From positions 1 to 44,857 of IMG/VR virus record IMGVR_UViG_3300004231_000043: DNA of 44,857 nucleotides. The stretch is one strand, 5' to 3'. Below the pieces are notes generated by a model, which saw only the letters and a program-made list of their open reading frames with translations, made no database searches and was not told where the DNA came from. This stretch comes from a virus. Shown here in pieces: positions 1 through 44,857 of this stretch. The first letter of the stretch is position 1. Each line of letters begins with the position of its first letter. The position numbers were made by a program, and so were the translations under genes.

Positions 1-624
1 TCAGACATCTGTCTGCTCGGCAATCTCAAGGGCATCATCAACCTCGATACCCAAGTAGCGCACCGTGCTCTCCAGCTTCGTGTGGCCAAGAAGCAACTGG
101 ACGGCCCGCAGGTTTCGCGTGCGCCGGTAGATCAACGACGCCTTGGTCCTGCGCATCGTATGGGTTCCATAGGAGGCGGACTCGAGTCCGGCTTCTTCCA
201 TCCATCGATGGACAATCCTGGCGTACTGTCTAGTCGATAGGTGGGGTGAGCCTGAAACGCGGCTGGCGAACAGGAAGTCCGATGACGCAAGCCCGGCTTC
301 CCGAATCCAATTCTGCACGGCCTCGCGAGTCGATTGGGTGATCTCGAACTGGACCGGGCGGCCCGTCTTCTGCTGCATCACCATGGCACGGGACGCCATC
401 TGACCGCCGTGTGAGACATCGGATACCCGAAGCTTCACCAAGTCGCAGGCGCGTAGCTTGGAATCGATCGCCAGGTTGAAGAGGGCAAGGTCGCGGACCT
501 TGTGGCCGAGCTGAAGGCGAATGCGAATAGCCCAGATGTCTTTCAGCTTAAGCGGGGTCTTCTGGCCGATCAGCTTGCACTTGTTCCAAGGCTGGTGGGA
601 CTGGGTTGTGTGAAGAATTTCCAT
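1..624 (-). CDS. Small tyrosine recombinase / phage-type integrase
   Basis: This 207-residue protein has the catalytic set of the tyrosine recombinase family: Arg58 in SKLRACDL, Lys86 in QKTG, His155-x-x-Arg158 in HTMRR, His181 in LLLGHTKL and Tyr190 in TVRYLG. Such enzymes cut and join DNA through a 3'-phosphotyrosine link. It lacks the N-terminal arm and core-binding domains of full-length integrases (usually 300-400 residues), so it is a short form. The ATG at 624 is chosen because AGGAG lies 6 nt upstream; a TTG in frame at 630 is the alternative. It lies downstream of the CBASS operon on the same strand and could mobilise the island, but no attachment site is visible. The family call is firm; the partner element is unknown. 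Confidence 0.9.
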   Translation of the reverse strand: MEILHTTQSHQPWNKCKLIGQKTPLKLKDIWAIRIRLQLGHKVRDLALFNLAIDSKLRACDLVKLRVSDVSHGGQMASRAMVMQQKTGRPVQFEITQSTREAVQNWIREAGLASSDFLFASRVSGSPHLSTRQYARIVHRWMEEAGLESASYGTHTMRRTKASLIYRRTRNLRAVQLLLGHTKLESTVRYLGIEVDDALEIAEQTDV

Positions 625-801
625 GACCAACTCCTGTTGAGGGGGTTGGTCAGGCTTCTCCTACACCAAGAAGCAAGGCGTGATGCAACCCGAAGCGGTC
701 ACTCCAGAAGTCTGTGGAAATCCCGCACACTCGGCCTGCATCAGCCTTCGACCACTCACTGAGAGGCTGGCAACCTAAGTGAAACGAACGCAACGCAACC
801 T

Positions 802-1551
802 CTACTTGCCCGAAGGCTTCCTGGCGCGGACTCTTGGCGACCTCCGGAGCTTTCGAGTGCGCTTTGGCTGAGATGGAATTTCCGGCAGCGGATTCTGTTG
901 CAGGTACTCCAGAAGCGTGCTTCGCCAAAAGCATCGCGGGGCAAGCGCGCGAAGCGCGTTGAGCCGGTAATGACAACAGCAAACCCCGAGCCGCTTGCCC
1001 TTTCCGCAGGCGCAAAGACGCTTATTGGCAACGCGTCGTTTTGTCGCCAGAAGCATCAGTGCGATGGCGATAGGCCGATGGCCTCGAATGCCAAGAAGCG
1101 CGCCGTAGTCTTCGATGAGGCCCGGGCCGTAGTGGGGCAGCTCTTGGAACGGGTATCCAACATTGCCCTGTGACCGCCACGTGGCCGCGTACAGGAATGG
1201 CACAAGGCATCGTTCAAGGAATGCTACAAGCCCAACGGACTCGCGCATCAGCAGCCTCAGGCGCAGCGGAGAGCCAAGGCAAAAGCTGCCATCGGCATTG
1301 ATGTGTTCGTCGGGGTCCTTACGCAAGCGCCCGCCTTCTTCGAACACGCCCAACAGCGCGTCCGAATTGCCCAACGGAATCTCGATGCGAAGGGAATACG
1401 TGTCGGAGATAGCCGGCTTCCCGTGCGGCGCCAGCTCAAATCCGAATTGTCCGACCAATGTGCATACCCCGTCTTGGCCATTTGGCCTTCGGCGAAGCCG
1501 GGGCCAGGCATCCAAGAGCGCTTCGATGTCCGCTTCCCCGATCGCCCTCAT
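802..1551 (-). CDS. CBASS E2-like protein with C-terminal SEC-C-like motif (type II-short)
   Basis: This 249-residue protein is last in the CBASS operon. Residues about 30-130 resemble an E2 (ubiquitin-conjugating) fold: a beta-meander is followed by DEHINADGSFCL, which matches the His-x-Asn...Cys-Leu active-site block of E2 enzymes, with Cys91 as the probable catalytic cysteine. There is no E1 or JAB partner, as in type II-short CBASS, where a lone E2 acts on the CD-NTase. The C-terminal part carries C180-A-C182-G-x-G-K...C191-C-C-H194, a SEC-C-like zinc-binding pattern, and then a strongly basic tail. The ATG overlaps the CD-NTase stop by 4 nt (ATGA), which implies coupled translation. Family membership rests on motif and context; the role of the SEC-C part is inferred. 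Confidence 0.82.
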   Translation of the reverse strand: MRAIGEADIEALLDAWPRLRRRPNGQDGVCTLVGQFGFELAPHGKPAISDTYSLRIEIPLGNSDALLGVFEEGGRLRKDPDEHINADGSFCLGSPLRLRLLMRESVGLVAFLERCLVPFLYAATWRSQGNVGYPFQELPHYGPGLIEDYGALLGIRGHRPIAIALMLLATKRRVANKRLCACGKGKRLGVCCCHYRLNALRALAPRCFWRSTLLEYLQQNPLPEIPSQPKRTRKLRRSPRVRARKPSGK

Positions 1552-2729
1552 CGGCGGCGATCACACCAAGGAGGCGGCGGTTCCGCCGCGAGCGTCACGC
1601 GTCGGATGCTCGGCGCGGGCGATGCAACGCCAAGTCGCTGTCGCACGCCTTCGGTAAGCGTGACTCCCAAGGCATCGGAGGCTACTTCAACCTGTCGCTG
1701 CGGATTCGCGCCGGCTAGTACCTCGTTGAAATCACGACGCGCCTGCGCGATCCATGAGTGGAAGTTCGCTTTGAGCCTCAAGCGCGCACAGTCGGCGCGC
1801 TGCCAACGATCAGCGAAGTTTTCATTGGGGTTGACGGGGTTAAGGATCTCGTCGGTATTGCTCGCGCGCACCTGTTCCAGTGCTGTTAGCACGCGAGCCA
1901 TCGTCTCGGCCAAGGACTCGCCGTGCCTGTACGCCAGACCGGCGATGGTGGTCAAGATGATCGACACCGGCTTGGCGTCGCAGTTGTCCGCGAACATGAC
2001 GTCCCTGTGGCGCTTGAGCAGCTGCACCACCTGCTGTAACGGCGTCTTGCTGCGGTAGACCGGAGCCGGGTCGACCTGGGCTTCTGCCAGTACCTGGGTG
2101 GATCCCACAGCCGCCGCCATGCGTGAGGCGAACCATAGCTGGTAACCGCCGGGGTTGCTCGACGGCCAATCCGGACTCAGGTACGAATAGTGGTCATGTT
2201 GCTCGTCGGTGATCCACAGGGCCCGTCGAGCGACGTCGCTGGCCAGCGTTGCGCTGACGCCGCGCGTTTCCATCAATGCGCCCAGTTCACGTCGACGGCT
2301 ATCGTCGGCGCGGATACCTGGCACCACATCCATGTGGAACGGCAGCTCGTCACGGTAGCCCAACCGCCAGCAGCGATTTTTGGGTTCCAGCGCCTTCTGG
2401 ATGTTGCGGGCGCGCCGGTATGCCGCCAGCTCGGCACCGACCATTTCCTTTAGCTGCTGCTGGGTATGGCTGGTACGCGAAACGCCGGCGCGCAGCTTGC
2501 AGGTAAAGTCAAGGTCGTACTCGTCGTCCGGATTGACCGGACGGATGGCGGTTCCAAAGGCGAAGGAGCCTTGTACGAACAGGTGCACGTCGTAATCGGC
2601 CAAGCTCGATTCCGGGCGCGAAAACCAGTTGCCGAGGTCTTTGTAACGGCTCAGGGCCAGTTCGTGGGCACGCTCGGGAAGGTCGATTTCCTCAAGCAGG
2701 AATTTCAGGCGGTCATTGGCGTCGGTCAT
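1548..2729 (-). CDS. CBASS CD-NTase (cyclic oligonucleotide synthase)
   Basis: This 393-residue protein is a DNA polymerase-beta-like nucleotidyltransferase of the cGAS/DncV type. It shows the Gly54-Ser55 motif in VQGSFAFGT, the first two metal-binding aspartates in EYDLDF (Asp72, Asp74) and the third in PFHMDVVP (Asp134), so the catalytic centre looks intact. CD-NTases make a cyclic di- or trinucleotide upon phage infection, which activates the linked effector. The start at 2729 overlaps the stop of the HNH-SAVED gene by 4 nt, and the stop overlaps the E2 start by 4 nt. An upstream in-frame extension to 3182 lies entirely inside the effector gene and is rejected. The clade (probably CdnD-like) and the nucleotide product cannot be settled by eye. 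Confidence 0.9.
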   Translation of the reverse strand: MTDANDRLKFLLEEIDLPERAHELALSRYKDLGNWFSRPESSLADYDVHLFVQGSFAFGTAIRPVNPDDEYDLDFTCKLRAGVSRTSHTQQQLKEMVGAELAAYRRARNIQKALEPKNRCWRLGYRDELPFHMDVVPGIRADDSRRRELGALMETRGVSATLASDVARRALWITDEQHDHYSYLSPDWPSSNPGGYQLWFASRMAAAVGSTQVLAEAQVDPAPVYRSKTPLQQVVQLLKRHRDVMFADNCDAKPVSIILTTIAGLAYRHGESLAETMARVLTALEQVRASNTDEILNPVNPNENFADRWQRADCARLRLKANFHSWIAQARRDFNEVLAGANPQRQVEVASDALGVTLTEGVRQRLGVASPAPSIRRVTLAAEPPPPWCDRRR

Positions 2730-3961
2730 GTTCCACTCCGGACTTGCAGGGTTTGCGCGTGGTCGACGGCACGCGGTGCGCGCGGACCGAGTTCCATCAT
2801 CGGGATGAAGCGACCGGATTCGTCCCGGTCGTAGACGATGTAGCGGTGCGCGTGCTGGGTCGACAGCAGCGCGCCGAACTCGATTGCCAAGGCCGCCGGC
2901 ACGACCGGGAACAAGTGGATGGGTTGACCGGTGCTCGCTTCCAGAGTGCTTAATCGCGGTTGCAGCGCCGAGCGGAAGGCATCGATGGTCCCCCGATTGC
3001 GGATCATGCTGTAGCTGGGCTCGGGTGTGGAGAAGGTCGCGATGCGCGCGTCCGGCAAAGCGGCCCGAATGTCGCGGTCCGCCACGTGCGCCGACAGCGA
3101 AAGCACAAGCGCCAACGGGCCATTGCCTTCGGCAGGAGAGTCGAAGGAAAACGGCGGCGGCACTGCTGCAAGGTCCGGCCATTTCAAGCCATGTGTGCGA
3201 TCGCGTGAGTACAGGAAGCGATTGCTGCGGTCGCCAATTTGGCGGCCCAGCCGGATCAGTGACGGGATATCGGCGACCCCGACGACGGCCAGGTTCAGCG
3301 GGTCGCCGAAGGCGCTTGTTCGTGCGGCAAGGCGACCGTGAAGGTGCTCGGCGATGTCCTGCTCGACGTTATTCCAGTAGTGCGCATTCCGACCATCCTT
3401 GCCCGGAGCGCGAAGGCGCAGGACCTCGATGGCCTTGTCCGCCCACAGGCCCTCCGCCAGCATTGCCTCGGCAAGATCACGACCGCGGATTAGGTTCTCG
3501 GTGGCGAAATGCTGGCTGAGGAAGATGACGCCCATCGCGCGTTGGGTTTCTCCGCGGGCTGCAGCCATCCGGATCTGGTCGATGTGGTCCCGATGGGTGC
3601 GCGAAAGGTCCTCCTTCGGGTAACCGTCGGCGTCGGCGTCGATGCGGTCATGGCAACCCGGGCAAAGCAGCATCAGGTTGTCCGGCTCATCGGTGGCGCG
3701 TTGCGCCTGCGCGTCGGTGTAGGCGTCAGGGGCCCGCGGCCCTTTGGGGCTGGCAGGCACAACGTGCGCAACCTGCCCCCAGCGGGTCGGTTTTCCGGTC
3801 CGGAAGTCCTGGGTCAGGTCGGTGCCGCACTGCTCGCAATGGCCGGCGGCACGGATCCAGACCAGCCGCTTGATCGGTTCAGAGGTGGAGAATCGGTTGC
3901 TGGCCCGGCCTTTCCCCCCCGCACCGCGGGCATGGGGAGGCGATTTAGTGGAAGGACTCAT
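2726..3961 (-). CDS. cap5: CBASS effector: HNH endonuclease-SAVED fusion (Cap5 type)
   Basis: This 411-residue protein is the first gene of the CBASS operon. The N-terminal HNH nuclease has zinc-type cysteines C42-x-x-C45 and C100-x-x-C103, with His66 in AHVVPAS, Asn95 in DNLMLLC and His104 in GCHDR forming the HNH residues. The C-terminal half (about 180-405) has the features of a SAVED domain, the sensor of cyclic oligonucleotides. In known Cap5 proteins ligand binding causes oligomerisation and double-stranded DNA cleavage, which kills the infected cell. The ATG at 3961 is preferred because GGAG lies 10 nt upstream; the in-frame ATG at 4000 has no ribosome binding site. The architecture is clear; ligand specificity is unknown. 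Confidence 0.9.
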   Translation of the reverse strand: MSPSTKSPPHARGAGGKGRASNRFSTSEPIKRLVWIRAAGHCEQCGTDLTQDFRTGKPTRWGQVAHVVPASPKGPRAPDAYTDAQAQRATDEPDNLMLLCPGCHDRIDADADGYPKEDLSRTHRDHIDQIRMAAARGETQRAMGVIFLSQHFATENLIRGRDLAEAMLAEGLWADKAIEVLRLRAPGKDGRNAHYWNNVEQDIAEHLHGRLAARTSAFGDPLNLAVVGVADIPSLIRLGRQIGDRSNRFLYSRDRTHGLKWPDLAAVPPPFSFDSPAEGNGPLALVLSLSAHVADRDIRAALPDARIATFSTPEPSYSMIRNRGTIDAFRSALQPRLSTLEASTGQPIHLFPVVPAALAIEFGALLSTQHAHRYIVYDRDESGRFIPMMELGPRAPRAVDHAQTLQVRSGT

Positions 3962-4073
3962 GTAGCGACATCTCCGGAACAGCGTAGGTGGGGCGGCCAT
4001 GCGCTGTCAGCGTGAGTCGCCACCGCTAGGAATCCTTTACGACTTCGTCCTGGGGGGAGTGGGTTTTCGGGGT

Positions 4074-4090
4074 CCACCAAAAAGTGGTGG
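4074..4090. repeat. Inverted repeat in the CBASS leader
   Basis: CCACCA and TGGTGG form a perfect 6-bp inverted repeat around a 5-nt spacer. It lies about 12-28 nt downstream of the predicted start point of the CBASS promoter, inside a roughly 140-nt untranslated leader. It could be an RNA hairpin or a secondary regulator site. Confidence 0.5.
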
Positions 4091-4100
4091 CACCTTAGCA

Positions 4101-4130
4101 GTACAGAAACTATGCGTATTCTTTCTTTAC
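4101..4130. promoter_or_regulatory. Candidate CapW operator (imperfect palindrome)
   Basis: GTACAGAAA (4101-4109) and TTTCTTTAC (4122-4130) match as inverted arms at 8 of 9 positions, separated by 12 bp. The element covers the -10 hexamer and the spacer of the minus-strand CBASS promoter, where a dimeric repressor would block RNA polymerase. CapW-family proteins bind palindromes between their gene and the divergent defence operon. The assignment is inferred from symmetry and position. Confidence 0.55.
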
Positions 4131-4137
4131 CTGTCAA
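4109..4137 (-). promoter_or_regulatory. Predicted sigma-70 promoter of the CBASS operon
   Basis: On the minus strand a perfect TTGACA (4137-4132) is followed after 17 bp by CATAGT (4114-4109), 4 of 6 matches to TATAAT. It reads toward the HNH-SAVED gene. A strong -35 under a palindromic operator fits a promoter held off by a repressor until infection. Confidence 0.65.
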
Positions 4138-4164
4138 GCTACTATTCGCGAAACGGAGGATGCG

Positions 4165-5043
4165 ATGACCGAAACGGAGCCAACCCATCGCTGGAGCGTC
4201 GAGCAGCGCCTAGCCTTCATCGAACGACGGCTCTATTGGGACGGGCAGATAAACCGATCGGACCTGGTCGATCAGTTCTCTATCTCGGTTCCACAGGCGT
4301 CTTCGGATTTATCGACCTACGAATTGGCTGCGCCAGGCAACATGCGCTACGACAAGAGTGCGAAGGCTTATCTGGCTAGCACGGAGTTTCAGCCCCGGGC
4401 CGAACCTAGCGCTCGGCAGTATCTGGCGCAGCTGCAGCTGCTCGCGGACAATGTTCTGACACCGCGTGAATCTTGGCTTGGTCGCACGCCACCGCACGGG
4501 ATCGTTCCAAGGGTTCGGCGAACGCTAGAGGCGAAGGTCTTACGTCGAGTCTTGGAAGCAATACGTTTCAAGTTCGGTCTGCAAATCAAATACCAATCGA
4601 TGACTTCGATCGATCCATCGACTCGCTGGATCGTGCCGCACGCTCTCGGCTTCGATGGTCATCGCTGGCACGTTCGCGGCTGGTGCCATCGGCGAGGGAA
4701 GTTCCTCGATTTTGTGATGGCCCGAGTGTTGCAGGTCATCGATCACCGACAGGAAAGCATCGACGACACATTGGATCGAGCTTGGCACCAGACGGGACGG
4801 ATTCGGCTGGGTCCGAATCCAAGTCTAACGACGCCTCAACGACGGGCCATCGCGCTCGACTACGGCATGACGGAAGAATCCGTGGAAATAGAGGTGCGGC
4901 TAAGCCTCGTGTATTACTTGAGTCGACAGATGTTGTTGGACGTCGCTCATCTTCTGCCGCCCGAGCGCGCACAGGTTGTGCTGCTCAACAAGGCGGAACT
5001 CAACGAGAAACTTGTCTCTGTGGGTGAGTCACCGATCGCGTGA
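4165..5043 (+). CDS. capW: WYL-domain transcription regulator of CBASS (CapW/BrxR type)
   Basis: This 292-residue protein has an N-terminal winged helix (about residues 10-70, including the stretch around INRSDLVDQFSISVPQAS), a WYL-type ligand-sensing domain (about 120-205, with WHVRGWC in place of the canonical block) and a C-terminal WCX-like dimerisation region. CapW and BrxR proteins are dimeric repressors of anti-phage operons that release DNA on a signal of infection. The gene is divergent from the CBASS operon across 203 bp. GGAGG at 4155-4159 sets the start, with 5 nt to the ATG, and TACTAT at 4140-4145 is a possible -10. The deoxyribosyltransferase-like gene follows 33 nt downstream and probably shares its transcript. 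Autoregulation is inferred. Confidence 0.85.
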   Translation: MTETEPTHRWSVEQRLAFIERRLYWDGQINRSDLVDQFSISVPQASSDLSTYELAAPGNMRYDKSAKAYLASTEFQPRAEPSARQYLAQLQLLADNVLTPRESWLGRTPPHGIVPRVRRTLEAKVLRRVLEAIRFKFGLQIKYQSMTSIDPSTRWIVPHALGFDGHRWHVRGWCHRRGKFLDFVMARVLQVIDHRQESIDDTLDRAWHQTGRIRLGPNPSLTTPQRRAIALDYGMTEESVEIEVRLSLVYYLSRQMLLDVAHLLPPERAQVVLLNKAELNEKLVSVGESPIA

Positions 5044-5076
5044 ATCGGCCTGCCGAAAAATTGAGAGGGGCTAGCC

Positions 5077-6003
5077 ATGATTGATCACTGTCCGATTTGT
5101 CGAATCGCGCAGTTCGATATTGTTGACGAGCACGATCGGGGTAACCGGTTAGAGATCAAGTGCGCGCGTTGCGGTCCTTACGTGATCGGAAAGATGGCAA
5201 TCTTTCGCCTTGATGCGGCGGACGCCCCAGACCATGTGTTGAGCGGTTGGATTCGACACAGGGAAATTCAGGGCACGGAGCCTCCGACGATCCTTCAGGA
5301 AAATCTGGAACAAATCCGGCAGTGGCTGCCCTTGTACTCAGTGTCAGATCGTCCCGTCGAGCTGCTCAGGTCTTTGGCGACGCTGAGCCGGCATCCCGGT
5401 GAGAGATACCAAGGGAATGTCTACTCTGACCCCTCCTTGGCTTGGGCCAAGAACGAAGACGAACTCAAGTTTCATCTCCACACATTGCAGCAGCGAGGCG
5501 TCGTTTCGCTGGAGATGGAGGCCGAAGGAAACTATGGCGCTTCGTTGACCGCCGAAGGGTGGGAGCAGGTGGAGCGCGGCTCTGCACTCGTCCTACCGCG
5601 GGGCTTTGTGGCTATGTCGTTCGCCGACTCCATGTTGCCGGCGTGGACTGACGGGTTGAAGCCGGGAATCGAGGCTGCCGGCTATTCCGCGCACCGCGTC
5701 GATTCCGAACCGCACGTGCAGCGGATAGACCAGAAAATTGTTGCCGACATCAGGACGTCGCAGTTCGTTGTCGTGGACGTCACGGAGCAGAAGCAGGGCG
5801 CGTACTTTGAGGCCGGGCTTGCTTTGGGCTTTGGCAAGACGGTGATCTGGACGGTCCGGGAAGACGATTTGAAGAACGTCCATTTCGACACGCGCCAGTA
5901 CGCGCACATCGTGTGGAAGGACGCGGCTCAGCTTGCTCAAACCCTGCGAGACGTGATCATCGCGGTTCTCGGTACGGGGCCACGAAGGATTGACGCGGTG
6001 TGA
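5077..6003 (+). CDS. Zinc-ribbon plus nucleoside 2-deoxyribosyltransferase-like protein
   Basis: This is a 308-residue protein. Cysteines C5-x-x-C8 and C29-x-x-C32 suggest an N-terminal zinc ribbon; residues about 85-165 have a winged-helix-like middle. Residues about 174-295 match the nucleoside 2-deoxyribosyltransferase fold: RGFVAMSF opens it, FVVVDVT forms a central strand, and GAYFEAGLALGFGK carries the family's catalytic glutamate (Glu245). Enzymes of this superfamily cleave or exchange N-glycosidic bonds of nucleosides and nucleotides. The zinc ribbon, the fusion and the place beside CBASS argue for a nucleotide-consuming defence role rather than salvage. The ribosome binding site is GAGAGGGG. 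The fold is fairly certain; substrate and role are inferred. Confidence 0.72.
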   Translation: MIDHCPICRIAQFDIVDEHDRGNRLEIKCARCGPYVIGKMAIFRLDAADAPDHVLSGWIRHREIQGTEPPTILQENLEQIRQWLPLYSVSDRPVELLRSLATLSRHPGERYQGNVYSDPSLAWAKNEDELKFHLHTLQQRGVVSLEMEAEGNYGASLTAEGWEQVERGSALVLPRGFVAMSFADSMLPAWTDGLKPGIEAAGYSAHRVDSEPHVQRIDQKIVADIRTSQFVVVDVTEQKQGAYFEAGLALGFGKTVIWTVREDDLKNVHFDTRQYAHIVWKDAAQLAQTLRDVIIAVLGTGPRRIDAV

Positions 6004-6172
6004 ATCCAGAATTTCCTTTGTCAAAGTCTGGCGAAAGCAGATCGAACCTAGTGTGTATAACGACCGCTCCTGGCCGCATGCGGACGTTGCCCGGGGAGGG
6101 TAGGGCGGCGGATAAGGGCCCGTTATCGGGGGTAGGCAGGCCAGCTTGCCGACCCGGAGACTGACGGGGAGC

Positions 6173-6240
6173 GAGATATTTAGGGGTGTTTGCTGAGATA
6201 TCTTGCCGGAAGAGCCCGGAAGAAGTCGGAAGTTGGCGGG
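6173..6240. repeat. Short direct repeats near the presumed left prophage end
   Basis: GAGATAT occurs at 6173-6179 and 6195-6201, exactly 22 bp apart. Just inside it, CGGAAG repeats at 10-bp steps (6207, 6217, 6227). Repeats phased at one or two helical turns are what multiple transposase-binding sites in a Mu-type end would look like. No right end is available for comparison. Confidence 0.35.
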
Positions 6241-6271
6241 CCTCAGTGCAAAGGAGTTGCGCCCAGCGTAA

Positions 6272-6514
6272 TCAGCCTTTGGGTAACTCTATCGATAGGC
6301 AGACGTCGTCGCAGTCCAAGGATGCCGCGGCCTCGAAGCTGATGTTCGTCCCGTCAGACAGACTGATGGATTCGATGGCTAGGTCGGTTTCATCGCGGCT
6401 ATAACTATGCGTTGAGGTGGCCTGAATCGGATCGTTCCGCCAGTTTATGGCCGCGATCGTGCGGCCAACCAGGGCCTGCTCGATCTCTCCTCGTTTGAAC
6501 GTTGTCTCGGCCAC
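6272..6514 (-). CDS. Uncharacterised protein, last gene of the early operon
   Basis: This is an 80-residue acidic protein that I do not recognise. The GTG start is supported by AGGAGG 4 nt upstream, and it begins 8 nt after the Mor-like stop, so it looks like the final cistron of the leftward early operon. It has two cysteines (CDDVC) near the C-terminus and no membrane segment. It is the gene nearest the presumed left end and could be early phage cargo. Confidence 0.6.
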   Translation of the reverse strand: MAETTFKRGEIEQALVGRTIAAINWRNDPIQATSTHSYSRDETDLAIESISLSDGTNISFEAAASLDCDDVCLSIELPKG

Positions 6515-6522
6515 GTCGCCTC

Positions 6523-6873
6523 CTACTGCCCGAACAGCTTACCCTGATCCAGGTGCGGATCGCGGGCGCGGGCGCGCTTCAGGAGGCGCTGCAGGCCGGG
6601 GCGGGTCATGCGGTAGTCCCGCTGCAGCTCCTGCAGGGTGGCACCGGCCCGGTGCCGGTTGAGGATCTCCACTTCACGCAGGCTCAACTTGTAGCCGAAG
6701 TCCTGCGGCACGTAGATCTCCTGGCTGGCGTATTCCTCGGCCAGACCGTCCGCCACCGCCGCCCCGCACTGCTCGCGCAGCGCTTCGTCCACGCCCTGCT
6801 CCATCAGGACGCGCTGGACGGCGTCGTCGATGGCGGCGAAGAACTCGTGGCGGTTGGCGTAGCGGTTGCTCAT
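6523..6873 (-). CDS. mor: Mor-type transcription activator
   Basis: This 116-residue protein fits the Mor/C family of Mu middle- and late-gene activators. An N-terminal helical dimerisation part is followed by IYVPQDFGYKLSLRE and a helix-turn-helix region (REVEILNRHR to MTRPGLQRLLKRAR) that would bind the major groove. Such proteins bind as dimers to an imperfect dyad and recruit RNA polymerase to promoters with a poor -35. It is near the distal end of the early operon, as expected for a gene whose product switches on later transcription. The start overlaps the GemA stop by 4 nt (ATGA). Only one Mor/C-family gene is visible, so it may control all late promoters. Confidence 0.88.
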   Translation of the reverse strand: MSNRYANRHEFFAAIDDAVQRVLMEQGVDEALREQCGAAVADGLAEEYASQEIYVPQDFGYKLSLREVEILNRHRAGATLQELQRDYRMTRPGLQRLLKRARARDPHLDQGKLFGQ

Positions 6874-7334
6874 CCGTTGGCGGTCTTCCTGGCACGCCGG
6901 TCGGCGTCGATCTGCAGGGCGGCGATGACCTTGGCCAGCTGGTCGGGGTTGCACCAGTCGACGCGTTCGACCTTGCACAGCCGCTTGGCCAGCGCGTGCG
7001 CGTAGGCCCACTCGCGGCCGGCGTCGGCCAGCAGCGCCTCCACCTTGCTCATCTGCGCCGTCAGGTCTCCCTTGGGCTTGCCGGCCCGCCTGCGCGCATT
7101 CTGCGCGTCCTGGGCCGGCTTGCCGGCGATCCGACGCAGCTCGTTGGCGATTGCGTCCAGCTGGCGCGGGTTGCACTTGCCGGCGCTGCGCTGCTCGGGG
7201 CCGTGCTGGGCGCTGACGCGCGCGATCAGGCAGCGGTAGGCGTCGTCCTCCATCAGGCATTCCTTGGCCAGCGCGTGGATGGCGCCCAGGACGCGACGGC
7301 GGGCCTTGTCGGCGTAGTCGGTGCGGCGGTTCAC
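6870..7334 (-). CDS. gemA: GemA-like regulatory protein (DUF1018, Mu gp16 family)
   Basis: This 154-residue protein has the family pattern: an N-terminal helical block (ALAKECLMEDDAYRCLI), a central CNPRQLDAI segment and a C-terminal CNPDQLAKVIAAL block. In Mu the related gene modulates host gene expression and DNA supercoiling; the biochemical role is not settled. The GTG start at 7334 overlaps the stop of the preceding gene (GTGA). Its place just before mor is typical of Mu-like early operons. Confidence 0.87.
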   Translation of the reverse strand: MNRRTDYADKARRRVLGAIHALAKECLMEDDAYRCLIARVSAQHGPEQRSAGKCNPRQLDAIANELRRIAGKPAQDAQNARRRAGKPKGDLTAQMSKVEALLADAGREWAYAHALAKRLCKVERVDWCNPDQLAKVIAALQIDADRRARKTANG

Positions 7335-7876
7335 GTGGTCAGCTCCTTATAGAGACGCTCGATCCGGGCGGCATTGCGCACCGTGATCAGGTCGGCGTGG
7401 AATTGCAGGCGGTCCTTGACGTAGCCCAGCCGTTCGGCCACGAACGCCTCGGTGTATTCCTCTTCCAGCAGGAGCGCGATCAGGTAGCGCGAGCGCTTGG
7501 CGGACACCAGCGCATGGTCGGCGGCCTGCGCCTTGGTCACCTGCAGGATCAGGCGCGCGGTGCGCGCCCGGATATGGGTCTTCTTGCCGGACACCACCTC
7601 TTGCAGGACGGTGTCGGCAATGTCCGTGCACGCCCGGACGGTGCGCCGGCCGATTCCTTGGCGGCGCAGGTTGAGCATGTGTGCGCGGGCCTCAGCGGCG
7701 GGCACGATGCCGTTCCAGTCGCCAGCGCGGCGCGCCTTCTGGCGCTCGTTCTCGTAGCTGGAGTTGGCTTTGCGGCAGGCGTCGCAGCGGCACCCGGCCA
7801 TGTAACGAAGCCGCACGCCGTGCGGCTTGTCCGATGCCAGTTCAGCGGCGGCGCGCAGGGAGCTTTTGACGGCCAT
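7331..7876 (-). CDS. Putative DNA-binding early protein with GCRCDACR motif
   Basis: This is a 181-residue basic protein. Near the N-terminus HGVRLRYMAGCRCDACRKA contains a tight C-x-C-x-x-C cluster seen in many phage-encoded small DNA-binding proteins. It is followed by a helix-turn-helix-like part (GIGRRTVRACTDIADTV, then TARLILQVTKAQ). The C-terminal third is helical (YLIALLLEEEYTEAFVAERLGY). The function is probably regulatory; this is inferred from motif and operon context. It starts 2 nt after the rdgC stop. Confidence 0.6.
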   Translation of the reverse strand: MAVKSSLRAAAELASDKPHGVRLRYMAGCRCDACRKANSSYENERQKARRAGDWNGIVPAAEARAHMLNLRRQGIGRRTVRACTDIADTVLQEVVSGKKTHIRARTARLILQVTKAQAADHALVSAKRSRYLIALLLEEEYTEAFVAERLGYVKDRLQFHADLITVRNAARIERLYKELTT

Positions 7877-7878
7877 CG

Positions 7879-8781
7879 TCAATCCGCCCTCGTGATCTTG
7901 AACGCCGCTTCCAACAGGTCGAACAGCCGGCCGAACTCGCCGGCCATCAGCGCGAAGCGCGCGTCCAGCTCGGCCAGCATGTCGTCGCGTTCGCCGATCT
8001 CCAGCGCGTCGATCGCGCCATCGAGGAAGCGCAGCTTGCGCACCACCAGCTGCTCGTCCAGGTCGAACGACACGTGGTTGTCCAGCACCAGCGCCAGGCT
8101 GGTGGCCTGGCGGCCAGCGCGCAGGTGTTCGGCCACTTCCTCGCTGCGCAGGCCCACGCGGTAGCACTTCACCTTGCTGCCGCCATCGGCAGGATTTTCC
8201 AGCGTGCAGTCCTCGCCCAGCTCCAGGCCGTCGGGAAGCGCATCACCGGCCACCAGCCCGGTCAGCACCGCACGCGGTGAAATCTCGGCATTCAGCGGCA
8301 GCGCTGGGAAGCTGCCCACCGCCCGGCGGATCTCGGACACCAGCCCTTCGGCGGCGCGGCGGCTGGTGGTATCCACCGCGATGACGCCGCGGCGGGTATC
8401 CAGCAGCGCGCCCAGGCGCGACGGCTTCACGTGCGAGCGCGGCAGCAGCTCTGCGATGACCTCTTCCTTCAGGCGCTGGCGCGCGCGGCCGCCAGGCATG
8501 CGGCCTTCGCGCTGGCGAATCCGCTCCAGCCGTTCCTGCAGCGCCTTGTCCACCACGGCCGCCGGCAGCAGGCGATCCTCGCCGCCCAAGGACACCAGCA
8601 CGGAATCGCCGCGGCGGTGGCACATGCCCGGGGCGTGCATGCCGAACACCGGCACGAAGCCGCGGCTTGCCAGCTCCAGCGGCCCTACCGGCTTGAGGGC
8701 GCACTCGCGCAGGCAGTCTTCCAGCCCGTCGAAGTCGAACACGGCCGGGAAGCGGAACATGGTCAGGGCGCGGAAGAACAT
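7879..8781 (-). CDS. rdgC: RdgC-like recombination-associated protein
   Basis: This 300-residue protein matches RdgC in length (303 in E. coli) and in its opening block (MFFRALTMFRFP, then LKPVGPLELASRGFVPVFG). RdgC forms a ring-like dimer that coats DNA without sequence specificity and limits RecA filament formation. In a transposable phage it could shield replicating ends or damp host recombination. The ATG at 8781 gives the family start exactly; longer in-frame extensions run into the upstream genes. The gene sits within the tightly packed early operon, 2 nt after the preceding stop. The family call is strong; the phage role is inferred. No Gam protein was recognised in this operon. Confidence 0.9.
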   Translation of the reverse strand: MFFRALTMFRFPAVFDFDGLEDCLRECALKPVGPLELASRGFVPVFGMHAPGMCHRRGDSVLVSLGGEDRLLPAAVVDKALQERLERIRQREGRMPGGRARQRLKEEVIAELLPRSHVKPSRLGALLDTRRGVIAVDTTSRRAAEGLVSEIRRAVGSFPALPLNAEISPRAVLTGLVAGDALPDGLELGEDCTLENPADGGSKVKCYRVGLRSEEVAEHLRAGRQATSLALVLDNHVSFDLDEQLVVRKLRFLDGAIDALEIGERDDMLAELDARFALMAGEFGRLFDLLEAAFKITRAD

Positions 8782-8783
8782 CG

Positions 8784-8969
8784 TCAGGCTCCGGGGGTGT
8801 CCCGCTCCGCGGCCTCGCGCTGCTGGCGGGCGATGCGGTCGCCCATGCGCAGGCATGCCTGGTGGAACATGGCCTGCGCCACGGGGCTGGCCTGCGGCAG
8901 GTGCACGGGCAGCGCGAGCGTGTCCACGTCGCGCGTGTCGGTAGGGGTGATGGCGTGAGGCTTGCTCAT
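8784..8969 (-). CDS. Small early protein, unknown function
   Basis: This 61-residue protein was not recognised. It has a proline- and threonine-rich start (MSKPHAITPTDTRDVD) and a basic helical C-terminus (RMGDRIARQQREAAERD). It starts inside the previous stop (ATGA overlap) and ends 2 nt before rdgC, which supports its reality. Confidence 0.6.
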   Translation of the reverse strand: MSKPHAITPTDTRDVDTLALPVHLPQASPVAQAMFHQACLRMGDRIARQQREAAERDTPGA

Positions 8970-9181
8970 CGTTGGCCATCCTTCGAGTGGCGCAGGCTTT
9001 CGCGGAATTGCTCGATGTCCATGCCGCGCTTGCCTTCGCCAACTTGATTGATCCACTCGGCGGTTTCCGCCGAGTTCGGCTCTTGGCCGTTCCAGCGATA
9101 GGCCAGGTGGCAGGCCGCGCGGTAGCGTTCAAGCGCGCGCAGCTCCTTACCAGCGATAAGCCGCTTGAGAAGGCTCCGCAT
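8966..9181 (-). CDS. Small early protein, unknown function
   Basis: This 71-residue, mainly helical protein was not recognised (MRSLLKRLIAGKELRALERY at the N-terminus). The ATG at 9181 overlaps the upstream TGA by 1 nt (TGATG); a GTG at 9184 is the alternative. Its close packing within the early operon is the main evidence. Confidence 0.6.
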   Translation of the reverse strand: MRSLLKRLIAGKELRALERYRAACHLAYRWNGQEPNSAETAEWINQVGEGKRGMDIEQFRESLRHSKDGQR

Positions 9182-9441
9182 CACGCACGCTCCTCAAACC
9201 GGATCAGGCTGGGCCGATTTAGGTCGCGGACCACGCGGAAGCCCTCGGTGGCGTCGCCGCGATCGATGACCCAGCGCAGCGCGTCGGTCACCGCATCCAC
9301 GTTGATGTTGGCCACGGCCTCCATCTCGAACCACTCGGTGTTGGCGTCGTCGACAACAACGGGGCAGCAGAACTCGATGGTGCGCCGCGCCTGGTCGTCG
9401 CTGACGCCCAGCGGCTTGCCATACAGCTCGGAAGTCAGCAC
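9181..9441 (-). CDS. Small early protein, unknown function
   Basis: This 86-residue protein starts with GTG (MLTSELYGKPLGVSDD). It has a Cys-Cys pair (IEFCCPVVVDD) and a mixed alpha/beta pattern ending in an arginine-rich segment. No family was recognised. It overlaps the upstream gene by 7 nt; longer in-frame extension upstream would duplicate that gene and is rejected. Confidence 0.6.
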   Translation of the reverse strand: MLTSELYGKPLGVSDDQARRTIEFCCPVVVDDANTEWFEMEAVANINVDAVTDALRWVIDRGDATEGFRVVRDLNRPSLIRFEERA

Positions 9442-9704
9442 GGCAGCACCTCCACGATCATGAATCTGGCCGCGCCGCTGGCGGCGTCCTTGCAGACGTA
9501 GAGCACGTCGGCATGCTTCGAGTAGCCCAGCAGCTCGGCCAGCTTTCGCGTAGCCCAGGCACCGGAATGGCTGGTGGCGCACTTTCGCCGCGCGCTGGCG
9601 TGGAACAGGTGGCCGTCGCGCTGCACGTCCACATCCAGCGTGGCGGGCAACGGCTGCTTGCGGGTGGCCGTGCGGGCCTTGGCGGGATAGGTCTTCATGG
9701 CCAT
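9435..9704 (-). CDS. Small early protein, unknown function
   Basis: This 89-residue protein has a basic N-terminus (KARTATRKQ) followed by a compact alpha/beta pattern (LDVDVQRDGHLFH, then DVLYVCKDAASGAARFMIVEV). It was not recognised. The ATG at 9704 overlaps the DUF3164 stop by 1 nt. Confidence 0.6.
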   Translation of the reverse strand: MAMKTYPAKARTATRKQPLPATLDVDVQRDGHLFHASARRKCATSHSGAWATRKLAELLGYSKHADVLYVCKDAASGAARFMIVEVLPC

Positions 9705-10321
9705 CACGAACCCGCCAGATCAAGGGACAGCAGGCGGTACTTTTCGCTGTCGCCGATGCGCTCATAGACGCGGATGTAGGGCGTGGTGCCGATCACCTGG
9801 ACGGCGTCACCGATAGCCTCCATCGCACGCTTCCAGCGCTCATCGTCGATCTTGTGGCGACGCAGGCTGAGGATCTTGCCGACGTTGATGTTGCCGGCCT
9901 TGTCCACGTCGAAGGCATCCTGCACGATCACGCGCAGCTCGCCCGGTCCCTTTTCGGTCCAGTCGGTCAGGCATTCGTCGATCAGCACCTTGGCGGCCTG
10001 CAGCCGCTCGTCGAAGGTGATGCGGTCGGCGACGGCACGCAGCACCTTGTAGCGGCCGTCGAAGCTGACCAGCTGGATATTGCCCTTCTTGCCTCCAAGC
10101 TTCACGCCATACTGCTCGGCGCTAAGCTCCACCAACGCTTCGATGTCCTCGAACGCGCGGCGCTTGAAGAATTGCAGTTCGGCACTCAGTTTGCTGGCGC
10201 CCGCGATGATGTCGCACACCAGCTGGTCGCGCGCCAAGTCAATGGGCTTGATTTGCGCCTCGGGAATGAGCCGCCCCTTGGCATCCATGCGGTAGCCGGA
10301 TGGGGTTGTTTGGTTCTGCAT
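9704..10321 (-). CDS. DUF3164 family early phage protein
   Basis: This 205-residue protein matches the DUF3164 family common in Mu-like phages: the opening GYRMDAKGRLIPEAQIKPID block, a helical middle with FFKRRAFEDIEAL, then GKKGNIQLVSFDGRYKV and a C-terminal RWKRAMEAIGDAV segment. The biochemical role is unknown; it is always an early gene near transposase A/B. AGGAG lies 7 nt before the ATG. Names such as sulfate transporter seen on homologues have no support in the sequence. Confidence 0.85.
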   Translation of the reverse strand: MQNQTTPSGYRMDAKGRLIPEAQIKPIDLARDQLVCDIIAGASKLSAELQFFKRRAFEDIEALVELSAEQYGVKLGGKKGNIQLVSFDGRYKVLRAVADRITFDERLQAAKVLIDECLTDWTEKGPGELRVIVQDAFDVDKAGNINVGKILSLRRHKIDDERWKRAMEAIGDAVQVIGTTPYIRVYERIGDSEKYRLLSLDLAGS

Positions 10322-10324
10322 GTA

Positions 10325-10600
10325 TCAACTCCTGCGGGTGGGTTTGGCCGGCGATGCCGGCGTAGTGGGGGTGGCTGCATCGCGCTTGGGCGGGGTCAAG
10401 AAATACGGGATACCTTCGATTTCGACGGGGCTCAGCGCCGCCAGCAGGTCCCGCCGCCACTCGCGGGCAGAAATCATGCTGATGCCCAGTAGCCCGCTAA
10501 TCTGTCGAATCGTCAGCAGATACGGCGGCGTGTGCTGCGCCCACAGCGCAAAGCGCATAGCGCGCAGGCGGGAATTCATCGGGCGTCCGGCTTTTCGCAT
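10325..10600 (-). CDS. Small helix-turn-helix early protein
   Basis: This 91-residue protein contains LTIRQISGLLGISMISAREW, a plausible helix-turn-helix, and a disordered Pro/Thr/Lys-rich tail. It follows the preceding stop by 2 nt. It is probably a DNA-binding early protein; no family was recognised. An internal ATG (MNSRLRAM) could be the true start. Confidence 0.6.
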   Translation of the reverse strand: MRKAGRPMNSRLRAMRFALWAQHTPPYLLTIRQISGLLGISMISAREWRRDLLAALSPVEIEGIPYFLTPPKRDAATPTTPASPAKPTRRS

Positions 10601-10602
10601 GG

Positions 10603-11091
10603 CTATTCCGCCCCCACAAACATCGAGCGGAATTGGCCATGCAGCCCAGCCACAATGCGCCCGCCGATACAGGGCAACAGTTCGCCGTCTGCATCCATGC
10701 CCAAGGCGCTACGCAGGCCAAGAGAGGCCACCAGTTCGCCACGGTGCTGGGTAGGCAGCACAACCGCCAGCGCGCGTCCGTCCCGCTTTTCCCGCTTGGA
10801 GGGTGCGGGCGTGGCAATGGCAACCGTCAGTGATGCAGGCCGCGCTTTCCATGCGGGGTTGATCCTGTAAATGCGCGCGCCGCGTTTGCCACAGCGCTGA
10901 AGCATGCCGGATGACATGCCGTGGCTGATCAAGACCAGCGCGGCATTTTTCGACGACAAGGCGATGTCGGTTTCCAGCAGGCGCGCAATCAGGCCGTTAG
11001 TGCCCCAGCTTTTAATCAGCGCAAATGCCCTGCGCAATTTGGCTTCGCCGGGAATGGTCAGCGCGGACGGATTCAAGGCAGCGTCACTCAT
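10603..11091 (-). CDS. Early protein with winged-helix-like N-terminus, unknown function
   Basis: This 162-residue protein opens with a helical block that reads like a winged helix (FALIKSWGTNGLIARLLE, then SSGMLQRCGKRGARIYRI), followed by a basic linker (PAPSKREKRDGR) and a compact C-terminal part. No family was recognised. The ATG at 11091 lies 8 nt inside the upstream gene. Confidence 0.6.
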   Translation of the reverse strand: MSDAALNPSALTIPGEAKLRRAFALIKSWGTNGLIARLLETDIALSSKNAALVLISHGMSSGMLQRCGKRGARIYRINPAWKARPASLTVAIATPAPSKREKRDGRALAVVLPTQHRGELVASLGLRSALGMDADGELLPCIGGRIVAGLHGQFRSMFVGAE

Positions 11092-11425
11092 TGGCCGTCT
11101 CCAACGCGCGGCCGCACAGCCTGATTTTTGCGGCTTTTGGATAATCGTCATGCACCGCTTCAAGCTGGCAGCCGTGCCATTCCGCGGCCCGTACGATGGT
11201 GGTGCCGCCCATGCCGTTTGGGTTGCGCCGCTTGATGACGGATGCAACTCCATCGGGAATGCGGTCCACAATCAACAACGGGCGGCGGCCGTTGGCCATC
11301 GCGGCAATGACCGATACGCTGGCATCATTGAGCGCGCTGATGGCCCGGCAGGCCACGGCCAGTGCGCCGGCCACATACGCATTACAAATCAGTGCGGCGG
11401 TGCTGGGTTCAGTCTTGGTGTTCAT
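11084..11425 (-). CDS. Early protein, unknown function
   Basis: This 113-residue alpha/beta protein has a helical, alanine-rich N-terminus and a C-terminal half with GRRPLLIVDRIP and GTTIVRAAEWHGCQLEAVH. It was not recognised. GAGGAG 8 nt before the ATG and overlaps with both neighbours support it. Confidence 0.6.
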   Translation of the reverse strand: MNTKTEPSTAALICNAYVAGALAVACRAISALNDASVSVIAAMANGRRPLLIVDRIPDGVASVIKRRNPNGMGGTTIVRAAEWHGCQLEAVHDDYPKAAKIRLCGRALETANE

Positions 11426-11810
11426 GGGGCAACTCCTCGGGTTGAATGGCGGGTTTTGGTAGGCCTAGCTGGCCGTACAGATCGGGAAGCGCTATGCGTT
11501 TCATCGCTGCCACCTGCTCCAGGCCAGTCATGGCGCGGTTGGCCAAGTGGACACAGGTGCGCTGAAGGTCTTCCGCGCTGGCGGCGCTGTGGTAGCCCTC
11601 ATCGGGCGTGGAGCAAACCGGGTACCCGGCACGGCGTAGGTGCACCACCACTTGGCGCAGCCGGCGCTCGTCGGCGGACGTGGACGGGCGGCACAACACT
11701 TCGCTGGCAAGCTCCCGGACGGTGGCGCCATTTGCGGTACCGATCCGTTTCTCCAGCGCTTCCAGCACCGTCTCGGGCGTGATCTCGCGGGGGAGCAGGG
11801 CCAGTTGCAT
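11409..11810 (-). CDS. Early protein with helix-turn-helix-like N-terminus
   Basis: In this 133-residue protein, the region ALEKRIGTANGATVRELASE to ERRLRQVVVHLRRAGYPVCST reads as a winged helix of the kind found in phage replication or regulatory genes. The C-terminal part contains MTGLEQVAAMKRIALPDLYG. The ATG at 11810 has AAGGA upstream and abuts the upstream stop (TAATG). Function unknown. Confidence 0.6.
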   Translation of the reverse strand: MQLALLPREITPETVLEALEKRIGTANGATVRELASEVLCRPSTSADERRLRQVVVHLRRAGYPVCSTPDEGYHSAASAEDLQRTCVHLANRAMTGLEQVAAMKRIALPDLYGQLGLPKPAIQPEELPHEHQD

Positions 11811-12001
11811 TAGTGGGTGTCCTTTTCTTGCCTTTCTTGCCGGCGCAGGTAGAACAGCCACAAAGTGCAGGCCAGCCATTCAAGGGCAAACACCGCTACG
11901 CCCCATGTGGTCTTATGGGACAGCGAGACAGCAACGCCAACGCTGGTCAGCAGCGAGCAAAGCAGCATCCCAAGTGCCCACGCAGAACGAATGACGTACA
12001 T
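11810..12001 (-). CDS. Small two-helix membrane protein
   Basis: This 63-residue protein has two predicted membrane spans (ALGMLLCSLLTSVGVAVSL and WGVAVFALEWLACTLWLFYL) and a charged tail (RRQERQEKDTH). It lies directly downstream of the transposition protein B gene with 1 nt between. A membrane protein in an early phage operon suggests superinfection exclusion or host-membrane alteration, which is inference only. Confidence 0.6.
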   Translation of the reverse strand: MYVIRSAWALGMLLCSLLTSVGVAVSLSHKTTWGVAVFALEWLACTLWLFYLRRQERQEKDTH

Positions 12002-12002
12002 G

Positions 12003-13169
12003 TCAGCCACCCCGAACGAGGTCGGCATTGACGTGCGGCACGCCCAGGTCAGCGGCGCGGTTCATGGCGCCTGCCAGCGCGTTGTGCACCGCCAACGGGT
12101 ACAGCAGCGACCCCTCCCCGCGGGCGGGCGTCAGGCGGGCGCGCAGCGCGTCCAGTGCGCCGTTGTCCAGCACCTTTTCCAGCGGCACGCTGAGCCGCTT
12201 GAAGCGCTGGCCGAGGTAGTCGCCCAGGTTGTTGCCCAGCGGCGGCAGCGTGACTACTTCGATGCGCTGCACCACCTCGCGCACTTCGGGGTTGTGTTCG
12301 CTGAGCTTGGTGGCCAGTTCCGGCTGGCCGATCAGGATGATGGACAGCAGCGGGCGCAGGCCGTCCTTCAGCTCGCGGAAGCGCTTGAGGTGCTTGAGCG
12401 TGGCCATCGGCAGGCTGTGCGCCTCTTCGATGATCAGCACATGGCTATGGCCGGCGCGGGCGCTGTTGCGCAGCGTTTCATGCACCTGGCGAAAGCGCGC
12501 CTCGGGGCTGCTCTTGGTCTTGGCCAGTGGGTCGACGGTGGCCATGATGGCTTCGGCGATGTGCTGGGCGCGCAGGGTCTTGCCGACCTGGTCGGTGCCC
12601 TCCATGCCCAGCACGTAGGGCTCGATGATCAGCACCGCCTGCTCTTCGCGGCGGATGCGGTCCTGAAGCTCTTCGCGCAGGGTGGACTTGCCCGCGCCGC
12701 TCTCGCCGATGACGGCCATGAAGCCACCGTTGCGGGCCACCTGGTACATGCTTTCGCGCACGTAGCGGATGTCCGGCGACAGGAACACTTCGTCGGCGGT
12801 GACGGGCTCAGCGAAGGGGTCGCCGGATAGGTTGAAGTGGCGCCGCGCCTGCGGCGTCAGATTGATTTTGCGAAGCAACATAGCCAGGGTCTCCTCGGGT
12901 TGTTCCTGGGGCTTGGTGGACTGTTCGAACTCGCGCCACGCGTCGTTCGCGGCGTTGTTGGCAAGCAGGTAGGTGTCGATTCCAGCGGCGACCGCGTCGG
13001 CGTTGTTGGCGGGCCAGATGCCGTGATTCGCGAGCAGACTCATGGCCGCGCGGGAGGTACCCACATGCGCGGCCAGGTCGCTGAGCTGCAGCCCGGCTTC
13101 CCGCATCAAACGGCGCAGGCGCAGCGGGCCGTGGCCGGCCTGCGCGATGCTCTTGAGGCGGGCGCTCAT
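12003..13169 (-). CDS. Transposition protein B (AAA+ ATPase)
   Basis: This 388-residue protein has an N-terminal helix-turn-helix (LSDLAAHVGTSRAAMSLL), a Walker A motif at residues 155-162 (GESGAGKS), a Walker B motif VLIIEEAH (about 245-252) and a sensor-type block (LSIILIGQPEL). MuB-like proteins form ATP-dependent filaments on target DNA, bring it to the transposase and protect the phage's own DNA from insertion. The gene follows transposase A with a 4-nt overlap, the standard A-B order. The sequence is closer to the BcepMu/Tn552-type B ATPases than to MuB itself, judging by length and motifs. Confidence 0.9.
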   Translation of the reverse strand: MSARLKSIAQAGHGPLRLRRLMREAGLQLSDLAAHVGTSRAAMSLLANHGIWPANNADAVAAGIDTYLLANNAANDAWREFEQSTKPQEQPEETLAMLLRKINLTPQARRHFNLSGDPFAEPVTADEVFLSPDIRYVRESMYQVARNGGFMAVIGESGAGKSTLREELQDRIRREEQAVLIIEPYVLGMEGTDQVGKTLRAQHIAEAIMATVDPLAKTKSSPEARFRQVHETLRNSARAGHSHVLIIEEAHSLPMATLKHLKRFRELKDGLRPLLSIILIGQPELATKLSEHNPEVREVVQRIEVVTLPPLGNNLGDYLGQRFKRLSVPLEKVLDNGALDALRARLTPARGEGSLLYPLAVHNALAGAMNRAADLGVPHVNADLVRGG

Positions 13170-14974
13170 GCCGCGCCACCGACAAGGCGCAGGCCGCCGC
13201 GCTCGGGCTTGGCCAGCGCTTCCGCCCAGGCTTCCACCTCGTCGATCGGCAGGCCGTCAGGCCAGTGCTGCGCGGTGCGCGCGTACATGTCGGCGGCCCA
13301 TGCCTGGCCGGCGCGTTCCACCAGTGGCTTGAGCCGCATGGCGGCCTCCACATGGTTGAGCGCGGGAAGTTCGGCGCGGATCGGGGCGAGCTGTTCGACA
13401 TCGAAGCGCGGCGCGTCTTCGACCGCCGGCACGTTCACGTTGAGGCTGTGGCCGCGGCGCGGCAGGAACGGGATTTCCGGCGCTTGGTGGATGGACTTGT
13501 ACGGATCGATCCGGCCACCGAAAGGCATGGCCTTCGCCTTGCGCTTGGCCTCGGCTTCCGCGTCGGTGGTGGCGTCCATCGCCAGGCGCTCGACGCGCTT
13601 GCGGTTCGTGTCGGCAGGCGTGTCGGCATGGGACCGGAAGCTGCCCAGGGGCACTGCGCCGACGAAGCCGTAGGCGTCCGCCTCCAGCGCTTCCATCTTG
13701 AACCAGGTGGTGCGGCCCTCGTCGTCGATCACGCGCACCTGTGCGCTGGTCTCGCCGCCAAAGGCGTTGCGCGTCACGGTCAGCTTCTCGCCCACGATCA
13801 CGCCAGGCACGCCGGAAACGTCGTAGGTGTGGCCGCGGAAGCTGATGCGCAGCAGGCTGTTGACCTTGCGCTCTTCCGGCTTGTGGGTGGCCAAACGCAG
13901 GCACTGCTCCACCGACGGCACGAAGTGCAGATGGCCAGGCTGAATCGTCATCCATGCCTGGTAGCGCGATGTGCCGTGGCGCGTGTGCTGGACGGTTGCA
14001 TTGTGGTGGCGCATCCATTGCCAAGCGGCTTCGTTCAGTTCCTCCAGCGATTCAACGCGGTGGTAGCGCAGCCGGTGCTCGAAGCTGCGTTCGATGATGT
14101 CGTTGGTCTTCTCGACCTGGCCCTTTGCCCACGGCTGGCCCGGCTTGTTGACGCGCAGCGTGACCGCCAGCGCGTCGCACAGGTTGCGGAACATCGCGCT
14201 GGTGTTGGCACTGCCCGGATCGACCATGATCATGTCCGGCGCGCCGCAGAACGGGTCGGCCGCGCCGCGGTACTGCATGGCGTTGATGAAGGTCTGGCAC
14301 AGGTTCGCGCCTGACTCCGCGCCCAGCACGTATTCCACGTAGAAGGCGCCGCTGGCGTGGTCGGTGTAGACGTAGCGCCAGACCCGGTCGTTGACGATGC
14401 GCTCCAGGTTCCGCGGCTTGTTCTTGTAGAACTCGTCGCGCGGCATCACCGAAAGCCCTTCAGCGCGGCGCAGGTAGTACAGGACACACAGGCTGGGATC
14501 GGCCTGCCACAGCTGGTTGGGGCGCTCGGTTGAGAGCGACACCTTCGGCGCGGGCGCCGAAAGCTGGTCGGGATGCAGCCGTTTCGCTCGCAGGGCTTTG
14601 GCGGCGGAGCAGTCGCTGAGCAGGCGGATTTCGCCCGTCTCCTCGTTGACCACCTCGCCGCGGATTTCTCCGTTGGCGCGCAAGGTGTCGATGGCCTCCG
14701 TAATGCTGGAGAGCCGCTTGCCGTTGCCGCGGCGCGACTCCAGCAGCATGGCCGAGATCAGCTCCAGCTCGGCCAACTGCCAGCCTGTCTTGCCGCAGTC
14801 GCTGCGGCGCTTCCGCGTTTTGCGGAAGCTGTGCGCACCGATCAGCCGATAGGCCGTCGGTCGGCTGACGCTCAGGTCGAGCGCAAGGCCGTCGATGACC
14901 GCACCCTTCCTGCTCTTTGGCGCCAGCAGCAGGTCCGCTGCGGCCCTGGCAATCCGCTCGACGTCGTAGGCCAC
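13166..14974 (-). CDS. Transposase A (DDE recombinase)
   Basis: This 602-residue protein has an N-terminal helix-turn-helix (LDLSVSRPTAYRLIG) for end binding, followed by a retroviral-integrase-like core with the DDE triad: Asp159 (LWQADP), Asp252 (MIMVDPGSANTS) and Glu288 (GQVEKTND). After the core come a beta-barrel-like domain (about 385-450) and a C-terminal part that probably contacts protein B. The enzyme nicks prophage ends and joins them to target DNA for lysogeny and replicative transposition. The GTG at 14974 is chosen because it follows the upstream stop by 2 nt; a longer in-frame extension covers a real upstream gene and is rejected. All catalytic residues are present, so the enzyme looks functional. 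Confidence 0.93.
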   Translation of the reverse strand: MAYDVERIARAAADLLLAPKSRKGAVIDGLALDLSVSRPTAYRLIGAHSFRKTRKRRSDCGKTGWQLAELELISAMLLESRRGNGKRLSSITEAIDTLRANGEIRGEVVNEETGEIRLLSDCSAAKALRAKRLHPDQLSAPAPKVSLSTERPNQLWQADPSLCVLYYLRRAEGLSVMPRDEFYKNKPRNLERIVNDRVWRYVYTDHASGAFYVEYVLGAESGANLCQTFINAMQYRGAADPFCGAPDMIMVDPGSANTSAMFRNLCDALAVTLRVNKPGQPWAKGQVEKTNDIIERSFEHRLRYHRVESLEELNEAAWQWMRHHNATVQHTRHGTSRYQAWMTIQPGHLHFVPSVEQCLRLATHKPEERKVNSLLRISFRGHTYDVSGVPGVIVGEKLTVTRNAFGGETSAQVRVIDDEGRTTWFKMEALEADAYGFVGAVPLGSFRSHADTPADTNRKRVERLAMDATTDAEAEAKRKAKAMPFGGRIDPYKSIHQAPEIPFLPRRGHSLNVNVPAVEDAPRFDVEQLAPIRAELPALNHVEAAMRLKPLVERAGQAWAADMYARTAQHWPDGLPIDEVEAWAEALAKPERGGLRLVGGAA

Positions 14975-14976
14975 GG

Positions 14977-15909
14977 TCAGCCCCTCGCGTCCTGCTGCCA
15001 ATCGACCAATCGCCGATCCATGAGCAGCGGCGCCTGCACGTAGTCGCCGTCGCGCACGGCGCGCAGGTCGTTGATCAGACCGGACAGGATGCCGGCGACC
15101 TCCGTATCCACGTTCAGGCCGTGGTCTGCGGCGTGCGTCATGACCGCGGCAGCCGCGCCGGACAGGCCGGCTTCCTCGCTGCCGGCCGCAATCGCAAGGC
15201 GAACGCTGGACGCCGCCTTCTCCAGCTCGCGCAGCAGGCTGTCCAGCTGCTCGTCGGGGGTGGCCTTCTTCCAGGAGCGGGCGGCCTTGGCGGCCTTTTC
15301 CTCGGCCCTGTCCAGCTTCTCCGAGCCCTTGCGGATGACCTCGTCCTTCGCCGCCAGGTCTTCGCGCGCGCCGCGCAGCGCTTCGCGCAACTGGCTGGCG
15401 CTCATCCGCTCGATGTCGTCCAGGCTGATGCCCGAAACGGACTCGCCGGACTCCAGCGCCTGAAGCTCCTCGTCGTCCAGGATGGTCAGCTCCAGCACCT
15501 TGGCCTGGGTGCCGGCGGCTTTCAAAACGGACATCGTGTCCGTTTTGGTGAACTTGAGCGCCACGCCCATGAGGCGCCGCGCCGCACGCGGATGGATACC
15601 GCGGCGCTCGCACTGATGCTGGAAGTCGCCGTGCTCGGTCTGCTCCTTGATGAGGAGCAGGCCGCGGCCCATCTCCAGGATGTCCTCTACCGAGCGGCGC
15701 TGCCGGAATTCCACGGCGCTCCACAGGGTTTGCACGTCGAGCGAGCCGGCATAGCCGATGTTCTCGGCCAGCTTCCGCACCGCGGCTTCGGCCTTCGCCA
15801 GCTCCTGCAGCTCGCTGCTTCGGGCGGGAACCTTGTCCCCGTCCATCGCGTCGCCGTGTAGTGCGACGGGTGCCAGCGCCTTCGCGCCGCGTTTTTCGGT
15901 CTTGGCCAT
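14977..15909 (-). CDS. DUF3102-like early protein upstream of transposase A
   Basis: This is a 310-residue protein. The segment EMGRGLLLIKEQTEHGDFQHQ resembles the DUF3102/ParB-neighbour block (a host-type DNA-binding helix set), followed by HPRAARRLMGVA. Residues about 165-235 are a charged coiled coil (REALRGAREDLAAKDEVI onward). A gene of this type precedes transposase A in many BcepMu-like phages. The role is unknown; DNA binding or transpososome help is a guess. Confidence 0.7.
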   Translation of the reverse strand: MAKTEKRGAKALAPVALHGDAMDGDKVPARSSELQELAKAEAAVRKLAENIGYAGSLDVQTLWSAVEFRQRRSVEDILEMGRGLLLIKEQTEHGDFQHQCERRGIHPRAARRLMGVALKFTKTDTMSVLKAAGTQAKVLELTILDDEELQALESGESVSGISLDDIERMSASQLREALRGAREDLAAKDEVIRKGSEKLDRAEEKAAKAARSWKKATPDEQLDSLLRELEKAASSVRLAIAAGSEEAGLSGAAAAVMTHAADHGLNVDTEVAGILSGLINDLRAVRDGDYVQAPLLMDRRLVDWQQDARG

Positions 15910-15924
15910 CTTCGTTCCTCGGGG

Positions 15925-16215
15925 TTAGTGGGGGCTGCGGCTATACCGCTGCTTGAACTCTTCCAGCCGGCGCTCTTCCGCCAGCACTTCTTGCGTGTGC
16001 GCGGTTGTGATCTGCACAAGGCGCGGTGACAGGCGCCAGTTGTCTTTGTCGTAGGGCGAGCGCTCGATCAAGCCATCTGCCTCCATGCGCTGCAGGTTGC
16101 GCAGCGTGGTGGCCGGGGATTCGCCGATGCCGTCGGCGATCTGCTGCAGGCGCAGGCCGCGGTAGCTGTGGCCGGAGAGTGCAAAGAGCAGGCGGGCGAA
16201 GATGCTCTGGCTCAT
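15925..16215 (-). CDS. Winged-helix DNA-binding protein (IclR/MarR-like fold)
   Basis: This 96-residue protein is almost entirely a winged helix: RLQQIADGIGESPATTLRNLQRM (two-helix reading head) then DGLIERSPYDKDNWRLS (wing). It is an early regulator of the leftward operon. The ATG overlaps the upstream stop by 4 nt. Confidence 0.72.
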   Translation of the reverse strand: MSQSIFARLLFALSGHSYRGLRLQQIADGIGESPATTLRNLQRMEADGLIERSPYDKDNWRLSPRLVQITTAHTQEVLAEERRLEEFKQRYSRSPH

Positions 16216-16529
16216 GCCAGTGCCCTTTTGCTGCCGTTCTTGGGCGCACTGCCCTTGATCCGTTGCAGCTTCGGTCGATTCGCGACTGGCCAAATCGCCG
16301 CCACGGGCTTGCCGACGATCTTGGCGATGCGGGCTTTCACCCTAGCCGACCCGGCACGGTTATGGATGACGAGGCTGATGGTGGCGTTCGAAATGCCCAG
16401 CTCGTCGGCAAGCATCGCTGAGGTGGTTCCCGCCATCCGCATCGCCGCCTTAATTTCTTCTGGGTGCATGCCCGTCATGCCTGTCGCCCATGTCTGGGTC
16501 GAATGGTCGAAGCGGAGGCGCGCTTTCAT
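16212..16529 (-). CDS. Ner-like DNA-binding protein
   Basis: This 105-residue protein contains a Ner/Nlp-type helix-turn-helix: MHPEEIKAAMRMAGTTSAML, ADELGISNATISLVIH and the terminal KPVAAIWP. Ner proteins are Cro-like early repressors that turn down both the repressor and the early promoter once lytic growth starts. The ATG at 16529 overlaps the upstream stop (ATGA). A later start at the second MHPEE methionine would give a typical Ner length (about 80) and cannot be excluded. Confidence 0.75.
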   Translation of the reverse strand: MKARLRFDHSTQTWATGMTGMHPEEIKAAMRMAGTTSAMLADELGISNATISLVIHNRAGSARVKARIAKIVGKPVAAIWPVANRPKLQRIKGSAPKNGSKRALA

Positions 16530-16732
16530 GCCGCCACCTGGATGCCGCTGGCCTTGACGATCTTGTTGCGCAGCTCCCTTCCCTTCGGGCCGTTCCAGCG
16601 CCCGATGAGTACGTCGCGGGCGTTGGATGGGAGGATCGAGTTGTCCTCGCACCACCTGTTGAGGCTGGTTCCTTGGGCGACGAAGCCGGATCGGACTTTC
16701 CGGTGAAGATCGAGGCTTGGAGCTGGGGTCAT
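16526..16732 (-). CDS. First early gene: small putative DNA-binding protein
   Basis: This 68-residue protein is first in the leftward early operon. The run QGTSLNRWCEDNSILPSNARD could be a helix-turn-helix. No family was recognised. It starts 115 nt from the divergent repressor gene, a place normally held by a Cro/Ner-type regulator. Confidence 0.62.
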   Translation of the reverse strand: MTPAPSLDLHRKVRSGFVAQGTSLNRWCEDNSILPSNARDVLIGRWNGPKGRELRNKIVKASGIQVAA

Positions 16733-16752
16733 GGCGTGTATCCTTCGGTTTC

Positions 16753-16794
16753 TAGTCGAAAGGTGGCGAGGGGTCGCCGCCTAGGTTTCGACTA
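16753..16794. promoter_or_regulatory. Inverted repeat in the divergent control region (candidate operator pair)
   Basis: TAGTCGAAA (16753-16761) and TTTCGACTA (16786-16794) form a perfect 9-bp inverted repeat separated by 24 bp, so the arm centres are about three helical turns apart. It lies between the first early gene and the repressor gene and could bind repressor dimers or the Ner-like protein at the early promoter. Confidence 0.6.
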
Positions 16795-16799
16795 ATCAT

Positions 16800-16817
16800 A
16801 GTCCGGAAATCCGGACT
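16800..16817. promoter_or_regulatory. Candidate repressor operator (18-bp palindrome)
   Basis: AGTCCGG and CCGGACT are perfect 7-bp inverted arms around AAAT. The site is 30 bp upstream of the repressor ATG, a spacing suited to repressor self-control or Ner-type control of the repressor promoter. Assignment is by position and symmetry. Confidence 0.65.
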
Positions 16818-16847
16818 GTCAAGCCCCTTCATGATCTGGATTTACGT

Positions 16848-17267
16848 ATGTCGTCGATAGGTGAGCGCCTGAAGCAGGAGCGCGAGCGGTTGGGGTTGAC
16901 CATCCCGGCTTTCGCTGATGCCGCGGGCGCCAAAAAAAACACGGTCATTGACTGGCAGAACAACAAGTCGAGCCCCCCGGCAGAAAAGCTCGCTGCGCTT
17001 AGCGCGCATGGTCTAGACGTGTCCTACGTCCTAACTGGTCAAACCGTTGAGCAGCGGATGGCTGAGCTGGAGAGCCGCCTTGACGCGATCAAAGAGTTCA
17101 GCCGCATAGCCGGCGTGCTAACCGATGACTCGCTCAAGCGCGAGCTGATACGAGACGTGCTACTGGGCGCGCGGTGGATGAAAATCGAGATCGTTGATGC
17201 AGCGATTGACCGCTACATGGCCGTGCATGCCGCTCAGCCATCCAAGGGCGCGAAGGAGAAGAAATGA
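16848..17267 (+). CDS. Phage repressor (XRE-type helix-turn-helix)
   Basis: This 139-residue protein has an N-terminal XRE domain (residues about 4-60: GERLKQERERLGLTIPAFAD, AAGAKKNTVIDWQNNK, then LSAHGLDVSYVLTG), the pattern of BcepMu-type and P22-c2-like short regulators. The C-terminal part is helical and lacks a LexA-type peptidase, so it should not be inactivated by self-cleavage. It is divergent from the early operon and next to two palindromes. It probably keeps the prophage silent. Two downstream genes appear to be expressed from the same transcript. Confidence 0.85.
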   Translation: MSSIGERLKQERERLGLTIPAFADAAGAKKNTVIDWQNNKSSPPAEKLAALSAHGLDVSYVLTGQTVEQRMAELESRLDAIKEFSRIAGVLTDDSLKRELIRDVLLGARWMKIEIVDAAIDRYMAVHAAQPSKGAKEKK

Positions 17268-17893
17268 AGAAGCTTCTGTTGGCGTTGCTGCTGATCGCAG
17301 GCGCCGGACATGCCCAAAATGCCGGGGATGATCAGGTGATTGCCGACGCCAAAGCGCGCATCGCCATGAAGATGAAAGACCCGGAGAGCGCGCGTTTCGC
17401 AGGCATGGTCGTCAGCCCGAAGGGCGGCGCGGTATGCGGGTGGGTGAACGCCAAGAACTCTTACGGCGGATACGTCGGCTACAAACCGTTCTACGTCATG
17501 GGCCGGTTCGCCGATGTGCGCGACGAAGACGATGTCATGCTGAGCAACCGAGGCAGCTTCGCGGTGATCTGGAGAGCTTGCGGGCTCGTGCCCGAGGGCG
17601 AAACGTTCGGGAACTCACTGGTCAAGCTGCCGAAGGTCGATGCGGTGAAGCAATGCGCGAAGAGCCGCAAGACGACCGACAAGCCGGAGCTGTACGCGAA
17701 CTGCGAAACGCGCGAGGCGGAGGCGCGGGCATGGCTGCAGTCACACGCAACCGGTTCATTCATCGCCTACAAATGCGAGCAGGACATTCGCCGCTACAGC
17801 TCATATGCAATGGGCAAGGGCTGCGTCGAGTCCCGCGAGGTTCACCTGGTGATCGATCGCGGCCCGCCAGTTGATGCAGGCGCCGGCATGTAA
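17264..17893 (+). CDS. Secreted protein co-transcribed with the repressor (putative lysogenic-conversion gene)
   Basis: This 209-residue protein has a clear signal peptide (MKKLLLALLLIAGAGHAQ, cleavage near residue 18) and about seven cysteines after it, which suggests disulfides in the periplasm. The VCGWVNAKNSYGGYVGY segment is shared by small exported proteins found in phages and other mobile elements. The ATG overlaps the repressor stop by 4 nt, so it should be made in the lysogen. Likely roles are superinfection exclusion or envelope change; neither is shown by the sequence. Confidence 0.7.
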   Translation: MKKLLLALLLIAGAGHAQNAGDDQVIADAKARIAMKMKDPESARFAGMVVSPKGGAVCGWVNAKNSYGGYVGYKPFYVMGRFADVRDEDDVMLSNRGSFAVIWRACGLVPEGETFGNSLVKLPKVDAVKQCAKSRKTTDKPELYANCETREAEARAWLQSHATGSFIAYKCEQDIRRYSSYAMGKGCVESREVHLVIDRGPPVDAGAGM

Positions 17894-17927
17894 CTGGCGT
17901 GCAGCTCCAGAGCAGAGGGGAGAATCC

Positions 17928-18341
17928 ATGCGATCCACGATCATCTTTGTCGCCGTGCTGGCCACAGCCGGCTGCACATCATCCCGCCCTATGATGGCGC
18001 CATCAGGCGCGCCGGGCTTCAAGATTTGGTGCGAGATGCCCTCGCAGTGCTACGCGCGCGCGGCCAAGACCTGCCCGAACGGCTACAACATCGAAGCGAA
18101 CGAGAAGGACTATTGGGGCCTGGGCGACATCGATGGCAATCTATTCATCACCTGCAAGCAACCGGGCGAAGCCCCACGCGCGGCAATCCCGTCCAACGGC
18201 TCAACACCTCCCGGCCCAGGCAACAACTGGTGGAGCCAACAGAAGCCCGCCCAGCCTGCTGCCACGCGCTACAAATGCACCGATGCCGATGGCAAGCCCT
18301 ACGTGGTCACCACGCCAACCAAGGGCTGCGTGGTGGAGTGA
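17928..18341 (+). CDS. Small lipoprotein (putative lysogenic-conversion gene)
   Basis: This 137-residue protein has a type II signal sequence ending in the lipobox LATAGC (Cys16), a cysteine-rich core (CEMPSQCYARAAKTCPNG) and a proline-rich linker before RYKCTDADGKPY. GAGGGGAGA lies before the ATG at 17928. It follows the secreted protein in the repressor transcript. Surface or periplasmic lipoproteins made by prophages often block entry of related phages; that role is inferred. Its 3' end overlaps the convergent gene by 43 nt. Confidence 0.7.
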   Translation: MRSTIIFVAVLATAGCTSSRPMMAPSGAPGFKIWCEMPSQCYARAAKTCPNGYNIEANEKDYWGLGDIDGNLFITCKQPGEAPRAAIPSNGSTPPGPGNNWWSQQKPAQPAATRYKCTDADGKPYVVTTPTKGCVVE

Positions 18342-18673
18342 GTGGCGGCTATGGCGGCGGTCAGTGCGGAGCGGGCATCGTCTTCATACCTATTCCAGAC
18401 TTCGCCACACGGCTCAGGCGGACTACCTGCCCAGACCAGTTGGTGTGGATCGTCGTGCCCTTCTCGCGCCGCAAGCCACACCGCCATGTTGAATACCATC
18501 GCGTCATCGACCATCAGCCCGGATGTGGCCTCATCGCTCTGGCGCAGGGAGGCTTCCAGTTCATTGGCACATTTACGGTGAGCCGTTTTCCAACTCGTAG
18601 CGCAATCCAAGTCTTCGTCCACCTCATGTCGCCACTTCGCCGGCAACTCACGCACATCATGTTTCGTTTCCAT
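18299..18673 (-). CDS. Small phage protein, unknown function (leftward accessory locus)
   Basis: This 124-residue protein opens with KHDVRELPAKWRHEVDEDLD and has a helical ANELEASLRQ segment, a layout found in small phage accessory proteins of unknown role. It overlaps the preceding gene by 17 nt and the convergent lipoprotein gene by 43 nt. It belongs to a short leftward operon between the lysogeny and lysis modules. Confidence 0.6.
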   Translation of the reverse strand: METKHDVRELPAKWRHEVDEDLDCATSWKTAHRKCANELEASLRQSDEATSGLMVDDAMVFNMAVWLAAREGHDDPHQLVWAGSPPEPCGEVWNRYEDDARSALTAAIAATHSTTQPLVGVVTT

Positions 18674-18872
18674 TGTTAGACCGCTGTGTTGAGTAAAACA
18701 TCTCGGTCGCACGCTCCAACGTTTCAGGAATCGGGTGCGCTGCGCGGTAGTCGCGCAAATGCAACTCGAACAGGTACGCAAACCCGGCATTGCTTTCGCA
18801 CAAGCGCCGGAAGGAATGGAATGCGCGGCGGTAAATCCACCAGTCCCACTTCTTCAGAATCCAGTTCTTCAA
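18657..18872 (-). CDS. Small basic/aromatic protein, unknown function (leftward accessory locus)
   Basis: This 71-residue protein has an unusual tryptophan- and lysine-rich start (MKNWILKKWDWWIYRRAF). The start codon is TTG, with GGAG about 8 nt upstream, and it overlaps the TGA of the frame before it (TTGA), which suggests coupling. Not recognised. Its location beside the Acb2-like fragment suggests an anti-defence or host-takeover role. Confidence 0.5.
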   Translation of the reverse strand: MKNWILKKWDWWIYRRAFHSFRRLCESNAGFAYLFELHLRDYRAAHPIPETLERATEMFYSTQRSNNGNET

Positions 18873-19019
18873 GTCCGCTCTCCGTGGCCACGTCGCAGCG
18901 GCCTAATCAATTCGTTCAAGCCGAGCGCGCTTCGTATCCGCTCGATGCGTGTGTTAAACGCGCTGCGCGCTGGCTCAATTCGGGCGATAGCCGCTGATCT
19001 GGCGGTGCTGGTTTTCCAT
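18869..19019 (-). pseudogene. Broken reading frame with Acb2-like (anti-CBASS) N-terminus
   Basis: An ATG at 19019 with GGGAG 8 nt upstream starts MENQHRQISGYR, the signature I associate with Acb2, the phage cyclic-nucleotide sponge that blocks CBASS. The frame stops after 14 codons (TGA 18977-18975). One frame reads ELSQ right after GYR, the expected continuation, if 2 nt (CC) are removed. Another frame (+1) runs on without a stop to a TGA that overlaps the next gene's TTG start. Neither frame keeps the C-terminal part I expect of Acb2. The simplest reading is a decayed or truncated acb2 gene. The resemblance is from memory of the family and the stretch is short, so confidence is moderate. 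Confidence 0.42.
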
Positions 19020-19084
19020 GTCTGCGCTCCCTTCGGTTTCGTAGGTTTGGACAGGTGCGCACACTTCCACGCGCGCGCGTGTAA

Positions 19085-19108
19085 GTCTCGGAACCTGCGT
19101 TCCGAGAC
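19085..19108. repeat. Perfect hairpin upstream of the lysis genes (copy 1)
   Basis: GTCTCGGAAC and GTTCCGAGAC form a perfect 10-bp inverted repeat around CTGC. A near copy lies at 27075-27096, in front of the protease gene. Both are in long gaps that precede late-gene blocks, so a late activator site or an RNA regulatory hairpin is possible. Confidence 0.65.
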
Positions 19109-19160
19109 GCGCCTGCGTCAAGCCCGGAGAGTGGCGGCCTACGGCATGCGCGGCATGCCG

Positions 19161-19193
19161 GGCCGGCGGCGGTCTCCTCGGGCACCGCCGGCC
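19161..19193 (+). terminator. GC-rich hairpin before the holin-like gene
   Basis: GGCCGGCGG (19161-19169) and CCGCCGGCC (19185-19193) can pair as a 9-bp stem with a 15-nt loop, followed by ACCTTTC. It could end transcription coming from the left or act as an attenuator in front of the lysis genes. The T-run is poor, so it is a weak terminator candidate. Confidence 0.35.
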
Positions 19194-19220
19194 ACCTTTC
19201 AACCTAAAGGTGGAGGCGCC

Positions 19221-19547
19221 ATGCCCAAGCTCGGTATTGATATCCCCAAGTTGCTGGCCCGCGCGTTTGCAAGCGAAGGCTGGCTGATGAAGCTGTGGCC
19301 GCTGTGGTCGCTGTTCTTGGTCTGCCTGTTGGTGGTGCTGTTCCTGAACCCCGCCAAGGCCGGCCTGATTGTGTATGGCGTTAGCAAGCCGCTGCTGGGC
19401 GGCCTGTTAGGCCTGATGGTGCATTGGGGAGTGAAGCAGATTCTGCCTCCGCCCGATCCGTCGTCCGGCATTGCCGATGGGCTGGACCGCAAATGCGCCA
19501 CGTGGATCGTGTGCGCCTGCATCCTGACAATGGGCTTCTTGCCGTGA
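19221..19547 (+). CDS. Holin-like membrane protein
   Basis: This 108-residue protein has two or three membrane spans (LWSLFLVCLLVVLFL; GLLGLMVHWGV region; WIVCACILTMGFL). GGAGG lies 6 nt before the ATG. It is first in the lysis cassette, followed by the transglycosylase and the Rz pair, so a role as holin or pinholin releasing the lytic enzyme or collapsing the membrane potential is likely. Confidence 0.7.
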   Translation: MPKLGIDIPKLLARAFASEGWLMKLWPLWSLFLVCLLVVLFLNPAKAGLIVYGVSKPLLGGLLGLMVHWGVKQILPPPDPSSGIADGLDRKCATWIVCACILTMGFLP

Positions 19548-20230
19548 GCCCGCATAGCCATCCCGTACAGGCGCGGCTGGGCACCATTGCCCGCGCCATT
19601 GTGTGCATGCTGGTGGCCGGGCTGGTGCTGGCGCTGCTATGCGTGCCGGCCCTAGCGCAGGTGCGGGTAGCTCCCGCATCGGCCACCTATCGCATCGCCA
19701 TCGAGCGGGCGGCGGCGCGCAACTTTGGCCTGAACGGCTCGGATTACGTGGCGCGGCTGGCCGCGCAATTGCAGCAAGAAAGCGGCTTCCGCGCCGATGC
19801 GCAAAGCCCATTTGCGCAAGGCCTGGCCCAATTCACCCCGGCCACCGCGCGCTGGCTGCCCAGCGTCTGCCCAGACGTGGGCGCGCCCGACCCGTGGGAT
19901 CCGCAATGGTCGCTGCGCGCACAAGCCTGTTATGTCGCCTGGCTGGAAAGCCGCGTGGCGGCTTACCGGTACGCCGGTGCGCTGGGGGCGTGTTCGCGCT
20001 GGGCATTTGCGCTGCGTGCCTACAACGGCGGTGAGGCCATGCTCAGCCGTGAGCGGCTGGCCGCGCAGCGCGGCGGCGCCAATGCCAATGATTGGCGCGC
20101 GGTGGAGCCCTACCGCGTGCGCGCCGCCTGGGCGCATAAGGAAAACATCGGCTACCCACGCCGCATCCTGCTGGCGCTAGAGCCCGCCTATCTGGCCGCC
20201 GGCTGGTCCGGCACGGCGGTGTGTGCATGA
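19544..20230 (+). CDS. Phage lytic transglycosylase (endolysin)
   Basis: This 228-residue protein has an N-terminal hydrophobic segment (IVCMLVAGLVLALLCVPALA) that is either a cleaved signal or a signal anchor, then an SLT domain with QQESGFRADAQSPF (catalytic Glu79) and GLAQFTPATARWL. It cuts the glycan strand with formation of 1,6-anhydro-muramic acid. The hydrophobic start suggests Sec export, as with SAR endolysins that are freed by the holin. The GTG at 19544 overlaps the holin stop by 4 nt; longer starts would run through the holin gene. Confidence 0.85.
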   Translation: MSPHSHPVQARLGTIARAIVCMLVAGLVLALLCVPALAQVRVAPASATYRIAIERAAARNFGLNGSDYVARLAAQLQQESGFRADAQSPFAQGLAQFTPATARWLPSVCPDVGAPDPWDPQWSLRAQACYVAWLESRVAAYRYAGALGACSRWAFALRAYNGGEAMLSRERLAAQRGGANANDWRAVEPYRVRAAWAHKENIGYPRRILLALEPAYLAAGWSGTAVCA

Positions 20231-20676
20231 AGTCCGCCGCCATCATCGAAATTCTCGTGGGCCTGTGTGTGCTGGTAGGCGGCGCGCTGGCCTGTGCCTG
20301 GTTTGGCTATGACATTGCCCAAAGCCGCAGCGCAAAACGGCTGGCAGATCAAGGCGCGGAAATCAGCACGCTGAAAGACCAGCTCTCGCTGGCCAAGTCC
20401 GTGAACCAGGGCAACGCCAGCCAGCTGACATCCCTGCGCAAAACGCTGACCGCCGAAACCGAGCGCCGGCTGGACATTGAACGCGCCGCGCAGGCCGAGC
20501 TGGCCGCCCGCGCGGCCCGGCTGGTTGCGCTGCAACGCGCCGCGGATAAGCGGCTGGAAACCCTGACCCAAAAGGCAGAAACCGATGAAGACTGTGATGC
20601 GCTACGCCGCCTGCCTGTGTGTGCTGCTGTGGCTGAGCGCCTGTGGGGCGATGCGCCAGCCGCTGGTACGCACTGA
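20227..20676 (+). CDS. i-spanin (Rz-like)
   Basis: This 149-residue protein has one N-terminal membrane helix (LVGLCVLVGGALACAWFGY) and a long periplasmic coiled coil (about 35-120). It matches inner-membrane spanins, which join the outer-membrane lipoprotein Rz1 to fuse the membranes at the end of lysis. The ATG overlaps the transglycosylase stop (ATGA). The o-spanin gene starts inside it in another frame. Confidence 0.8.
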   Translation: MKSAAIIEILVGLCVLVGGALACAWFGYDIAQSRSAKRLADQGAEISTLKDQLSLAKSVNQGNASQLTSLRKTLTAETERRLDIERAAQAELAARAARLVALQRAADKRLETLTQKAETDEDCDALRRLPVCAAVAERLWGDAPAAGTH

Positions 20677-20929
20677 GCTGGTGCAGGTGCCGGTCACCGC
20701 CTATGCGCCGCTGCCGGCCGCGCTGACCGAGCCATTGCCTGCCCCGGCACCGCCGTCGCGGAACTGCCGCTACAAAGACGGCACGCCGGCCGTATGCGCG
20801 CTGGATGGCCTGCTCTGGCAGGTGCATTGGGAGGCCCTGAAAGACCGCGCCAACCAAGACCGCGCCAGCGCCGGGAAACTGAGTGCCGGCGCCAGTCTCA
20901 CTGCCCGCGACAGCGGGGGCACACCATGA
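20585..20929 (+). CDS. o-spanin (Rz1-like lipoprotein), starts inside Rz
   Basis: This 114-residue protein has a type II signal sequence ending in the lipobox LSAC (Cys20) and a proline-rich middle (TEPLPAPAPPS), both hallmarks of Rz1. It begins in the +1 frame 92 nt before the Rz stop and extends 253 nt past it, so it is embedded at the 5' end only. It is longer than lambda Rz1 (60 residues); the extra C-terminal part has a short charged helix. Confidence 0.8.
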   Translation: MKTVMRYAACLCVLLWLSACGAMRQPLVRTELVQVPVTAYAPLPAALTEPLPAPAPPSRNCRYKDGTPAVCALDGLLWQVHWEALKDRANQDRASAGKLSAGASLTARDSGGTP

Positions 20930-21246
20930 CCCTGAGCATCGAGTTATGGCAGCTGGTGGGAATGATTTCTTCCGTGGTGGGCGTATTGACCGGGGCGTTT
21001 GCCTTTCTGCTGCGCCTGCTGCTGCGGCAGTTCGAGCAGCGGCTGGCTATGAAGTTTGAGGTGCTGGAAGACGAAAGCCGCAATTGGAACCGCGTCGAGC
21101 ATGACCTGGTGCAGCTGCGGCTGGAGCTGCCAGAACGCTACGTCCGACGCGAGGACTACATCCGCAACCAGACCATCATCGAAAGCAAGTTGGATCTGAT
21201 CAATGAGCGCGTCGCGCGCTGGCATCATCAAGGGGGGCAATCGTGA
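20926..21246 (+). CDS. DUF2730-like protein (Mu gp25 position)
   Basis: This 106-residue protein has one N-terminal membrane helix (LVGMISSVVGVLTGAFAFLL) and a helical tail with PERYVRREDYI. A protein of this build stands between lysis and packaging genes in Mu-like phages. Its role is unknown. The ATG overlaps the Rz1 stop by 4 nt. Confidence 0.65.
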   Translation: MTLSIELWQLVGMISSVVGVLTGAFAFLLRLLLRQFEQRLAMKFEVLEDESRNWNRVEHDLVQLRLELPERYVRREDYIRNQTIIESKLDLINERVARWHHQGGQS

Positions 21247-21557
21247 TTGACGGTATCGACATCGTGAAGCGCCGGCGCGAGCACATCCGCTGGATTCTGC
21301 TGCGCGCGCTGGACAACGCACGCCCTGACGGTACCAACGAGGGCGTGCTGCTGATGACCATCCAAGGCCTGTACAGCGATGCCACCCAGCAGGAAATTCG
21401 CCGCGAGCTGGCCTACCTAGAAGACCGCCGGCTGGTAGAGGTGAGCAACCGGCACACCGGCCATTGGTTCGCCACGCTGGAGCGCCACGGCGTGGACATC
21501 GTGGAATACACCGTGGCCTGCGAGCCGGGCATCGCCCGCCCGCAGAAGGTGGGCTGA
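21243..21557 (+). CDS. Winged-helix-like protein (Mu gp26 position)
   Basis: This 104-residue protein reads as a winged helix (RWILLRALDNARP, QEIRRELAYLEDRRLVEVSN, GHWFATLERHGVDIVEY). Homologous small proteins sit directly before the small terminase gene in BcepMu- and Mu-like phages. The GTG start overlaps the upstream stop (GTGA). Role unknown. Confidence 0.7.
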   Translation: MIDGIDIVKRRREHIRWILLRALDNARPDGTNEGVLLMTIQGLYSDATQQEIRRELAYLEDRRLVEVSNRHTGHWFATLERHGVDIVEYTVACEPGIARPQKVG

Positions 21558-21560
21558 ACC

Positions 21561-22100
21561 ATGCCGCCGCCGAGCAAGATCGACCTGCTGGACGAGGACG
21601 TGCGTCGCGAGCTGGAGGGCAAGATTCTGGCCAACGGCTTCGGCGGCTACGTCGCCCTGGCCGAGTGGTTGGCCGAGAAGGGCTACAGCATCGGCAAGTC
21701 CGCCGTGGGCGCCTACGGCAAGAACCTGGAGCGCCGCCTCTCAGCCATCAAGACCAGCACCGAGGCCGCGAAGCTGATCACCGCCGCGGCCCCGGACGAG
21801 GCCGACGACCGCAGCAACGCGATCATCAGCCTGGTGCAGACGGAGATCTTCGAGAGCCTGCTGGCGCTGCAGGAGGCCGAGGAAGAAACCGACCCGGCCA
21901 CCAAGATCGAGATCCTGGGCAAGGCCGCCAAGAACATCGCCACCCTGACCCGCGCCAGCGTGACGCGGAACAAGTGGGCGCAGGAGGTGCGCGGCAAGCT
22001 GGCCGCCGCCCGCGAGGAAGTGCGCCTTATGGCCGAGGGCGCCGGCGTATCGGAGGAAACGCTGGCGGCCATCGACCGGCGCCTGCAGGGCGTGGTGTGA
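21561..22100 (+). CDS. Small terminase-like protein (DUF3486, Mu gp27)
   Basis: This 179-residue protein opens with PPPSKIDLLDEDVRRELEGK and has a helix-turn-helix-like GYSIGKSAVGAYGKNLERR, the DUF3486 pattern. It is taken to be the DNA-recognition subunit of the packaging motor. It lies directly before the large terminase gene with 1 nt between them. Confidence 0.88.
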   Translation: MPPPSKIDLLDEDVRRELEGKILANGFGGYVALAEWLAEKGYSIGKSAVGAYGKNLERRLSAIKTSTEAAKLITAAAPDEADDRSNAIISLVQTEIFESLLALQEAEEETDPATKIEILGKAAKNIATLTRASVTRNKWAQEVRGKLAAAREEVRLMAEGAGVSEETLAAIDRRLQGVV

Positions 22101-22101
22101 C

Positions 22102-23535
22102 ATGGGCAACGCCCGCAGCATTCCCGCCGACCGGCAGGCGATCTTCCTGACGCCGCAGTCGAAGTGGATCAACGACCGCAGCCGCCTGAAGCTGGCGGAG
22201 AAGTCGCGCCAGATCGGCTGGTCCTGGACCAGCGCCTATGCGTGCGTGCGTCGCACGGCGATGAAGGGCGCGAAGTTTGACCAGTGGGTAAGCAGCCGCG
22301 ACGAGATGCAGGCGCGGCTGTTCATCGACGACTGCAAGCTGTGGGCGGACATCCTCAACCTGGGCGCGGCCGACTTCGGCGAGCGCGCACTGGACGGGGA
22401 TCAGCGCCAGACCAGCTACGACCTGCGGTTCCTCAATGACCGCGTGATACACAGCATGTCCAGCAACCCCGATGCGCAGGCCGGCAAGCGCGGCGGGCGC
22501 GTGCTGGACGAATTCGCCCTGCACAAGGATCCCCGCAAACTGTGGGCCATCGCCTATCCGGGCATCACCTGGGGCGGCCAGTTGGAGGCGTTCAGCACCC
22601 ACCGTGGCAGCCACAACTTCTTCAACCAGCTGATCCGCGAGATCCGCGAGGGCGGCAATCCGAAGGGCATCAGCCTGCACCGGGTGACGCTGGAGGACGC
22701 CCTCAATGCCGGCCTGCTGTGGAAGCTGCAGCAGAAGCTCGCCGCGGATGATCCGCGCCAGGAGATGGACGAGGCCGCCTACTTCGAATACGTGCGCAGC
22801 GGCTGCGTCGATGAAGAGTCGTTCCAGCAGGAGTACATGTGCGTCCCGGCTGACGACGACGTGGCGTTCCTCGAATACGACCTGATCGCAAGCTGCGAAT
22901 ACGGCCAGCTGGTCGATTGGAAGCTGATCGAAGGCCGCGAGCTGTACCTGGGCGTGGACGTGGGCCGCAAGAAGGACCTGACCGTGCTGTGGGTGGTCGA
23001 GCGCCTTGGCGACGTGCTCTACACCCGCCACGTGGAATGCCTGGCCAACATGACCAAGCCCCAGCAGGACGCCATCATCTGGCCGTGGATCGCGCGCTGC
23101 CGCCGCACCTGCTTCGACAACACGGGCCTGGGCATCGGCTGGACGGATGACGCCAAGCGCCGCTTCGGCGAGACCCGCGTCGAAGGCGTGACCTTCACAC
23201 CCAAGGTCAAGGAAGAGCTGGCGTATCCGCTGCGCGGCGCCATGCAGGACCGCAAGCTGCGCATTCCGTACGACCCGGTCATCCGCAGCGACCTGCGGAG
23301 TGTGACCAAGCAGACCACCGCTGCCGGCAACATCCGTTTCACCGCCGAGCGGACGCCGGACGGCCACGCCGACCGTTTCTGGGCGCTGGCGCTGGCGGTG
23401 CATGCCGCGGCGACGCCGGCCGCCCCGATCGAATTCCAGTCCACAGGCCGCCGCGCCTTCGCCGGCGGCGGCGATTTCAGTGGCAGCGGCTTCGGCGGCA
23501 TCGGCGGCGGCAATGACTTCGAGGGCTTCCTGTGA
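22102..23535 (+). CDS. Large terminase subunit (Mu gp28 type)
   Basis: This 477-residue protein has an ATPase half with the adenine-binding and Walker A-like block EKSRQIGWSWT (residues 33-43) and Walker B VLDEF (Asp136, Glu137), and a nuclease half with an RNase H-like LGVDVGRKKDL (Asp286) and DNTGLGIGW. It drives phage DNA into the prohead and, in Mu-like phages, cuts host DNA beyond the prophage ends. The last 20 residues are glycine-rich. Length and motif spacing fit an intact enzyme. Confidence 0.92.
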   Translation: MGNARSIPADRQAIFLTPQSKWINDRSRLKLAEKSRQIGWSWTSAYACVRRTAMKGAKFDQWVSSRDEMQARLFIDDCKLWADILNLGAADFGERALDGDQRQTSYDLRFLNDRVIHSMSSNPDAQAGKRGGRVLDEFALHKDPRKLWAIAYPGITWGGQLEAFSTHRGSHNFFNQLIREIREGGNPKGISLHRVTLEDALNAGLLWKLQQKLAADDPRQEMDEAAYFEYVRSGCVDEESFQQEYMCVPADDDVAFLEYDLIASCEYGQLVDWKLIEGRELYLGVDVGRKKDLTVLWVVERLGDVLYTRHVECLANMTKPQQDAIIWPWIARCRRTCFDNTGLGIGWTDDAKRRFGETRVEGVTFTPKVKEELAYPLRGAMQDRKLRIPYDPVIRSDLRSVTKQTTAAGNIRFTAERTPDGHADRFWALALAVHAAATPAAPIEFQSTGRRAFAGGGDFSGSGFGGIGGGNDFEGFL

Positions 23536-25061
23536 ACGACCTGACCAACACCCCGCGCCCGCAGCTCAACCGCGAGATCGCCACCACCGGCGACGGCCGC
23601 GACATCACTCGCGGTTTCACCGGCCCGCTGCTGACCCCGTTCGACAGCGTGCTGCGCAACCGCGGCGGTGACCTGCTGATCTACGAGCAGGTGCGCAGCG
23701 ACGAAGAGGTCAAGGCCGCGTTCGGGCAGCGCCAGTCGGCGGTGGTGCAGTGCGAGTGGCGCGTGGACGCCGGCGGCGAGCGCCGCAAGGACAAGCAGGC
23801 CGCGGAGTGGCTGCAAGGCCAGCTGCAGAAGCTGCGCTGGGACAACGTGACCGAGAAGATGCTGTTCGGCGTGTTCTACGGCTACGCGGTCGCCGAGCTG
23901 ATCTACGGCGTCGACGAGGGCAAGATCGGCATCAGCGCCATCAAGGTGCGCAACCGCCGCCGCTTCCGCTACGGCAAGGACGGCGGCCTGCGCCTGCTCA
24001 CGCAGTCCAGCATGTACGAAGGCGAGCCGTGCGACCGGCCCTACTTCTGGGACTTCTGCTGCGGCGCCGACCACGATGACGAGCCGTACGGTCTGGGGCT
24101 GGCGCACTGGCTCTACTGGCCGGTGCTGTTCAAGCGCAACGGCATCAAGTTCTGGCTGACCTTCCTGGAAAAGTTCGGCATGCCCACCGGGCTGGGCAAG
24201 TACACCGCCGATGCAAGCGACGCTGAGAAGTCCGCGCTGCTGGCCGCCACGCGCGCCATCCACCAGGACAGCGGCGTCATCATCCCCAGCGGCATGGAGC
24301 TGGAGCTGCTGGAGGCCGCACGCAGCGGCACGGCGGACTACAAGACCCTGCACGACACCATGAACTCCGCCATCCAGAAGGCGACGCTGGGCCAGACCGC
24401 CAGCACGCAGGGCACGCCCGGCAAGCTGGGCAACGAAGACCTGCAAGGCGACGTGCGCGACGACATCATCAAGGCCGATGCCGACCTGGTCTGCGACAGC
24501 TTCAACCAGCAAGTCATCCCGCAGCTCATGGCCTGGAACTTCCCGGATGCCGAGCTGCCCCGCGTCTGGCGGGTGACTGAAAAGGACGAAGACCTCAACC
24601 AGCGCGCGGAGCGCGACGACAAGATCCAGCGCTGGGGCTTCCGCCCGACACTGGCCTACGTGCAGGAAACCTATGGCGGCCAGTGGGAAGAACGCCAGGC
24701 GCCGCAGGCGATGCCACCGGGCGTGGCCGGAACCCCCAGCGCCGTTGCCGGCGCCGATTTCGCCGACGTGGGCCGCGGAGTGGTCAACCTGCTGCGCCGG
24801 CATGGCGTGCAGTTCGCCGAGGGCGACGACGCGATCGAGGTGCGGATGGGCCGCCAGCTGGACGCCCGCATCGCCGGCACCGGCAAGGCGTGGAACGGCA
24901 AGGTGCAGGCGCTGGTGGCCAGCGCCGCCGACTTCGCCGAGCTGGAGGCCGGGCTGTTGGCGCTGGCCGCCGACCTGGAGCTGGACGACTACGCCGCCGC
25001 CTTCGCCGAGGCCATGACCGCGGCGCACCTGGCGGGCCGCTACGAGCTGATGCAGGGCTGA
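23532..25061 (+). CDS. Portal protein (DUF935, Mu gp29)
   Basis: This 509-residue protein carries the DUF935 landmarks: ITRGFTGPLLTPFD at the start, the VLFGVFYGYAVAE-like block around 105-120 (KMLFGVFYGYAVAELIYG), and EKFGMPTGLGKY near 215. It forms the dodecameric portal through which DNA enters the head. The GTG start overlaps the terminase stop (GTGA). Confidence 0.92.
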   Translation: MNDLTNTPRPQLNREIATTGDGRDITRGFTGPLLTPFDSVLRNRGGDLLIYEQVRSDEEVKAAFGQRQSAVVQCEWRVDAGGERRKDKQAAEWLQGQLQKLRWDNVTEKMLFGVFYGYAVAELIYGVDEGKIGISAIKVRNRRRFRYGKDGGLRLLTQSSMYEGEPCDRPYFWDFCCGADHDDEPYGLGLAHWLYWPVLFKRNGIKFWLTFLEKFGMPTGLGKYTADASDAEKSALLAATRAIHQDSGVIIPSGMELELLEAARSGTADYKTLHDTMNSAIQKATLGQTASTQGTPGKLGNEDLQGDVRDDIIKADADLVCDSFNQQVIPQLMAWNFPDAELPRVWRVTEKDEDLNQRAERDDKIQRWGFRPTLAYVQETYGGQWEERQAPQAMPPGVAGTPSAVAGADFADVGRGVVNLLRRHGVQFAEGDDAIEVRMGRQLDARIAGTGKAWNGKVQALVASAADFAELEAGLLALAADLELDDYAAAFAEAMTAAHLAGRYELMQG

Positions 25062-25062
25062 C

Positions 25063-26325
25063 ATGGCCACGGTCGCCTACGGGTCGCTGCCGTTCAAGCA
25101 GCAGATCGCCTTCTTCCGGCAGAAGACCAACGTCCTGACCGACAGCTGGCTGGACCTGTGGGAGGCCGAACACGATAACGGCTTCATGGCCGCCGGCGCC
25201 AACCGCATCGAGCTGGTCGCGGACCTGCGCGATGCCGTGCGCGCAACGCAAGAGGACGGCGAGACCCTGGCGCAGTTCCGCGCCCGCTTCGACAGCATCG
25301 TGGCCAAGCACGGCTGGGACTACAACGGCGGACGCAACTGGCGCAGCCGGGTCATCTACGAGACCAACCTGCGGCAGAGCTACAACGCCGGCCGCTGGCA
25401 CCAGGAGCAGCAGCTCAAGAAACTGCGGCCGTGGAAGCAGTACAAGCACAGCGACGCCGTGGAGCACCCGCGCCCGGTGCACAAGAGCTGGGACGGCAAG
25501 ATCTGGCACGTGGACGACCCGGTGTGGCTGACCATCCACCCACAAAACGGCTGGGGCTGCCAGTGCTACACCCAGCTGCTCAACGACCGCGACCTGAAGA
25601 AGCTGGGCAAGACCGGCCCGGACGAACCGCTGCAGCTGCAATGGGTGGACGTGATGGTGGGCCAGCGCAGCCCGGGCGGCCCACGTCTGGTGCGCACGGT
25701 CGAGGGCATCGACCCCGGCTTCGCCTACGCGCCGGGCAGCAGCCTGGACACCTGGCCGAAGGGCGGCCCGAAGGCGCCGCGCACGCCGCCGGCGCTGCAG
25801 CGCACCCTGGCCGAATCCGCGCAGGACGCCCTGCGCAAGAGTACGCGCCTGCCGGCCGCGGCCGCCGAGTCGGCCCTGCGGGAGATCTTCGATCTGCGCC
25901 GCGCCCAGGACGCGCTGCAGGCGGGCTATGCGGAGTTCCAGGCGTACGCCGCCGGCGGGTCGTGGCAGGGCGCGCGCTACATGGTCGGGATGCTGGACGG
26001 CGCGCTGCAGCAGGCGATGGCCACGCGCGGTATCACCGCCGCCACCGCGGCCATCGCCATTCGTGACGCCGAGGTGCTGCAGTCGCTGGCCAGCGGCGCC
26101 AGCGCCGCCGCGCTGTCCGAGCTTCCGGCCTATCTGCGCAGCCCGCTGGCGGTGCTGTGGGACGCATCACGCGCCGAGCTGCTCTATGTGGCCACCGAGG
26201 GTAAACGCCTGCTGCTGGCGCGCGTGGGCGTGACTGGCGCCGTTCCGGAAGTGCGCGGGGTTTCGATGCTGGACGATCTGCGCCCGCTCGAGCAGCTGCC
26301 GCTGCTGCGCGGGAGCCTGGAGTAA
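25063..26325 (+). CDS. MuF-like head morphogenesis protein (SPP1 gp7 family)
   Basis: This is a 420-residue protein. The N-terminal two-thirds hold the minor-head domain with RVIYETNLRQSYNAGRWHQ and the HPQNGWGCQC signature (Cys pair). The C-terminal 130 residues are a separate alanine-rich segment of unknown role; MuF proteins often carry variable C-terminal domains, some of them toxins, but no toxin motif is visible here. It is a minor head protein beside the portal. Confidence 0.88.
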   Translation: MATVAYGSLPFKQQIAFFRQKTNVLTDSWLDLWEAEHDNGFMAAGANRIELVADLRDAVRATQEDGETLAQFRARFDSIVAKHGWDYNGGRNWRSRVIYETNLRQSYNAGRWHQEQQLKKLRPWKQYKHSDAVEHPRPVHKSWDGKIWHVDDPVWLTIHPQNGWGCQCYTQLLNDRDLKKLGKTGPDEPLQLQWVDVMVGQRSPGGPRLVRTVEGIDPGFAYAPGSSLDTWPKGGPKAPRTPPALQRTLAESAQDALRKSTRLPAAAAESALREIFDLRRAQDALQAGYAEFQAYAAGGSWQGARYMVGMLDGALQQAMATRGITAATAAIAIRDAEVLQSLASGASAAALSELPAYLRSPLAVLWDASRAELLYVATEGKRLLLARVGVTGAVPEVRGVSMLDDLRPLEQLPLLRGSLE

Positions 26326-26328
26326 CGC

Positions 26329-26913
26329 ATGGCCGGTGCACGCGTACAGATCACCAAGAACACCGCCAGCCCCGCGCTGAAACGGCTGGTGGGCCGCCTG
26401 CGTGGTGAAGACCGGCAGATACTGTTCGCCGACATGGGCGAATACCTGCTGCGCAGCACGCGCGATCGCGCGGCGCTGCAGGAGGACCCGAACGGCAACA
26501 AGTGGCGCGCGCTGTCGCCGGACTACGCGCGCTGGAAGCAGAAGAAGCGCCCCGGCGTGCCGATCCTAAAGTTCGACTTCCACATGCTGGGCGACCAGCT
26601 GAGCTATGAGGCCGGGCAGGACGAGCTGCTGGTCGGCACCAATGCGCCCTACGGCGCCATCCACCAGTTCGGCGGCACGGTCCACCGCGCCGCGCACTCG
26701 CGCAAGCTGGCCTTCGGCAAGGACAAGCCGAACCGCATGAAGGTGTTCGCGCGCGCCGGCAGCAAGGATGTGGACCACGAGCAGTGGGCGACCGTCGATG
26801 CCTACGACATCACGCTGCCCGCGCGTCCGTGGCTGGGCATTTCGATGGAAGACGAAACCGAGCTGCAGAACATCGTCGCCGACCACCTGGGCGAGGCACT
26901 TGCCGGCGATTGA
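26329..26913 (+). CDS. Virion morphogenesis protein (Mu gpG / tail completion S family)
   Basis: This 194-residue protein has the family block FADMGEYLLRSTRDR, then PNGNKWRALSPDYARWK and GAIHQFGGTVHR near residue 120. In P2 and Mu the relatives help join head and tail. Standard position after MuF and before the protease. Confidence 0.87.
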   Translation: MAGARVQITKNTASPALKRLVGRLRGEDRQILFADMGEYLLRSTRDRAALQEDPNGNKWRALSPDYARWKQKKRPGVPILKFDFHMLGDQLSYEAGQDELLVGTNAPYGAIHQFGGTVHRAAHSRKLAFGKDKPNRMKVFARAGSKDVDHEQWATVDAYDITLPARPWLGISMEDETELQNIVADHLGEALAGD

Positions 26914-26980
26914 ACGCGCGGCGATTTGAGGCCCTTGTGGGGGCCGAGCGCGGCGACGCCACGGCCGTTACCCCACGCGG

Positions 26981-26994
26981 CGCGTTATAACGCG
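26981..26994. promoter_or_regulatory. Perfect 14-bp palindrome with TATAAC, candidate late promoter element
   Basis: CGCGTTATAACGCG is a perfect palindrome in an otherwise very GC-rich 214-bp gap between gpG and the protease. It contains TATAAC, a good -10 hexamer, on both strands. Mu has a late promoter at this same position in the gene order. It could be a -10 core, an activator site, or both. Confidence 0.45.
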
Positions 26995-27074
26995 ACACAG
27001 GCGCATCCAGCCGCATTCGGCGGTCGCAGTCTGGCGGGGCAAAGCGGCATCCACCTCGCGCGGGCGCGTGAAGC

Positions 27075-27096
27075 GTCGGAACCTCTGTTCCGAGAC
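27075..27096. repeat. Hairpin upstream of the protease gene (copy 2)
   Basis: TCGGAAC and GTTCCGA pair as a 7-bp stem around CTCT, followed by GAC. It shares CGGAACCT-N2-GTTCCGAGAC and a TGCG five bases further on with the hairpin at 19085-19108. It lies 31 nt before the ATG of the protease gene. Confidence 0.6.
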
Positions 27097-27127
27097 ACCT
27101 TTGCGGCGCAGGCCGAAAGTGCGGGCC

Positions 27128-28279
27128 ATGAACAAGCCCGCCGCAACCCTCCACGTCTTCCGCGCAGGAACGCACACCGCCACCGACGGCAACGCCTACG
27201 CCTTCAGTGAGGCCGATGTTGCCGATCTGGTGGACAGTTACGACCCGCATCTGTCCCGCGCGCCGCTGGTCGTCGGTCATCCCAAGATCGATGACGCGGC
27301 CTATGGCTGGGCCGCCTGCTTCAGTCGCGACGGTGGCGAGGTGTTCGCAACACCCGAAGCGGTGGACGCGCAATTCGCCGAGATGGTCAACGCGCAGCGC
27401 TTCAGCAACATCAGCCTGTCCGTGTACCTGCCGGATTCGCCGGGCAACCCGAAGCCCGGCCACTTCTACCCGCGCCACATTGGTTTCCTGGGCGCGCAGC
27501 CGCCGGCGGTGAAGGGCTTGCAGCGGCCGCAGTTCGCCGAGGGCGATGGCGCGGTGGAGTTCGCCATGCCGATGCCGCGCCAGCTGTCCAGCTTGGGCTA
27601 CTACCTCAAGCGGCTGTTCCAGGGCCTGCGCGACAAGTCGATCGAAACCGATGGCGCGGAAAAGGCCGAACAACTCATCCCGCAGTGGTGCATCGACGGT
27701 ATCGCCGAGGCGACCGCGGGCGATGACCAGGCCAATGCCGCATTCGCGGAAACCACTCACACGGAGCAGACCATGAACCAGAGCAACAGCAACGCGGCCG
27801 CCACCGACTTCGCCGAACAGCAGCGCCAGCTGGAATCCCAGCGCGCCGAGATCGCGCAGCGCGAACAGGCGCTCAAGGAGCGCGAGGACGAGGCCCGCCG
27901 CGAAGACGCCGCCAGCTTTGCCGCCGGGCTGGTCAAGGACGGCAAGCTGCTGCCACGCCACAAGGCCGGCATCGTTGAACTGCTGCTGGCCTTCCCGGCG
28001 GGCGCCGTCCTCAACTTCGCCGAGGCCGACGGCCAGGCCGCCACCGACCACGCCGCGCCCGAGCTGCTGCGCAACTTCTTGTCCGACTTGCCGCCGCGCG
28101 TCAACTTCGCCGAGAAGTCCGCCGACCACAACAACGGCACCGCCGCGCCCAGCTTCGCCGCCCCCGAGGGCACCAGCGTGGACGCCGGCCGCATGGAGCT
28201 GCACGCCAAGGCGCTCGCCTACCAGCGCGACAACCCGAAGGCCGACTACATGAATGCCGTCAAGGCCGTCGGCGGCTGA
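27128..28279 (+). CDS. Head maturation protease / scaffold fusion (Mu gpI type)
   Basis: This is a 383-residue protein. Residues 1-160 form the protease part (YAFSEADVADLVDSYDP, LVVGHPKIDD, HIGFLGAQPPAVKGL); in this family it cleaves the scaffold during prohead maturation. Residues about 225-275 are a glutamate- and arginine-rich coiled coil, typical of scaffolds, and the C-terminus is the capsid-contact part. The ATG at 27128 follows the hairpin described separately; a start at 27068 would run through that hairpin. An internal ATG gives a scaffold-only product. Confidence 0.88.
   Translation: MNKPAATLHVFRAGTHTATDGNAYAFSEADVADLVDSYDPHLSRAPLVVGHPKIDDAAYGWAACFSRDGGEVFATPEAVDAQFAEMVNAQRFSNISLSVYLPDSPGNPKPGHFYPRHIGFLGAQPPAVKGLQRPQFAEGDGAVEFAMPMPRQLSSLGYYLKRLFQGLRDKSIETDGAEKAEQLIPQWCIDGIAEATAGDDQANAAFAETTHTEQTMNQSNSNAAATDFAEQQRQLESQRAEIAQREQALKEREDEARREDAASFAAGLVKDGKLLPRHKAGIVELLLAFPAGAVLNFAEADGQAATDHAAPELLRNFLSDLPPRVNFAEKSADHNNGTAAPSFAAPEGTSVDAGRMELHAKALAYQRDNPKADYMNAVKAVGG
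27773..28279 (+). CDS. In-frame internal scaffold protein (Mu gpZ type)
   Basis: An ATG at 27773 inside the protease gene, preceded by CGGAG 6 nt upstream, would start a 168-residue product (MNQSNSNAAATDF onward) made only of the coiled-coil scaffold and C-terminal part. Mu and lambda make such nested scaffolds from the same reading frame. Support is the well-placed ribosome binding site at exactly the domain boundary. Confidence 0.7.
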   Translation: MNQSNSNAAATDFAEQQRQLESQRAEIAQREQALKEREDEARREDAASFAAGLVKDGKLLPRHKAGIVELLLAFPAGAVLNFAEADGQAATDHAAPELLRNFLSDLPPRVNFAEKSADHNNGTAAPSFAAPEGTSVDAGRMELHAKALAYQRDNPKADYMNAVKAVGG

Positions 28280-28390
28280 CCCCTTCGGCGGCACCCGTAG
28301 GTCGATATGCCGGGTAAGGCGCCATGCGCGCGGTGACCGGCCCGCCGAGACAGACCACGCAATGCCAACCCGCGCCAGGAGCGCAACACC

Positions 28391-28720
28391 ATGACCCAGA
28401 AGATTTCCATCCTCACCCTGGCTGTGACCGCGTCCGCCGCGATCGAGGCCGAACGCGCCCTCTCCCGCGCCGGCGCCTACGCCACTGCCGCCGGCAAGAT
28501 TTTCGGCGTGTCCAACACCAAGGGCGCCATCGGCGATCGCGTTCCCACCGACGTGATGGGCACCACCATCGTCACCGCCGGCGGCGCCTTCGTGGACGGC
28601 GACGAGCTCGAGGTCGGAACCAGCGGAAAGCTGGTGAAGAAGGCCTCCGGCGTCGTGGTGGCCGTCGCGCTGCAGGAATCGAAGGCCGACGGCGACCGCG
28701 TCGAAGTCCTCCTGAAGTAA
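28391..28720 (+). CDS. Capsid cement/decoration protein (DUF2190)
   Basis: This 109-residue protein has the DUF2190 pattern of small beta-rich head proteins: ILTLAVTASAAIEAERALS, GDRVPTDVMGTTIVTAGG, GDELEVGTSGKLVKK and a final DRVEVLLK. It is placed between scaffold and major capsid genes, where head-stabilising proteins are encoded. Confidence 0.82.
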   Translation: MTQKISILTLAVTASAAIEAERALSRAGAYATAAGKIFGVSNTKGAIGDRVPTDVMGTTIVTAGGAFVDGDELEVGTSGKLVKKASGVVVAVALQESKADGDRVEVLLK

Positions 28721-28786
28721 GCCGCCCAGCGACGCCAGCTTCTACGCGCGCCGCGCCTATCCCCTCATCAGCAGAGAGAACGACCC

Positions 28787-29743
28787 ATGACCCAGATGAC
28801 TACCGGCCAGGCACGCATCGTCGATCCGGTCCTGACCACCCACGCCACGGGCTACATCCGCCCCGGCAACGTCGGAAGCGTGCTGTTCCCGCGCGTGGAA
28901 GTCGGCGTCCGCGCCGGCAAGGTGACCGCCTTCGGCAAGGAAGGCTTCCGCCGCTACAACACCAAGCGCGCGCCCGGCGAGGCCACCAAGCGCATCCAGT
29001 TCGGCTACCAGGCGGGCAACTACGCCATCGTGGATTCCGCCCTGGAAGCGGTGGTGCCGGACGAGATCGCGCAGGAAGCAGCCGCCGGCCCCGGCATCGA
29101 CGCATCCACCGACGCCGTGGACCTGGTGCTGGACGTGATGGAGCTGGAGCACGAGTGCGAGTGCGCCGACATCGCCCGCGACGTGTCCAACTACGACACC
29201 GACCACAAGGTCAGCCTGGTTGGCACCGGCCGCTGGCGCGGCTCGGCCGGCGACCCGACCGCCAACATCGAGGCGGCGAAGGACGCCATCCGCGCGTCCA
29301 TCGGCGTGCGCCCGAACACCGCGCTCATTTCCGCGTCGGCGTGGTCCGCGCTGAAGTCCAACGCGAAGATCCAGGATTACCTGAAGCACTTGGGCAAGGA
29401 AACCCTGACCGTCGATATCCTGAAGTCGATGTGGGAGCTGCCCACCATCGTCATCGGCGAGGCGATTTCCGCCAGCGGCCAGGCCGACGACCTGGGCGAT
29501 GTCTGGGGCGATGACGTGATTCTGGCGTACGTGGCGCAGCCCAACGGCAGCAACCGCCGCAGCGCGGCCAAGCCCAGCTACGGCTACACCTACAGCCTGC
29601 GCGGCGAGCCGAACGTGCGCATGGCCTACCGCGACGAGAACCGCCAGTCGTGGATCCACCCGGTCAACAACAACCGCACGCCGCAGCTCACCGGCATGGT
29701 GGCCGGCTACCTGATCAAGGACGCCGGCGCGGCCCCGGCCTGA
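28787..29743 (+). CDS. Major capsid protein
   Basis: This 318-residue protein has an HK97-like build: an N-terminal arm, a spine segment (NIEAAKDAIRASIGVRPNTALIS) and a beta-rich region ending in NPVNNNRT-type loops (HPVNNNRTPQL). It belongs to the siphovirus-like Mu-related group (B3/D3112 type) rather than to Mu gpT, judging by length and segments. Position after the decoration gene and a 43-nt leader with AGAGAG before the ATG agree. Confidence 0.85.
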   Translation: MTQMTTGQARIVDPVLTTHATGYIRPGNVGSVLFPRVEVGVRAGKVTAFGKEGFRRYNTKRAPGEATKRIQFGYQAGNYAIVDSALEAVVPDEIAQEAAAGPGIDASTDAVDLVLDVMELEHECECADIARDVSNYDTDHKVSLVGTGRWRGSAGDPTANIEAAKDAIRASIGVRPNTALISASAWSALKSNAKIQDYLKHLGKETLTVDILKSMWELPTIVIGEAISASGQADDLGDVWGDDVILAYVAQPNGSNRRSAAKPSYGYTYSLRGEPNVRMAYRDENRQSWIHPVNNNRTPQLTGMVAGYLIKDAGAAPA

Positions 29744-29852
29744 CGCACAACCGTGGGAGCGGAGCGGCCGCTTTAGGGCGGTCTAGCGAACGCCGGCGAA
29801 GCCAGGCGTGACAGCCGGAGAGAGACGGCCCACTTTCAACCGAGGAGCCGAC

Positions 29853-30110
29853 ATGGCCAAGGCCAGCAAGCCCAAGACCGCAGCGCCCACCCAGAAGGTG
29901 GTGCGCAGCACCGCCGCCGTGGCGGCGAATGCGCAAGCCAACCCCAAAACCGCGATGTTCCAGGTGCTGGAGCCTTTCTGGCTGGGCGGCGCCGTCGTCA
30001 AGCCGGATGCCTTCGTGGAAATGACCGCCGCCGAGGCGCAGCGGTACCAGGACGCCGGCGTGCTGGGCACCGAGCCCGGCGAAGTACCGACCGACGCCGA
30101 CCCGCAGTAA
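29853..30110 (+). CDS. Small head-tail region protein
   Basis: This 85-residue protein has a basic, alanine- and threonine-rich N-terminus (KASKPKTAAPTQKVVR) and a short beta-like C-terminal part (MFQVLEPFWLGGAVV). It is encoded between capsid and DUF1320 genes. GAGGAG lies before the ATG at 29853. Specific role unknown. Confidence 0.7.
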   Translation: MAKASKPKTAAPTQKVVRSTAAVAANAQANPKTAMFQVLEPFWLGGAVVKPDAFVEMTAAEAQRYQDAGVLGTEPGEVPTDADPQ

Positions 30111-30131
30111 CCGAAGCCAGAGCCCGCGCCC

Positions 30132-30659
30132 ATGTACTGCACACTCGTCCAACTTGCCGATGCCAAGCTCGCCCGCGAGCTGGCGCAGGCCGCCACGCCC
30201 GAGCGCATGCCGATCCCGGCGGACGAGGTCATGGATGCGGTGCTGCGCGCGGGTGACACCACCGGCATGGACGCCGACCAGCTGGCCGCCGCGCAGGCCG
30301 CGGCCGTGGTGGTGCAGCAGGCGCTGGGCAGCGCCGACGCGCTGATCGACGGCTACCTGCGCATGCGCAAGCCGGTGGCGTACACAGTACCGCTGTCGCC
30401 GGTGCCGGAGGTGGTTGCGGTCTGGGCGCGCTGGATCGCGCGCTACATGCTGCACAAGGAGCGCTTCGGCACCGAGGAAAAGACCGACCCGGTCGTGCGC
30501 GACTACCGCGAGGCAGTCCGCCTGCTGGAACAGGTGCGCGACGGCAAGTTCAGCCTGGGCGTGGAAGACCCGCTGCCGCCCGCCAGCGCCGGCATGCCGA
30601 TGATGTGTGGTCCCGCGCGCGTGTTCTCGATGGACACGCTCAAGGACTTCGGGGCATGA
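30132..30659 (+). CDS. Head-tail connector protein (DUF1320, Mu gp36)
   Basis: This 175-residue protein is of the DUF1320 type: YCTLVQLADAK at the start, ADALIDGYLRMR in the middle and VWARWIARYMLHK after it. It is a neck/adaptor protein between portal and tail. Confidence 0.87.
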   Translation: MYCTLVQLADAKLARELAQAATPERMPIPADEVMDAVLRAGDTTGMDADQLAAAQAAAVVVQQALGSADALIDGYLRMRKPVAYTVPLSPVPEVVAVWARWIARYMLHKERFGTEEKTDPVVRDYREAVRLLEQVRDGKFSLGVEDPLPPASAGMPMMCGPARVFSMDTLKDFGA

Positions 30660-31135
30660 GCGCCAAGCCGTTCGACGTTGGCCCGGTGATCGCCCGCCTG
30701 CGCGCCCGCGCGGTGAAGTCCGGCGGCCTGCGCCTGGTGGAAGGCCGCGGCGCATATGCGCAAGTCCGCTCGCTGCAGGACTTCCCGGCGCCCTGCGCCT
30801 ACGTGATGCTCGCCAGGGAATCGGCGGCGCGCACCGATACCAGCATGAGCATACCCGGCGAGCAGACCGACATCGGCCAGCTGATGCAGGTCGGCATCGG
30901 CGTGGTGCTGGCGTTCCGCAACCACCGCGGCCTGGCAGGCGACGAGCTGCGCGACGAACTCATCGAGCGGGTGGGCGCCTACCGCAACCACCTGCTGGGC
31001 TGGACCCCGGACGTGCCGGGCGGCCAGCAGCTGCAACTGATCGCCGGCGACCTGGAGGACTACGACGCGTCCGTCGCGCTGTGGGCCGACCGCTGGCAGA
31101 CCCGTCACTTCATCCAACCGGAGATCGCGCCATGA
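30656..31135 (+). CDS. Tail terminator-like protein (Mu gp37 family)
   Basis: This 159-residue protein has the gp37 pattern (GPVIARLRARA, PCAYVMLARES, IGVVLAFRNHRG, DELRDELIERVGAYRNHLLGW). It is probably a tail-terminator or joining protein. The ATG at 30656 overlaps the DUF1320 stop by 4 nt. Confidence 0.82.
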   Translation: MSAKPFDVGPVIARLRARAVKSGGLRLVEGRGAYAQVRSLQDFPAPCAYVMLARESAARTDTSMSIPGEQTDIGQLMQVGIGVVLAFRNHRGLAGDELRDELIERVGAYRNHLLGWTPDVPGGQQLQLIAGDLEDYDASVALWADRWQTRHFIQPEIAP

Positions 31136-31317
31136 ACGCGCCGAAGCTGGTCACCGTCAAGGTGGCCGTCGACAACCACACCCACGCGGGCAAGGCGGTG
31201 GCCAAGGGCGAACTACTGACAGTGGACAACACCACCGCCAGCTGGCTGGCGAGCAACCGTATCGCCACACCCGTAGCCGCCGACACTGACGCCGCACCGA
31301 AGAAGGAAGCCAAGTGA
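31132..31317 (+). CDS. Small tail-region protein (DUF7210-like)
   Basis: This 61-residue protein reads KVAVDNHTHAGKAVAKGELL and then TASWLASNRIA, the small beta-barrel-like pattern found next to gp37 in Mu-like phages. The role is unknown. The ATG overlaps the previous stop by 4 nt. Confidence 0.72.
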   Translation: MNAPKLVTVKVAVDNHTHAGKAVAKGELLTVDNTTASWLASNRIATPVAADTDAAPKKEAK

Positions 31318-32069
31318 TGTCCACCGTGACCAAGTATTTCTCGCTGCAGGGCCGTCTGAGCAAGTTCAAGCGCAACCCCGACGGCAGCAAGGGAGCCGGC
31401 ATCTGGTTCCAGAACGTGCCGAAGTTCGACCTCTCCTTCGAGGTCAGCGAAGAGTCGATCAAGGAATCGCACTCCGGCAACAAGATGAAGGACCTGGTGT
31501 TCGAGATCGAGAAGGGCATCAAGACCGCCTACACCCTGCACGGCTTCAACGTGGACAACCTGGTGTCAGCGCTGTGGTCCAGCCGTTATACGGTGGCCGC
31601 CGGTACGGCCAGCGGCGAGGAACTGCCGGCAGACCTGGTGGTCGGTGATTACTTCTCCCTGGACAACCAGAACACCTCGGCATGGTCGCTGGTGGACTCT
31701 ACCGGCACGCCAGTGCCGTTGGCGGTGGGCACGCACTACGCGGAGGTCTCCGTGTTCGCCGGCCACGGCCAGATCCTGGACCTGACCGGGCTGACTCAGC
31801 CGATCAAGGCCAGCTACAGCTACGCGGCGAGCAACGCGTTGTCGCTGCTTACCACGCGGCCGGATGATCACTTTTTGGTGTTTGACGGCATCGAGACCAT
31901 CTCGAAATCGCGGGCCTATGTGGAGATCTCGCGCCATACCAACAGCCCCCTCGCGTCACTGCCGATGATCAACAACGACGGCGTGGGCACGATGGAAATG
32001 AAGGGCGAGGCGCTGTACGACGGAACCAACGTGAACTTCCCCCTGGGCAAGTTCGTGTTGGGGGCCTGA
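31317..32069 (+). CDS. Major tail tube protein
   Basis: This 250-residue, beta-rich protein (STVTKYFSLQGRLSKFKRN, then FQNVPKFDLSFEVSEES and SYSYAASNALSLL). It is the only candidate tail-tube gene and sits directly before the tail chaperone and tape measure genes. The ATG at 31317 overlaps the TGA before it (TGATG). No sheath gene follows, so the tail should be non-contractile. Confidence 0.8.
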   Translation: MSTVTKYFSLQGRLSKFKRNPDGSKGAGIWFQNVPKFDLSFEVSEESIKESHSGNKMKDLVFEIEKGIKTAYTLHGFNVDNLVSALWSSRYTVAAGTASGEELPADLVVGDYFSLDNQNTSAWSLVDSTGTPVPLAVGTHYAEVSVFAGHGQILDLTGLTQPIKASYSYAASNALSLLTTRPDDHFLVFDGIETISKSRAYVEISRHTNSPLASLPMINNDGVGTMEMKGEALYDGTNVNFPLGKFVLGA

Positions 32070-32070
32070 C

Positions 32071-32607
32071 ATGGCGCGCAAAATCAACAAGCCCGCAGAT
32101 CCAGCGGAGGCGCAGGCGACCGAAGCCGCGCAAGCCGCATCCGATGCTGCTGCCGACCTTGCACTCTTGCACCCGCAGCTCAACACGCGGTTGCGCGGCC
32201 GGCTGTTGACACTGCGCGAGTACGTCGGCATCGAGGGCCTGCACCTGCAGGCCAGCATCCGCCCGCTGCTGGAGGATTTGTATGCCGCCTTCAAGCGGGC
32301 CGATGCGCCGCCGACCGCACTGCAGGTGCGCGAGGTCTTCTCCCGGCACGCCGTCAACGTGCAGTGGCTGATGGCGCAATCCACCGTGCCGTATCCGCTC
32401 GACCCCACGGGCCTGCAGACGTTCACCGAGAAGGTGGCCGAAGTCGCGCAATTCATTTCCACCCTCGATGACATCGAGTTCGATCAGCTCCTGACTGCAT
32501 GGTGGGGTGCAACGAGCAGTTTTTTTATCCGGCGCTTCCGCGAGCACCTGCTGGCGGCGCGGGAGGAAGCAAGCCGGTTGGCTACATCCGCCTCTACGCC
32601 ACCCTGA
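32071..32607 (+). CDS. Tail assembly chaperone, short form
   Basis: This 178-residue protein stands between the tube and tape measure genes, where siphophages encode the chaperone that coats the tape measure protein. It is mostly helical (TLREYVGIEGLHLQASIRPL, VNVQWLMAQST). Near the end its frame crosses seven T residues (32520-32526), allowing a -1 shift into the next frame. It is the equivalent of lambda gpG. Confidence 0.8.
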   Translation: MARKINKPADPAEAQATEAAQAASDAAADLALLHPQLNTRLRGRLLTLREYVGIEGLHLQASIRPLLEDLYAAFKRADAPPTALQVREVFSRHAVNVQWLMAQSTVPYPLDPTGLQTFTEKVAEVAQFISTLDDIEFDQLLTAWWGATSSFFIRRFREHLLAAREEASRLATSASTPP

Positions 32608-32795
32608 TCAGGGCGGGCTACGGGCGCACGCCAGACGAGATAGGACGCCGCTACACGATGCGCCAGATCAATGCGTTCTGGCGCACGGAACAAGCCGAGG
32701 AGCGCCGGCAGCGCCGGCAGCACGTGGTTGACACCAACCAGGCCTATGCCGGTGGCAATGGCGCCAGAAAACACATCCAGGATTTGGAGGACTGA
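32071..32795 (+). CDS. Tail assembly chaperone, frameshift fusion (long form)
   Basis: If ribosomes slip back one base on the T heptamer at 32520-32526 (AGT TTT TTT read as TTT TTT TAT), translation goes on in the -1 frame to 32795 and gives a 241-residue fusion. The second frame encodes RLYATLIRAGYGRTPDEIGR and a basic helix, and lacks its own ribosome binding site before the slip. Lambda gpG-T and Mu tail chaperones use the same device. Inverted segments CCGGC/GCCGG (from 32529 to 32578) downstream could form the stimulatory stem. Confidence 0.75.
32520..32526 (+). promoter_or_regulatory. Predicted -1 ribosomal slippery site
   Basis: Seven consecutive T residues are phased so that the zero frame reads xxT TTT TTT. 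This fits the X-XXY-YYZ slippery form with all positions T and lets both tRNAs re-pair perfectly after a -1 slip. Confidence 0.75.
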
Positions 32796-32801
32796 GACCC
32801 C

Positions 32802-35552
32802 GTGAATACCCGCACCCTGGACGTCGCGCTGCGCATCCGCGCCGACCTGGACCAGGCGGCGAAAGAAGTCGCGGCGCTCGATGGCAATTTCGACGGCCTG
32901 AAGACATCAGCACAGGGTGCTGCGCAAGGCCTCAACGCAGCCGCTACCGCAGCCGGCAAGAACACCGCCGCCGACCAGGCCAATGCGGTAGCTGTGAAGG
33001 CATCCGCGACAGCGCATGGCGCGCTGGCCGCGGCGACACAGAAAACCGCCGCCGTCCAGCAACAGGGAGCCATCAGCGCGGCGCAGCACGCGCAGGCCAT
33101 GCACCAGTTGCCGATGCAGATCACCGACATCGTGACTGGCCTGGCCAGTGGGCAGTCGGTGTTCATGGTCGCCATCCAGCAAGGCGGCCAGCTGAAGGAT
33201 AGCTTCGGTGGCGTGGCACCGGCCGCGCGGGCGCTGTTGGGCGCGGTCTCGCCAATGGCGATCGCGGTGACCGCTGGTGCGGCCGCGTTTGCAGTGCTGG
33301 GATTGGCCCTGCACGAGGTCTACCAGGAACAAGAGGCTGTCACCAACGCGTTGTTGACCACCGGCAACTACGTCGGCGCCAGCGTGCAGCAAGTGGATAG
33401 CCTGGCGAAGTCGATGGCCGCGCTGGACGGCGTGACCGAGGGCGGTGCCCGCGAAGCGCTGTTGGCGGTGGCGCAGAGTGGGCGTATCGCGGGGGACCAG
33501 TTCGAGCGCGTGGCCACTGCGGCGGCGCGTATGGAGGAAGCGACCGGCCAGAGCATCGACACGACGGTGCAGAAGTTCGAAGCCATCGCCAAGGACCCCG
33601 TCAGCGCCCTGCTCAAGCTCAACGAGACAGAGCACTTCCTGACCGAGGCGCAACTTGAGCGCGTGCGCGCACTGGTAGAGGAAGGCCGTGAGCAGGATGC
33701 CGCAGCCGAAGGCGCGCGTATCTATGCCGATCGGCTGGATGAGATCGCCACGGCTGCCGACGCGGCACGGCCGCACCTGGCGCAGCTCTGGCGCGAGATG
33801 AAAGAAGGTGCATCCGACGCATGGGAGGGCACCAAGAATTTTGTTGAATTCCTGGTCGCTGCCGCTGATAAGCAGCGGGAAATGCCGTGGTATCAGCGGT
33901 TGGGCCCAGGTGCCGCCATCGGCACCGTGCGTGCACTCTATGGGGCAACGCCAACCGTCGCCGCGCCGGTAAGTCCGGTGGCGGGGGCAGTTGACTCCGC
34001 CGCCGAAGAAAAGAAACAAAAAGAGCGCACGCGGGCCGAGCAGGAATGGGCTCGGCTGAAGCAGTCGAACCTGAGCAAGGAACAAAAGCTCGAGGCCGAG
34101 ATTGTCGAGATTCGCAAGACCGGTGCGGCGCTGGGCAAGAGTGACGCCGACATCGAGGCGCAGATCGCGCAGGCCCGTGCGCGCTACAAAGAGAGCCTGC
34201 CGAAGGGCCGCAAGGGCGACAAGTCCGACGCCGAGAAGGCGCAGGAATCCGCGCAGCGCGAGCTGGAGAACCTGACCAAGCAAGCCGCGCTGCTGGGCAC
34301 CGTGGCCGACGGCGAGAAGCGCGTCAGCGAGGAGGCCCGCGTCCGCTACGAGGTGGAGAACGGCGCCTACAAGCTGGCCAGCGCCAGCGTGAAGCAGCAG
34401 CTGATCGACCAGGCCAAGCTGGTGGATGCACGCCGTGCGGAGCGCGAGGAGGCCGAAAAGAAGGCCAGAGCCGACGAGGAGGCTCGGAAGTCCTACGAGC
34501 GTCTGCTGGACAAGCTCCGCACCCCTGCCGAATCGTCACTGCATGGCATCACCGAGCAGGTGAAGGCGCTGAACGATGCGCTTCGTGTCGGCGGCGAGAA
34601 GCTAGTGCCGAACTACCAGGAGCAGCTTTCCAAGATTTTCGACGCGGCCTACAAGAAGGCGCCGAAGTTCGAGAGCCAGTTCTCACGCCAGGATGACCTG
34701 ACTGGCCTGCTGGGCGGCCAGAAGGACTTGGATGGCTACCTGCAAAAGCTCAACGAGTGGTACAGCCAGCAGCAGGCCATCATCGCCGCCGGTCGCGCCA
34801 GCAATGCCGCGCTGAACGCCGAATGGGATGCCCAGGAGGAACGCGCCCGCACCGAACACGCGAACCGCGTCGCTGCGCTGCAGGCGGCCCAGAAGAACCT
34901 GCAACTGAGCGCCGCACAATCGATTTTCGACTCGATGACGCAGATCGCCTACAACGCAGCCGGCGAGCAGTCGCGTGCATACCAGGTGCTGTTCGCCATC
35001 TCCAAGGGTTTCGCCGTTGCGCAGGCCGCTGTGGCACTGGCCCAGAACGTGGCTGAAGCCAGCAAGGTCGGCTTTCCACAGAACTTGCCGTTGATCGCTG
35101 CGGCGTTTGCCCAGGGCGCACAAATCGCAGCCATCTTGTCAGGTGCCAACTTTCGCCCCGGTGGCTACGCCGAAGGCGGCTACACCGGCCCTGGTGGCAA
35201 GTACGAGCCCAGGGGCATCGTTCACGCCGGCGAAGGTGTGCTGAGCCAGGAAGACATGCGCGCCCTGGGCGGCGAGCGCGGCTTCTATGCCCTGCGCCAC
35301 GCGATTCACAACGGCTATGCCGACGGTGGCGTGGTGACGCCGGCGGATTACGACGCCGGTGGTTTTGGCGGGCGCCTGGCGTCGCCGGCGGCCTCGCCGG
35401 TGCAGATGCAGAACAACATGCGGATGTACCTGTACCAAGACATCGACGCGCTGACTGCGGCCGTGCTTGCGCACCCGGCTACCGACAAGAAGATCATCGG
35501 TACCGTCGGCGACAACGGCAACGCCGTCCAGGCCAGCTGGGGGAACGGCTGA
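32802..35552 (+). CDS. Tape measure protein
   Basis: This 916-residue protein sets tail length and is ejected with the DNA. The N-terminus (RTLDVALRIRADLDQAAKEV) is of the lambda gpH/Mu gp42 type; two hydrophobic stretches lie near residues 143-172 (AARALLGAVSPMAIAV, AAAFAVLGLAL); residues about 400-590 are a long charged coiled coil; the C-terminus has GGYAEGGYTGPGGKYEPRG and AGEGVLSQEDM, repeated in many tape measure proteins. The start is GTG, with GGAGG about 13 nt upstream. At roughly 0.15 nm per residue it would suit a tail near 140 nm. Confidence 0.9.
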   Translation: MNTRTLDVALRIRADLDQAAKEVAALDGNFDGLKTSAQGAAQGLNAAATAAGKNTAADQANAVAVKASATAHGALAAATQKTAAVQQQGAISAAQHAQAMHQLPMQITDIVTGLASGQSVFMVAIQQGGQLKDSFGGVAPAARALLGAVSPMAIAVTAGAAAFAVLGLALHEVYQEQEAVTNALLTTGNYVGASVQQVDSLAKSMAALDGVTEGGAREALLAVAQSGRIAGDQFERVATAAARMEEATGQSIDTTVQKFEAIAKDPVSALLKLNETEHFLTEAQLERVRALVEEGREQDAAAEGARIYADRLDEIATAADAARPHLAQLWREMKEGASDAWEGTKNFVEFLVAAADKQREMPWYQRLGPGAAIGTVRALYGATPTVAAPVSPVAGAVDSAAEEKKQKERTRAEQEWARLKQSNLSKEQKLEAEIVEIRKTGAALGKSDADIEAQIAQARARYKESLPKGRKGDKSDAEKAQESAQRELENLTKQAALLGTVADGEKRVSEEARVRYEVENGAYKLASASVKQQLIDQAKLVDARRAEREEAEKKARADEEARKSYERLLDKLRTPAESSLHGITEQVKALNDALRVGGEKLVPNYQEQLSKIFDAAYKKAPKFESQFSRQDDLTGLLGGQKDLDGYLQKLNEWYSQQQAIIAAGRASNAALNAEWDAQEERARTEHANRVAALQAAQKNLQLSAAQSIFDSMTQIAYNAAGEQSRAYQVLFAISKGFAVAQAAVALAQNVAEASKVGFPQNLPLIAAAFAQGAQIAAILSGANFRPGGYAEGGYTGPGGKYEPRGIVHAGEGVLSQEDMRALGGERGFYALRHAIHNGYADGGVVTPADYDAGGFGGRLASPAASPVQMQNNMRMYLYQDIDALTAAVLAHPATDKKIIGTVGDNGNAVQASWGNG

Positions 35553-36733
35553 TGCGCCTGTGGCCGCTGCCGCCCGACTGGAACCAGCCTGTGACCGAGG
35601 CGCTGTCCTGGGGCACCGCCGTGGCCGTGGCCAGCGGTACCGCCGCGTCCGAGCACACCAGCTATCAGCTGGGGCCGCAGCGGTCCTTCAGCTTCGAGGT
35701 GGCCGCCGCTCGCGCGGGTGATCGTCAGCTGGCCGAGTCGCTGCTTGCCGGCCACCGCGGCCCCTGGCTGCTGCCGATCTGGCCCGATGTCCAACGGCTG
35801 GCCGCTGCCGTGGACGCCAGCGACACATTTGTCGCCTGCGCCACTGAAGGGTTCGACTTCGCCGCCGGCAGCAGCGCGGTGCTGTGGGCGTCTCCCGTGC
35901 GCTGGGAGGTCGTTGAAGTCGACGCGATCGACCCGGCCGGCCTGGCGCTGGCGGCCGCGGCGGCCGGCAGCTGGCCGGTGGGTACGCGGCTGTACCCGGT
36001 ACGCCGCGCACGCATCCAGGACGGCTCCGAAGAGCGCCTACTCACCGACCGCGCCAGCCGCCGCAAGCTGGCCTTCGACATCGACGAGCCCAGCGATTGG
36101 CCAGCACTGGCAACGTTGCCGAATTACCTGGGCCATCCGCTGCTCGAGGCACGACAGGACGAGAGCGAGCCGCCGACGGCATCGATCAGCCGCCTGCGCC
36201 AGTCGATCTCCTATCCCGGATGCGCGCCGTTCGCCTACGACCTGCCGGACCAGGCGCTACGCGCCCAGAGCACCGGCTGGAAGCTGAAGGGCCGCGCCCG
36301 CCACACTTGGTTCCGCTCGCTGCTGTACGCGCTGAAGGGCCGCGCCGCGCCCATGTGGCTGCCCAGCTTCGCGGCCGACCTGCTGCCCGCGGCGGCGGTC
36401 GCCGGCGGATCCACCTCGCTGGCCGTGCAGTGGGCCGGGTACACCCAGCTCTGCAAGGGCCGCCACAACCGGCGTGACCTGCGCATTGAGCTGGGCGGCG
36501 GCGTCGTGTACTACCGCCGGGTGGTCGACGCTGTGGAGAGCGGCGACACCGAAGTACTCACGCTGTCGGCCGCGCTGGACACTGACGCGATCGAGGCGGC
36601 CAGCATCCGGAAGATCTCGTTCGTTGCGCTGTCCACGCTGGCCGGAGACAGCGTGGAGATCGAGCACGTCACCGACGCGGACGGGCTGGCCACGTCTACC
36701 CTGGGCTGGCAATCGGTGGTGCCCGATGTCTAG
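35552..36733 (+). CDS. Tail protein (distal tail region), unknown function
   Basis: This is a 393-residue beta-rich protein with a repeated tryptophan pattern (MRLWPLPPDWNQPV, HRGPWLLPIWPDV, RHTWFRSLLYALKGRAAPMWLPSF). It lies between the tape measure and the BR0599-type gene, where B3- and D3112-like phages encode a distal tail protein. It starts on the A of the tape measure stop. I infer a structural role at the tail tip. Confidence 0.75.
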   Translation: MRLWPLPPDWNQPVTEALSWGTAVAVASGTAASEHTSYQLGPQRSFSFEVAAARAGDRQLAESLLAGHRGPWLLPIWPDVQRLAAAVDASDTFVACATEGFDFAAGSSAVLWASPVRWEVVEVDAIDPAGLALAAAAAGSWPVGTRLYPVRRARIQDGSEERLLTDRASRRKLAFDIDEPSDWPALATLPNYLGHPLLEARQDESEPPTASISRLRQSISYPGCAPFAYDLPDQALRAQSTGWKLKGRARHTWFRSLLYALKGRAAPMWLPSFAADLLPAAAVAGGSTSLAVQWAGYTQLCKGRHNRRDLRIELGGGVVYYRRVVDAVESGDTEVLTLSAALDTDAIEAASIRKISFVALSTLAGDSVEIEHVTDADGLATSTLGWQSVVPDV

Positions 36734-37568
36734 GTTCGGCAACAGCGAGATTCGTCTGTTCCGCTTCCAGCTGCAGGGCATCGTCTGGATGTTCGCGCAG
36801 GCTGATCGCGTCGTGGCCACGCCTGGCGCCGTCTGGCAGCCGGCACAGATCGAGCGCGACGAGATCAAGCAGAACAGCGAACGTGCACAGGACAAGCTCA
36901 AAATCCGCATGAGGTACCTGCGCGACCCCAATGCCCCGGTGGCATTGCTCCCGGCAACGCAGGGGCTGGGCGATGTGTGGCACCCCTACGCGCCCAGCAC
37001 CACCGTCCACGTCAGCTGCTACACGCTGGATGCCTTGGGCGTGCTGAGCCACGACTGGTCCGGAGAGGTCCGCCAGCCGCGCTTCACGGACGTGGAGTTG
37101 GAGCTGACATGTGTGCCCAACGATGCGCGCAGCGAGTCGCGCAATCAGGGCATGAAATTCCAGCGGGCATGCCCGAAAACCGTTTATTCAACAGGTAGCC
37201 GTGGCTGCAACCTCAACCCTGTGCCGTTGACCATCGCGGCCACGCTGACTGCGGTTTCCGGCCTCACGCTGACCGCTGCCGCATTCGCCGGCACGCCGCA
37301 CACACTGGTGCAGGGGTGGCTGTATTGGACGCGCACAAATGGTGTTGTGGAACGCCGCACCATCATCAAGCATGTCGGTAGCACGGTCACGCTGTTGTCC
37401 GGCGGGCATGAGCTGGCGGTGGGGCTTGCTGTCTCAGTCCTTCCAAATTGCGAGGGCACATGGGCTGCCTGCGCGGCGCGCCGCGCAGATCCGGAAATGC
37501 ACTACGGCGGTGCGATCTATGAGCCGATCGAAAACCCATACGATGGGGGCTCGATGTCATGGGGCTGA
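36726..37568 (+). CDS. Phage BR0599-family tail protein (DUF2163-like)
   Basis: This 280-residue protein has the BR0599 features: an N-terminal beta part (FRFQLQGIVWMFAQADR), then a cysteine-rich C-terminal domain (RACPKTVYSTGSRGCNLN and CEGTWAACAARRADPE), which may bind metal or form disulfides. It is a tail-tip hub component in long-tailed Mu-like and GTA-like particles. It overlaps the previous gene by 8 nt. Confidence 0.8.
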   Translation: MSRFGNSEIRLFRFQLQGIVWMFAQADRVVATPGAVWQPAQIERDEIKQNSERAQDKLKIRMRYLRDPNAPVALLPATQGLGDVWHPYAPSTTVHVSCYTLDALGVLSHDWSGEVRQPRFTDVELELTCVPNDARSESRNQGMKFQRACPKTVYSTGSRGCNLNPVPLTIAATLTAVSGLTLTAAAFAGTPHTLVQGWLYWTRTNGVVERRTIIKHVGSTVTLLSGGHELAVGLAVSVLPNCEGTWAACAARRADPEMHYGGAIYEPIENPYDGGSMSWG

Positions 37569-37996
37569 TCGCACGCATCCCGCAGCGTTGGCGGGCCCAG
37601 GCGGCGCTTCAGGTCTTGCGCGTTCGCTATTGGTATCTGGACACCGACGCCGGCCGGCACGCGCAGGTGTGGGCTTTCGCGGCATCGGTGCTGGTGCTGG
37701 TCATCCAGATCGTGCGCATGGTGGTGGCCGTGATGTATCCGCCCGCGCGGCCGGAGCCGGCGCATGCGGTGATCTGGTGGGTGGTGCAACTGATCATTGC
37801 CATCATTTCCGCAGTCATCAGTTACGCACTTCGGACCAAAATCGAGCCGCCAAAACCTGCACAAATGAATTCGCCTGTCGTTGAGGATGGGCGGGCCATC
37901 CCGGAGGCGCACGGCACGGTGTGGATCGAGGATGAATTCATCCTTGCCCACAAAGTCGTAGGGCGCGTCCCGATCAAAAGCGGGGGTAAGAAATGA
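37559..37996 (+). CDS. Two-span membrane protein in the tail-tip operon
   Basis: This 145-residue protein has two membrane spans (VWAFAASVLVLVIQIVRMVV and IWWVVQLIIAIISAVISYAL) and a polar C-terminal tail with EDEFILAHKVVGRVP. Proteins of this build are found between BR0599 and the tip protein in B3-like phages. It may assist tip assembly at the membrane or enter the host membrane on infection. Not resolved by sequence. Confidence 0.7.
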   Translation: MGLIARIPQRWRAQAALQVLRVRYWYLDTDAGRHAQVWAFAASVLVLVIQIVRMVVAVMYPPARPEPAHAVIWWVVQLIIAIISAVISYALRTKIEPPKPAQMNSPVVEDGRAIPEAHGTVWIEDEFILAHKVVGRVPIKSGGKK

Positions 37997-38214
37997 CGGA
38001 GCTGCGCATCCGCATGCATCACGTGCGCCAACTGCGTGGGCGTGGAATGACGTGCACGCCCGGCATTCGGGCGTGGTGCGATCTGCACGGGATCAATCTG
38101 CAGGATTTCGCAGCGAACGGCGCGCCTGAATCCGAAGCGCGCCGCATCGGTGGCCCGTTCGCTGAAGCATTGCTGGAAATTGCACGCAAGGAGCAAGTAC
38201 CTGATGGGCGGTAA
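37993..38214 (+). CDS. Small tail-tip operon protein
   Basis: This 73-residue protein reads RIRMHHVRQLRGRGMTCTPG, then a helix (IRAWCDLHGINLQDFAANG). Small proteins with this VR-x-x-R-x-x-x-CxxG-RxWxxxHG build precede the tip gene in related phages. It is possibly a tip-assembly factor. It overlaps both neighbours. Confidence 0.65.
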   Translation: MTELRIRMHHVRQLRGRGMTCTPGIRAWCDLHGINLQDFAANGAPESEARRIGGPFAEALLEIARKEQVPDGR

Positions 38215-41200
38215 AAAAGTCACTACCGGCTACTGGTACCACCTGGCATGGCACGATGGGCTGTGCCTGGGGCCATTGGATGCCTATCTGGAATTCAGGC
38301 CCGGCACGAAACCGGCATGGTCTGGCCGCGCTGTTGCAAACCAGACGCTGTACATCAACAGCCCTGAACTATGGGGCGGAGAGAAAGACCAGGGCGGCGT
38401 TGTAGGCCCGCTGTCATTGATGTTCGGCGAGCCCGGCCAGACGCCAAACCCATATCTGGTGGGCACATTCGGCAGCCAGACAGTGGCGTGGCGTGGCGTT
38501 GCCACGGTAGCGTTTGAGGGCGGCAAATACGGCGCCAACAACCCATACGCCCAAAAGCGCGCCCACAAGGTGGAGCGGATCAAGCAGGGCTGGGATGGCA
38601 CCGGCTGCTGGTACCCGGCGAAGGCTGCGATTCCGATGGGTAGCGATTTTTACTCTGGCTTTACCGACTTGAGCTGGACATTGCCAGCTGAGTCCGGGCT
38701 CTCTGTTGTCACTGATGAATTCACGCTGAGCGGTACTGGCGGCGGTGAGGTGGATGTCACGCTCAGCCTGAGTGGAAGGATTGAATACCGGCCATATGAT
38801 GCATCGGTATCCGTTGTTGATCCTGCCTCGCCGCATATCATAACGGCGGCATCCGACCATGCTTCCGATCACACAACGCACAACATCTACAAGATAGAAA
38901 TCGATCTGCCGCCACAGGTCTATTATGTCAATTACAAGCCGCTTGCTGAGTGGACAACGGGCGCATTCGAATTTGCAGGCGAGCAGTTGCGTGTAACCGT
39001 TGCGAATAACGCAACGGTACGTGTTGTTGCAGATCCTGTTGATGGTTATCAGGATGGACCTGCGCCGCAATATATCGATATCGATGTTGTGGGCGTTGAT
39101 GGAGCTGGATTTTTCGCCAAGAACCCGGCCCACATGATCCTATGGGCCCACACGCAACAGCACTGCGGTGCACAGCCGATGGAGACTGTGCACATCCCAA
39201 GCCTCACAGCGGCTGCCGATTGGTTCTACGCAAAAGGATTCGGGCTTTGCACCCTGCGCTATCCGGATAAAGAAAGCGCCGCCGAATTCATCCGCCGCAT
39301 CGAGCGCGTGGCCGGCTGCAGCTGGACGCAAAACCGTGGTGATGGGCTGTGGTATCTGGACATCATCAACGGCGAATACGATTACGAAAGCCTGCCGATC
39401 CTCACGGATGACGACATTGTGTCATTCGAGGAAATCCCAACGGTGCTGGATGATGCAGTCAACAGTGTGAGCGTCAAATATTTTGACCCTCAGCGGAAAG
39501 AGGCCATCACCACGCGCCCGCTCACAGCAATGGCGCTGGTGGCGGAGTTTGGAACAACGCACCAGACGTTCGAATTTCCTGAATTACCGATTGACAGCCT
39601 GGCCAACCGCGTTGCGGATAGAGAGCTGCGGGCGCGGGCAACGCCCACCCGTGTGTTCACGTTGGCCACAACACGAAAGACCGCCGGGTGGCGCCGCAAC
39701 ACCTATTTCAGGCTGCAGCTGCCAAAGCGCGGCATTGCCGACATGGTATGCCTGCTGGCAGAGATCAACAGTGGCAGCCTGAAATCCGGCGCGGTGCAGA
39801 TCAAGGCAACGCAGGACATCTACAGCCTCGCTGAAACCGCATACACCGAAACCGAAGTGGGCGTGGATACGCGCCCACCCGCAACCCCGGTCGCAATCAC
39901 CCAGGAAGTGGCTTTCGAAGCCCCGCTGATCGACCTTGCCGCAACACTGTCCGCCAGCGAGCTTGCGGATCTGCCAGATGACGCCGGCTACGTTGTGGGC
40001 GTGGCCGCAAACCCCGGCGGCATGCGCGATTTCACGATGATGGTTGCACCATCCGGTGGCGGTTATTCAGCGGTTTCAGATGGCGAGTTCAGCCCCACCG
40101 CCACCGCCGGCCGCGATGTGTTGCCGGGGGAAAAGACTGCAATCCCCGTTACCGATGCCGTGCGCCTGGCCGATGTGCAGGTGGGCGACCTGATGCTGTG
40201 GGTCAACCCCACATTGGGCGATGAGCTGTGCCGGGTGGACGCCGTGGACGCCACCGGGAACACGCTTGACCTGGGGCGCGGCTGCGGTGACACCGTGCCC
40301 AAATTGCACTTGGCTGGCAGCCGCATGTTCTTCTACCAGTCCGGCGCCGCATACGACGCTACACAGTACATCTCGGGTGAGAGCATCAACGTCAAGTTGC
40401 TGACAAACTCATACAGCGCACGGCTGCCCGAGTCCGCCGCAACAGCGCTGGGCGTCACCTTCGCCCGCCGCGCAGACCGGCCTTATCCGCCGGCCAATAT
40501 CAAGATCAACGGCATGCCACTGTTCGATGTTGACTCATCCGGTGGCGGCGGTGGCGCGGGTGGTGGCACAGGCGGCGGTGGTGGCGGTGGTGGTGGTGGA
40601 ACGGTGCCCACTTTGCCGCCGGCAAGCACGCCAAGCGGCTCCCCCGCATCGCCAGCCCCTGGGCCAAATGGTGGGTATCCCGACGATGCCCCGTATCCGG
40701 TGCCAGAGCCGACCGTTTTTGGATCCGATGTGGTGGGTGCAGGCGGTGACTTTTCCGAACCCGCCGACCTCTCGAACTGGCGCGATGGCTTCGGTAATCC
40801 TCTGGACAACCGCTGGAGCATTGTCGGGGGCCGTCTGTGCTTTTACGGCCAAGGGGCGGCGTCGGCCTACTACTGGCCGGCCTTGCGAACACTCGCGCTA
40901 CAACTATTGCCGCACTACAGTTTCTCTGTCACCGGCACCGCTGAATGTGATGCCGGCGCGAAAGCCTCGCTAGGCGTTGGCCGCAGCATCGGCCCCGGCG
41001 GGAGCAGCATCAGCTTGCTTGCGGGTTACGATCCGGATGCCTTTGGCCAAAGCGCGATGAGTGACCCCGTTGAATACGGCACGCCAACGGCCATTACGCA
41101 CGTTTTTGAGGACAAGCGGCCGCTCTACGGGGTCACTGCGGATGGCGTGGTTATTGTCTCGGCTACTGCGCCTGGCGTGCTGGCGTTAGTTGAGGGGCCC

Positions 41201-41749
41201 GTGGCCCAGCGGGTCTATTTCGATGATGTGGCGATGGCCGTTACCGAAAACGCGCCGGCTACTACCACGGCGACGTTGGCGAACCTCGATTTTTCTTCCG
41301 GCCTTTCCGGATGGGTGCAGTTCCCTGAGGTCTCGGTGTACTCGCCCTCCATAACAACCGCTGGCGGCGTGGCCACGTTCACGCCGGTGTCTGTTGGCGT
41401 GCACAAATACTTGATTTGCGAGGATCCAATCACTGATATGGACGCCATCGACAAATGGCTGAAAGTGACAGCCGAGGTGAACTGTAACGACCCGACCGTT
41501 TTCGCAGGGGTGACCCGCGGCGGCGTTGGCCTGAGTTACGCCGTCAAGTTGGCGGGCGAGTACAACTACACGGGCTGGGCAAATCCGGTGGAGCGTGGCG
41601 ACTGGACTACACGTAGCCGCTGGATACGCCAAAGATTTGTGGAGGCCGGTGCCACTTTCCACGTTTGTGTGCTGTTCAAAGCCGCGGTGGGCTATAGCGC
41701 CAGCGTTCGCAATATCAGCGCGGCAGTCACCAACGCGCCGGTGGCCTGA
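38204..41749 (+). CDS. Tail-tip / host-specificity protein (J-like)
   Basis: This 1181-residue protein is the largest in the window. The first two-thirds (to about residue 775) form the hub/central-fibre part, including a J-like segment around SLTAAADWFYAKGFGLCTLRY and ESAAEFIRRIERVAGCSW. A glycine-rich hinge lies near residues 780-800, then a proline-rich linker, then about 350 residues with two beta-sandwich-like units (each ending in VYFDDVAMAV or a like strand) that probably bind cell-surface sugars. The ATG at 38204 has GGAG about 9 nt upstream. Parts of the 38.6-39.1 kb stretch are less GC-rich than the neighbours, hinting at domain exchange. Confidence 0.82.
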   Translation: MGGKKVTTGYWYHLAWHDGLCLGPLDAYLEFRPGTKPAWSGRAVANQTLYINSPELWGGEKDQGGVVGPLSLMFGEPGQTPNPYLVGTFGSQTVAWRGVATVAFEGGKYGANNPYAQKRAHKVERIKQGWDGTGCWYPAKAAIPMGSDFYSGFTDLSWTLPAESGLSVVTDEFTLSGTGGGEVDVTLSLSGRIEYRPYDASVSVVDPASPHIITAASDHASDHTTHNIYKIEIDLPPQVYYVNYKPLAEWTTGAFEFAGEQLRVTVANNATVRVVADPVDGYQDGPAPQYIDIDVVGVDGAGFFAKNPAHMILWAHTQQHCGAQPMETVHIPSLTAAADWFYAKGFGLCTLRYPDKESAAEFIRRIERVAGCSWTQNRGDGLWYLDIINGEYDYESLPILTDDDIVSFEEIPTVLDDAVNSVSVKYFDPQRKEAITTRPLTAMALVAEFGTTHQTFEFPELPIDSLANRVADRELRARATPTRVFTLATTRKTAGWRRNTYFRLQLPKRGIADMVCLLAEINSGSLKSGAVQIKATQDIYSLAETAYTETEVGVDTRPPATPVAITQEVAFEAPLIDLAATLSASELADLPDDAGYVVGVAANPGGMRDFTMMVAPSGGGYSAVSDGEFSPTATAGRDVLPGEKTAIPVTDAVRLADVQVGDLMLWVNPTLGDELCRVDAVDATGNTLDLGRGCGDTVPKLHLAGSRMFFYQSGAAYDATQYISGESINVKLLTNSYSARLPESAATALGVTFARRADRPYPPANIKINGMPLFDVDSSGGGGGAGGGTGGGGGGGGGGTVPTLPPASTPSGSPASPAPGPNGGYPDDAPYPVPEPTVFGSDVVGAGGDFSEPADLSNWRDGFGNPLDNRWSIVGGRLCFYGQGAASAYYWPALRTLALQLLPHYSFSVTGTAECDAGAKASLGVGRSIGPGGSSISLLAGYDPDAFGQSAMSDPVEYGTPTAITHVFEDKRPLYGVTADGVVIVSATAPGVLALVEGPVAQRVYFDDVAMAVTENAPATTTATLANLDFSSGLSGWVQFPEVSVYSPSITTAGGVATFTPVSVGVHKYLICEDPITDMDAIDKWLKVTAEVNCNDPTVFAGVTRGGVGLSYAVKLAGEYNYTGWANPVERGDWTTRSRWIRQRFVEAGATFHVCVLFKAAVGYSASVRNISAAVTNAPVA

Positions 41750-41750
41750 T

Positions 41751-42134
41751 ATGTCCATTACCGTGACATGGGACTACCACAACGGCCCTGCTCAAGCCGA
41801 CATTCCCGTTGCATGGGACGATGGCGATACGGGCCGGGAAACAGGCCAGCAGACAGTATTCGAATGGCGCTGGCGCGCAGACCCTGCGGACGCCTGGAGC
41901 GCGCCGCTTATCCAAATCATCGACATGCCCGCCACCACAACCTATACGCCGCCCGGCGACGGGTTCGTGCAGATGGTGGCCTACAGCATTCTGGCGGGCC
42001 TTGTGAGCTGGCAGGGCTGCACCGCTGAATTCGAAGTTTCCGGCGGTGAGCTGGCCGCGCCAGCGGCATACACAGATGAATCCTCAGCAAATTACGAAGA
42101 CGAAATCGGCAATCCATACATGGATAAGGACTGA
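41751..42134 (+). CDS. Small tail-fibre region protein
   Basis: This 127-residue beta-rich protein (SITVTWDYHNGPAQADIPVAW, then FEWRWRADPADAW) resembles a fibronectin-like sandwich by strand pattern. It starts 1 nt after the tip gene. It is probably a minor fibre or tip accessory. Confidence 0.65.
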   Translation: MSITVTWDYHNGPAQADIPVAWDDGDTGRETGQQTVFEWRWRADPADAWSAPLIQIIDMPATTTYTPPGDGFVQMVAYSILAGLVSWQGCTAEFEVSGGELAAPAAYTDESSANYEDEIGNPYMDKD

Positions 42135-42136
42135 AA

Positions 42137-42607
42137 ATGGCACGCTGGAAAGATAAACCGCAGCTCGCAACGCTCGCCGGCAATGAGGTAATCCCAGCTA
42201 CCAGCCTTTCTGGTGGCGGTAAATTGGGTGGCGGCACGGTTGCTGCAAATGACGACATCCACATCGCGCTAGAAGACCTGCGCCGCTACGTAACCACGCC
42301 CAAGATCGTCACCACGATCACCAGCGGCACCATCACGCCGGCTGGCGATACCGACCTGGTGCGGCCTGCCTCACTGACCGCGGCGCTTACCATTGCCAAC
42401 CCAACCGGAACACTGGTGGACGGCGCATCGTTCGAGGTGCAGCTCTACAGCGCCGCCGCGCAGGGGCTGACGTGGGGCAGCAAGTACGCCGACCGGATGG
42501 GCGCGCTGCCGGCGACCACAGTTGCCGGCAAGTACCACTACATCGGCCTTGAATACAACGCCGCCGACGACAAGTTCTACTGCCGCTACGCGCAGGTGCA
42601 GGCGTGA
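42137..42607 (+). CDS. Tail-fibre head protein / virion structural protein
   Basis: This is a 156-residue protein. The N-terminal half (KLGGGTVAANDDIHIALEDL) is of the kind that links fibre modules; the C-terminal half (ANPTGTLVDGASFEVQLYS, then YHYIGLEYNAADDKFYC) is a small beta barrel found in many phage fibres. It lies next to the LamG-like fibre gene. Confidence 0.68.
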   Translation: MARWKDKPQLATLAGNEVIPATSLSGGGKLGGGTVAANDDIHIALEDLRRYVTTPKIVTTITSGTITPAGDTDLVRPASLTAALTIANPTGTLVDGASFEVQLYSAAAQGLTWGSKYADRMGALPATTVAGKYHYIGLEYNAADDKFYCRYAQVQA

Positions 42608-43383
42608 AGCCGTTTTTTATTGGGAGGCGGTTCGGGCACGGAGGAACCTCCGGAAGTTCTGACCCTCACTTCGCTAAAGTAGCTCTGCTGCTGCATTTCG
42701 AGGGGGCGAACAACAGCACCACGTTTACGGACAGCAGCAGCCATGCGCGGGCAGCAACGGTTGTTGGTGCCGCCAAGCTGTCCACAACGTCCCCGTTGAC
42801 GGGTAGCGCCTCCGGGGTCTTCCCATCCAATAGCGATTACCTGACGTTTGCAGGTATCTCCGCAGATGGCATTGGCACTGGGGCTTTTTGCATCGAAGTG
42901 GACGTACGGCTGGCATCCAGTCCGTCGTATGCGCCTTTAATGGGGTGCGGAGCGTTCGCGGTAGGCTACTACGAATGGACGATGTTCATGGGTAGCACCA
43001 CCGAATTGATTTTCTACTACGGACTGCGCGGAGTAAATCAAGCCCACATTGCGTTCCAGCTTCCGGTAACTATCTCAACTGGCACGAAATACAAATGCTG
43101 CGTCCGCAGAGACTCCAGCGGCAACTGGGCTGCGTATCTGGACGGGGTGAAATGCGCAACGTACAGGTTCTCTCCCACAGCAGGCGGGATTTCATTTGGC
43201 CCGGTCACCTCCGGGGAATTGAACAACCCTGTGGGACTTGTAGGCGGGTCAGACATAGTTTGGGTTGCGGCGCCTCCTGAGCACACTTTGAATGCGACGC
43301 TGGACGAGCTGCGCTTCACCGTTGGCGAGAGCCGGTACACGGGAAGCTACACACCAGAGTCGGGGGCGTTTCCAGATTCTTAG
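42604..43383 (+). CDS. LamG-like (concanavalin A-like) tail fibre protein
   Basis: In this 259-residue protein, after a short basic start, residues about 23-245 match the LamG_3 pattern: VALLLHFEGANNSTTFTDSS, SDYLTFAG, FCIEVDVRL, WAAYLDGVKCATY and a closing LDELRFTVGESRYTG. Such domains bind glycans, so this is likely a receptor-binding fibre. The GTG start overlaps the previous stop (GTGA). The low GC for this window and the terminal position suit a swapped fibre gene. Confidence 0.82.
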   Translation: MKPFFIGRRFGHGGTSGSSDPHFAKVALLLHFEGANNSTTFTDSSSHARAATVVGAAKLSTTSPLTGSASGVFPSNSDYLTFAGISADGIGTGAFCIEVDVRLASSPSYAPLMGCGAFAVGYYEWTMFMGSTTELIFYYGLRGVNQAHIAFQLPVTISTGTKYKCCVRRDSSGNWAAYLDGVKCATYRFSPTAGGISFGPVTSGELNNPVGLVGGSDIVWVAAPPEHTLNATLDELRFTVGESRYTGSYTPESGAFPDS

Positions 43384-43392
43384 GTAAAACAG

Positions 43393-43430
43393 GGCGCCCG
43401 GCCGTCGACGGCAATCGACGTCCGGGCGCC
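43393..43430. terminator. Strong hairpin after the fibre gene
   Basis: GGCGCCCGG (43393-43401) pairs with CCGGGCGCC (43422-43430), and inside it CGTCGA pairs with TCGACG, leaving one C/T mismatch and a 6-nt loop. The 16-bp stem closes 9 nt after the fibre stop, which fits an end to the late tail transcript. There is no T-run on the plus strand, whereas on the minus strand TTTT follows, so it may be two-way or rho-independent only on the minus strand. Confidence 0.6.
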
Positions 43431-43526
43431 GCAACGCACGCGATCTCACCGCGTGGAATTGGCCGAGGCCCTGCCGCTCCCGAGAGCGCAGCCAGTTTCG
43501 GCGATCCCAATCGCAAGGAGTGAGAC

Positions 43527-43715
43527 GTGGCGAAAACCAGTACCAATGCGACCGCGCATCGAGACGCGGCAAAGGCAATCCCAGGGCGGAATGGCTACCG
43601 CCACCGCCAGCAGTTCGGCATCGTGGTGATCTGCGACAACGAACAGGCGCAGGAGCGGGCCTACACCCACCTGCAACGCGCGGGCTTCAAGAAGCTCAAG
43701 GTGGTGACCGTATGA
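43527..43715 (+). CDS. Small protein paired with the ABC-GNAT gene
   Basis: This 62-residue protein has a GTG start (AAGGAG 7 nt upstream), a basic N-terminus and a compact beta-alpha-beta part (QFGIVVICDNEQAQERAY then FKKLKVVTV). It overlaps the next gene by 4 nt (ATGA), so the two are probably made together. It lacks the zinc-finger cysteines of Mu Com. Function unknown. Confidence 0.65.
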   Translation: MAKTSTNATAHRDAAKAIPGRNGYRHRQQFGIVVICDNEQAQERAYTHLQRAGFKKLKVVTV

Positions 43716-44857
43716 AGATCCAGGTCAACCATCGGTGCAGCGACTTCGACAGCTACCGCGCCGCGCGGGTGAAGTCGCTGTTCAACTGCGAGAGCGGCGC
43801 CAATTTCCAGCTCACGGCTGAGCTGCCGATCGAGGACAACGACTGGCGCATTGGCGTCGTGGTGGGGCCTTCTGGCTCAGGCAAGACCAGCATCGGCAAC
43901 CGGGTTTTCGGGCCGCGGGCCGTGTGGCGGCCGCGCTGGCCGAAGGATGCGCCGGTCATCGATGCGATCGCGCCAGGCGAGGCGTTCGATGCGGTGCCGG
44001 CGGCGCTGTCGGCCGTGGGGCTTGGCTCGGTTCCGGCATGGCTGCGGCCCTACCAGGTGCTGAGCAACGGCGAGCGGTTCCGCGCTGACTTGGCCAGGCT
44101 GATTGCCGAGCGGCCGCCGCGTGCTGTGGTGGACGAATTCAGCAGCGTGGTCGACCGGCAGATCGCCCGGATCGGTGCGATGGCCTTCGCCAAGGCGTGG
44201 CGTCGTGGCGCTGGCCAGGCGGTGCTGCTGAGCTGCCATTACGACGTGCTGGACTGGATCGAGCCGGACTGGATCTACGACACGTCGACCGGCACCTTCG
44301 AGCGGGCGGAAGCCGGGAGGCGACTTCGGCGACGCCCGCCGATCGCATTCGACCTGTGGGAAACCGGACGCCACCATTGGCCGGCATTTGAGCCGCATCA
44401 CTATTTAAAGCTGCCGCCCATGATCGCCGCCACGTACTACGTGGCCTCCGTCGACGACCAGCTGGTGGCGCACGTGGCGGTCAGTACCCGCCCCGGCATG
44501 GCGGAGGCCCGCGCCTGCCGGCTGGTGGTCATGCCCGAGTGGCAGGGCGCCGGAGTTGGCTTACGCTTCTTACAAGCTGTCTGCGAGCGCTGGCGCACTG
44601 GCCAGAACCGCTACGGCATCAAGGTGCCCACCCTGTTCCACACCAGCCATCCGGGTCTGTGTGCGGCGCTGCGGCGCGACCCGCGCTGGACGCAGGTCAG
44701 CGGCAGTCTGATTGGAAGCAACCGCCAGCGCTGCAAGGACGCGATGGCGCGCTCGGTAATCCGTGGCCGCATGGCCTTCGTTGGGGCCGGATACGGCGGC
44801 CATTTCCGGGCGGTGCAGGGGTTTCGCTACCTTGTGGAGGACACCGCATGCGCTTGA
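43712..44857 (+). CDS. ABC-type ATPase fused to a GNAT domain (candidate Mom-like DNA-modification protein)
   Basis: This is a 381-residue protein. Residues 1-205 are a compact ABC ATPase: Walker A GPSGSGKTS (52-60), signature LSNGE (117-121), Walker B AVVDE with the catalytic Glu (138-142) and switch His in SCHYD (176). No membrane segment is present, so it is not a transporter. Residues about 210-381 resemble a GNAT fold, with the acyl-CoA loop in MPEWQGAGVGLRF (QGAGVG at 278-283). The gene is near the right end of a Mu-like phage, where Mu keeps mom, whose product also has a GNAT fold and modifies adenine. A DNA-modification or anti-restriction role is therefore plausible, but inferred. 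A new ATG begins inside its 3' end. Confidence 0.78.
   Translation: MKIQVNHRCSDFDSYRAARVKSLFNCESGANFQLTAELPIEDNDWRIGVVVGPSGSGKTSIGNRVFGPRAVWRPRWPKDAPVIDAIAPGEAFDAVPAALSAVGLGSVPAWLRPYQVLSNGERFRADLARLIAERPPRAVVDEFSSVVDRQIARIGAMAFAKAWRRGAGQAVLLSCHYDVLDWIEPDWIYDTSTGTFERAEAGRRLRRRPPIAFDLWETGRHHWPAFEPHHYLKLPPMIAATYYVASVDDQLVAHVAVSTRPGMAEARACRLVVMPEWQGAGVGLRFLQAVCERWRTGQNRYGIKVPTLFHTSHPGLCAALRRDPRWTQVSGSLIGSNRQRCKDAMARSVIRGRMAFVGAGYGGHFRAVQGFRYLVEDTACA
44848..44857 (+). CDS. Start of a further gene, cut by the window edge
   Basis: ATGCGCTTGA begins 7 nt after TGGAGG (44835-44840), an excellent ribosome binding site, and overlaps the ABC-GNAT stop in a different frame. Only three codons are visible. 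It shows that the operon and the prophage continue to the right. Confidence 0.6.

Follow-up and report, generated by a model that had tools for sequence, protein, structure and literature searches.

An ABC ATPase-acetyltransferase fusion operon of phages with candidate acyl-CoA donor genes, and its possible role in DNA acylation

What might a phage do with an ABC ATPase that is fused to a GNAT domain and has no transporter part? The question is raised by the right end of a viral DNA record (IMG/VR IMGVR_UViG_3300004231_000043, positions 1 to 44,857), the whole 44,857-nucleotide stretch of which we call the window. Gene content identifies it as a transposable Mu/B3-like phage. The minus strand encodes a Mu-type transposase (13166..15724; phrog_310, E=1.5e-93), a MuB-like DNA transposition protein (12003..13169; phrog_296, E=4.6e-69) and a Mor/C-like late transcriptional activator (6523..7260; phrog_532, E=1.2e-14), and the plus strand carries genes for terminase, portal, tape measure and tail. 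Another ORF (14977-15909; phrog_1748, 8e-60) overlaps the 852-aa transposase ORF, and because the phrog_310 match of the latter begins near residue 263, the true transposase start probably lies near 14950. At the left phage end, the minus strand also holds an HNH endonuclease (2726-4000; phrog_740) and a 544-aa protein to which no function is assigned (1548-3182; phrog_20942).

The operon under study closes the plus strand. A 62-aa partner ORF with a GTG start (43527..43715; phrog_28816, E=5e-16) shares an ATGA overlap, and hence translational coupling, with the 381-aa ABC-GNAT fusion ORF (43712..44857, ATG start). A third gene, a predicted formyltransferase beginning MRL, starts at 44848 (ATGCGCTTGA), overlaps the fusion stop, and is cut by the record end (44848..44857). 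These coordinates and overlaps agree with a first-pass annotation of the window, which had described a coupled 62-residue partner and a further gene starting inside the end of the fusion. A Mu-type transposase is present in the window and in 11/11 window-clade viral records tested, with the ABC-GNAT operon at the record end. In Mu-like carriers the operon sits at the right end, the place of mom, which is the position that the same annotation had given for the window genes, and in other phages it adjoins the terminase.

Both halves of the fusion have conserved active-site residues. Within the ABC ATPase domain (residues 1-200; 43712..44311), the Walker A sequence GPSGSGKT (residues 52-59; 43865-43888), the Walker B DE with its catalytic Glu (residues 141-142; 44132-44137) and the H-loop His (H176; 44237-44239) are invariant in an alignment of 64 relatives that reaches down to 24% identity, as are L, S, G and E of the signature LSNGE (residues 117-121; 44060-44074). 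The GNAT domain runs from residue 204 on (44321..44857), matches Pfam Acetyltransf_7 (PF13508) above its cut-off at residues 240-303, and includes an HHY motif (44396-44404; Y231 lies in HHYL) and the CoA-binding sequence QGAGVG (residues 278-283; 44543-44560). In the same alignment its residues Y231, R270, P275, G279, G281 and W326 are invariant. An AlphaFold model of the fusion (mean pLDDT 91; 88 for the GNAT part alone) shows an ABC ATPase head and a GNAT fold, which Foldseek matches to ABC ATPases, with a head that resembles SufC/FtsE-type ATPases rather than SMC/Rad50, and to RimI/SpeG-type GNATs. No membrane (transporter) domain is found in the model, and the neighbouring genes are the partner, the formyltransferase, and tail or terminase genes. 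Motif, Pfam and fold evidence therefore bear out the earlier description of complete ABC motifs joined, with no transporter part, to a GNAT domain with QGAGVG. The ORF is not a chance reading frame, since it matches PHROG 11143, has many relatives and shows low dN/dS (0.09-0.20 against five close relatives); purifying selection acts on this gene.

Given this location, the first-pass annotation had viewed the fusion as a possible relative of Mu Mom, and on this point the comparisons came out negative. Profiles of Mu Mom and of the fusion GNAT domain align at hhalign E=0.62 with a probability of 0.1%, the Mom profile being a shallow one of six close sequences. The PHROG that contains Mom (phrog_1384) is absent among the PHROG matches of the fusion, and the Mom structure 8bv8 is absent from the best 50 of 317 fold matches at E<=0.001, those 50 being RimI/SpeG-type GNATs. 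We have rejected kinship with Mom on the strength of these profile and fold tests, and treat the likeness of HHY to the KHYS of Mom as resemblance only. No Mom was found in 31 ABC-GNAT carrier records.

The fusion instead belongs to a widespread family of its own, which PHROG labels 'unknown function' (phrog_11143, E=1e-149 over residues 1-380, the full length). Relatives turned up in 52 phage records and in no fewer than 349 stretches from IMG/VR and 158 from genomes, drawn from Proteobacteria, Bacteroidetes, Planctomycetes, Verrucomicrobia and others; the closest bacterial-genome relative among the matches listed is from a Thermomonas MAG (87%). Scans with the EastWest and LE3 proteins returned few relatives. 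Strictly lytic carriers also exist, namely Leptospira phages LE3/LE4 and T4-like Aeromonas phages. Fusion is not universal: several Gram-positive phages (L086, L087, L097-L100) and Tenacibaculum phage pT24 (L091), which the window protein matches at 3e-36, encode ABC and GNAT in two neighbouring genes.

The text of Iyer et al. (2021; PMC7824862) predicts that a GNAT coupled to an ABC ATPase is a DNA acyl-modification system, restating a prediction of Iyer et al. (2013). Accession QAX98348.1, cited there, is a homologue of the window protein (7e-35); that text gives it for Tenacibaculum phage pT24, and the sequence record assigns it to Aeromonas phage AsFcp_2 (L094, 3899-5077). The core idea of DNA modification is therefore not new. 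We consider it plausible, and the corresponding suggestion of the first-pass annotation, that a GNAT system driven by ATP may modify DNA, holds up as a reading already in print once its link to Mom is set aside. Neither 'formyltransferase' nor 'ParB' occurs in the text of PMC7824862 that was searched.

The third gene can be read in relatives whose sequence continues beyond the fusion. In five close ones (L003-L005, L179 and L180) start and stop overlap just as they do in the window, and the formyltransferase frame stays open for 181-209 aa. Among window-clade loci with room, meaning at least 450 bp of sequence beyond the fusion, a formyltransferase, mostly of 180-210 aa, comes next in 125/144 (59/67 plus 66/77). 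A search by the formyltransferase alone returned 24 viral loci besides L020, and in 24/24 the gene lies directly downstream of ABC-GNAT, an exclusive linkage. The first-pass annotation had supposed that the next gene gives a further step, and this neighbourhood comparison favours that supposition. Gene 3 is not essential, because no donor gene occurs in 19/144 of the loci with room or in many distant relatives; no alternative donor gene recurred among the members that have no formyltransferase. The window and 12/80 IMG/VR relatives (L002, L016, L018, L022, L031, L045, L050, L051, L061, L064, L067 and L070) terminate precisely with the final base of the fusion stop codon; nine other IMG/VR relatives terminate exactly at the formyltransferase stop. 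Such ends at gene boundaries look like provirus trimming that removes gene 3. Many virus records break off, as the window does, just at the fusion gene and so often lack the informative third gene. In phage records the gene is labelled a phosphoribosylglycinamide formyltransferase or a tRNA-methyltransferase, the latter being a misannotation seen at L084 (1814-2464) and in other Gordonia phages.

The best PDB relatives of gene 3 are the hydrolase domains of formyl-THF dehydrogenase (8e-24), in a family that also holds ArnA, sugar N-formyltransferases, Fmt and PurN. The triad H96, S98 and D132 is kept in 59, 59 and 58 of 59 relatives, and the position two before the catalytic His is never Asn (0/117), being Gly, Ser, Ala, Val or Ile instead. 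An Asn at this position is a general marker of amine formyltransferases (PurN, Fmt, ArnA). Its lack, together with failure at the curated equivalog cut-offs (37.8 bits versus 150.1 for PurN; 48.8 versus 201.5 for Fmt), led us to reject the PurN function given in phage annotation. In formyl-THF dehydrogenase, His106/Ser108/Asp142 transfer a formyl group to a phosphopantetheine thiol, and HypX is thought to formylate CoA itself in like manner, with the authors noting that direct proof is lacking (PMC6802093). Because the dehydrogenase-type triad is kept and the amine-transferase Asn is never present, we propose from these residues that gene 3 makes formyl-CoA, which is a natural substrate for a GNAT. 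It counts against this proposal that HypX, the one enzyme thought to make formyl-CoA so, is absent from the gene 3 PDB matches at E 0.01; for the same reason we rejected HypX as the nearest relative. No paper on a formyltransferase that takes part in modifying phage DNA came up in literature searches.

A sister clade that includes Rhodococcus phage Jace, at ~35% identity to the window protein, carries a different module in the place of gene 3: an aspartate decarboxylase (PanD, 2e-33), whose alignment with 2c45 extends over its length, and a class III CoA-transferase of reduced size. The latter matches PF02515 in 10/10 members and has an invariant Asp in its GDT motif, where the catalytic Asp of class III CoA-transferases lies. 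This CoA-transferase was seen in the sister clade only. Scans with distant members as queries (L103-L146; 38 loci) found it in 14 loci, in ten of them with PanD, and no locus combines the PanD/CoA-transferase module with the formyltransferase. One donor module thus replaces the other, and the module labels cluster strongly on the tree, with 15 changes versus 43.5 in shuffles. At L104 (5080-7300), and also at L105 and L109, a second ABC-GNAT copy follows PanD and the CoA-transferase, so that two tandem fusions flank one donor module. By itself PanD could also just supply precursor for CoA; that it is paired with a CoA-transferase favours a role in making the thioester. The common denominator of both modules looks, as far as homology can tell, like a special CoA thioester, either formyl-CoA or beta-alanyl-CoA. 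The kinship of gene 3 with formyl-THF dehydrogenase, the absent Asn and the sister-clade module together make the third gene look like the maker of a special acyl-CoA for the GNAT.

The best available hint at the target comes from upstream of the fusion. The 62-aa partner has a basic N-terminus and a beta-alpha-beta-like tail (YRHRQQFGIVVICDNEQAQERAYTHLQRAGFKKLKVVTV), and its family, phrog_28816, matches residues 164-199 of a ParB-like protein of Gordonia phage Sisko (E=2.6e-6). At 134 window-clade loci the upstream ORF is no longer than 110 aa, and at about 20 it encodes a protein of 183-348 aa that ends in the same tail and is ParB-like in the Gordonia case. ParB-like proteins with a recognisable tail also precede the distant members in Jace and in Streptococcus, Lactococcus, Leptospira and Pasteurella. 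By sequence, then, the partner is a free-standing version of the C-terminal tail that belongs, in other phages, to a ParB-like protein encoded at this place. Since short tail ORFs stand where ParB-like proteins stand elsewhere, transposable phages have probably lost the ParB domain and kept the tail, which suggests that the tail binds ABC-GNAT. The ParB-like domain matches phrog_498 (E=4e-13 to 5e-44), a type fused to phage DNA methyltransferases, and the N-terminus of PADLOC MTase_II matches it at E=1e-12. Because this ParB type forms the N-terminus of phage DNA methyltransferases, DNA is the target that it points to. In Porphyromonas phages the tail partner is annotated as an Acr candidate (L083, 9876-10004).

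Taken together, these observations lead us to a tentative but quite possible reading, in which ParB-tail protein, ABC-GNAT and donor-making gene 3 form a three-part phage operon that acylates phage DNA. Positioning of the GNAT on DNA would fall to the ABC head and the ParB-derived tail (or ParB) protein, with ATP perhaps used by the head for loading or scanning, and the GNAT would acylate an exocyclic amine of a base before packaging, with a CoA thioester as acyl source. In the window clade, the formyltransferase would shift the formyl of 10-formyl-tetrahydrofolate to the CoA thiol to give formyl-CoA; in the sister clade, aspartate decarboxylase and class III CoA-transferase would yield beta-alanyl-CoA. 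DNA tagged in this way might escape host restriction. What the data show is the order of the genes, their homology, the conserved motifs, the exclusive linkage of the formyltransferase and the exchange of one donor module for the other; that DNA is the target, which acyl group it receives, what ATP does and that restriction is evaded, we infer. DNA acylation is supported by the conservation of ABC and GNAT active-site residues across 64 diverse members, and by the placement of the operon, which lies at the mom site in Mu-like phages (with no Mom in the 31 carrier records) and by the terminase in others. Counting against it are the nearness of the GNAT fold to RimI and SpeG, which have protein and polyamine substrates, the SufC/FtsE type of the ABC head, and the absence of any detected relationship to Mom; the papers searched, moreover, yielded neither nucleoside nor restriction results on any carrier. 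The more specific version, in which formyl-CoA and beta-alanyl-CoA are dedicated donors and the ATP-driven GNAT N-formylates or N-beta-alanylates phage DNA bases, we regard as somewhat unlikely.

The RimI-like fold makes a protein target the main rival. The operon could acylate a host protein (RNA polymerase, the ribosome or a defence protein) for takeover, with ABC and ParB recognising the target, and there is precedent for phage GNATs acting on host proteins, for example phiKMV Rac, cited in PMC7824862. However, DNA methyltransferases carry the same type of ParB as the conserved partner, and the neighbours of the operon are late or terminase genes, not genes for early takeover, so that we consider this reading unlikely. 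DNA could also be hypermodified in two steps: the GNAT would add a small acyl or aminoacyl group, using one of the usual CoA donors, after which the new amine would be formylated by the formyltransferase. Loci that have the fusion alone (the 19/144 above) would fit a late tailoring step, and the family of gene 3 does include amine formyltransferases (ArnA, sugar N-formyltransferases, Fmt, PurN); yet their catalytic Asn is missing in 117/117 sequences, and PanD and CoA-transferase in the same place in the sister clade point to donor supply, making such a scheme rather improbable.

Might gene 3 and PanD instead be auxiliary metabolic genes that only boost general folate or CoA metabolism during infection, with no direct supply to the GNAT? 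In PHROG the formyltransferase is classed among auxiliary metabolic genes, and the product of PanD is beta-alanine, a CoA precursor. Against this stand the 24/24 linkage of the formyltransferase to ABC-GNAT and the mutual exclusion of the two modules, which leave the idea very unlikely. Least probable, in our view, is a prophage defence or superinfection-exclusion module with ABC-GNAT as effector or sensor. Accessory genes at the right end of phages are often morons, and the ABC part weakly matches PADLOC mad3 (1.4e-7) and, in Jace, AbiLi, but the PADLOC match spans only 38 residues around the ABC signature, a region that we judge generic; moreover, metabolic donor genes are ill-suited to an effector, and some carriers are strictly lytic.

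As far as could be checked, the putative donor-making third genes are new, and they make the prediction of DNA modification testable in culturable phages. If DNA acylation is correct, they identify what the long-predicted ABC-GNAT system transfers; the phages to examine would be Pseudomonas phage Komp_PAO1_1, Gordonia phage Sisko and Rhodococcus phage Jace. On the more specific version, with its dedicated donors, the use of formyl-CoA and the type of DNA modification would be ones that we found described nowhere.

Several known systems resemble parts of this arrangement. Mu Mom, with Com, shares with it a GNAT fold, the right end of a transposable phage, an overlapping small upstream gene and a presumed modification of DNA; Mom, however, has no ABC part and no detectable sequence relation to the fusion. 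Com is a zinc finger; the window partner, as a ParB tail, has just one Cys, and we accordingly rejected Com as an analogue. Gene 3 has the fold family, the His-Ser-Asp triad and the lack of the amine-transferase Asn in common with the N-terminal (hydrolase) domain of formyl-THF dehydrogenase, and the fold family and the lack of that Asn in common with the N-terminal domain of HypX. Unlike both, it is a free protein of 180-210 aa with no carrier, dehydrogenase or enoyl-CoA-hydratase domain. The sister-clade CoA-transferase has PF02515 and the GDT motif of class III enzymes such as CaiB and formyl-CoA transferase, but at ~220 aa, versus ~400 in known ones, it matches the Pfam model by its N-terminal part only. 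The ABC-GNAT system of PMC7824862 represents the same protein family and the same predicted chemistry as the window operon; to the passages there on ABC-GNAT, which mention no formyltransferase, PanD, CoA-transferase or ParB tail, the present comparison adds these partner genes.
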